Shown here: one piece after another, positions 1 to 38,144 of the stretch
Layout of the letters: every line of letters starts with the position of its first letter
How positions within the stretch are numbered: position 1 is the stretch's first letter
Source: Psychromonas sp. B3M02
GTDB taxonomy: Bacteria > Pseudomonadota > Gammaproteobacteria > Enterobacterales > Psychromonadaceae
Direction of reading: 5' to 3'
Length of the DNA stretch: 38,144 nucleotides
Assembly: GCF_003318165.1 (NCBI RefSeq)
Contig: NZ_QOCB01000079.1
Span: 1-38,144, forward strand
Notes under the pieces: generated by a model
What the model was told of the DNA's origin: nothing
What the model saw: only the letters and a program-made list of their open reading frames with translations
Databases searched by the model: none
Translations under genes and position numbers: made by a program

Positions 1-2
1 TT

Positions 3-164
3 ATACCAATTGTATTAAATAACTGATCTAAATTTTGCGCCGGAAAAATGGCTTAGTTTGAGGCGTAAGTTGATGTAAATGGTTGTTCCCTATACGAAAC
101 TTACAACGAAAAAATAAGTTGTTTTAACAAGTAAAATAGATCAGTTACTTACTATGATTGGTAT
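3..164. mobile_element. MITE-like inverted-repeat element, copy 1 (complete)
   Basis: A 162-bp non-coding element bounded by imperfect terminal inverted repeats of about 28 bp. The left end (3-30) begins ATACCAAT and contains AACTGATCTA. The reverse complement of the right end (137-164) begins ATACCAAT and contains the same AACTGATCTA, with 24 of 28 positions matching. There is no ORF inside. The first 64 bp recur at 38081-38144 with one mismatch, which shows this is a dispersed repeat rather than a unique promoter. No transposase is nearby, so it would depend on one elsewhere. A TA-type target duplication is possible but not clear. Confidence 0.8.
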
Positions 165-238
165 TACCCAACTATCATTACATCCATTTGCTTAGATTAA
201 TAGTTCCAAGTAATGGATGTAATAGACAAGTGATCTTT

Positions 239-814
239 TCAAGGGTTGAAGATCAAGCTAAACGTGACAGGTACTGCATCACTTATGGAGGGTAATCCAG
301 CCAGTGCTCTTAATTTTTCAACACCTTCAGTTAGCCCATAATTACTGGCATTAATCACCAATGGCATTAATGAAGTGACTGATAATTTATCATCTTTTAA
401 TTTAGTTACCTGCACATCATTAGTCACTTTATGAGCAATACCATGGAAAGATAATGTGAGCTGGACGGATTCCGTGTAAGTATCGCCAACTTCAAGTCTC
501 GCGACCTTATTTACATTGATAAATCCACTGGCCGTTGCTTGCAAAAAATTATCGGTTTCAAACAACTGCTTTTTGATTCGCTCATTACGAATACCAATAT
601 TGGTTTCAACACTATTTAAATCGATATTTAAAGTCACTTGACCAGTATCACTAATTGAACCGGTTAAATGTTCAAAGCGATGAACTTCGCCTATTTTCAA
701 GCTTTTTACTGTCACAAAATTCAACCTGGAGCTGTCATTGGATAGATCCCATTGCGCCCATACATTTGGTGATAAAAAAGTGAGGAAGAATGCAAGTCCT
801 GATAGCACTTTCAT
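239..814 (-). CDS. YceI-like exported protein
   Basis: Predicted periplasmic protein of 191 residues with a signal peptide (hydrophobic stretch ending near VWA, then QWDLSNDSSRLNFV). The mature part follows the YceI lipocalin-like pattern: an N-terminal W/S-x-L-x-F strand, a middle segment NIDLNSVETNIGIRNER, the following LFETDNF, and a C-terminal VPVTFSLIF strand. YceI family members bind isoprenoid or amphiphilic ligands in an eight-stranded barrel, but the ligand of this one is unknown. An upstream in-frame ATG at 826 exists. I chose 814 because GGAG lies six bases before it, whereas the upstream ATG overlaps that ribosome site. It stands alone, transcribed towards the MITE-like element. 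Confidence 0.85.
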   Translation of the reverse strand: MKVLSGLAFFLTFLSPNVWAQWDLSNDSSRLNFVTVKSLKIGEVHRFEHLTGSISDTGQVTLNIDLNSVETNIGIRNERIKKQLFETDNFLQATASGFINVNKVARLEVGDTYTESVQLTLSFHGIAHKVTNDVQVTKLKDDKLSVTSLMPLVINASNYGLTEGVEKLRALAGLPSISDAVPVTFSLIFNP

Positions 815-1027
815 GAAAATCTCCATTAATTTTAGTTAAATTAAAAAACCTACAAATACCATCGTCTTAACATCATGTTAAGTACAATCATTCCATATTT
901 ACGGTGGATAGTTGACTACAGTGCTTCAAGTAAAGCCCAACAACAATATCAAACATGAACATTTAATCAATCAGTTAACAGAGATTTGATGAATCAGGTT
1001 GAAAAACGCACTAAACAGGAGTAAAGA

Positions 1028-2230
1028 TCAGGCAGAAATTTCATCTGCCCATAAGGTGGATTGGACAGAAGCATTAATCACTTCTTCCTCGGTGATGCCC
1101 ATTGCACTCGTTAGCTCATCGACTTTTTTCCAATCAGAGACTTCAACGGCAGCAGCGAGTTTAATCAGGTTATTTAAGTCCCCCTGCTTACCTAATAATG
1201 CATCTTTTATCTCTTGGTTAATATTTAAGGGTGTTAAAATAGCCGCCATGTCAGCATCTAATAATGCATCAATAATAGATAACATGCCGCACAAATAACC
1301 TAACTCTTTTTTATCTTCTAATCCTATTGCGCATAATAATAACTCAAAGAATTTAGCTCGCTGTAAAGACATATTACTGAGAATAGAGGGTTTATCAGAG
1401 TTAAGCGTTTTAATCACAGCAAAGGTAATAAATTTACGTACCCTATCTTCACCAAGATAAAGCAAAGCTTGCTGTAATGATTTTATCGGTGCTTTTAGCA
1501 TCGAATATTCATTCACAAAACTCAATAATTTAAAGGAGAGGCCTGGATTACTGGCAATGATATTTTCTATTTGGACAAAATCTAACTCCTCTTGAGAAAC
1601 AGCAACGGACAATTGAATTTTAGCACTCACACTAGAATCTAATATTTTACTCTGAACTACTTCTGGTTTACTAAAAAAATAACCCTGAAATAATTCAAAA
1701 CCACACTCCTTGGCCTGATTAAACTCTTCATAGGTTTCCACTCTTTCAGCTAAGAATTTAATGTCCAAACCCGCTAATTTTTTTAGATATATGCCCGCCT
1801 TATCCAAGGGGTAAGTAGTAATATCGAATTTAATAATATCGATGTAGGGATAGAATTTCAGCCACTCTTTACTGGGCACAAAGTCATCTAATGCGACTGT
1901 GTAACCTTTCTCTTTAAGCTCAACGACAATTTGAAAAAGTTCATCACTAGGTGGGCAATTCTCTAATATTTCGATAACGTAGTTTTTATAAGAAAAATCA
2001 AATGGTAAACGATCTAATAAACTATCGTAACCAAAGTTTACAAAGCCTGTTTTACCATCCAAGATACGCTTTTGGTGGACTAAAATTTGGTTCACTAATA
2101 TGCTTTTAGTGGCGTAATCCGCGCTCACATCTGGAAAAGAGTTCTCTTCACCATCTCGGTATAATAATTCAAACGCGACAGTTTGCTTATCCCTGTCTAC
2201 AATTGGCTGCCGTGCTACATAAGAAGACAT
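1028..2230 (-). CDS. EAL-HDOD signalling protein, probably catalytically inactive EAL
   Basis: A 400-residue YuxH-type protein with an N-terminal EAL-like domain (about 1-200) and a C-terminal HDOD domain (about 205-390). The EAL signature is replaced by FELLYR (residues 20-25). IEILEN, ALDDF, IIKFDI and LAERVET mark the remaining EAL landmarks, with the canonical KxxAEGVE helix altered. This pattern is typical of EAL-HDOD proteins that lack c-di-GMP phosphodiesterase activity and act as protein-interaction modules in motility or adhesion control, as for Vibrio CdgJ-like proteins. The start is supported by AGGTGGGAT directly before the ATG. It appears monocistronic. That it is inactive is an inference from the motif changes. 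Confidence 0.88.
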   Translation of the reverse strand: MSSYVARQPIVDRDKQTVAFELLYRDGEENSFPDVSADYATKSILVNQILVHQKRILDGKTGFVNFGYDSLLDRLPFDFSYKNYVIEILENCPPSDELFQIVVELKEKGYTVALDDFVPSKEWLKFYPYIDIIKFDITTYPLDKAGIYLKKLAGLDIKFLAERVETYEEFNQAKECGFELFQGYFFSKPEVVQSKILDSSVSAKIQLSVAVSQEELDFVQIENIIASNPGLSFKLLSFVNEYSMLKAPIKSLQQALLYLGEDRVRKFITFAVIKTLNSDKPSILSNMSLQRAKFFELLLCAIGLEDKKELGYLCGMLSIIDALLDADMAAILTPLNINQEIKDALLGKQGDLNNLIKLAAAVEVSDWKKVDELTSAMGITEEEVINASVQSTLWADEISA

Positions 2231-2662
2231 ATCCCACCTAAATTAAAATGATTAATATTATTATTTTTATTTTAGTAAACCACATAAAGACAAGTTCACT
2301 TTGACTTGTAAGTATGTATATATAAATTTTGCTAACAATTGATATCAAACAAGAATGACAGATTTATCCTTGAATTTATATTATAAAAAATAAAAATAAA
2401 AGCATAAAATAAAGAATTGTGAGCTATAAAGATGGTAGTACAAAAAGTATGAAATCAAATAGTTTAGTGGTTTTAACGTACAATTTATATCCTAACCCAT
2501 GTTTATCTCAATTTAGCCAGTCAAAACCATTCTATTTGTCAGATTTTTAATTGATTTTTGTTAAATCCCTATGTACTGAAATCGATGGAAAGTTATATGA
2601 TAACCACCACAGTAAATAAGTGTATTTACGATTACTTAACAAACAACAAGATAAGGTCTTTT
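2231..2662. other. Intergenic region and leader of the DUF2999 gene
   Basis: Very AT-rich, divergent between the EAL-HDOD gene and the DUF2999 gene. A TTGACT (2301-2306) with TATAAA (2321-2326) is suggestive, but its 14-bp spacing is too short to call a promoter. A small hairpin, GTAAATA (2612-2618) and TATTTAC (2623-2629) with a 4-nt loop, lies 34 bases before the chosen DUF2999 start. I see no gene here. An in-frame extension of the DUF2999 ORF back to 2558 lacks a ribosome site and family similarity. Confidence 0.5.
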
Positions 2663-2914
2663 ATGAATCCAATTTTAGCTATCCTAAAAGAACATAATGT
2701 TAGCGATCAGAAAATCGCCTCATTATTTGAAGCACTGACTGATAATCCAATGATGGCATTAGGTCTAATCCAACAATTAGGTATTCCACCAGAGCAATTA
2801 AAACAATTAATGGCTACTATTATGGAAAACCCAGCGCTGATTAAAGAAGCAACTGATGAGTTGGGATTAGATTTTGCAAAAGTTGAAGCCGCAAAAGAGA
2901 AGTTAAAACCATAA
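2663..2914 (+). CDS. DUF2999 family small protein
   Basis: An 83-residue acidic, helical cytoplasmic protein beginning MNPILAILKEHNVSD and ending in LGLDFAKVEAAKEKLKP. The two-part layout (a helix with DQKIASLFEALTDNP, then LGIPPEQLKQLM and NPALIKEATDELGLD) matches the DUF2999 family found in Vibrionales and Alteromonadales, for which no function is known. The open frame extends upstream to 2558. I chose 2663 because AAGG lies six bases before this ATG and family members start here. It is monocistronic. The family assignment is recalled from sequence pattern and was not searched. Confidence 0.8.
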   Translation: MNPILAILKEHNVSDQKIASLFEALTDNPMMALGLIQQLGIPPEQLKQLMATIMENPALIKEATDELGLDFAKVEAAKEKLKP

Positions 2915-2920
2915 TTAAAC

Positions 2921-2956
2921 AAAAAAGCATTGAGTTAATCACTTAACTCAATGCTT
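2921..2956 (-). terminator. Rho-independent terminator of the persulfide reductase gene
   Basis: A perfect 14-bp stem (2925-2938 with 2943-2956) and a 4-nt loop, followed on the minus strand by a run of six T (2921-2926 in complement). It lies between convergent genes, so it may also stop transcription of the DUF2999 gene, although that side has no U-tract. Confidence 0.9.
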
Positions 2957-2981
2957 CAACATCTCTATTGCAAAGTAATCA

Positions 2982-4646
2982 TTAGTTAACCTGATTTGCT
3001 AATAAGTAAGTTTTATAACCACCACTTAAGTTTCTCACCTTATAACCTAAGTTAGTCAATAAACGACTGGCTACATGACCTCGTAACCCCACTTGACAAT
3101 ACACCAGTATCTCCTTGTCTTGAGGTAACTGTGTTAATGATTGACGTAATTGATCCAATGGAATATTAATCGCATTTGGTAACATACCACTGTTAGCGAC
3201 TTCCCCTTCACCGCGTACATCAACTAAAACATGTTGATCGGATAACGACGTTAAAAAATCACTATGAAACTCAACTTCCTCACCTTTAATTACATTCGAA
3301 GCAACCAAGCCAGCTTGATTCACCACGTCTCGTGCAGAACCAAATGGTGGCGCATAACATAACTCAAGATCTTGTAAATCAAATACCGTCATACCTGCAC
3401 GTTGTGCAACAGAGATAACATCAATACGTTTATCAACGCCCTCTTTTCCGACCGCTTGCGCACCTAATATTTGTCCCTTCTCAGGTGAAAATAATAACTT
3501 CAAGGATACCGGATGTGCGCCAGGGTAATACCCTGCATGATTTGCAGCATGCACATAAATTTTCTGATAAGGAATCTGTTTTTTCTGTAAAGTTTTTTCA
3601 TTTAAGCCAGTACTTGCTACAGCGAGATCAAACACTTTACAAATAGCCGTAGCTTGTGTTCTCGCGTAAGTTTCCTTTGCTCCAAATATAACATTCGCCG
3701 CTAATCGCCCCTGGCGATTTGCAGGCCCTGCTAATGGTGCAAGCATTGCATGACCAGTGACATATTCAGGTGTTTCTACGGCATCACCAACCGCATAAAT
3801 AGACGAATCACTGGTACACATAAATTCATCCACTTTTATCCCGCCTAAACAACCGATTTCAAGATCGGCTGTTATTGCTAGTGATGTTTCAGGTTTTACC
3901 CCAACCGCCATAATTAATAAATTGGTGTTTAGCTCGGTTTGATCATTTAACACTAACGTTAAATCGGAATCATTGGCGTTACAAGGTTTGACCTGTTGTA
4001 ATGCTTTACCTAGTACTAAGTTGACATCATGAGCAATTAACTCATTATGCAGCATATTAGCCATTTCCATATCCACGGGCCCCATCACTTGTGGTGCGAA
4101 TTCCACCAAAGTCACTTGAATACCGCAATGACGAAGCGCTTCAACCATTTCCAAACCAATAAAACCTCCACCACATACTGTGGCATGTTTGGGTTTATTG
4201 ATTTCAATAGATGCCATGATTGCATCCATATCTGGCAAAGTGCGTAGGCGATGCGTTAAATGGTTATCTATGCCAGCAATATCAGGCACAAATGGACTAG
4301 CTCCTGGACTTAAGATCAATGCATCATAAGATTCATCATACTCAGTATTAGTCTCTCTATTTTTAATTGTTATGGTTTTAGCTTGTTTATCAATAGAGAG
4401 CACTTCATGTTGAACGCGGATATCAACATTAAAACGACTTTTAAAGCTTTCTGGCGTTTGTAAAATAAGTGCGTCTCTTGATTTTATCTCTCCTCCAATG
4501 TGGTACGGCAACCCACAATTAGCAAATGAAATATAAGCACCACGCTCTAGAATAATAATCTCTGCTTGCTCATCTAAACGACGTGCTCTCGCTGCCGCCG
4601 ACGCTCCACCAGCAACGCCACCTACAATTAATATTTTTTTAGACAT
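2982..4646 (-). CDS. CoA-disulfide reductase / persulfide reductase with C-terminal rhodanese domain (Npsr type)
   Basis: A 554-residue FAD- and NAD(P)H-dependent pyridine nucleotide-disulfide oxidoreductase fused to a rhodanese domain. The N-terminus has the dinucleotide motif VGGVAGGASAAARARR (residues 8-23) and the single catalytic cysteine Cys44 in FANCGLPYH, as in CoA-disulfide reductases. A second nucleotide motif, CGGGFIGLEMVE, and the FAD motif AVGDAVE follow. The rhodanese domain (about 460-554) carries the active-site loop CQVGLRG with Cys517. Shewanella Npsr of this architecture reduces CoA persulfide, polysulfide and elemental sulfur. The start at 4646 has GGAGG four bases upstream. 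The in-frame ATG at 4670 has no such site. It is divergent from a persulfide-sensor-like repressor and YeeE/YedE transporters, supporting a role in sulfane-sulfur handling. Confidence 0.9.
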   Translation of the reverse strand: MSKKILIVGGVAGGASAAARARRLDEQAEIIILERGAYISFANCGLPYHIGGEIKSRDALILQTPESFKSRFNVDIRVQHEVLSIDKQAKTITIKNRETNTEYDESYDALILSPGASPFVPDIAGIDNHLTHRLRTLPDMDAIMASIEINKPKHATVCGGGFIGLEMVEALRHCGIQVTLVEFAPQVMGPVDMEMANMLHNELIAHDVNLVLGKALQQVKPCNANDSDLTLVLNDQTELNTNLLIMAVGVKPETSLAITADLEIGCLGGIKVDEFMCTSDSSIYAVGDAVETPEYVTGHAMLAPLAGPANRQGRLAANVIFGAKETYARTQATAICKVFDLAVASTGLNEKTLQKKQIPYQKIYVHAANHAGYYPGAHPVSLKLLFSPEKGQILGAQAVGKEGVDKRIDVISVAQRAGMTVFDLQDLELCYAPPFGSARDVVNQAGLVASNVIKGEEVEFHSDFLTSLSDQHVLVDVRGEGEVANSGMLPNAINIPLDQLRQSLTQLPQDKEILVYCQVGLRGHVASRLLTNLGYKVRNLSGGYKTYLLANQVN

Positions 4647-4665
4647 AAAACCTCCGAAGATAAAT

Positions 4666-4710
4666 GCCATTTTACGCTGTAACTAAACAGTATTTAGGTC
4701 ATAAAATGGC
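4666..4710 (-). promoter_or_regulatory. Inverted repeat in the leader of the persulfide reductase gene
   Basis: GCCATTTTA (4666-4674) is the exact complement of TAAAATGGC (4702-4710). In the minus-strand mRNA this would form a 9-bp hairpin about 20 bases before the GGAGG ribosome site. It could be an operator or a leader stem. I cannot tell which. Confidence 0.4.
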
Positions 4711-4745
4711 GACCGATGCATAATTAAGATAAAATACTACCCCCT

Positions 4746-4815
4746 TAAATTAGATAAACCTAATAAATAAAAATCTAATTTAGCATTTATTAATGTAGAT
4801 CAAGCTAAATTAGAC
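4746..4815. promoter_or_regulatory. Three alternating copies of TAAATTAGA: candidate operator of the ArsR repressor
   Basis: TAAATTAGAT (4746-4755), its exact complement within ATCTAATTTAGC (4773-4784), and GCTAAATTAGAC (4804-4815, 11 of 12 complementary to the middle copy) form a forward-reverse-forward array. They lie in the divergent promoter region between the persulfide reductase gene and the ArsR gene. ArsR-family dimers bind such AT-rich inverted repeats. The assignment to this repressor is inference from position. Confidence 0.55.
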
Positions 4816-4822
4816 TGTTATG

Positions 4823-4977
4823 ATACTAATATTGATAAGTGAGCAACTACCTACATGAACGAAATAGGTTTTGATTTATTGAGGCTAGGTAAACATGCCG
4901 CGATGCCAAATAGGATAAACAAAGCAGATAAGTGATTTTAGCGAGTAAATAGATCACTTAGTGAGTGTGATTAATAT
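4823..4977. repeat. Divergent copy of the MITE-like element
   Basis: About 155 bp, starting ATACTAAT and ending ATTAATAT. The right 53 bp (4925-4977) align with the right end of copy 1 (112-164) at roughly three quarters of positions, including GTAAA-TAGATCA-TTA. The left part shares ATAC-AAT at its edge and TTGAGGC inside. Length and order match copy 1, so I read it as an old, diverged member. Its right edge overlaps the -10 hexamer of the ArsR gene. Confidence 0.6.
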
Positions 4978-4980
4978 AAT
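4975..4980 (+). promoter_or_regulatory. Candidate -10 hexamer for the ArsR gene
   Basis: A perfect TATAAT, 28 bases before the ArsR start codon, straddling the right edge of the divergent MITE-like element. No good -35 lies 16-18 bp upstream (the sequence there is GATCAC). Confidence 0.45.
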
Positions 4981-5008
4981 ATACTCCTAGTAATCAAAAG
5001 GAGATTAT

Positions 5009-5323
5009 ATGCAAGATAAATTAGCAATGATTCATGAAAATGCCGTCGAAGCTAGTGAATTACTAAAGGTAATGGCTCACAAAGACCGCATGGTTGTTTT
5101 ATGTTTGCTCTCTGAGGGCGAAATGGGCGTAGCTGAACTGCGTGAACATACAAAATTAAGCCAATCAGCCTTTTCACAACATTTAAGCGTGTTAAGGAAA
5201 AATCAATTGGTAAGCATTCGAAAAGAAGCGCAAGCAGTGTTTTATTCGTTAGCTGACGACAGAGTCAATATTATACTTAAGGCTATGCAACAAGCTTTTT
5301 GTCCAACATTAGTCTCTGAATAA
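5009..5323 (+). CDS. ArsR-family repressor, BigR/SqrR-like persulfide sensor
   Basis: A 104-residue winged-helix regulator with the recognition helix in LSQSAFSQHLSVLRKNQLV and the wing SIRKEAQAVFYSL. Cys32 (VVLCLL) and Cys98 (AFCPT) are 66 residues apart, the same spacing as the paired cysteines of BigR (42/108) and SqrR (41/107), which form an intramolecular tetrasulfide with reactive sulfur species and release DNA. Classical metal-site ArsR motifs such as CxCxxC are absent. A strong AGGAG precedes the ATG. It heads a probable operon with two YeeE/YedE transporters and is divergent from a persulfide reductase, which fits a sulfide/persulfide-responsive switch. Confidence 0.85.
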   Translation: MQDKLAMIHENAVEASELLKVMAHKDRMVVLCLLSEGEMGVAELREHTKLSQSAFSQHLSVLRKNQLVSIRKEAQAVFYSLADDRVNIILKAMQQAFCPTLVSE

Positions 5324-5382
5324 CAGCTACTAACTGATGACTCGCTGCTATCTAATACTAAAACAAAAGATAGAGGTCAGTT

Positions 5383-5781
5383 ATGGACAATTTTACCCCC
5401 TGGTCTGTGCTAGCAGGCGGTGCATTGCTAGGAACTTCAGCAGTCATTTTACTGCTATTCTCAGGCAAAGTCGCCGGTATTAGTGGTATTTTTAGCGGCC
5501 TTTTACAACCACGCAAAAGAGACTTTTTATGGCGTCTACTTTTTATTGGCGGCATGGTGCTCAGTTTCTTTATTTTTTCACCTAATGCATCCTCTGCGTT
5601 AACTTCGCCATCTATCGCTTTATATATCATCGCCGGTTTATTCGTAGGTATAGGGACGCGACTGGGTAATGGTTGTACAAGTGGACATGGCATTATAGGC
5701 ATTGCCCGCTTATCAAAACGCTCTATCTTAGCTACCTGTATCTTTATTGGTAGCGCGATGCTTGTAGTCTTGTTCCGTTAA
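5383..5781 (+). CDS. YeeE/YedE half-size sulfur transporter, PmpA-like
   Basis: A 132-residue inner-membrane protein with about four hydrophobic segments (near 8-28, 47-66, 77-93 and 112-130) and the conserved signature GNGCTSGHGI (about residues 95-104). YeeE/YedE (sulf_transp) proteins move thiosulfate or related sulfur species, passing them along conserved cysteines. This is the half-size form that occurs as pairs. It lies 60 bases after the ArsR gene and 15 bases before the second half, so the three are probably one transcript. The substrate is inferred from the family and neighbours. Confidence 0.85.
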   Translation: MDNFTPWSVLAGGALLGTSAVILLLFSGKVAGISGIFSGLLQPRKRDFLWRLLFIGGMVLSFFIFSPNASSALTSPSIALYIIAGLFVGIGTRLGNGCTSGHGIIGIARLSKRSILATCIFIGSAMLVVLFR

Positions 5782-5796
5782 TAGGGAGAATTAGCC

Positions 5797-6249
5797 ATGT
5801 TAACATTACTGTCGGCATTCATTTCAGGTCTACTATTTGGCACTGGAATGATAATATCCAATATGATTGATTCAACTAAAGTGATTGGTTTTTTAGATGT
5901 CACGGGACAATGGGATCCAAGCTTAGCCTTTGTTATATTAGGAGCCTTACTGGTCTTTACACCTTGCTATCATATATTCATTAAACAACGAAACCTTGCG
6001 TTGAGTGGCGATAAAATAAGCTTCTCAACCAATACAAATATTGATAGTAAACTTGTAATAGGCGCAATGTTATTTGGTATAGGTTGGGGGTTAGCAGGAT
6101 TATGCCCTGGTCCAGCGCTCACTAATTTAGGGACAGGATCTTTAACAATACTATTATTTACATTAAGTATGTCTATAGGTATGTTACTGGTCGATAAAGT
6201 ATTCAAGAAAAGAACAATACACTTTCAGAATCAAATTATCGGTCGATAA
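5797..6249 (+). CDS. YeeE/YedE half-size sulfur transporter, PmpB-like (DUF6691)
   Basis: A 150-residue membrane protein, the partner half of the preceding gene, with about four transmembrane segments and the conserved cysteine motif GLCPGPAL (about residues 107-114). GGGAG precedes its ATG. In PmpAB-type systems the two halves together resemble one full-length YeeE channel. Just beyond the stop codon another frame reads as histidine-rich for about 37 codons without any start codon. That could be a chance composition effect or a former C-terminal tail. Confidence 0.83.
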   Translation: MLTLLSAFISGLLFGTGMIISNMIDSTKVIGFLDVTGQWDPSLAFVILGALLVFTPCYHIFIKQRNLALSGDKISFSTNTNIDSKLVIGAMLFGIGWGLAGLCPGPALTNLGTGSLTILLFTLSMSIGMLLVDKVFKKRTIHFQNQIIGR

Positions 6250-6435
6250 CCATAGCAATGACCACAGCAATAACCACATCCATTATCATGAGTCGATTAA
6301 AGAAATCACTCATGACCACACCGTATTAATAAACAAAAAATCATCCAATAATGTCATTAAATGAGTACGATTAGAATCTATTTGGTATCAATACTCGTTC
6401 AATATAACCTTAAATTATTGCCATCAATACCCTAT

Positions 6436-7338
6436 TCAACTTGCATTATTCGCTGCATTAATTCTCTCACGCTCAGCTATAATTTTATCGCTCACAGAGA
6501 AAAAGGCATCAACCACTTCCGGATCAAAATGCGTTCCTTTTCCTTCTTCGACCATAGCTAATGCTTTTTGATCGGAAAAAGCTGGGCGGTAACATCTATC
6601 CATGGTCAAAGCATCAAAAAAGTCAGCTAAAGCAACAATTCGCCCACTTAATGGGATTTCTTCTCCTTTAAGTTGTGCAGGATAACCGGAACCATCATAT
6701 TTTTCATGATGTGCAAGCGCCACCTCTTCTGCCATTTTTAAAACGGGGACGTCGGAGCCACTGAGTATATTGGCACCGTATTCTGGGTGCTTACGCATAA
6801 CCTTCCACTCTTCATGCGTTAACTGCCCTGATTTTTTAAGAATACTATCAGGTACGCCGATCTTACCGATATCATGCATTGGGCTGGCTTGTTCAAGTAA
6901 ATTACAATACTCATTATCCTGACCATAAGCATCAGCAATCATCGCAGAGAAACGACTCATTCTTACAATATGGACACCTGTATCATCATCTTTGAATTCG
7001 GCAGCAGTGGCTAATCGTCTGATGGTATCCAAATGTGATGATTCTAATGCACGATAAGATTTCTCCTTCTCCGCTAATAGAGTCATAAAGTCTTGATTGA
7101 ACCTTTCTAATTGTTGATAGGCAGCATTTTTCTCATTTTTACTTTCTGCTACTGAATCACGATCACTTAAGAGCTTTTGAAAGTCCTCCGCATAGCGAAA
7201 TAACTGTGATTGTAATGCCGCATTTTCAGCTTTTAAAGTACTCAAGGCATGCTGATATGGCTCAAGCGAAGAGAAAGTAAAATCCAGTTTATTGACTAAT
7301 GAGTCAACACTAGTATCAATGCTATTTTTAACAGACAT
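6436..7338 (-). CDS. HD-GYP domain protein, putative c-di-GMP phosphodiesterase
   Basis: A 300-residue cytoplasmic protein with a predicted coiled coil (about residues 35-100) and an HD-GYP domain (about 105-285). The metal-site HD in SPMHDIGKIG (155-156), HHEKYDGSGYP (210-220) and ADFFDALTMDRCYR are all intact, so c-di-GMP hydrolysis is expected. It has no receiver domain of its own. Instead it is the last gene of an operon whose previous gene is a stand-alone receiver, which probably controls it in trans. The start at 7338 has AGGAGG four bases upstream. An in-frame ATG six codons earlier lacks one. Confidence 0.9.
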   Translation of the reverse strand: MSVKNSIDTSVDSLVNKLDFTFSSLEPYQHALSTLKAENAALQSQLFRYAEDFQKLLSDRDSVAESKNEKNAAYQQLERFNQDFMTLLAEKEKSYRALESSHLDTIRRLATAAEFKDDDTGVHIVRMSRFSAMIADAYGQDNEYCNLLEQASPMHDIGKIGVPDSILKKSGQLTHEEWKVMRKHPEYGANILSGSDVPVLKMAEEVALAHHEKYDGSGYPAQLKGEEIPLSGRIVALADFFDALTMDRCYRPAFSDQKALAMVEEGKGTHFDPEVVDAFFSVSDKIIAERERINAANNAS

Positions 7339-7368
7339 AAGTCCTCCTATAATCAAGTGAACACGCCA

Positions 7369-7740
7369 TTACTGCAAAGCTAATTTAACAGTATCAATTA
7401 GTTGTAAAGGGCTAAAAGGTTTAATTAAATAATCATCTGCACCGACTCGATCACCTTCTTGTAAATCTGAAGCTTGACCTTTAGCCGTTAATAAAATCAC
7501 GTAGGGCACCTTCTCAAATGTCCCCTTTTTTAGTTGCTCACAGACTTGATAACCATCAATCTCACCAGGCATCATGACATCTAAAATAACCAAATCTGGT
7601 TTAATAACTGTCGCTAGCTCCAATGCGCGTTCACCGTACCCCGCTTCATGAAGTTCATAGCCGCCAAACTCTAATGTCATGCGTACTAGCTTTCGTAATT
7701 CACCTTGATCATCAACGATAAGTACTCTTTTTTTATTCAT
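7369..7740 (-). CDS. Single-domain response regulator (CheY-like receiver)
   Basis: A 123-residue receiver with no output domain. The acidic pair Asp10-Asp11, phosphoacceptor Asp54 (VILDVMMPG), Thr85 and Lys107 (LIKPF) are all present, so it should accept phosphate. It starts 3 bases after the histidine kinase stop, with AAGGAG upstream, and is followed 30 bases later by the HD-GYP gene. The arrangement suggests phosphotransfer from the kinase, then regulation of the HD-GYP protein by protein contact. The split layout is equivalent to a receiver-HD-GYP (RpfG-type) regulator divided in two. Confidence 0.9.
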   Translation of the reverse strand: MNKKRVLIVDDQGELRKLVRMTLEFGGYELHEAGYGERALELATVIKPDLVILDVMMPGEIDGYQVCEQLKKGTFEKVPYVILLTAKGQASDLQEGDRVGADDYLIKPFSPLQLIDTVKLALQ

Positions 7741-7743
7741 TAT

Positions 7744-9840
7744 TTACTCCTTAATAAATTTATTAACAGTCAGTGGTAACCAAAACGTTGCCGTCATACC
7801 CTGCCCACTTTCACTGCTATATTCAGTCTTCCCACCATGAATAGACACAATTTCATTGACTAATGAAACTCCTAAACCACTACCAGGGGTTGAACCGGAA
7901 TCATCAGCTCGATAAAAACGCTCACCCAAACGTGACAACTGTTGCGGTGTCATACCAATGCCTCTATCGATAATACTGATGCCAAAAAATGCCTTACCTT
8001 GTTCTTCCTTTTCATCCGTCAGTAAGGTGATATCTTTAGATGAATACTTAAATGCATTACTTAACAAATTTTTTAATACTCGACGTATTTTATCGACATC
8101 AAAAGCAAGCGTTGTTGGCCATGCAACAGCAGGATAAATCATCGCTTTACGCCCTTTAAAGGCTCCCTCAACTTCCTCACAAGACTGTTTAACAACAGTT
8201 TCAATATCCTGTATAGAAATATCAAAGCCCTTACCAGCTCTTGCCTCGATGCGAGATAAATCTAATAACTCATCTAATAAATGTTTCAAATTGAGTGATT
8301 GACGATGAATGATTTTATGCATTTCGGCCGCCGCACTTTTGTCATATTCTCGTAATAACAATAGTTCAGAAAAACCACAAATACTGGCTAAAGGAGTGCG
8401 TAACTCATGGGCGGCTGTAGATAAAAATTCACTTTTCATTTTATCTACAATGGTTAAATGCGTAATATCGACAAAGAAAAGAATGTCCGAGGAGTCGGGA
8501 TCTGCTATATCAATTTTTCGACGGGAAATGGTTAACACTTTTTCAATTGGAGACTTTAAATATAAAACATTTTCAGTTAATAACTCTTCCAATATTGACA
8601 AATTTTGGTGGTGTTCATCATCAATAGAGTCTTCTATGAAATCAGTGAAACAAGCCCAATTATTTCCACCTAATTCACAACGTTCAGGTGCGATAGAAAA
8701 CATCGAATAAAAAGCAGGATTAACATAGGAGATATTTAAATCGTTAGCTAATATCATAAAGCCATTCGGACTCAGATTAAACACAGCCTGAAGCTCATAT
8801 TGAAGCCGATTGATCTCAGTCTTATCGCGAATAACACCGACAATGTATTGCTGATTATCGAACTCCATCTGATTACAATGTATTTCCAGTGCAACACGTT
8901 TCCCTTTTAAGGTCAATCCTTCTACATCTTGTATATGCTTGTTTTGTGTAGTTATGACCTCATTCAAATTAAACTCAGGAATCAAATCATAAATACTTTG
9001 TGTCACTATTAAGCTTTCTTCAAGTCCGAATAATTGATAAGCAGAACGATTCATAGAATGAATATCACCTTCAAGGCTCACCATAAAGATACCATCTGTC
9101 ACCGTATTCATCACCGTATCCATACGGGAGTTATCTGATTTTAACTTTTGTGTCACCTGCCCTATTTTTTTAGACATCAAATTAAATGCTTTCGCCGCAT
9201 CCGTCACTTCATCACTACCTTCAATGGGAATCTGTAACCCTGTTTCCCCCTGTGATACTTTTAAAGTTGCTTCCTGCAACACAGTTAATCGTTTGGTTAA
9301 TGCCAGGCCTAGTAACAATGAAAATAAGGCAACGAATAACATTTCAACAAATGCGATGCTAGATAGGTGATTTGTTGCTTGGTTTATGATCGAATGTTGC
9401 TCTTCGATAGACAAGCCAATTTCTACGCGACCAAACTGATAGCCACCGATCATAATATTGGCATAAGCGTCATAAGTACCGTCACTTTCACTATCAACAA
9501 TCGAATTGTCTTCTTTAAAGGGCTGATTTAAGAAATGCTGACTGCCAACCTCAGCTAACACACCATCAAGCCCTAAGATCCGAATATACAATATTTGTGA
9601 AGTAGCGATAGTGGAATTCAAAATAGAATCTAGGGTGGCGATATCTTGAGACACCACTGCATCTATAGAGGCTGTAGCTAATAAAGTTGAAATATTATTC
9701 GCTTGATCTTGAATATCTAACTCAATTGTTTCATATAGAATAGAACGACTATTAAGGACTAAAACAAAAAGAAAAAGCGTTTCGATAATAGCAATACCGA
9801 AAATCGTTTTCATTTTAAAAGAGAGTTTAAAGTTCAGCAT
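7744..9840 (-). CDS. Membrane PAS-PAS sensor histidine kinase
   Basis: A 698-residue inner-membrane kinase. TM1 (about 13-30), a periplasmic region (31-158), TM2 (about 159-182), HAMP (183-235), two PAS domains (about 238-345 and 350-465), HisKA (468-535) with phosphoacceptor His478 in TAAHELRTPL, and HATPase with N-box NLLSNAFKYS, G1 DRGIGM, F-box RFYRADD and G2 GSGLGVSL. All catalytic boxes are intact. It lies 17 bases after the PhnD-like binding protein gene and 3 bases before the receiver gene. The binding protein may present its ligand to the periplasmic domain. That partnership is inferred from operon order. Confidence 0.92.
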   Translation of the reverse strand: MLNFKLSFKMKTIFGIAIIETLFLFVLVLNSRSILYETIELDIQDQANNISTLLATASIDAVVSQDIATLDSILNSTIATSQILYIRILGLDGVLAEVGSQHFLNQPFKEDNSIVDSESDGTYDAYANIMIGGYQFGRVEIGLSIEEQHSIINQATNHLSSIAFVEMLFVALFSLLLGLALTKRLTVLQEATLKVSQGETGLQIPIEGSDEVTDAAKAFNLMSKKIGQVTQKLKSDNSRMDTVMNTVTDGIFMVSLEGDIHSMNRSAYQLFGLEESLIVTQSIYDLIPEFNLNEVITTQNKHIQDVEGLTLKGKRVALEIHCNQMEFDNQQYIVGVIRDKTEINRLQYELQAVFNLSPNGFMILANDLNISYVNPAFYSMFSIAPERCELGGNNWACFTDFIEDSIDDEHHQNLSILEELLTENVLYLKSPIEKVLTISRRKIDIADPDSSDILFFVDITHLTIVDKMKSEFLSTAAHELRTPLASICGFSELLLLREYDKSAAAEMHKIIHRQSLNLKHLLDELLDLSRIEARAGKGFDISIQDIETVVKQSCEEVEGAFKGRKAMIYPAVAWPTTLAFDVDKIRRVLKNLLSNAFKYSSKDITLLTDEKEEQGKAFFGISIIDRGIGMTPQQLSRLGERFYRADDSGSTPGSGLGVSLVNEIVSIHGGKTEYSSESGQGMTATFWLPLTVNKFIKE

Positions 9841-9857
9841 ATAAATCGTTTCTCTAA

Positions 9858-10667
9858 TTATTTAAGCAAGTCAATTTTTAAGGAACGAACATCATCCCAA
9901 TCACTGTCTTCACTCTTCATCAGACCTGTTTTGAAACCTAATCTGGTCAAGATTTCCATGCCTTCTTGCTGATCATTCAACGACAGTAATGCATCTTGGA
10001 TGCGCTCGGTCTCTTCCTCACTTAATTTAGCAGAAACAGCAAAAGCGTGTGGGGTATAACCTTTAGATCGCCATACTACTTTTAGTTGTTCTGACTGCGC
10101 CTTAGGGAAAGTTGATAAAGTACGGTCAATCCCACCACCCGCAAGAAATAACCCTTTTACTACACCACTGTAAACGGAATCATGGGATGAAACGTACTGA
10201 GGCATAAATGAAACACCTTCTAGACGGAGGTGAGCTTGTGGTAAAATAGTTGCAGCAAAGGCGGCTGGAGCAGGAAAAGCGATTTCAACGCCTGATAGCA
10301 TCGATAAACTAGAAATATCACTGTCTTTCCGCACCACCATAATGCCATGAATACGCTTGTCCTTTTGACGAGCAATGGCGCGTAAACCGTTTGACTGGCT
10401 AAACACTGTATAATGATAAGGGTTTAAGTAGGTAATATCATACTCACCGGCCGCGACTCGTCTTTCAAACTCCGGAATATTGGGAGCGGTAGAGAAACGG
10501 ATTTTATAACCGGTTTTTTCAGATATAGACTGAGTTAATGGCAACCAAACTTTAGCTAAACTAGAAGCAGATTGTTGAGGAACAACACCAAGCTTTAATA
10601 CCCTCTCCTGTGCAAATAGATTGCTCGATAAAAACAGAACCATTAATGAAATAAACAGCACCTGCAT
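9858..10667 (-). CDS. PhnD-like periplasmic binding protein, probable sensor partner of the kinase
   Basis: A 269-residue protein with a signal peptide (cleavage near LFA-QE) and the phosphate/phosphite/phosphonate-binding fold: LKLGVVPQQS at the start of the mature domain, GEYDITYLNPYHY in the hinge region and HDSVYSGVVKG later. Such proteins usually feed ABC importers, but no ABC genes are adjacent. It is the first gene of an operon with a histidine kinase, receiver and HD-GYP protein, so it more likely acts as a ligand-sensing accessory protein. The ATG at 10667 is preceded by GGAGGT at seven bases. The alternative GTG at 10676 would overlap that site. The ligand cannot be read from the sequence. 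Confidence 0.85.
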   Translation of the reverse strand: MQVLFISLMVLFLSSNLFAQERVLKLGVVPQQSASSLAKVWLPLTQSISEKTGYKIRFSTAPNIPEFERRVAAGEYDITYLNPYHYTVFSQSNGLRAIARQKDKRIHGIMVVRKDSDISSLSMLSGVEIAFPAPAAFAATILPQAHLRLEGVSFMPQYVSSHDSVYSGVVKGLFLAGGGIDRTLSTFPKAQSEQLKVVWRSKGYTPHAFAVSAKLSEEETERIQDALLSLNDQQEGMEILTRLGFKTGLMKSEDSDWDDVRSLKIDLLK

Positions 10668-10716
10668 ATTAATCACCTCCTATGTGAATAAAACTCATGG
10701 CTACACTTATCATAAA

Positions 10717-10736
10717 CATTTGAAAAAACTCAAATG
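10717..10736. promoter_or_regulatory. Palindrome upstream of the sensor operon
   Basis: CATTTGA (10717-10723) and TCAAATG (10730-10736) are exact complements separated by six bases, about 50 bases before the PhnD-like gene. It is a candidate operator or leader hairpin. The binding factor is unknown. Confidence 0.35.
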
Positions 10737-10944
10737 AACCATCGCGGCAGAACAATACGATAAAAGTAAAACCCAAGATCATTTATAAATATAAAAATTA
10801 CCCCTTAAGTGTAGATTAAAACGAAAGGTTCCCTACTGATTTAAGATAAAAAATGTGATGATTAATAAAAATTAGACTACTTTTCCAACAGTTTTACAGC
10901 TAGCGAGTTTAAGTGGTCTGCGCTCTAGCACACATTTAAAAATT

Positions 10945-10989
10945 AAGGTGACTAAGGTCACATTTCCAATTACTATTTACTTTTATAAA
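10945..10989 (+). promoter_or_regulatory. CRP-like site and promoter upstream of the MFS gene
   Basis: GGTGA-CTAAGG-TCACA (10947-10962) matches the CRP core TGTGA-N6-TCACA at nine of ten fixed bases, with a perfect right flank TCACATTT. A TATAAA (10984-10989) follows. A start site seven bases after it (about 10996) would put the CRP centre at -41.5, the class II activation geometry. The rest of the 10677-11061 gap is AT-rich with no gene. Confidence 0.55.
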
Positions 10990-11061
10990 ACAATGAGGTT
11001 TAGCAGGTGTTAAATGAGTCGATTAATCCACTCACAATGCTTGCTAACAGAAAGGAAAATT

Positions 11062-12258
11062 ATGACCACAAGCCACGCATCACAGCCCATTAACCGAGTG
11101 GGTATTATGATAGTACTTGCACTCGGCACCTTTATATTGGGTTTAACCGAATTCTCTATGATGCCGATGCTACCTTTAATCAGTGATACGTTTAATGTCA
11201 CTCCTACACAGTCAGGTCATGCAATTAGTGCTTATGCTATCGGCGTTGTTGTAGGAGCTCCTATTCTGATGTTAAGCACTGCCAATATGAAAAAACGTAA
11301 AGCCTTGCTGATTTTCTTAGGGTTAATGTTTATCGGCAATGGGTTAAGTGCTCTTTCAAACTCCTTAAACCAACTTATTTTATTTCGGTTTTTAAGTGGC
11401 TTACCGCACGGAGCCTATTTCGGTGCAGCCATATTGTTAGCAGCAGAAATCGCACCCAAAGGTAAACGCGCTACATTTATGTCTAAGATTTTCATGGGCT
11501 TAACCATTGCTACTATCGTGGGCGTACCGTTAGTTACCTTAGTGGGTCAAAATCTAAGTTGGCGATACTGTTTAGCAGGCGCCTCATTTTTATCTTTGAT
11601 TGCGGTTATCTTGGTGTATTTTGTGGTGCCTAATGTAAACAACAGTAAACCATCTAATCTGCTTAATGAATTAAGTGTATTAAAAGACAAACTAGTGTGG
11701 TCGATTCTAGGCATAGTTATTGTTGGCTTTGGCGGTGTATTCTGTATCTATACTTATATCGCAGACACCATCCTAGATGTAACACATAGTCCTGCTTATA
11801 CCATTTCTATTGCCATGGTAATGTTTGGCATTGGCTGCACTATCGGTAACTATTTCTTAGGTAAAGCGGCCGATGGGTCTGCCATAAAAGCGACCGGATT
11901 AAGCTTAGTTTTTACGATTATTTTTGCCCTTATGTATGTGGGTGCAAGCCATAATATTTGGCAATTATATGCGGTGATCTTCTTAATTGGCTGCAGTATC
12001 GGATTAGCCACATTAATTCAAACCTTACTCATGGATGTTTCACCAGATGGTCACGCGATGATTGGAGCTTTAGTACAATGTGCCTTTAATATCGCCAATG
12101 CAATTGGTCCTTGGGTTGGTGGAATGGCCATTGCACAAGGTGCACAACCGAATCAAACGGGCTACGTAGCAGCCCTGCTATTCTTAGGTGGATTTATCAT
12201 GTGGGGATTAAGTTATTTCCAATTAAGTCGTAAAAATCAATCAATGTTAACGTCTTAA
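11062..12258 (+). CDS. MFS transporter, AraJ/YdhP-like drug or sugar efflux type
   Basis: A 398-residue inner-membrane protein of about twelve transmembrane segments. LGLTEFSMMPMLPLI in TM1 and the loop after TM2-TM3 with KKRKALL fit the DHA1/AraJ-like branch of the major facilitator superfamily. FRFLSGLPHGAYFGAA matches the conserved TM4 segment of that group. The substrate is unknown. I chose the ATG at 11062 because AAAGGA lies just upstream. An in-frame ATG at 11014 is inside the likely leader. It is monocistronic, with a CRP-like promoter, so it is probably induced under carbon limitation (inference). Confidence 0.86.
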   Translation: MTTSHASQPINRVGIMIVLALGTFILGLTEFSMMPMLPLISDTFNVTPTQSGHAISAYAIGVVVGAPILMLSTANMKKRKALLIFLGLMFIGNGLSALSNSLNQLILFRFLSGLPHGAYFGAAILLAAEIAPKGKRATFMSKIFMGLTIATIVGVPLVTLVGQNLSWRYCLAGASFLSLIAVILVYFVVPNVNNSKPSNLLNELSVLKDKLVWSILGIVIVGFGGVFCIYTYIADTILDVTHSPAYTISIAMVMFGIGCTIGNYFLGKAADGSAIKATGLSLVFTIIFALMYVGASHNIWQLYAVIFLIGCSIGLATLIQTLLMDVSPDGHAMIGALVQCAFNIANAIGPWVGGMAIAQGAQPNQTGYVAALLFLGGFIMWGLSYFQLSRKNQSMLTS

Positions 12259-12265
12259 ATTAAGT

Positions 12266-12300
12266 TGCCTCTTCGTTTTGATAATGAAAATGAAGAGGCA
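12266..12300 (+). terminator. Hairpin terminator after the MFS gene
   Basis: A 14-bp stem (12266-12279 with 12287-12300, one G-U pair in RNA) and a 7-nt loop, eight bases after the stop codon. There is no downstream U-tract, so termination may be weak. The remaining gap up to 12465 shows nothing else I can support. Confidence 0.6.
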
Positions 12301-12465
12301 TGTTCACTCGTATCAATTTATCATCCAATTACTTTTGACAGTAAACACCAGCAATATAATATCGCGCATTAATCAATTGATCCTCATTCCATTTAATCTA
12401 GATTGCCCAATGACCTTATGTAACGCTATGATGCAAGTTCATCTTGTTATTCAAAGAGAAATATC

Positions 12466-13128
12466 ATGCGTATAACATCATTACTTTTTTGTTTTTTGAT
12501 AAGCTTACAAGTACAAGCAGTCACCCAAATCACAGACTTTGCCACCCTTGGTTTAGCAGACTGGGAAGAAGAATCCTTTGCAGGGCAATCAAGCTATAAC
12601 CTAGTAAAATATGGTGAACGTACGGTATTAAAAGCTGAAAGTAACAACAGTGCTTCAGGCTTGATATTAAAAAAACCAGTGGATCTATTAAAAACACCCT
12701 ACATACAATGGGATTGGCTCACAACAGCAAAACTTCCGGGTTTAAATGAACAAACAAAATCGGGCGATGATTATGTCGCTAGAGTGTACGTGGTGATCGA
12801 TGGCGGCTTTGCTGTCTGGAGTAGTAAATGCTTAAGTTACGTTTGGTCGAGTAACCAAGCGCAAGGGACAGTATGGAATAACGCTTTTATAGGCGATCGA
12901 GTGAAGATGCTTGCTGTGCGTGGAAAACAAGCCAATATTAATCAATGGTATCAAGAAAAACGGAATGTTTACCAAGATCTTATCGAGCAATTTGGCGACA
13001 AAGGTAGTGAGCAAAAAAACCTAAAAGCTTATCGTTATATTGATGTTATTGCGATCATGACAGATACCGACAATAGTGCTGGAAACGCACAGTCTTATTA
13101 CGGTGATATTAGCTTTAGCGCTCAATAA
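12466..13128 (+). CDS. DUF3047 family exported protein
   Basis: A 220-residue protein with a short signal peptide (cleavage near VQA-VTQ) and the DUF3047 pattern: LKKPVDLLKTPYIQWDW, then SGDDYVARVYVVID, LSYVWSSNQAQGTVW and the C-terminal IDVIAIMTDTDNSAGNAQSYYGDI. The fold is predicted to be a mostly beta jelly-roll-like domain in the periplasm or outer membrane. No function is known for the family. It stands alone between the MFS gene and a BASS transporter on the same strand, with no sign that they work together. Confidence 0.82.
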   Translation: MRITSLLFCFLISLQVQAVTQITDFATLGLADWEEESFAGQSSYNLVKYGERTVLKAESNNSASGLILKKPVDLLKTPYIQWDWLTTAKLPGLNEQTKSGDDYVARVYVVIDGGFAVWSSKCLSYVWSSNQAQGTVWNNAFIGDRVKMLAVRGKQANINQWYQEKRNVYQDLIEQFGDKGSEQKNLKAYRYIDVIAIMTDTDNSAGNAQSYYGDISFSAQ

Positions 13129-13304
13129 CTGCAGATACTTTAGTTTTTAACTTTCTAACCTACCCAATCTACGCCACTCTCATTCTCCCTTAAGTCGATT
13201 TCCTGCATTTATGCGAAACAAAGACACATATTAACAAGCTGTTTATTGCATATTCAAAATCAAATGTTTATTCTCATGCCCTTTGAAAATATAAACTCGG
13301 AATC

Positions 13305-14228
13305 ATGATGTTCGCAACAATAACTAACTTATTTCCAATATGGGCGATTGCACTGTCAGTGTTAGCCTTTTTCCAACCTGACTTATTTATTGCATTAAAA
13401 GCCTATATAGTGCCTTTATTGACGCTAATTATGTTAACCATGGGCTTAACATTAACTGCTAAAGATTTTGCAAAAGTAAGTAAAAATGGCCAAGCCGTTT
13501 CAGTCGGCGTGATATTGCAGTTTACTGTCATGCCCTTAGTGGCATTAGGTATCGCGACTTTACTTAACTTCGATACTAACTTAACCGTAGGTTTAGTACT
13601 TGTAGGTGCTGTTGCAGGCGGAACAAGCAGTAATGTAATGTGCTTTTTAGCCAAAGGTGATGTTGCGTTATCAATTACTATGACAGCAATCAGTACCTTA
13701 CTAGGCGTTATCTTAACCCCGCTATTAATAGAGTTATTAATCGGTAAAGCAATTGATATTCCTGTCACAGGTATGATCATTAGCTTAGTGAAAATTGTAT
13801 TAGTACCTGTTCTATTAGGCGTAGTGATTAATACCTTCTTGCATAAGCAAATTAGCTTAATTTCACCTATCTTGCCACTTATCTCGATGGCGGCTATTGT
13901 AGTGATTATCGCAATCGTGGTGGCACTGAATGTTGATAACTTAATTACTGTGGGACCAATGGTGGCGGTCGCGGTTATCTTGCATAACTCATTTGGTTTA
14001 TTAGCTGGTTACTTTATTACTAAAAAGCTAGGTTTTGAAGAAAAGGTATGCCGTACTATTGCCTTTGAAGTAGGGTTACAAAACTCAGGGTTAGCAGCAG
14101 CATTAGCCATGAAGTTCTTTGCACCAACTGCAGCCATCGCAGGCACTATCTTCTCTGTTTGGCACAACATCAGCGGCTCACTATTAGCCGGTTACTGGTC
14201 ACGTAGCGCTAAGCAAGATAAAGCTTAA
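13305..14228 (+). CDS. Bile acid:sodium symporter family (BASS) transporter
   Basis: A 307-residue membrane protein with about nine or ten hydrophobic segments. The family signatures are present: LTMGLTLTAKDF in the N-terminal half, GGTSSNVMCFLAKGD at the first crossover, and EVGLQNSGLAAALA at the second, which carry the residues that bind sodium in ASBT homologues. Bacterial members transport pantoate, pyruvate-like acids or bile salts. The substrate here is unknown. Two adjacent ATGs (13305 and 13308) make the start uncertain by one residue. It ends at a long inverted repeat shared with the convergent EamA gene. Confidence 0.88.
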   Translation: MMFATITNLFPIWAIALSVLAFFQPDLFIALKAYIVPLLTLIMLTMGLTLTAKDFAKVSKNGQAVSVGVILQFTVMPLVALGIATLLNFDTNLTVGLVLVGAVAGGTSSNVMCFLAKGDVALSITMTAISTLLGVILTPLLIELLIGKAIDIPVTGMIISLVKIVLVPVLLGVVINTFLHKQISLISPILPLISMAAIVVIIAIVVALNVDNLITVGPMVAVAVILHNSFGLLAGYFITKKLGFEEKVCRTIAFEVGLQNSGLAAALAMKFFAPTAAIAGTIFSVWHNISGSLLAGYWSRSAKQDKA

Positions 14229-14279
14229 GCGTTTTATGCACCTCGTTCATAAGCGAGTTCGAGGTGCATGTTAAACGCT
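14228..14279. terminator. Inverted repeat between convergent genes, candidate bidirectional terminator
   Basis: AGCGTTT then ATGCACCTCG (14228-14245) pairs with CGAGGTGCAT then AAACGCT (14260-14279), with a 2-nt bulge and a 14-nt loop. There is no clear U-tract on either strand. Confidence 0.55.
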
Positions 14280-14283
14280 AACA

Positions 14284-15129
14284 CTATCTGCGTGATAGCT
14301 TCACATAAATAAATAAAGATAAGAAGATCACCGCAGCACCTAATAGCTTTTGCAGTTTCACCTCCTCACCTAACATGCTAATACTCAATAACAATGTCCA
14401 AATCGGCTCTAAAATCATAATCAGAGCAGCGGTTTCAATCTTTACAGAGAATTGGCCAACGCTTTGAAAAAGATAACGAATCGAGGTGGCAATTAAGGTA
14501 GAAACAATGAACCAGAAAATCACCGTATTGTTTAACTCATATTCAATCTCTTGGGTTAACAACACATAGATAAAACTGACGCTGCCTACTGTCAGTAATT
14601 GAAGATAGATAGAGACTAAGGGTTTAACAGTATTGGTAACACGCTTATTAAAGATAAAATGCACTGAAAATAGCGCCGATGATAATAAGAAGCACCATTG
14701 GCTACTTTCCACTTGCCAACCATTAGCTAAGGTTAATAACATCATACCAATAATCGCAATGGGTAAGGCTATCCAAAATGCCCTATTAGGTCTTTCTCTA
14801 AAAAATATCCAAGCAGTAAATGGCGCGATAATCATGGCTAAGCTCATGATAAACGCACCTTCTGAGAGACTATTTGTAATTGAGACCGCATAGATCCAAA
14901 CTTGGATTCCCAGGGTTAGCATCAACCCAACCCCACATACAGACCACACTTGGCGTGCATTTAAGCGTAAAATACTTTTATAACAGAAAGGTAATAGAAT
15001 AAAACTGGCAATGAAAAACCGACTGGCGATAAATAGGTCGCCTGGGATACCGGTAATAACTAATTTTGAGGCGATCCAACCGATACCGGCTAGTAAGGTG
15101 GCAAGTACTAAATGGATTTCTCCACGCAT
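14284..15129 (-). CDS. EamA/DMT family permease
   Basis: A 281-residue inner-membrane protein with ten hydrophobic segments in two EamA repeats (about 5-135 and 145-278). The usual DMT landmarks are visible: an N-terminal LVLATLLAGIGWIASK, an ASRFFIASFILLP segment, and a C-terminal ALIMILEPIWTLLLSISMLGE containing the EPxW-type motif. It probably exports an amino acid or related metabolite. The substrate is not readable. It is transcribed towards the BASS gene and appears monocistronic. A perfect palindrome lies 33 bases upstream of its start. Confidence 0.87.
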   Translation of the reverse strand: MRGEIHLVLATLLAGIGWIASKLVITGIPGDLFIASRFFIASFILLPFCYKSILRLNARQVWSVCGVGLMLTLGIQVWIYAVSITNSLSEGAFIMSLAMIIAPFTAWIFFRERPNRAFWIALPIAIIGMMLLTLANGWQVESSQWCFLLSSALFSVHFIFNKRVTNTVKPLVSIYLQLLTVGSVSFIYVLLTQEIEYELNNTVIFWFIVSTLIATSIRYLFQSVGQFSVKIETAALIMILEPIWTLLLSISMLGEEVKLQKLLGAAVIFLSLFIYVKLSRR

Positions 15130-15161
15130 AATGATACTCTTTTATAATGATAAACTTGATT

Positions 15162-15197
15162 AAGCATACTATTTTGTTGAGGCATAATAGTATGCTT
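15162..15197. promoter_or_regulatory. Perfect 12-bp palindromic arms upstream of the EamA permease
   Basis: AAGCATACTATT (15162-15173) and AATAGTATGCTT (15186-15197) are exact complements with a 12-nt spacer, 33 bases before the EamA start. Position suggests an operator or 5' leader stem. It is separate from the nemA terminator further upstream. Confidence 0.45.
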
Positions 15198-15230
15198 GGC
15201 AATAACACAAAGACTGTAATCAGAAACACA

Positions 15231-15262
15231 AAAGCAACCTAACAAAACTGCAAGGTTGCTTT
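15231..15262 (-). terminator. Terminator of the gloA-nemA operon
   Basis: AAAGCAACCT (15231-15240) pairs with AGGTTGCTTT (15253-15262), 12-nt loop, 70 bases past the nemA stop. On the minus strand the stem is followed by a short T-rich run. Confidence 0.65.
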
Positions 15263-15332
15263 AAAGTTGAATCACTTTGTGTGGCCGTATTATGCGTTAA
15301 ATTTTGATAGTTATCATTACATTAATTTGATA

Positions 15333-16430
15333 TTAAGCATTATATTCAGGGTAATCTGTTAATCCCTTTTCAGCACCACCAAATAGTGTATCAGGATTAT
15401 GAACCGCTAATGGGTACCCCTGTTTGATTCGATTTGGTAAATCAGGGTTAGCTACAAAGGGACGCCCGAACCCGATCATATCAGCGATACCCTCCTTTAT
15501 GGCCCTTTCAGCTTTATCCGCATCATAACGCCCAGCATAAATAATCACACCTTGGTAAGCATCACGAATACCTTGTTTAAAAGCAGTAGGCGTATCCGGA
15601 GCATCATCCCAATCAACTTCTGCGATATGGATATACACCACTTTTAGTTTATTTAATAACGCTGCCGCAGCAACATAAGTTTCAACTGGTGTTTCATCAA
15701 CAGTCCCATTTAACGAAGTAAAAGGTGCTAAGCGTACCCCAACTCGGTCGGCACCAATCGCATCTGCCATGGCTTCAACAACTTCACCTAGAAAACGTAA
15801 TCTATTTTCAATGCTACCCCCGTATTCATCAGTACGATTATTAGCATTTGAATCAATGAATTGATTAATTAAATAGCCATTAGCAGCATGCAATTCAATA
15901 CCATCAAACCCTGCTTCCAATGCATTTAATGCAGCTTGACGGTATTGCCCAATGACCTCTTCAATATCCGCTTTAGTCATTTCACGTGGTTCAACAACAT
16001 CAACAAAACCCGGTTCACCAATACCGTTATCTACAAACACTTTTACATTTTCTGCTTTTAACGCAGAAGATGAAATAGGTTGTACACCTTGCGTATTATC
16101 AGTATGGGTTACACGACCAACATGCCACAGCTGAGCAAACATCACACCACCTTTGCTATGTACTGCATCGGTCACTTTCTTCCAGCCTGCAATTTGAGCT
16201 TTGCTATAGATACCTGGCGTCCAGGCATAACCTTGGCCTAATGTAGAAATCTGTGTACCTTCACCAACGATTAAACCAGCACCTGTACGCTGTGCATAGT
16301 ATTCTGCCATTATGTCATTAGCTTCGTTCCCCGGTTGTGTTGAACGAGAACGTGTCATTGGTGGCATAACGATACGGTTTTTTAGGGGTAATTTACCTAA
16401 TTGTAATGGTTGAAATAGTGCCTCTTTCAT
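15333..16430 (-). CDS. nemA: Old yellow enzyme, N-ethylmaleimide reductase type
   Basis: A 365-residue FMN-dependent ene-reductase of the Old Yellow Enzyme family. PLKNRIVMPPMTRSRS at the N-terminus, the WHVGR segment, ELHAANGYLINQFID with the His-Asn pair that binds the substrate carbonyl, TDEYGGSIENR, and the FMN phosphate-binding IGFGRPFVANPDLP are all intact. It reduces activated C=C bonds and nitro groups of electrophiles. The length equals E. coli NemA. It lies 16 bases after gloA with GAGG before its ATG, so the pair is one operon, as in E. coli nemRA-gloA, but no nemR repressor is present. Confidence 0.93.
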   Translation of the reverse strand: MKEALFQPLQLGKLPLKNRIVMPPMTRSRSTQPGNEANDIMAEYYAQRTGAGLIVGEGTQISTLGQGYAWTPGIYSKAQIAGWKKVTDAVHSKGGVMFAQLWHVGRVTHTDNTQGVQPISSSALKAENVKVFVDNGIGEPGFVDVVEPREMTKADIEEVIGQYRQAALNALEAGFDGIELHAANGYLINQFIDSNANNRTDEYGGSIENRLRFLGEVVEAMADAIGADRVGVRLAPFTSLNGTVDETPVETYVAAAALLNKLKVVYIHIAEVDWDDAPDTPTAFKQGIRDAYQGVIIYAGRYDADKAERAIKEGIADMIGFGRPFVANPDLPNRIKQGYPLAVHNPDTLFGGAEKGLTDYPEYNA

Positions 16431-16446
16431 TTTTATTTCCTCTAAA

Positions 16447-16830
16447 TTAGTCTAATTGAATCAACTCTATTTGATATCCATCGGGATCGGTAATAAAGGC
16501 AATATGGGTTGTTCCTCCCTTTACAGGGCCAGGTTCACGTGTCATTTTGCCACCTAATGCATCTATTTTTTTGCAGGCAGCATAAATATCTTCAACACCC
16601 AATACAACATGACCAAACGCATTACCTAATTGATATTCATGCGTATCCCAATTAAAGGTCAGCTCAATACTTGCGCTAGCTTCTTTGCTCTCATAACCGA
16701 CAAAAACTAAGGTATAGCGGTAAGCTTCATTGATACTTTTCTCTAACACTTTCATCCCTAATACTTTGCTATAAAAGTCAATGGACTGTTCAAGATCGCT
16801 TACTCTGATCATAGTATGTAAAAACTTCAT
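16447..16830 (-). CDS. gloA: Glyoxalase I (lactoylglutathione lyase)
   Basis: A 127-residue enzyme that isomerises the methylglyoxal-glutathione hemithioacetal to S-lactoylglutathione. The metal ligands of the family can be picked out: His5 (MKFLHTMIRV), the Glu of ASIELTFNWD, the His of FGHVVLGVED, and the Glu of YQIELIQ near the C-terminus. The short form without the yeast-type insertions matches the Ni/Co-dependent bacterial class. It is the first gene of an operon with nemA, so aldehydes and electrophiles are handled together. The ribosome site is weak. The start is the only one that keeps the family N-terminus. Confidence 0.93.
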   Translation of the reverse strand: MKFLHTMIRVSDLEQSIDFYSKVLGMKVLEKSINEAYRYTLVFVGYESKEASASIELTFNWDTHEYQLGNAFGHVVLGVEDIYAACKKIDALGGKMTREPGPVKGGTTHIAFITDPDGYQIELIQLD

Positions 16831-17206
16831 TTAAATCTTACTAATTGGGGTGTCATAATAGTGCTAACGATACAGTGGCAAGCTTAAACAATAAAATTAT
16901 CATTTTTTATGATCATAATAATCAAAAATTATAAGTTAGGAACTTTGTCACGCACACTTTGTCAGTATCAGGTGTAAGTTATTTATCAATAATATAAATT
17001 AACTTTTCATAAACCTATGCATCACTAAAATGTGTGGCGTTTAATTGTATCCATATGATTTTATGGCTAAAAAATGATACCTTTAAGCCACAATTTCAAT
17101 TGTGCATGTATTGTAAACTGATACTGATGCTATTTATCCATAATAAGTCCAAGAAAATAAATAAGCAGTATCAACACCTATACTCTTAACAAAAAAGGAT
17201 CTCATC
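16831..17206. other. Divergent intergenic region, gloA and YHYH lipoprotein
   Basis: 376 bp, AT-rich, holding the promoters of both genes. TGATCATAATAATCA (16910-16924) matches 12 of 14 fixed positions of the Fur 7-1-7 consensus, but in DNA this AT-rich such a match can arise by chance. There is no NemR-like gene and I see no RNA gene. Confidence 0.4.
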
Positions 17207-18286
17207 ATGAGCTTAATAAACAAGCGAATATTAACAGGACTCGTTGCCTTTAGTGCATTAGCCACTTTAGTAGGATGTAACAGTGAAACTGAAAAAGACA
17301 CTGTGACATCAACGGTAACAGAGACTGCCTCCCCTACCAGCCAGGCAAATCAAGTGTATCAAGGAATCAACCTGACAATGTTTAAAAAAGGGGCATTTAC
17401 TGAAGAGCCAACTATTGTCGACTGCACCACAGCGGAAGGCACAGAAACAACCTGTTATAAATTAGTCACTTCAGGTGCACCAGCAGGTAGAGAGCCAGGC
17501 CCGTTTTGTCCAAGAACCACTAACGACGGCCCAGAAGATGGCGGTAAATGGTTTAGCAAAGATGGCAGTGGAGAGTTAGTTGACATAACAGGAGAGTTCA
17601 TTTTAAAGCTTGATGAGTATTATGAAGATGATAAATGGGCTGTTTATGATGCTAAAACCAATAAAGTACGCTATACCGCTACTAAAGCAGCTTGTTTAGG
17701 TGCAGCTCGCCCAGATGTTGAAGAGCAATACAAACAAAACTGTATTGAGTGCGAACTGGCTTATCTTGACGATGACTTTACACAAACCTACTTAATTCCA
17801 ACAACACCTATCCCAGCTAAAAATACGGCGGGTCGAGTACACACTGTAGGTATTGCCCTTGATGGAGCAGAATTAGCCGGCCCAGCACCTGTTGATGCCA
17901 TCTTAGGTAGTTATACCATTGCTGCATTTGATGATTGTGGTGGACATATCAATGAACATCAAGGTTATCATTACCATTCGACAAACGGTTGTACTGATAA
18001 ATCAGAAACCACTGATGACGGACATGCACCATTAATTGGTTATGCGATGGATGGTTACCCTATTTACGCAATGAAGAATGCTAAAGGCGAAGAAGAGATG
18101 CTTGATGAGTGTCGTGGTACTACTGATGAGATCCGTGGATACCACTACCATGCAGCTAGCCCAAGTGAAAATATGTTTATCGGTTGTATGCATGGTGAAA
18201 CGGTTCGACCTGAGGGTGGTCCTGCTGGCGGTCCACCAAACGGTGGCCCAGAAAATGGTGAACGCCCACCAAGACCGGAAGAGTAA
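17207..18286 (+). CDS. YHYH domain lipoprotein
   Basis: A 359-residue predicted lipoprotein with lipobox LVGC (Cys24), a short low-complexity linker and a YHYH domain (about 190-335). The domain's name-giving motif appears twice, GYHYHSTNGC and GYHYHAASPSE, in a region rich in Cys and His that could bind metal. HINEHQGYHYH and ALDGAELAGPAP mark the core. The last 25 residues are a Gly-Pro-Asn tail. No biochemical function is established for YHYH proteins. AAGGA precedes the ATG. The next gene starts five bases after the stop and encodes a small exported cysteine-rich protein, so they probably work together. Confidence 0.87.
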   Translation: MSLINKRILTGLVAFSALATLVGCNSETEKDTVTSTVTETASPTSQANQVYQGINLTMFKKGAFTEEPTIVDCTTAEGTETTCYKLVTSGAPAGREPGPFCPRTTNDGPEDGGKWFSKDGSGELVDITGEFILKLDEYYEDDKWAVYDAKTNKVRYTATKAACLGAARPDVEEQYKQNCIECELAYLDDDFTQTYLIPTTPIPAKNTAGRVHTVGIALDGAELAGPAPVDAILGSYTIAAFDDCGGHINEHQGYHYHSTNGCTDKSETTDDGHAPLIGYAMDGYPIYAMKNAKGEEEMLDECRGTTDEIRGYHYHAASPSENMFIGCMHGETVRPEGGPAGGPPNGGPENGERPPRPEE

Positions 18287-18291
18287 AGATC

Positions 18292-18579
18292 ATGAATGAT
18301 AAAAAATTAAAAAAACAACTTTGTTTATTAGCCCTCGGCGTAATATCACTATTTGTATCTAATGCTGCTTTAGCACATTCTGGCCCATTAAATAAATTGG
18401 CATTACAAGCCTGCACTGAAAAAGCGCGGTCACAAGCTTGTCAATATGAAGGTGTGCATAATGATCTATACATTGGTACATGCCAATATATGTCAACGGC
18501 GTTAATGTGTGTTCGAAATCAACCGATTCAAACCATAGAATCGGATAAAGACGCTTCAGACACCACACATAAAACATGA
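18292..18579 (+). CDS. Small exported four-cysteine protein next to the YHYH lipoprotein
   Basis: A 95-residue protein with a signal peptide (cleavage near ALA-HSG) and a compact mature domain with four cysteines in the order ACTEKA, ACQYEG, GTCQYM and MCVRNQ, which suggests two disulfides in the periplasm. The polar tail (from about residue 78) looks disordered. I do not recognise a characterised family. It starts five bases after the YHYH gene stop, so co-translation is likely and the two may form a secreted pair. It is followed by two hairpins (18601-18631 and 18641-18661). Confidence 0.75.
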   Translation: MNDKKLKKQLCLLALGVISLFVSNAALAHSGPLNKLALQACTEKARSQACQYEGVHNDLYIGTCQYMSTALMCVRNQPIQTIESDKDASDTTHKT

Positions 18580-18600
18580 TTAACATGATGTAAATAATTT

Positions 18601-18631
18601 AGGCATTATAAACTTCATCTTTATAGTGCCT
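18601..18631 (+). terminator. Hairpin after the YHYH operon
   Basis: AGGCATTATAAA (18601-18612) pairs with TTTATAGTGCCT (18620-18631), 12 bp with one G-U pair and a 7-nt loop. A second hairpin, AAATGAG (18641-18647) with CTCATTT (18655-18661), follows and ends in TTTT. The tandem pair is a probable terminator. The rest of the gap to 18851 shows nothing else. Confidence 0.55.
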
Positions 18632-18851
18632 AACTATATTAAATGAGACTAAAACTCATTTTACAGATCTTCCATGTGGTTAAAATCCACTACTACTCAT
18701 TAGTTAAAAATCCAGCAAAAAACAGTCACTTTTTTGTATAAACATGATACAGCTCACTATGAAGAAAATTATTTAAAATCAGTGCTGGATGTATTTCACA
18801 GTTTTATATAGATTGTCAATTTTATGTACTTTAAAATCTAAGGAAGGATGT

Positions 18852-19667
18852 ATGGACGCAAATGAAATAATGGATTCAGCAACAGAAATCGCGCTGGTAT
18901 ATGGACCTAAACTAATTGCTGCAATTGTAGTTTGGATAATTGGTTCTTGGATCATCAAGCTGGTGTTAAGCGGTTTAAACAAGTTGATGACTAAGAGTAA
19001 CGTTGATGCCTCATTAAAGCCGTTTTTAAACAGCTTAATCGGTATGATCTTAAAAGTGATGTTAGGTATTTCTGTACTTGGCATGCTTGGTATTGAAATG
19101 ACATCATTTGTTGCTATTTTAGCAGCAGCAGGTCTAGCCGTTGGTATGGCATTATCAGGCACACTGCAAAACTTTGCAGGTGGTGTAATGATTTTACTAT
19201 TCAAACCATTCAAAGTAGGTGATTTCATTGATGCACAAGGTCACGCTGGTACAGTGCGTGAAATTCAAATTTTCAACACTATCTTAAAAACAGGTGATAA
19301 CAAAACAATCATCTTACCAAATGGTGGGCTATCAACAGGTTCAATGACTAACTTCTCAACGGAAGAGAAGCGTCGTGTAGATTGGACAATTGGTATTGCT
19401 TACGGTGATGATGTTGATAAAGCACGCGCAGTCATTAAACAAATGTGTGATGCTGATGCACGTATTCTTAAAGATCCGGAAGTTGTTATCGTTGTATCTG
19501 CACTTGCAGATAGCTCAGTTAACTTCACGGTTCGTGCATGGGTTCAAGCACCAGATTACTGGGGTGTATTCTTCGCTATGAATGAAAATGTTTACAAAAC
19601 ATTCGCCAATGAAGGCCTTAGCATTCCATTCCCACAAATGGATGTACATGTACACAAACAAGGTTAA
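18852..19667 (+). CDS. mscS: Small-conductance mechanosensitive channel
   Basis: A 271-residue MscS channel, close to the usual 286. Three transmembrane helices (about 11-40, 52-75, 78-105). TM3 has the Gly/Ala-packed pore-lining pattern GLAVGMALSGTLQNFAGGVM, then the beta domain with PFKVGDFI and the cytosolic cage ending in IPFPQMDVHV. It opens under membrane tension to release solutes on hypo-osmotic shock. I chose the ATG at 18852 with AAGGAAGG upstream. An in-frame start 21 codons earlier adds residues unlike the family. It is monocistronic with a strong terminator after it. Confidence 0.93.
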   Translation: MDANEIMDSATEIALVYGPKLIAAIVVWIIGSWIIKLVLSGLNKLMTKSNVDASLKPFLNSLIGMILKVMLGISVLGMLGIEMTSFVAILAAAGLAVGMALSGTLQNFAGGVMILLFKPFKVGDFIDAQGHAGTVREIQIFNTILKTGDNKTIILPNGGLSTGSMTNFSTEEKRRVDWTIGIAYGDDVDKARAVIKQMCDADARILKDPEVVIVVSALADSSVNFTVRAWVQAPDYWGVFFAMNENVYKTFANEGLSIPFPQMDVHVHKQG

Positions 19668-19688
19668 CCTTATTTAAGACTTACCTCC

Positions 19689-19718
19689 AAAACCGAATGT
19701 CATACATTCGGTTTTTTT
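19689..19718 (+). terminator. Rho-independent terminator of mscS
   Basis: AAAACCGAATGT (19689-19700) pairs with ACATTCGGTTTT (19704-19715), 3-nt loop, followed by more T. A textbook intrinsic terminator 22 bases past the stop. Confidence 0.92.
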
Positions 19719-19750
19719 ATATCTAACATTTAAGTTATTGCTCATTTATC

Positions 19751-19779
19751 AGGAATAATTATTCCTATTAAGGTATAAT
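19751..19779 (+). promoter_or_regulatory. Palindrome and -10 upstream of the PepSY-TM gene
   Basis: AGGAATAATTATTCCT (19751-19766) is a perfect 16-bp palindrome just before a TATAAT (19774-19779). It lies where a repressor would block the promoter. It does not match the Fur 7-1-7 pattern, so the factor is unknown. Confidence 0.45.
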
Positions 19780-19869
19780 CTTCGCCCTCGAATTCCCCTA
19801 TCAAACCATTAATAACATTGTTCAATAACCAGTTATTAAAGCAATAACATCACTCTTTTAAGGACTTCT

Positions 19870-21222
19870 ATGAGTAACTCAAAATCTTTTTATATGTCTG
19901 TGTGGCGATGGCATTTTTATGCAGGGCTTTACACTATCCCATTTTTAATGATGCTCGCGGTAACAGGCTTATTAATGCTTTACTCACCTGTTGTCGAAAA
20001 ATGGACAAACCAAGATTTATATCAAGTTGAACAAGTTACTCAATCTCCTATCAGCTATACAGCACAAAAAAAATTAGTCGCACAGGCTTACCCTGAAGAC
20101 CTTATTAAATCAATTCACTCATCAAGAGCCCCCGCTGATTCAACACGTTTTCAAGTCATGCATAATGGTGATGCATTAACTGTTTTTGTAGACCCGTACC
20201 AAGCAAAGGTATTAGGTGACTTATCCATATCTGACTCTCTTTATGCCTGGGCTGATAATACTCATGGCACCTTTATGCTCGGTGATAGCGGCGATAAAAT
20301 GATTGAAATAGCAGTCAGCTTTACTATTTTACTGGTGATCACAGGGCTCTATTTATGGTGGCCACGCTCAGGTAAAACGTTAAAAGCAGCACTCTGTGTA
20401 ACGGCTAATAAAGGACGTGAATATTGGCGCGATTTACACTCTGTTATCGGTGCTTGGGTATCAGTTATTTTAGTCTTTTTCTGTTTATCAGGGTTAGCTT
20501 GGGCCAGTGTTTGGGGTGGTTCAATGTTACAACTTTGGAGCACTTTCCCAATGCAAAAAAGTGCGAGTAGTGTTTCATCTACCCTCACCCATGATAGTTT
20601 AAATGTACCAGGTTTAAAGCAAGTGCCTTGGGGATTAGAGCAGTCTGCTTTACCTGAATCTATAGCTAGCCGAAATACTGAAACTGTCAGCTTAGATCAA
20701 ATCATTGAGCAATCTCAAACATTAGGTTTTACACAATTCCAAGTGTTTTTTCCAAAAGGTGACACAGGTGTTTACACCACTTCAGCTAGCTCTATGAGTA
20801 AAGATATTGAGAATGCGACTGATGACCGCACTGTACATTTTGATCAGTACTCAGGTGAAGTGTTAGCGGATGTTGGTTATGCAGATTATAGCTTAGCTGC
20901 AAAATCAATGGCGATAGGCATCTCGTTACATATGGGACAATGGGGACTATGGAATTATGTGGTTAATACCTTATTTTGTTTAGGCATCCTATTGATATGT
21001 ATAACAGGTGTGGTGATCTGGTGGTTGCGCCGACCACAGGGGAAAATAGCATTAGCGGCACCTCCTAAACCGAAAGACCTAACCTTATGGAAACAAGCAA
21101 CCTGGTTGTTATTGCCCATTTCATTGCTGTTTCCACTAGGTGCTGCTGCAATTTTCAGTGTCTTGATAATTGACCGAATTGCACTATTTATTGCACCTAA
21201 AGCAAGAGCTATATTTAAATAA
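19870..21222 (+). CDS. PepSY-associated transmembrane protein
   Basis: A 450-residue inner-membrane protein of the PepSY_TM family with four or five transmembrane segments: an N-terminal WRWHFYAGLYTIPFLMMLAVTG helix region, TMs near 140-163, 190-215, 355-385 and a last one near 415-440. The periplasmic loops contain PepSY-like repeats (FQVMHNGDALTVFVDPYQAKVLGD is one, split here by convention). Conserved histidines HGTF, HSVIGAW and SLHMGQWG may bind heme or metal. Family members often sit beside TonB siderophore receptors and reduce or release iron, but no receptor is adjacent here, so an iron role is inference. AAGGAC precedes the ATG. Confidence 0.85.
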   Translation: MSNSKSFYMSVWRWHFYAGLYTIPFLMMLAVTGLLMLYSPVVEKWTNQDLYQVEQVTQSPISYTAQKKLVAQAYPEDLIKSIHSSRAPADSTRFQVMHNGDALTVFVDPYQAKVLGDLSISDSLYAWADNTHGTFMLGDSGDKMIEIAVSFTILLVITGLYLWWPRSGKTLKAALCVTANKGREYWRDLHSVIGAWVSVILVFFCLSGLAWASVWGGSMLQLWSTFPMQKSASSVSSTLTHDSLNVPGLKQVPWGLEQSALPESIASRNTETVSLDQIIEQSQTLGFTQFQVFFPKGDTGVYTTSASSMSKDIENATDDRTVHFDQYSGEVLADVGYADYSLAAKSMAIGISLHMGQWGLWNYVVNTLFCLGILLICITGVVIWWLRRPQGKIALAAPPKPKDLTLWKQATWLLLPISLLFPLGAAAIFSVLIIDRIALFIAPKARAIFK

Positions 21223-21231
21223 AGCTTTAAT

Positions 21232-21299
21232 ATAATTGGTATTAACCAAGGGTAATAACATTAGTGTTATTCACCGCTGTTATTAAACTTGGTTAACCT
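21232..21299. terminator. Convergent inverted repeat between the PepSY-TM and EamA genes
   Basis: TTAACCAAG and CTTGGTTAA arms enclose an inner hairpin AATAACA-TTA-GTGTTATT, all within the 86-bp gap between converging genes. It looks like a bidirectional terminator. The left edge, ATTGGTAT, resembles the end of the MITE-like repeat, but no full element is present. Confidence 0.55.
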
Positions 21300-21308
21300 A
21301 CTTAGCAA

Positions 21309-22175
21309 CTAATTTTTAACTAATGTTTCTGGCTTTTTACTTAAAAAGTGATTCAGTACTAACGCCGCAACAATAATCACAGCCCCTATACTTAATCTCA
21401 GTAAATCAGCCTGTTTATTCCAAATAAGTAAATTAACTAATATGCCAGCGGGGATTAATAGGTTATTCATGATCGCTAAGGTACCAACATTGACTTTAGT
21501 TGCTCCTTTATTCCAAGCAAAATATCCCAATCCCGATGCAATGGTACCTAAGTACAATAAGATCCCCCACTGAGTAGTGGTGGTTGGTAATTTATCTGGA
21601 TTACCAAAACTGATGTAACATACAGTTGCTACGCATAATGCACCAATAAAGAACCAACCAAATACCGTTTTATGATCTAGTTTACTATCTGACATTAAAC
21701 GGCTATAAGCCACCTGCCCAATAGCAAAACAAAGATTAGCACCTTGAACCAATAAGAGTCCAAACCAGAAATCACTACTGATATTGCCATAACGAATAGC
21801 GACAGCTCCCAATACAGAAATCACTGCAACAAGAAAAAATTGAGGTTTAAAACGCTTATCTAATGCATCGTTCAAGAGAGTGACATAAATAGGTGTCATA
21901 ACAGAAAACAATAAAACCTCTGGCACCGACAAGTATAAGAATGAGTGATAATAAAATACATACATCAAACCCAGCTGAACTGCACCAATCATCATAATGC
22001 GAGCAGCTAAGGATTTATCCATTTGTTGTATTTTCAAAAAAGGAAGAAAAATAAGCGCGGCTAACGCAATGCGAATAAACACACTAAACCAAGCATCAAC
22101 TTGACCAGCTAAATATACGCCAATCAAACTAAAGGAGAATGCCCACAGTAAGGTTACTGATAATAAATAAGCCAT
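21309..22175 (-). CDS. EamA/DMT family permease
   Basis: A 288-residue inner-membrane protein with ten hydrophobic segments in two EamA repeats (about 1-135 and 145-280). Landmarks include LLWAFSFSLIGVYL, FIRIALAALIFLPFL, YHSFLYLSVPEVLLFSVMTPIYV and a GYFAWNKGATKVNVGTLAIM stretch of the carboxylate/amino-acid transporter branch. It is unrelated in detail to the EamA protein near 14.3-15.1 kb beyond the shared family. The substrate is unknown. It is monocistronic and converges on the PepSY-TM gene. Confidence 0.87.
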   Translation of the reverse strand: MAYLLSVTLLWAFSFSLIGVYLAGQVDAWFSVFIRIALAALIFLPFLKIQQMDKSLAARIMMIGAVQLGLMYVFYYHSFLYLSVPEVLLFSVMTPIYVTLLNDALDKRFKPQFFLVAVISVLGAVAIRYGNISSDFWFGLLLVQGANLCFAIGQVAYSRLMSDSKLDHKTVFGWFFIGALCVATVCYISFGNPDKLPTTTTQWGILLYLGTIASGLGYFAWNKGATKVNVGTLAIMNNLLIPAGILVNLLIWNKQADLLRLSIGAVIIVAALVLNHFLSKKPETLVKN

Positions 22176-22315
22176 AGTAAATCCATTTTAATGATAATTA
22201 ATAAAAGTTTCGTTGAACCCTGCATCAGTGACACAAAATCGAGCTCGTTAATAAAAAGACGAGTTTACCACGTTAATCAGCTATTTAACTGTCACATTAT
22301 TTTTTAACACCTATA

Positions 22316-22349
22316 ACAAAAAGGCTTTAACAATCATGTTAAAGCCTTT
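22316..22349 (-). terminator. Rho-independent terminator of the RCC1 lipoprotein gene
   Basis: AAAGGCTTTAACA (22320-22332) pairs with TGTTAAAGCCTTT (22337-22349), 4-nt loop. On the minus strand it is followed by TTTTTGTT, 36 bases past the stop codon. Confidence 0.9.
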
Positions 22350-22384
22350 AAGTCGTTATATAAGCTATTTTATGCAGAATAACA

Positions 22385-24262
22385 TTATGGTGTTACATCT
22401 ATTTCAATCGGAGAGTAACAAACTGTCGATGAAGCAGTCCCATCATACAGGCTGATATTAGTTTCAGCACACTCGTCTTGCTCTACTGCCAGACGACCAT
22501 CACTACCAGATCCCCATGCATAAACAGTGTTGTCTTCTGTGACAGCAAAATGACTTGATGTATTAGCACTCATAGTAACAATAAAGTGGTCATCTAAGGT
22601 TGTGTTTTTAACCGCTTCTACTGAGATTTGACGCTCAATACCTGAGCTATCGGTTTCATAACCATTTCCCATATACCCAGTACCCATGTCACCCCAAGAG
22701 TAGATGTCACCAGCTTCTGTTAATGCACGGGCATTACGACTACCGCCTTGGAATGCAATGATACGATCCGAGCCTAACGCTTCTGAGCCAGTAGATAAAT
22801 TATCAATCACTTCCGGGATTAATACACTTTCAACGTCAGAAACTTTATAAATAGACCCACTCAACTCAGGTGTTCCTTGTGCTAGCGCACCATAACTGTT
22901 GTTACCCCACCCATAAACAACACCTTCATTATCAACAGCTAAACCAAAATCGGCACCGGCTTCAATAGCAACTATATTCTTACCTTCCAATATTTTTAAT
23001 GGTGTAGAGCGGTCAACACTGACACTGCCATCACCTAGCTCACCCTTACTTGAATTATTGCCCCAAGAATAGACATCACCATCTTCTGTTAATGCATAAA
23101 CAGTGTGGTCACGTACAGCAAGGTCAACAATAACCTCTGAAATTAACACTAAACCGAAGGTGCTTTGGTCATCAGAGGAGTCATCTAATCGACCTAGTTG
23201 CAAATTCCCATTATCGCCGGACGAGTAAACATTACCAGAACGAGTCACAACATAAGTATTAGCCGAGCCCGATGTCGCATAAGTAGCTAAATCATCATTT
23301 GGTAACAACACTTCCGTTGGGAATGTAACCGGATCAGTATGACTTAAACCTAAGCCACCTACTGTATTCGCCCCAAAAACAAATAATCGACCATCTTCCG
23401 TGACCATTGCACCATCGGTTTGATCCGTTGAAATACGTTTGAAGCTTAATGAGTCATCACTCAAGGTAACCCAACCGGAGCTGGCATTATAAAGCCCATA
23501 TTGTCGCGCTATATTACCTTCTATATAACAAGCATTTTCTTCATCAGAAAGACTATCATTGCCTTCTTCATTTAATTCTGTTCCTGGTTCAAGGTCTGTA
23601 TCAGACTCTCTGCCTAACTTTAACCTTAACTCACTGCCACAGTAACGGCTTGGTGATTCATCATAAACAACCCCACCGTAGTTCTCACCAAAACTAAAAG
23701 GTTTACCCGCAACTGTTAATCCAAGCGTATGATGGTTACCAGCAGATAAGGTCGTATAGCTTCCTAAATTCATAGTTTTAGCGTAAGCAAAAGCAGTCGC
23801 ATTGCTCACTGCGCTTGTTGCTTGTTCAAAATCCGTTTCATCGATCTCGATAAAGTCAGCATTGTCATCGCTTAACACACTGGTATCTAAACTTAGACCA
23901 TTATATATATCGCCATCGTCATCTAATGCTAGCATCATTTTTAATAGTTTAATTGACTGTGTTTGACGCGCGCTACTCTCTTCTACTAAGTCAGAAATAG
24001 TAATGCTAGAGTCAGCCACAACTTCTGAGAGGCTATAACCTGCTAGACTAAAAGTGATGGTTTCACCATCACGATACTCAAATGAACCAGATTCATCGGT
24101 TGTGCCAGACAGTGTATCCGTCGAATAAGCTAAACCAGAAACAGCCACTTCTAATTGGCCATTCATCACATCCGATAATTCAACTGAATCTGTTGAGTCT
24201 TCGTTACAAGCAGTCGTCAATGCAACCGATGCACTTAATGCCAATACTTTAGTTAACTTCAT
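22385..24262 (-). CDS. RCC1-repeat lipoprotein, predicted seven-bladed beta-propeller
   Basis: A 625-residue predicted lipoprotein (Cys19 after ALTTA). Residues 38-75 form a small module (SGLAYSTDT, GSFEYRDGETITFSLAGY) that recurs at the N-terminus of marine gammaproteobacterial lipoproteins. From about 165 to 595 seven RCC1 repeats can be counted by their strand cores: PFSFGEN (188), LFVFGAN (293), VYSSGDN (345), VYSWGNN (397), VYGWGNN (449), IYSWGDM (520) and VYAWGSG (580). That matches a full seven-bladed propeller. Repeats 1-2 are separated by an acidic insert with Cys208 and Cys245. Function is unknown. A surface protein-interaction scaffold is plausible. A Fur-like box lies 24 bases upstream, suggesting iron control. 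Confidence 0.85.
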   Translation of the reverse strand: MKLTKVLALSASVALTTACNEDSTDSVELSDVMNGQLEVAVSGLAYSTDTLSGTTDESGSFEYRDGETITFSLAGYSLSEVVADSSITISDLVEESSARQTQSIKLLKMMLALDDDGDIYNGLSLDTSVLSDDNADFIEIDETDFEQATSAVSNATAFAYAKTMNLGSYTTLSAGNHHTLGLTVAGKPFSFGENYGGVVYDESPSRYCGSELRLKLGRESDTDLEPGTELNEEGNDSLSDEENACYIEGNIARQYGLYNASSGWVTLSDDSLSFKRISTDQTDGAMVTEDGRLFVFGANTVGGLGLSHTDPVTFPTEVLLPNDDLATYATSGSANTYVVTRSGNVYSSGDNGNLQLGRLDDSSDDQSTFGLVLISEVIVDLAVRDHTVYALTEDGDVYSWGNNSSKGELGDGSVSVDRSTPLKILEGKNIVAIEAGADFGLAVDNEGVVYGWGNNSYGALAQGTPELSGSIYKVSDVESVLIPEVIDNLSTGSEALGSDRIIAFQGGSRNARALTEAGDIYSWGDMGTGYMGNGYETDSSGIERQISVEAVKNTTLDDHFIVTMSANTSSHFAVTEDNTVYAWGSGSDGRLAVEQDECAETNISLYDGTASSTVCYSPIEIDVTP

Positions 24263-24285
24263 ATTTTATTTTACACTCACATAAA

Positions 24286-24300
24286 TGATAATGGTTATCA
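24286..24300. promoter_or_regulatory. Fur-like box at the RCC1 lipoprotein promoter
   Basis: On the minus strand the sequence TGATAACCATTATCA matches 13 of 14 fixed bases of the Fur 7-1-7 pattern TGATAATNATTATCA, and with its flanks 17 of 19 bases of AATGATAATCATTATCATT. It is 24 bases before the start codon, where a repressor would overlap the promoter. Confidence 0.65.
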
Positions 24301-24483
24301 ATATATTTATTAAGAGGCTAAAACACGAGTCAATTTACATTTTTTACTACTTAAATTTAAACCTTATTGATCATAAGGTTAACGTTAATAAGACCAAGTA
24401 TTGTAAGTTGTTTTTATTGAATGAAAACCAAAGGAGAAAACCTAAAAAACAAATAACATTTTTCTTTCAGCATATCTTGGATA

Positions 24484-24522
24484 CAAAAAAGCCCTTGTCT
24501 GCATTTTACAAACAAGGGCTTT
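24484..24522 (-). terminator. Terminator of the preT-preA-aminotransferase-mmsA operon
   Basis: AAAGCCCTTGT (24488-24498) pairs with ACAAGGGCTTT (24512-24522), 13-nt loop, followed on the minus strand by TTTTTT. It is 41 bases past the mmsA stop. The rest of the 24263-24562 gap is AT-rich non-coding. An 81-codon ORF there crosses the terminator and is not credible. Confidence 0.88.
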
Positions 24523-24562
24523 CTATTTAATGATATGACTCTAACGTCATAGCTATTACGCT

Positions 24563-26056
24563 TTAACTAGGAAAAGCGAAACTCGCTCCTTCCCTTACGC
24601 CACTTGATGGCCAACGCTGTGTAATGGTTTTACGTTTAGTGTAGAACTTAACACCATCTGGGCCGTAGGCACTTAAATCACCAAACAGTGAACGTTTCCA
24701 ACCACCAAAACTATGGTAAGCAACCGGCACCGGTAATGGCACGTTAATGCCAACCATACCCACTTCAATATTATCTGAGAAATAACGCGCGGCTTCACCA
24801 TCACGGGTGAAGATACAAGTGCCATTGCCATATTCATGGTCATTGATTAACTGCATCGCCTGATCCATAGATTCAACGCGCATCACTTGAAGTACAGGGC
24901 CAAAAATTTCAGCTTTGTAACTGTCCATCTCTGCTTTAACGTTATCAATCAAGGTTGCGCCAACAAAGTAGCCATTTTCATAACCTACAACGCTTATGTC
25001 ACGGCCATCAACAACAATACTTGCACCATCGGCTTCAGCGCTATCAATGTAACCCACTACTTTCTGCTGATGTTGCTTGGTAATAACAGGGCCAAAATCG
25101 TTATAGGTATTATCAAAGACACCGACTTTTAAGCTCTGCATGGCGACGGTCATTTTTTCAATCAATGCATCAGCGGCTTGATCACCTACGGCGACAACCA
25201 CAGATAACGCCATACAACGTTCACCAGAGGAACCAAAAGCTGCACCTAATAGTTGATTAACTGCATTGTCCATATCGGCATCGGGCATAATAATCGCGTG
25301 ATTTTTTGCACCACCTAATGCTTGGCAACGTTTACCGCTTGCAGTTGCTTTTGTATAAATATGCTCAGCAATTGGGGTAGAGCCAACAAAACTCACCGCT
25401 TTTACACGTTTATCTTCGAGAATGGCATCAACAGCTTGTTTATCACCATTTACTACATTTAACACACCCTTAGGTAAGCCGGCTTGTTGTAATAACTGCG
25501 CTAAAAATAAAGGTGCACTTGGGTTTCTTTCAGAAGGTTTTAGAATAAAACAGTTACCACACACGATCGCCAATGGAAACATCCACATCGGTACCATTGC
25601 TGGGAAGTTAAAAGGTGTGATCCCAGCCACGACACCAATTGATTGCATTTCACTCCAGGAATCAACATTCGGTCCTGCATTTTTGCTGTACTCCCCTTTT
25701 AACAATTCGGGAGCACCACAAGCATATTCAACGTTCTCAATACCACGTTGTAACTCGCCCGCTGCGTCATGCAAAATTTTACCGTGCTCTTTACCTAAAA
25801 GATGACAAATTTTATCGCGGTTTTCTTCTAATAACTCTTTAAAACGAAACATAATACGAGCACGTTTTAAAGGTGGTGTATTACGCCATTCAGGAAAAGC
25901 TTGTTGTGCCGATGCGATCGCCGCCTCCACGGTTTCTTTAGACGCTAATGCAACTTGTGTGGCAACTTCCCCTAATGCTGGGTCAAATACATCCTGTGTT
26001 CGGCTATTATCTTCTATTACTTCACCATCAATAAAATGGCCTACTACTTGTGTCAT
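24563..26056 (-). CDS. mmsA: (Methyl)malonate-semialdehyde dehydrogenase, CoA-acylating
   Basis: A 497-residue aldehyde dehydrogenase of the MMSDH class, which converts malonate or methylmalonate semialdehyde with CoA and NAD+ to acetyl-CoA or propionyl-CoA plus CO2. Seen: GVVAGITPFNFPAMVPMWM, the NAD-binding FILKPSERNPSAP, VSFVGSTPIAEHIY, catalytic Cys281 in SSGERCMALS, and EIFGPVLQVMRV. The GERCMA context is diagnostic of the CoA-dependent family. GGAG lies six bases before the ATG at 26056. It is the last gene of the preT-preA-aminotransferase-mmsA operon and takes the semialdehyde produced by the preceding enzyme, completing uracil and thymine breakdown. Confidence 0.94.
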   Translation of the reverse strand: MTQVVGHFIDGEVIEDNSRTQDVFDPALGEVATQVALASKETVEAAIASAQQAFPEWRNTPPLKRARIMFRFKELLEENRDKICHLLGKEHGKILHDAAGELQRGIENVEYACGAPELLKGEYSKNAGPNVDSWSEMQSIGVVAGITPFNFPAMVPMWMFPLAIVCGNCFILKPSERNPSAPLFLAQLLQQAGLPKGVLNVVNGDKQAVDAILEDKRVKAVSFVGSTPIAEHIYTKATASGKRCQALGGAKNHAIIMPDADMDNAVNQLLGAAFGSSGERCMALSVVVAVGDQAADALIEKMTVAMQSLKVGVFDNTYNDFGPVITKQHQQKVVGYIDSAEADGASIVVDGRDISVVGYENGYFVGATLIDNVKAEMDSYKAEIFGPVLQVMRVESMDQAMQLINDHEYGNGTCIFTRDGEAARYFSDNIEVGMVGINVPLPVPVAYHSFGGWKRSLFGDLSAYGPDGVKFYTKRKTITQRWPSSGVREGASFAFPS

Positions 26057-26094
26057 AACAATCTCCATGTGGTATTACCACGTTATTAGTTTTT

Positions 26095-27432
26095 TTAAGC
26101 TATTTCGTTGAAAGTTTCACCTAACGCATTAATTAAGGAATCGATTTCAGCCTTCTCAGTGGTGAAAGGCAAACCTAGTTGAACAGTCGCGCCACCATAT
26201 CTAATGAAAAAACCTTTCTGCCACATTTTCATGCCAATTTGATAAGGTCTTAATGCAGGGTCACCATTGTTTGGCGCAATAGTAAAACCTGCGGCAAAAC
26301 CATAATTGCGAATATCAACAATATGCTTACAGCCTTTTAAACTGTGTACCGCTTGCTGAAAGTAATCGCTCATTGCTTTCACTCTTTCCGGTAATTTCTC
26401 TTGCTGTAAAAGATCTAATGTCGCCAAACCCGCCGCACAAGCAACGGGATGTGCTGAGTAGGTATAACCATGTGGAAACTCAATCATATGGTCGCCACCG
26501 CTATTATCCATATAGGTATCGTAAATCTCTTGTTTAGCCACCACTGCCCCCATCGGAATAGCACCGTTAGTGACCTGTTTAGCAATATTGATCATATCTG
26601 GTACAACGCCAAAAGCTTCTGCACCGGTTTTTGCGCCCATTCGACCAAAACTACAAATGACTTCATCAAATATCAGTAGAATATTATTATCGGTACAAAT
26701 TTCGCGAAGACGATCTAAGTATCCAACAGGAGGTGGAATCACCCCCGCAGACCCAGATAATGGCTCGACAATAACCGCAGCGATGTTTGACGCATCATGT
26801 AATGCGATAATATCTAACAGCTCTTCCGCTAGTACTTTCCCATGCTCAGGTTGTCCCTGGCTAAATAGGTTTTCAGGCAATAGGGTATGACGCAGATGAT
26901 CCGCTTCCACCGCAGGCCCAAACATGGCGCGATTACCACCAATGCCGCCCACAGAGATACCACCGAAATTACTGCCGTGATAACCTAAACCACGACCTAT
27001 CAATTTGGTTTTTGTCGCTTGCCCTTTTTTACGCCAGTAGCCACGTGCCATCTTTAATGAGGTTTCAGCGGCTTCAGAACCAGATCCGGTATAAAACACG
27101 CGATTTAAACCTTGCGGCATAAACTCAGTAATTTTTTCGGCTAGTTGAAATGACTTCTCATGGCCAAACTGAAAACCTGGTGAGTAATCAAGGGTATTAA
27201 GTTGCTGACTCACTGCCTCAGTAATTTCCGGTCGACAATGTCCCAACCCTGTACACCAAAGACCAGATAATCCATCAAAAATTTTACGCCCTGCATCATC
27301 AGTAAAATAGCGCCCGGCTGCGGATGCTATGATTCTTGGGTCTTTTTTGAATTCACGGTTTGCGGAATAAGGCATCCAATGCGCATCTAATTGCGACTGT
27401 GTCAGACTATGGTTAACCTGTTTTTTATTCAT
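26095..27432 (-). CDS. Omega-amino acid:pyruvate aminotransferase (beta-alanine type)
   Basis: A 445-residue PLP class III aminotransferase. Asp256 (LLIFDEVIC) and Lys285 (INIAKQVTNGAIPMG) are the cofactor-binding aspartate and the Schiff-base lysine. GSGSEAAETSLKMAR binds the PLP phosphate. The N-terminal LDAHWMPYSANREFKKDPR and YHGSNFGGISVGGI are typical of beta-alanine--pyruvate transaminases. In this operon it should convert beta-alanine (from uracil) or beta-aminoisobutyrate (from thymine) to the semialdehyde used by MmsA 38 bases downstream. The substrate comes from family and context, not from a test. Confidence 0.92.
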   Translation of the reverse strand: MNKKQVNHSLTQSQLDAHWMPYSANREFKKDPRIIASAAGRYFTDDAGRKIFDGLSGLWCTGLGHCRPEITEAVSQQLNTLDYSPGFQFGHEKSFQLAEKITEFMPQGLNRVFYTGSGSEAAETSLKMARGYWRKKGQATKTKLIGRGLGYHGSNFGGISVGGIGGNRAMFGPAVEADHLRHTLLPENLFSQGQPEHGKVLAEELLDIIALHDASNIAAVIVEPLSGSAGVIPPPVGYLDRLREICTDNNILLIFDEVICSFGRMGAKTGAEAFGVVPDMINIAKQVTNGAIPMGAVVAKQEIYDTYMDNSGGDHMIEFPHGYTYSAHPVACAAGLATLDLLQQEKLPERVKAMSDYFQQAVHSLKGCKHIVDIRNYGFAAGFTIAPNNGDPALRPYQIGMKMWQKGFFIRYGGATVQLGLPFTTEKAEIDSLINALGETFNEIA

Positions 27433-27464
27433 AATTTACCTCAAAAAATAGATGACATGAGCCG

Positions 27465-28739
27465 TTATACTTCTTCACGATGCGGATTACGTTCATCTTG
27501 CATCCAGTTCATATATGGCTGCCCTTTTGAACGCTCATCCATAGTGATACAGTCATCAACCGGGCAAGTAATTTCACAGAGATTACAACCCACACAGTTA
27601 TCATCGATAATGCCAAAACTATTAGTACCATCTTCATTTGCAGTCACTTCGATAGCTTGATGTGAGGTATCTTCACAGGCTTGGTAACAACGACCACAAC
27701 CAATACATTTATCTTCATCGATGGTAGCCACCACCTTGTAGTTCATATTGAGCTTTTTCCAATCCGTTGTATTCGGAACTGCTAATCCTTTAAAGGCTTC
27801 AATATTTTCGTAGCCTTTACTGTCCATCCAGTTTGATAAACCTTCTTTCATCTCTGTGACAATGTTAAACCCGTAAATCATCGCCGCAGTACAAACTTGT
27901 ACAGAGCCAGCGCCTAAGGAGATAAACTCAGCAGCATCACGCCAATTACCAATGCCGCCTATGCCTGAAATCGGTAAACCAGCGGTTTCAGGGTCACGAG
28001 CAATTTCACCCACCATATTCAGCGCAATCGGTTTAACGGCAGGACCACAGTAACCACCGTGTGTACTTTTTCCGTCTACAATTGGTCGAGCAGCCATCGC
28101 ATCAAGGTCAATACTGGTAATAGAGTTGATGGTATTAATTAACGACACCGCATCGGCCCCTCCACTTTTAGCGGCACGCGCTGGGAACCTTACATCGGTA
28201 ATATTGGGCGTTAACTTAACAATGACCGGCATTTTACTGTGCTCTTTACACCAACGAGTGACCATCTCAACATACTCAGGTACTTGGCCAACAGCAGCCC
28301 CCATGCCGCGTTCAGGCATGCCATGAGGACAACCGAAGTTAAGTTCAATACCATCAGCGCCAGTTGCTTCTACTTGTTTTAAAATAGTTTTCCAAATCTG
28401 TTCCTCACAAGGCATCATTAACGACACCACTAAGGCACGGTCAGGCCAGCTTTTTTTCACCGCTTCAATTTCTCGCAAGTTAATCTCTAAACTACGGTCA
28501 GTGATTAATTCAATATTGTTAAAACCAGACACCTCACCATTGTGGTCATACAGTGCAGAATAACGAGATGAAACATTGACCGCAGCAGGGTCTTCACCTA
28601 AGGTTTTCCAAACTACCCCTCCCCAACCCGCTTCAAAAGCACGCTCAACGTTATAGGCTTTGTCTGTTGGTGGCGCTGAAGCTAGCCAAAATGGATTGGG
28701 TGCTTTAATACCTACAAAATCAATTGATAAATCAGCCAT
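27465..28739 (-). CDS. preA: NAD-dependent dihydropyrimidine dehydrogenase, catalytic subunit PreA
   Basis: A 424-residue flavin and iron-sulfur subunit that reduces uracil and thymine to the 5,6-dihydro forms. The FMN barrel (about 1-310) contains ELNFGCPHGMPERGMG, where Asn134 and catalytic Cys137 correspond to Asn668 and Cys671 of mammalian DPD. The C-terminus holds two 4Fe-4S motifs, CIGCGRCYQAC (about 342-352) and CVGCNLCEITCPVD (about 375-388). The start codon is one base after the preT stop, so the two subunits are translationally coupled. E. coli PreA is 411 residues, so the length is normal. Confidence 0.95.
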   Translation of the reverse strand: MADLSIDFVGIKAPNPFWLASAPPTDKAYNVERAFEAGWGGVVWKTLGEDPAAVNVSSRYSALYDHNGEVSGFNNIELITDRSLEINLREIEAVKKSWPDRALVVSLMMPCEEQIWKTILKQVEATGADGIELNFGCPHGMPERGMGAAVGQVPEYVEMVTRWCKEHSKMPVIVKLTPNITDVRFPARAAKSGGADAVSLINTINSITSIDLDAMAARPIVDGKSTHGGYCGPAVKPIALNMVGEIARDPETAGLPISGIGGIGNWRDAAEFISLGAGSVQVCTAAMIYGFNIVTEMKEGLSNWMDSKGYENIEAFKGLAVPNTTDWKKLNMNYKVVATIDEDKCIGCGRCYQACEDTSHQAIEVTANEDGTNSFGIIDDNCVGCNLCEITCPVDDCITMDERSKGQPYMNWMQDERNPHREEV

Positions 28740-28740
28740 G

Positions 28741-30093
28741 TTATTTCTCCTCAGATGAAGTTAGTTCTTGATGAATGGCTAATGCCGCTAGTTTGCCCTG
28801 TTGCACTGCTTCAACAGTTAAGTCTTGCCCTACACCCGTGCAATCTCCACCTGCAAACACACCTTCAATACTGGTTAATTGGTTATGAAATGTAGCGACT
28901 TTACCGTTACTAATAGTAGGAATAAGTTGTTCGGTTTGTGGGTATGCCATTTTTTGACCAACGGCTTTAAACACAGCACTACAAGGCACTTCAAACTGCT
29001 CTCCAGTGCTTTTTAGCTTGTCTTGATCGAGGTAGGTTTTACTAAAGGTCATTGACCTTAATTTACCCTGTTCATCAAGGTTAATTTTTTCTGGCTGACT
29101 CCATGTTTTAATACGAACTTGATGGTTTTTAGCTATTTGCTGTTCATGGCCGGTAGCGCTCATTTGTGCTTCACCACGGCGATAAACTAAGGTGACCTCT
29201 TCAGTACCTAAACGCTTTAATTGACAAGCGATATCAATGGCGGTGTTACCTGCACCAATCACTATTGCGCTGTCTTTTGGGATATCCAGTTGGTCAATAT
29301 CAGTGGCTTGACGCAACTCTTTAATGAAATCAACTGAATTTAATACTGAATCGTTATCTTCATGTTCTAAATACAGTGATGAAGTGTCTTGTAAACCAAT
29401 GCTGAGGAACACCGAATCAAACTCTTCCTTAAGTGTTGATAGGCTAATATCTTTACCGAGCGCGCGATCATAGTGCACCGTAATACCACCGATACTTAAG
29501 ATAAAGTCGACCTCTTCCTGAGCAAAATTTTCGGTTAACTTGTATTTAGCGATACCATATTCATTTAAACCACCCGCTTTTGGCTGTGCTTCAAATACTT
29601 CCACCTCATGACCTAACAGTGCTAGACGATGTGCACAACTTAACCCAGCAGGGCCAGCACCTACCACAGCAATTTTTTTACCTGTGTTTTCTGCACGTTC
29701 AAAGGGATGCCCTTCAAATTCCGCATTATCCGTTGCGTGACGTTGTAATAAACCAATTTTTACAGGCGCTTTTTCAGCTTCATGATTACGCACACAAGCT
29801 TGCTCACAGAGAATTTCAGTAGGACAAACACGTGCACAACTGCCCCCCATAATATTTTCTTTATAGATAGTTTTAGCAGCACCGGTTAAATCATCGGCAT
29901 GAATACTAGCGATAAAGCTAGGAATATTAATTTTAGATGGGCATGCCTTAATACAAGGTGCGTCATAACAATAATAACAACGTGAACTTTCGATACCTGC
30001 CTGACGCGCACTTAAGGCTGGATTGATGTCCTTAAACATTTGGTCTAATGCTAATTGTTGCTGTGAATAGTTTACTGAATTGTCCATATTCAT
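28741..30093 (-). CDS. preT: Dihydropyrimidine dehydrogenase, electron-input subunit PreT
   Basis: A 450-residue FAD and NAD(P)H subunit that passes electrons to PreA. An N-terminal GltD-like helical domain with two 4Fe-4S cysteine sets, CYYCYDAPCIKACP and CARVCPTEILCEQAC, precedes the FAD motif VVGAGPAGLSCAHRLALLG and the NAD(P) motif VIGAGNTAIDIACQL. GGDCTGVGQDLTVEAV near the C-terminus closes the FAD site. GAGG upstream allows a start at GTG 30096, ATG 30093 or ATG 30087. I chose 30093. It is the first gene of the four-gene catabolic operon and is preceded by two RutR-like operators. Confidence 0.94.
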   Translation of the reverse strand: MNMDNSVNYSQQQLALDQMFKDINPALSARQAGIESSRCYYCYDAPCIKACPSKINIPSFIASIHADDLTGAAKTIYKENIMGGSCARVCPTEILCEQACVRNHEAEKAPVKIGLLQRHATDNAEFEGHPFERAENTGKKIAVVGAGPAGLSCAHRLALLGHEVEVFEAQPKAGGLNEYGIAKYKLTENFAQEEVDFILSIGGITVHYDRALGKDISLSTLKEEFDSVFLSIGLQDTSSLYLEHEDNDSVLNSVDFIKELRQATDIDQLDIPKDSAIVIGAGNTAIDIACQLKRLGTEEVTLVYRRGEAQMSATGHEQQIAKNHQVRIKTWSQPEKINLDEQGKLRSMTFSKTYLDQDKLKSTGEQFEVPCSAVFKAVGQKMAYPQTEQLIPTISNGKVATFHNQLTSIEGVFAGGDCTGVGQDLTVEAVQQGKLAALAIHQELTSSEEK

Positions 30094-30142
30094 CACTATA
30101 ACCTCTCCTATTTATAATTAATGTTGCACTATCTTTTTATGA

Positions 30143-30158
30143 TTGACCCTTTGGACAA
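30143..30158. promoter_or_regulatory. RutR-like operator, site A
   Basis: TTGACCCTTTGGACAA. It matches 12 of the 14 fixed bases of the E. coli RutR consensus TTGACCANNTGGTCAA, as recalled. It is 50 bases before the preT start. Confidence 0.65.
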
Positions 30159-30179
30159 TGCAAACAACAAGCCAACTAC

Positions 30180-30195
30180 CTGACCACAGAGTCAA
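30180..30195. promoter_or_regulatory. RutR-like operator, site B
   Basis: CTGACCACAGAGTCAA, 11 of 14 fixed bases of the RutR consensus, followed by CAAGTTAGA. A similar CAAG tail follows site C. The upstream CAAGCCAAC is shared with site D. Confidence 0.6.
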
Positions 30196-30383
30196 CAAGT
30201 TAGATTAAAAAACGAACATGAGGCTAAGCGATTGTTTTGCTTAGTATAAAAATTAAGCTTATATTAAACGCTGAGATCGCTTATAAGTCTTTAAATAGTA
30301 ATCACTTCGATCTAAGATATGAATGTGGAGTAATGCTGCACCATGACAAGGCTGTTGCGATAAAACAGTGCGGAGAATGATTA

Positions 30384-31034
30384 ATGACTGACACTAAGAA
30401 AAGTGTAATAAAACGCCGAAAATCAGCTGATATTCGTAAAGGTAACCTACAGTTAATTTTAACCGTAGCAGAACAGCGCTTTGCTGAATTTGGCTATAAT
30501 GGCACCACTATCTCTTCTATTGCCGAACAAGCGAACCTGCCAAAATCGAATATTCTCTATTATTTCAAAACTAAAGAGGTGCTTTATAAAGAAGTACTTA
30601 GCCAAATTTTAAAGATTTGGTTGGTGGATATGGAAGAGATGACCGCAGATCAGCATCCTAAAGAGGCGCTCAGACAGTATATTCTGCTTAAGGTAAGACA
30701 ATCTAAAGATCACTCCAATGCCTCTCGTATCTTTGCTTCTGAGCTACTACATGGCGCGCCATTTTTAAAAGAAAAGCTACAAACCGACTTAAAAGTACAG
30801 TTTATTAGCACCTGCCAAGTGATTCGTGAGTGGATCGCCAAGCAATGGATGAACCCAATTAGCCCAGAACATTTACTGTTTATGATCTGGTCATCAACAC
30901 AAGCCTATGCCGACTATGGATTACAAAGTAGTATTTTGATGGGTAAAGCGGAGTTAGATGATGATGATTTTGAAACGGGTGCAGAACTGATCACGCAAAT
31001 AGTATTAAGAGGATGTGGTATTAAACAACTATAA
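30384..31034 (+). CDS. rutR: TetR-family regulator, RutR-like
   Basis: A 216-residue repressor close in length to E. coli RutR (212). The helix-turn-helix is TTISSIAEQANLPKSNILYYF (split: TTISSIAEQANLPKS, NILYYF), and NILYYFKTKEVLYKEVLSQ lines up with NLLYYFPSKEALYIAVLRQ of RutR. The C-terminal domain keeps RIFASELLHGAP and HLLFMIWSSTQAYADY, the ligand-pocket segments of the RutR (YcdC) family, which bind uracil or thymine. GGAG lies eight bases before the ATG. It sits between the two divergently organised parts of the pyrimidine locus, beside four RutR-like operators, so it is almost certainly the local regulator. Confidence 0.88.
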   Translation: MTDTKKSVIKRRKSADIRKGNLQLILTVAEQRFAEFGYNGTTISSIAEQANLPKSNILYYFKTKEVLYKEVLSQILKIWLVDMEEMTADQHPKEALRQYILLKVRQSKDHSNASRIFASELLHGAPFLKEKLQTDLKVQFISTCQVIREWIAKQWMNPISPEHLLFMIWSSTQAYADYGLQSSILMGKAELDDDDFETGAELITQIVLRGCGIKQL

Positions 31035-31054
31035 CATGCCGATTTAAAATTTAT

Positions 31055-31099
31055 AACACATTGTAAATAAAGTATTTATCAACTTATTTACAATGTGTT
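31055..31099. terminator. Bidirectional terminator between rutR and the amidase gene
   Basis: A perfect 16-bp stem (31055-31070 with 31084-31099) and a 13-nt loop in the gap between converging genes. The AT-rich arms supply weak U-tracts on both sides. Confidence 0.75.
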
Positions 31100-31134
31100 T
31101 AAACGACTAATTAATTGCCTTTACTGAGTGTAAC

Positions 31135-32364
31135 CTAAACCACTTCAGCCATGGTCAGCATAGCATTCAACAGTACAGAACAGCCCCCTTCACACTCTTC
31201 CTGAGTGGTACTTTCAATTTCATTGTGACTAATTCCATCTAAACAGGGTGTAAAAATCATACTCGTCGGAGCAAAATCCGAAACATAACAAGCATCATGT
31301 CCAGCCCCCGCAATAATATCCATATGGCTATAACCTAAGTCGACCGTTGCTTGGCGTACTGCATTCACACAGTCTTCGTTAAAGTGAATAGGTTCGTAAT
31401 ACCAGAATGGGTCAAGTGCAATGGTTGGACCCGTTGCCTCTATCTCTTTAATCGCAGCTTTTAAGGCTTCATCCATTTTAGTTAGCTCTTCATCAATCGG
31501 ATGACGTAGGTCAATACTCATGGAGATCTCGCCTGGAATAGTATTTCGCGAGTTTGGCATCACTTGCATAAAGCCCACTGTGCCACAGCCTGGTGGATGC
31601 GCTTTGGCGATCTCTTCAACCTTTAACACCAGTTGCGAACTTGCAATTAATGCATCACTACGTAAATGCATAGGTGTGGTACCAGCATGAGATTCTCGCC
31701 CAGTTAACACTGCGTTATACCAACGTTGCCCTTGACCACCAGTCACTACGCCCACTTGTTTTTCTTCTGCTTCTAAATAAGGCCCTTGCTCAATATGTGT
31801 TTCAAAGAAAGCATGGAATTGACGACCAGTAACCGGCGTTTCACCCGCAAAACCAATGCGTTCAAGTTCATCACCTAAGCGCAAACCATCAACGTCTTTA
31901 GTGTCTAAAATCTCTTGCAGAGTAAAGCGACCAGAAACCACACCAGAGCCCATCATAGCAGGTGCAAAACGCGAACCTTCTTCATTTGTCCAGACTGAAA
32001 TTTCAATGGGGTGCTTAGTTTTAATGCCTTGATCGTTCATTGTACGCACCACTTCTAACCCAGCCAATACACCATATACACCATCAAACTTACCACCTGT
32101 CGGCTGGGTATCAAGGTGACTGCCTGTTCCCACTGGCGGTAAACTCATATCTTCACCAGGGCGAGTACACATAATATTACCGACTGCATCAACCTTTACA
32201 GTACAGCCCGCTTCTTCAGCCCATTTAATATATAATTCACGTCCTTGCTTATCTAAATCAGTCAATGCAAGACGACAACATCCGCCTTTCGCTGTGCCCC
32301 CTATTTTCGCCATTACCATTAAACTATCCCAGAGGCGATCACTATTAATTTTTAATGCTTCCAT
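31135..32364 (-). CDS. Beta-ureidopropionase / N-carbamoyl amino acid amidohydrolase (M20 family)
   Basis: A 409-residue Zn-dependent amidase of the M20/AmaB group, which hydrolyses N-carbamoyl-beta-alanine (or the isobutyrate) to beta-alanine, ammonia and CO2. Metal ligands are in GSHLDTQPTGGKFDGVYG, TNEEGSRF, ETHIEQGP and GAGHDACYVSD near the C-terminus. The dimerisation domain (about 205-320) carries GRESHAGTTPM. GGAG lies six bases before the ATG at 32364. The upstream TTG in the same frame is not needed. It is transcribed towards rutR and shares a divergent promoter region with hydA. The exact substrate is inferred from the pathway. Confidence 0.92.
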   Translation of the reverse strand: MEALKINSDRLWDSLMVMAKIGGTAKGGCCRLALTDLDKQGRELYIKWAEEAGCTVKVDAVGNIMCTRPGEDMSLPPVGTGSHLDTQPTGGKFDGVYGVLAGLEVVRTMNDQGIKTKHPIEISVWTNEEGSRFAPAMMGSGVVSGRFTLQEILDTKDVDGLRLGDELERIGFAGETPVTGRQFHAFFETHIEQGPYLEAEEKQVGVVTGGQGQRWYNAVLTGRESHAGTTPMHLRSDALIASSQLVLKVEEIAKAHPPGCGTVGFMQVMPNSRNTIPGEISMSIDLRHPIDEELTKMDEALKAAIKEIEATGPTIALDPFWYYEPIHFNEDCVNAVRQATVDLGYSHMDIIAGAGHDACYVSDFAPTSMIFTPCLDGISHNEIESTTQEECEGGCSVLLNAMLTMAEVV

Positions 32365-32437
32365 GTTTGACTCCAATACAAGTTGATTTAAACGACATTA
32401 CGCACATAACATAATTAATTTAGTACAATGCAAGATA

Positions 32438-32453
32438 CTGACCAACAGGACAA
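32438..32453. promoter_or_regulatory. RutR-like operator, site C
   Basis: CTGACCAACAGGACAA, 11 of 14 fixed bases of the RutR consensus, followed by CAAGTTT as at site B. It is 74 bases before the amidase start. Confidence 0.65.
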
Positions 32454-32678
32454 CAAGTTTAAAGTTTAATGACACCCCTTATATATAGCTACTTGCATAC
32501 ATTTAAAACAAATAGAATAGATATTAATCATTATCAGTACAATATTCATGCACCACTATGGTGAGCAAATGCCCTGATATTGAGCAAGGCTATTGCCTCC
32601 CTACTATTTACCAACCCCTTTAAAAATAGACTTTAATTGCCTATAAGTAAGTAACAGCGCCTATCAGAACAACAATTC

Positions 32679-32694
32679 CCGTCCAGTTGGTCAG
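32679..32694. promoter_or_regulatory. RutR-like operator, site D
   Basis: In reverse complement, CTGACCAACTGGACGG, 10 of 14 fixed bases of the consensus. The half CTGACCAAC is identical to site C. It is just before the possible hydA -35. Confidence 0.55.
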
Positions 32695-32735
32695 TTAGTT
32701 AGTTGTTGGCTTGTAAATTGCAAACCCTTTAATAA

Positions 32736-34271
<1,536 letters not shown>

Positions 34272-34301
34272 TAAAAATAACAAACAGATAAGTGAGGTTA
34301 T

Positions 34302-35153
34302 ATGCTAGCAACTGAAGAAGCAGCAATGGAATCTGCCCCCGAAGTAACTGAAAAGCCTGAAAAAGCTGAACAAACTAAGCGAGAAATGATCGCCATTGAT
34401 GATTTATCGCTTATTTTTCCCAGTAAAGATGGCGATGTACATGCGCTATCAAATATTAATTTAAGTATTAAAAGTGGTGATTTTGTCTCTTTTATCGGCC
34501 CTTCTGGGTGCGGTAAAACCACTTTACTGCGGGTTATAGCCGATTTAGAAAAAGCCACGTCAGGTGATTTAAAAGTCAATGGTACCGATGCACAGGATGC
34601 GCGTTTAAACCGCTTGTATGGTTACGTATTCCAAGCCGCCGCTTTATTACCTTGGCGTAATATCCAACAAAACTGCGCTTTACCTATGGAAATTTCAGGC
34701 TTATCACCTGCGCAACAAAATAAACAAATAGATAAGTATTTAAAAATGGTTGGATTACAAGACTTCCATAAGAAATTTCCATGGCAGCTATCAGGTGGAA
34801 TGCAACAACGCGCGTCTATTGCCCGCGCATTGTGTTTAAATCCAGATTTATTACTAATGGATGAACCCTTTGGTGCATTGGATGAAATAACCCGTGATCA
34901 CATGAACATTGAACTACTGCGAATTTGGAGTGAAACACAAAAAACGGTCGTTTTTGTAACCCACTCGATTGATGAAGCGGTTTTACTCTCCACTCATATT
35001 GTAGTGATGTCACCACGTCCCGGCCGTATCGTTAAAGTAATAGAGAGCCCATTACCTCGATTAAAAACCTTAGCGTTACGCGACGACCCAGCTTTTCATG
35101 CCTTAGCCAGCGAGATTCGTACTGCACTTGCTCACGAGCATGCTATCGATTAA
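34302..35153 (+). CDS. ABC importer ATP-binding protein, NitT/TauT (ThiZ-like) type
   Basis: A 283-residue ATPase with a charged 28-residue N-terminal extension. Walker A GPSGCGKTT (66-74), Q-loop VFQAAALLPWRN, signature LSGGMQQR, Walker B LLLMDEPFGALDE and the switch VTHSID are all intact. It energises the two permeases that follow. Such NitT/TauT-type ATPases serve importers of sulfonates, nitrate or thiamin pyrimidine precursors. Here the neighbours indicate a pyrimidine or related N-heterocycle. AGG lies just before the ATG. Confidence 0.93.
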   Translation: MLATEEAAMESAPEVTEKPEKAEQTKREMIAIDDLSLIFPSKDGDVHALSNINLSIKSGDFVSFIGPSGCGKTTLLRVIADLEKATSGDLKVNGTDAQDARLNRLYGYVFQAAALLPWRNIQQNCALPMEISGLSPAQQNKQIDKYLKMVGLQDFHKKFPWQLSGGMQQRASIARALCLNPDLLLMDEPFGALDEITRDHMNIELLRIWSETQKTVVFVTHSIDEAVLLSTHIVVMSPRPGRIVKVIESPLPRLKTLALRDDPAFHALASEIRTALAHEHAID

Positions 35154-35181
35154 TCATAACCGACTAAAGGATTAGACATTT

Positions 35182-36054
35182 ATGAAACAAAAGATTTTTT
35201 CTTTCGTCAGTGTATTTGCGATCGTGATTGCGGTTTGGTATCTCGCAGCCTTACTGATGAATGGTAATCAACTGATTAATAACCTAGAGCGCAAAAATCA
35301 ATCCTGGACCTATCAGCAGATTATTGCAGGTGCTTACGACGTAAAGCGCCCAATGTTGCCTGCACCTCATCAAGTGGGACAAGAGTTGATCAAGTCGATT
35401 ATTGATCGCCCAGTAACCTCTAAACGTTCTTTAATCTACCATGCACAAATTACCCTCAATTCTACCTTGTTAGGTTTTGTATTTGGCTCTTTGTTAGGTA
35501 TTTTAATTGCCGTGGGCATAGTACATAACAAAACCTTAGAGTCGAGCTTAATGCCCTGGGTGATTGCCTCACAAACGATTCCTATCCTAGCTATTGCCCC
35601 CATGATAGTGGTGGTATTAGGCGCAATTAACATTACTGGTGTGATCCCTAAAGCGATTATCTCTATGTATTTGTCCTTCTTTCCGGTCACCATTGCCATG
35701 GTAAAAGGCTTGCGTTCATCGGATAAATTACATGAAGAGTTAATGCACACCTACAGTGCTACCGCTAAGGATATCTTCTGGAAGTTACGTTGGTATTCAG
35801 CACAACCTTACCTGTTTGCAAGTTTAAAAGTGGCAATTGCCGCTGCATTAGTCGGTGCGATTGTCGCTGAATTACCTACTGGTGCACAGGGTGGATTGGG
35901 TGCTCGTTTACTGAGTGGCTCCTATTATGGTCAAACCGAACAAATCTGGTCAGCACTGATCGTTGCCGCAACGTTGGGATCTATTTTAGTCTGGTTAGTA
36001 GGGATTGCAGAAAGAGTGCTGTTGCGCCGCCGAGGAGAGCTTGATCATGCCTAA
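35182..36054 (+). CDS. ABC importer permease, NitT/TauT type (first)
   Basis: A 290-residue inner-membrane permease with an N-terminal anchor helix, a periplasmic segment (about 30-80), and a BPD_transp domain (about 85-275). The ATPase-contacting EAA-like loop is LMHTYSATAKDIFWKLRW, in its usual place before the last three helices. Its last eight bases overlap the next permease, which is a strong sign of translational coupling. With the second permease it probably forms a heterodimer. Confidence 0.9.
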   Translation: MKQKIFSFVSVFAIVIAVWYLAALLMNGNQLINNLERKNQSWTYQQIIAGAYDVKRPMLPAPHQVGQELIKSIIDRPVTSKRSLIYHAQITLNSTLLGFVFGSLLGILIAVGIVHNKTLESSLMPWVIASQTIPILAIAPMIVVVLGAINITGVIPKAIISMYLSFFPVTIAMVKGLRSSDKLHEELMHTYSATAKDIFWKLRWYSAQPYLFASLKVAIAAALVGAIVAELPTGAQGGLGARLLSGSYYGQTEQIWSALIVAATLGSILVWLVGIAERVLLRRRGELDHA

Positions 36055-36997
36055 AACATTAAAAAATTGTATCTATATCGCTTTAATTGTACTGCAATTA
36101 GGGTTAGTGGTGTTTAGTGAAACGGGTTTCTATCATGCCTTCTCACCTTCAGTTTTATTATTAATCGCAGCGGCCTACAGTATGGCTAAATTATTAGGAC
36201 AGTTAACTAATCTAGAAACTAAATACAAATACATTAAACCAATCATTCCAACTTTATTCGCTTTTATGCTGATATTAACCTGGGAAAGTATTGTTCAAGG
36301 TTATGCTATTTCGCCTATTTTAATGCCTGCACCCAGCAACATATTCCATGCGTTGATCAGTAATATTCCGATGCTCTGGGCTGACTTTAAACAAACCTAC
36401 TTAAAAGCGGTATTGGCGGGATATATCATAGGGTGTTTATCGGGCTTTCTAGTGGCGCAATGGGCAGTCAGGAATAAAGTACTGCAGGATGCACTGATGC
36501 CATTGGGCAACTTTATGTCTGCGATTCCGATTGTGGGTATCGCACCAATCATGGTGATGTGGTTTGGTTTTGACTGGCAGTCTAAAGCCGCAGTGATTGT
36601 GATAATGACCTTCTTCCCGATGTTCATTAATACCCTAACGGGTTTGCAATCCACCGATGCACTACATAAAGATTTGATGCACACTTATGCCGCTAAAAAA
36701 TCACAAATATTCTTTAAGAACCAATTACCTCATGCCCTTCCGTTTATCTTTAATGCATTGAAATTAAACTCTGCATTAGCCTTAATCGGCGCGATCGTTG
36801 CTGAATTCTTTGGCACACCTATCGTTGGCATGGGATTTCGAATTTCGACCGAGGTAGGTCGAATGAATATGGACTTGGTATGGGCCACTATTGTGGTGGC
36901 CGCGATAGCGGGTTCATTAAGTTATGGGGCACTTGCTTTATTAGAGAAGTCCTTATTGTTTTGGCACCCCTCGTACCGAGAAGGTAAAAACAGTTAA
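36047..36997 (+). CDS. ABC importer permease, NitT/TauT type (second)
   Basis: A 316-residue permease with two extra N-terminal helices (about 5-50) before the usual six-helix domain. Its EAA-like loop is LMHTYAAKKSQIFFKNQLPH, homologous to that of the first permease. The GAGGAGA before the ATG at 36047 lies inside the end of the first permease gene, giving an 8-base overlap. An in-frame start at 36005 would overlap more and has no such site. Confidence 0.9.
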   Translation: MPKTLKNCIYIALIVLQLGLVVFSETGFYHAFSPSVLLLIAAAYSMAKLLGQLTNLETKYKYIKPIIPTLFAFMLILTWESIVQGYAISPILMPAPSNIFHALISNIPMLWADFKQTYLKAVLAGYIIGCLSGFLVAQWAVRNKVLQDALMPLGNFMSAIPIVGIAPIMVMWFGFDWQSKAAVIVIMTFFPMFINTLTGLQSTDALHKDLMHTYAAKKSQIFFKNQLPHALPFIFNALKLNSALALIGAIVAEFFGTPIVGMGFRISTEVGRMNMDLVWATIVVAAIAGSLSYGALALLEKSLLFWHPSYREGKNS

Positions 36998-37079
36998 TGC
37001 TATCTAATTAATTCAATAACAGTAGGACATTGAATTCAATTAGTTTTACGTCACTTTACAATAGAAAAGGGAATAAACT

Positions 37080-38081
37080 ATGAAAAGAACGCTAATCACA
37101 CTCGCAACGGGCGCCGCTTTATTTGCATCAAGCTTTAGCGCTAGTGCAGCAGATAAACTGACACTGCAATTAAAATGGGTAACACAAGCTCAATTTGCAG
37201 GCTATTACGCCGCTTTAGAGAATGGTTACTATAAAGACGAAGGCATTGACCTTTCTATTAAACCCGGTGGCCCTGATATTGCACCTGCTCAAGTATTAGC
37301 AGGCGGTGGTGCAGACGTTATTGTGGATTGGTTACCTTCCGCATTAGCAACACGTGAAAAAGGCTTACCTATGGTCAATATCTCTCAGGTTTACAGTAAA
37401 TCTGGGATGATGCTGACCTGTTTAAAGTCCAGTGGCATCAAAACATCGGCTGACTTTAAAGGGAAAACCCTTGGCGTCTGGTTCTTTGGTAATGAGTACC
37501 CATTCCTTAGCTGGATGTCACAGCTAGGTTACCCAACCACAGGCGGTGACGAGGGTGTAACTGTCTTAAAACAAGGCTTTAATGTTGACCCAATCTTCCA
37601 AGGACAAGCAGATTGTGTCTCGACCATGACCTACAATGAATACGGTCAAATCATGGATGGCGGTTTAACACCTGAAGAGTTAGTACTATTTAAGTATGAA
37701 GATGAAGGTGTGGCGACTTTAGAAGATGGTTTATACGTACTTGAAGAAGACTTAAAAGACGACAAGAAAGTAGAAACCTACGCTAAATTCTTAAAAGCAT
37801 CATTAAAAGGTTGGAAATGGGCAGCAGACAACCCTGAAGAAGCCGCTATGATCGTCCTAGAGTATGATGACACAGGTGCGCAAACTGAAGCTCATCAAAT
37901 CCGTATGATGACGGAAGTCGCTAAGTTATTAGGCTCAGGTGATGATATGGGTTATTTAGATCCAGCTGCATTTGACCGTACAGTGGATATTTTATTAAGC
38001 AGTGACTCAGCACCTGTTATCACTAAAAAACCAGTGGGTGCCTACTCGCATATTGTTTATGACAAATACAAAGAGCTTTAA
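37080..38081 (+). CDS. NMT1/THI5-like periplasmic substrate-binding protein of the ABC importer
   Basis: A 333-residue protein with a signal peptide (cleavage near ASA-ADK). The mature part shows the NMT1/THI5 (ThiY-like) pattern: LTLQLKWVTQAQFAGYYAA, NGYYKDEGIDLSIKPGG, DWLPSALATREKG, and GKTLGVWFFGNEY. ThiY relatives bind formylaminopyrimidine. In a uracil catabolic operon this one probably captures a pyrimidine, dihydropyrimidine or ureido compound. GGGAA precedes the ATG. Its stop codon's last base is also the first base of the MITE-like repeat that follows, so the element may influence the 3' end of this mRNA. Confidence 0.92.
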   Translation: MKRTLITLATGAALFASSFSASAADKLTLQLKWVTQAQFAGYYAALENGYYKDEGIDLSIKPGGPDIAPAQVLAGGGADVIVDWLPSALATREKGLPMVNISQVYSKSGMMLTCLKSSGIKTSADFKGKTLGVWFFGNEYPFLSWMSQLGYPTTGGDEGVTVLKQGFNVDPIFQGQADCVSTMTYNEYGQIMDGGLTPEELVLFKYEDEGVATLEDGLYVLEEDLKDDKKVETYAKFLKASLKGWKWAADNPEEAAMIVLEYDDTGAQTEAHQIRMMTEVAKLLGSGDDMGYLDPAAFDRTVDILLSSDSAPVITKKPVGAYSHIVYDKYKEL

Positions 38082-38144
38082 TACCAATTGTATTAAATAA
38101 CTGAGCTAAATTTTGCGCCGGAAAAATGGCTTAGTTTGAGGCGT
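38081..38144. mobile_element. MITE-like element, copy 2 (cut by the window end)
   Basis: 64 bp identical to positions 3-66 except one base (GAGCTA here, GATCTA in copy 1). Only the left end is visible. It begins at the last base of the binding-protein stop codon. The near identity to copy 1 suggests recent spread. Confidence 0.85.

Follow-up and report, generated by a model that had tools for sequence, protein, structure and literature searches.

Candidate RutR-like operators at sigma-54 type promoters of a reductive pyrimidine locus in Psychromonas

Which signals might govern a reductive pyrimidine route whose genes flank that of a RutR-like regulator? The question is raised by a 38,144-nt stretch of DNA from Psychromonas sp. 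B3M02 (contig NZ_QOCB01000079.1, assembly GCF_003318165.1), referred to here as the window. The host is a marine bacterium. A preliminary description of the window had proposed that four RutR-type operators occupy both divergent promoter regions, and that the local TetR protein controls the PreTA-HydA-amidase route. The four 16-mers lie in both regions as described, with fits of 10-12/14 (Table 1). Fits refer throughout to the 14 fixed bases of TTGACCANNTGGTCAA, taken as the RutR consensus. We give a probability of roughly 0.7 to the reading that the local RutR-like repressor uses three of the 16-mers, sites 2-4, as its operators at three sigma-54 type promoters, and that expression requires nitrogen limitation together with release of the repressor by a uracil-type ligand.

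Table 1. Genes, candidate operators and promoter-like elements of the locus
Feature	Coordinates	Strand	Sequence	Score and remarks
CoA-acylating (methyl)malonate-semialdehyde dehydrogenase	24563..26068	-		TIGR01722 674.7 vs cut-off 448.5
Omega-aminotransferase	26095..27432	-		NF052567 694.9 vs cut-off 500; beta-alanine step inferred
preA, dihydropyrimidine dehydrogenase subunit	27465..28739	-		NF006183 705 bits vs cut-off 335
preT-like subunit	28741..30096	-		Heads the preT-preA-aminotransferase-dehydrogenase run; named from position before PreA
Site 1	30143-30158		TTGACCCTTTGGACAA	12/14
Sigma-54 type promoter toward preT	30159..30175	-	TTGGCTTGTTGTTTGCA	11/13; at least 10/13 in 15/15 loci
Site 2, candidate preT operator	30180-30195		CTGACCACAGAGTCAA	11/14
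Weak NtrC-like boxes	30337..30371			8/12 at 30337, plus conserved block 30357-30371
RutR-like TetR-family regulator, paralogue A (216 aa)	30384..31034	+		PF08362 154.8 bits; PF00440 43.3
M20-family amidase	31135..32376	-		NF006769 632.7 and TIGR01879 414.6, each above cut-off; N-carbamoyl-beta-alanine step inferred
Sigma-54 type promoter toward amidase gene	32429..32445	-	TTGGTCAGTATCTTGCA	10/13
Site 3, candidate amidase-gene operator	32438-32453		CTGACCAACAGGACAA	11/14; overlaps -24 element
Tandem NtrC-like boxes	32549..32586			10/12 at 32549, 8/12 at 32570; first box conservation rank 30/422
Site 4, candidate hydA operator	32679-32694		CCGTCCAGTTGGTCAG	10/14
Sigma-54 type promoter toward hydA	32706..32722	+	TTGGCTTGTAAATTGCA	11/13
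hydA, dihydropyrimidinase	32814..34271	+		TIGR02033 609.7 vs cut-off 393
ABC transporter (ATPase, two permeases, NMT1-like binding protein)	34302..38081	+		3' of hydA; putative importer of the route

The locus, its regulator and a purine-linked paralogue

The predicted gene products support a reductive pyrimidine route encoded at the locus. The preT-like protein is named from its position, its top NCBIfam matches in a profile search being glutamate-synthase-small-subunit-like and all those shown lying below cut-off. In the genome as a whole, no convincing RutA-type gene was found (best match 30% over 144 residues, E 7e-4). The gene of regulator A is placed between the two divergent intergenic regions, one on the preT side and one on the amidase-hydA side. 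The arrangement that marks a PydR-type system, a RutR-like gene inside a preTA/hydA locus with candidate sites at its promoters, is thus the one found here. Control of the reductive route by a regulator of this type has been published before, to judge from the title of a study of Pseudomonas putida PydR, a RutR-like protein that represses the dihydropyrimidine dehydrogenase gene (Hidese et al. 2012, title cited in PMC7332683). Regulator A, a candidate repressor of the same route, resembles PydR in this respect. Moreover, RutR pyrimidine-catabolism regulons have been described for 68 genomes from 13 taxonomic groups, with 10.9 target genes per genome and taxon-specific changes of the motif (Leyn et al. 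2016, as given in PMC5343134).

Judged by its sequence, regulator A is a RutR homologue and not a RutR equivalog. The preliminary description was right in the former respect: the best solved-structure matches are PDB RutR chains, and the uracil-contact residues W77, Y97, W167, Q171 and Q179 are present in 15/15 paralogue-A proteins. However, the protein falls below both equivalog cut-offs (TIGR03613, 187 vs 368 bits, a cut-off exceeded in 1 of 14 control genomes; NF011584, 172.7 vs 230), and a clade uniting paralogue A with E. coli RutR, rut_L099 and two more distant pyd-linked regulators was rejected in the second tree (AU p 0.00227, for a grouping picked after the first tree and with long branches present). 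That tree, reported as a group table and tests, omitted the long branches pyd_L181 and D_L050; in the first, pyd_L181 joined E. coli RutR with weak support (81/27). Paralogue A forms one clade with support of 75/67 and 68/78 in the two trees. It groups with regulators linked to xanthine dehydrogenase (xdh), which form the nearest branch in the first tree, together with a second paralogue, B (A+B+xdh, with support of 96/83 and 89/76 in the two trees), a placement that is suggested rather than firmly shown.

Paralogue B, encoded beside xdh genes, is the sister of A in the first tree (96/97; 59% identity), has a nearly identical recognition helix and carries the same five contact residues in 8/8 proteins. 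The xdh-linked regulators adjoin purine genes, and near-perfect RutR palindromes are found at xdhA: among the six of eight B-type loci with xdhA in the fetched stretch (the other two being left out), all Psychromonas, the fit is 14/14 in five and 13/14 in the sixth. Relative to the sigma-54 match, their site is downstream, whereas in the pyd locus it lies upstream. A 5'-nucleotidase-like gene also has a 12/14 site in its five closest orthologues, the host's own included. Taken with the kinship of A and B, these sites make it possible, if distinctly the less probable arrangement, that the candidate boxes are common to both paralogues and form one joint purine/pyrimidine regulon; B could truly bind some of them. 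However, A-type sites fit at 10-13/14 and B-type sites at 13-14, and the weaker fit could keep the two proteins apart. In addition, the seven A-bearing genomes of the other family keep sites 2-4 but appear to be without B, because they yield no further match above 43% identity at E 1e-40.

Conservation of the candidate operators

The reading of sites 2-4 as operators of regulator A depends first on whether they stand out from chance. Together, the two spacers (724 bp) hold four sites of at least 10/14, compared with a mean of 0.29 in dinucleotide shuffles (a count reached in 1 of 4000), and three of at least 11/14, compared with 0.03 (0 of 4000). In the whole window, eight matches reach at least 11/14 where 1.99 are expected, five of them outside the two spacers, and genome-wide the consensus with up to three mismatches occurs at 232 places, which is rarer than the mirror control (368). 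A lone consensus match without conservation therefore carries little weight, because the window has other matches and the mirror control is commoner. One such match, 13/14 at C143:2244, lies within an ORF read as a prepilin peptidase and was taken as chance; another, 12/14 and adjacent to ureD, is confined to the host genome (1/7 close orthologues) and is not conserved. A site was also seen between nirB-like and nasA-like genes.

Conservation was assessed in 15 loci of the same gene order (14 for the hydA side), which are related to one another and not independent, with presence defined as a fit of at least 10/14. L004-L007 are apparently the loci of G018, G012, G020 and G009 (their identities are equal), each counted once, and L100 and L115 are a single genome. 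Site 2 is kept in 15/15 loci and ranks second of 272 16-mers by mean column conservation; sites 3 and 4 are each kept in 14/14 loci and rank 7th and 6th of 422. Of the four operators initially proposed, and in the scan of related genomes suggested as their check, these three thus endured, whereas site 1 is mostly absent. It is kept in 2/15 loci (the window and its nearest relative), has a conservation rank of 165/272, and is probably a chance or lineage-specific match, although it has the best fit to the E. coli consensus. That fit, and a position just past the -12 element in the promoter of preT, would favour a function for all four sites, in which site 1 would act as an operator across the start point of preT; given its poor retention, we consider this unlikely.

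More distant pyd loci agree with the assignment of sites 2-4 to the local regulator. Intergenic sites of at least 12/14 are present in 3/3 such loci with a RutR-like gene; in those without one (n=7), 12/14 matches are confined to the amidase gene (two loci). Sites 3 and 4, with spacings of 240-263 bp, seemed to be in phase at 10.5 bp/turn but not at 10.4 or 10.6, and helical phasing was set aside.

Sigma-54 type promoters and NtrC-like boxes

The preliminary description had RutR-type control act on the reductive route, which accords with the locus, the position of the regulator gene and the conserved sites; what it missed are sigma-54 and NtrC type promoters. With the -24/-12 pattern GG-N10-GC, scored over 13 bases, three matches of at least 10/13 occur in the two spacers (a count reached by 0/4000 shuffles) out of just seven in the whole 38 kb, and each of the three faces its own gene. 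The amidase and hydA promoters each reach at least 9/13 in 13/14 loci and 8/13 in the remaining one; as a column block, the former ranks 2/422 and the latter is weakly conserved (82/422).

Each conserved site adjoins or overlaps one of these promoters. In the window, the site centre lies 14.5 bp (preT) and 21.5 bp (hydA) upstream of the -24 GG. Across loci, the site-to-GG distance is 13.5-14.5 bp for preT (15/15), 2.5 bp for the amidase gene (14/14) and either 21.5 or 2.5 bp for hydA. Because the operator half TGGTCA contributes the -24 GG of the amidase promoter, the two motifs are not independent at that site. In 15 genomes, the composite TGGTCA-N5-TTGCA has 78 matches, compared with 27 for the reversed pattern, and 21 of the 78 lie in a single spacer of the locus. 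This layout did not turn up in three more distant regulator-bearing loci, nor in E. coli. A composite at xdhA in three genomes points away from xdhA, possibly by an accident of the palindromic TGCA, and is not claimed.

That the conserved blocks are chiefly sigma-54 elements, their RutR resemblance being a by-product of common letters, is very improbable: TGGTCA does overlap the -24 GG of the amidase (14/14) and hydA (8/14) promoters, but sites 2 and 4 rank as high as they do though the operator lies outside the promoter at preT and in six Psychromonas hydA loci, both of their half-sites contain invariant columns, and the near-perfect palindromes of the distant loci have no sigma-54 match of 10/13 close by.

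The tandem NtrC-like boxes of the amidase-hydA spacer are 21 bp apart, like those at the host's own glnA. Those on the preT side reach only 8/12, a score equalled or exceeded by 76 matches in the window; block 30357-30371, which is at most 9/12 NtrC-like in relatives, holds the top-ranked 16-mer of its spacer for conservation. An ntrC gene is present in the genome (TIGR01818, 734.8 bits vs cut-off 558.6). Control scans of E. coli and glnA used thresholds lower than the initial 11/13 and 10/12, at which the glnA region (12 kb) gave no matches; at the lowered thresholds, the same promoter motif types were found at the host glnA promoter. In the E. coli rutA-rutR spacer, the same scan gave a sigma-54 match of 11/13 and two more at 10/13, a RutR-like site of 11/14 and two NtrC boxes of 9/12. 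Expression of E. coli rut is described as NtrC-dependent in PMC10891134, and RpoN holoenzyme is listed at that spacer, alone and with NtrC, in PMC8743547.

A proposed dual control and its meaning

From the sites and promoter-like elements, their conservation and geometry, the contact residues and the presence of ntrC, we infer regulator binding, repression, a ligand and NtrC action, with sites 2-4 as operators. When pyrimidine is absent, the repressor dimer would occupy these three sites. It would cover the -24 element of the amidase promoter and, for preT and hydA, sit close upstream of the -24 GG, positions from which it could block either sigma-54 polymerase or the contact of that polymerase with NtrC. 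Once uracil or a similar base had entered the pocket, the repressor would be released, and under nitrogen limitation NtrC on the upstream boxes would fire all three promoters. PreTA, HydA, the amidase, the aminotransferase, the dehydrogenase and the ABC importer would thus be made only under nitrogen shortage and in the presence of the base.

The best reading of the comparison with E. coli is that the logic of rut may have been moved to the reductive pathway. RutR/rutABCDEFG likewise has a TetR/YcdC-type regulator, a palindrome of about 16 bp and all three types of part. In contrast, the rut genes encode oxidative-route enzymes and the Psychromonas locus the reductive route, its regulator is not an equivalog, and in E. 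coli 73.5 bp separate the site centre from the -24 GG that lies downstream of it, compared with 2.5 to 21.5 bp here. A base-sensing repressor combined with nitrogen promoter control is already known; the fused operator-promoter layout appears to be new. More tentatively, a RutR-like regulator of the purine (xanthine dehydrogenase) branch may have been duplicated and then taken over by the reductive route for pyrimidines, and its operator fused with the sigma-54 -24 element, so that a single class of repressor, represented by two sister proteins with common boxes and contact residues, gates purine, pyrimidine and nucleotide scavenging jointly under nitrogen control; we regard this history as doubtful.

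By the evidence of sequence, one control logic, NtrC/sigma-54 with a base-sensing TetR repressor, would thus serve two unrelated uracil pathways, and the locus offers a compact example of a sigma-54 type promoter that incorporates a candidate repressor site. Moreover, A and B have all five uracil-contact residues in common but differ in their gene neighbours, a pairing that makes the discrimination between purines and pyrimidines by RutR-like proteins directly testable.

The pyrimidine locus and its predicted operators

In the window, genes for a semialdehyde dehydrogenase, an omega-aminotransferase, PreA and PreT lie in this order on the minus strand and are followed by a TetR gene (plus strand, regulator A), an M20 amidase gene (minus), and hydA with ABC transporter genes (plus); the surrounding genome comprises 3,861,573 bases in 156 contigs. 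Such a gene set makes up the full route from uracil through dihydrouracil, N-carbamoyl-beta-alanine and beta-alanine to acetyl-CoA. PreA, dihydropyrimidinase, the aminotransferase, the semialdehyde dehydrogenase and the amidase exceed curated cut-offs; the PreT-like protein falls below the cut-off of every model shown and owes its name to gene position, and the substrates of the amidase and aminotransferase are those that we infer. An E. coli RutA query gave no convincing match in the genome (best 30% over 144 residues, E 7e-4).

The preliminary description had placed four RutR-type operators in the spacers flanking preT and hydA, and all four were located there, sites 1 to 4 scoring 12, 11, 11 and 10 of 14 against the RutR consensus. 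The RutR operator is a palindrome of about 16 bp (excerpt of PMC10891134). Since the RutR-like site found by motif scan in the E. coli rutA-rutR spacer scores 11/14, values of 10-12 fall in the range of a known target. Four sites of 10/14 were reached in 1 of 4000 dinucleotide shuffles of both spacers and three sites of 11/14 in none; genome-wide, the consensus is not enriched (232 places with up to three mismatches, versus 368 for the mirror control).

Conservation was assessed in 15 related loci that share the gene order preT, regulator, amidase gene (eight from the genus, including the window, and seven from another family of the order), among which two pairs of regulators are identical; as one contig stops before hydA, 14 loci enter the amidase-hydA alignment. 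All 15 loci retain site 2 and all 14 retain sites 3 and 4, versus 2/15 for site 1, and recounts on the alignment agree. By column conservation, site 2 ranks 2nd and site 1 165th of 272 in the preT spacer, whose top-ranked block lies at 30357, directly ahead of the regulator start codon; sites 3 and 4 rank 7th and 6th of 422. Motif loss in regulator-bearing loci, the outcome that the preliminary description had set against its own proposal, was thus found for site 1 and not for sites 2-4. The predicted operators are a real observation, and three of the four are conserved.

Features of the window and of other regions of the genome (L, fetched locus; G000 with C number, contig of the same genome)
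Feature	Position	Strand	Direction or context
Site 1, RutR-like	30143-30158		preT spacer
Site 2, RutR-like	30180-30195		preT spacer
Site 3, RutR-like	32438-32453		amidase-hydA spacer
Site 4, RutR-like	32679-32694		amidase-hydA spacer
Sigma-54 type promoter, predicted	30159-30175	minus	towards preT
Sigma-54 type promoter, predicted	32429-32445	minus	towards amidase gene
Sigma-54 type promoter, predicted	32706-32722	plus	towards hydA
Paralogue B beside xdh-like genes	L043:11561-12653		G000 C89
Paralogue C beside HpxO-like gene	L045:3639-5813		G000 C89
Paralogue D and its cluster	L050:273-8784		G000 C142
Upstream site, 5'-nucleotidase-like gene	L047:6487-6547		G000 C139
nirB-like/nasA-like spacer	L048:6170-6659		G000 C75

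Sigma-54 type promoters and NtrC-like boxes

Both strands of the 38-kb window were scanned with a sigma-54 consensus in which GG-N10-GC was obligatory. Seven matches of at least 10/13 were obtained, three of them within the two spacers, a number that 0/4000 shuffles reached. In relatives, the preT-side match scores at least 10/13 in 15/15 loci, and those on the amidase and hydA sides each score at least 9/13 in 13/14 loci and 8/13 in the last one; by column conservation, the preT block ranks 24th of 272, and the amidase and hydA blocks rank 2nd and 82nd of 422. At preT, the first G of the -24 element follows the centre of site 2 by 13.5-14.5 bp in 15/15 loci. At the amidase gene, the centre of site 3 and the first -24 G are 2.5 bp apart in 14/14 loci, and the -24 GG is therefore part of the half-site TGGTCA; at hydA, site 4 stands at 21.5 bp in six loci, all from Psychromonas, and at 2.5 bp in the remaining eight. 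Across the 15 genomes, 78 copies of the fused element TGGTCA-N5-TTGCA were counted, versus 27 of the mirror control; the amidase-hydA spacer accounts for 21 of the 78, with at least one in each genome.

NtrC is encoded in the genome (734.8 bits, cut-off 558.6). Between the amidase and hydA promoters, NtrC-like boxes of 10/12 (at 32549) and 8/12 (at 32570) lie 21 bp apart; the same spacing separates two 9/12 boxes in the glnA promoter of this genome, which also has a 10/13 sigma-54 match. The glnA matches appeared at lowered thresholds, a stricter scan having found none there. The preT side of the window has a single box, of 8/12 only. The conserved block 30357-30371 is NtrC-like to up to 9/12 in relatives; it ends in AGTGC and may instead be part of the regulator's own leader. 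As the window holds 76 matches of at least 8/12, conservation alone speaks for the weaker boxes.

The E. coli rutA-rutR spacer similarly combines a RutR-like site with an 11/13 sigma-54 match towards rutA, two 9/12 NtrC boxes and, in the same scan, two additional sigma-54 matches of 10/13. RpoN holoenzyme is listed there, alone and with NtrC (excerpt of PMC8743547), and rut expression is NtrC-dependent (excerpt of PMC10891134). The two systems differ in spacing: in E. coli, 73.5 bp separate the centre of the RutR-like site from the -24 GG, whereas the distances in the pyd locus are 2.5-21.5 bp. The fused layout is not described in titles or abstract openings of the searched literature, which covers few subscription journals. 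The putative sigma-54/NtrC coupling, which the preliminary description lacked, is part of the interest of the locus.

Regulator A and its paralogues

The closest named relatives of regulator A are in Psychromonas (86-95% identity). The protein was previously taken for a RutR homologue, and homology holds: it has TetR_N and YcdC-type domains, its best solved-structure match is E. coli RutR, and the five uracil-contact residues of RutR named in an excerpt of PMC10891134 are all kept in 15/15 A proteins. However, A scores below both RutR family cut-offs, and the trees speak against a shared clade with E. coli RutR. In a first tree of 45 proteins, A and its paralogue B are sisters grouped with xdh-linked regulators (96/83), and E. 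coli RutR stands with two regulators of more distant pyd loci (97/91). With two long rows left out, a second tree still has A, B and the xdh-linked proteins on one side of a branch (89/76). A topology constrained to place A in the RutR group, which was defined once the first tree was known, is worse by 18.4 log units (AU p 0.0023). This probable nearest branch is likewise new relative to the preliminary description and part of the interest.

Three further close relatives of A are encoded in the genome, at 59, 40 and 32% identity. By ORF reading, B adjoins xanthine dehydrogenase-like and xdhC-like genes. Its five contact residues are identical to those of A and thus cannot alone explain a ligand difference between the two. 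A perfect 14/14 palindrome lies 56 bp before xdhA (L043); of six Psychromonas B loci, five have an xdhA promoter site of 14/14 and one has a site of 13/14, and 3/4 more distant xdh loci have sites of at least 11/14. The palindrome beside B suggests a RutR-like regulator with a link to purines; for P. aeruginosa, a RutR-type regulator close to purine genes is a possibility under study (2025; excerpt of PMC12694930).

Paralogue C, with E at position 179, adjoins an HpxO-like gene (ORF reading). This gene was found in two of six loci examined and is preceded there by a sigma-54 match of 12-13/13 and by the diverged palindrome CTTACCA-NN-TGGTTAG (10/14). D (32%) adjoins, again by ORF reading, a cluster that it heads, with genes for a ferredoxin-type reductase, an amidohydrolase, RidA-like and creatininase-like proteins and an ABC transporter; catabolism of another N-heterocycle is possible.

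Distribution of the predicted regulatory link

Upstream of a 5'-nucleotidase-like gene, a 12/14 RutR-like site forms a conserved island in the five closest orthologues, own included; it lies about 270 bp upstream, by GCACCAA repeats. Among 14 other copies of such genes, an 11/14 match occurs in four, its place varying from copy to copy. The nirB-like/nasA-like spacer contains a 12/14 RutR-like site, sigma-54 matches and an NtrC-like box.

RutR regulons have been predicted in 68 genomes (excerpt of PMC5343134), and the title of a publication on P. putida PydR names it as a RutR-like protein that represses the dihydropyrimidine dehydrogenase gene in the reductive pathway. The proposal of RutR-like control over the reductive route appears right in kind and is not new, having been published for another genus; a scheme employing all four sites is unlikely, as site 1 is not conserved. 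For the local regulator, binding at these sites, the ligand and repression are predictions.

PreA (E 1e-120 or better) was found in 11/369 genomes of the class, own included, and a RutR-like gene lies within the fetched 13-16 kb in 3/10 of the others, where only genes matching the query set were placed. In the seven distant pyd loci without such a gene, 12/14 sites occur only inside the amidase gene (two loci). All three distant loci that carry the regulator have intergenic sites of at least 12/14 (13 and 14; 14; 12), for which reason the link between regulator, predicted operator and pathway is widespread, as judged from sequence. Since none of these three has a 10/13 sigma-54 match beside its sites, the fused operator/sigma-54 promoter seems restricted to the present lineage.
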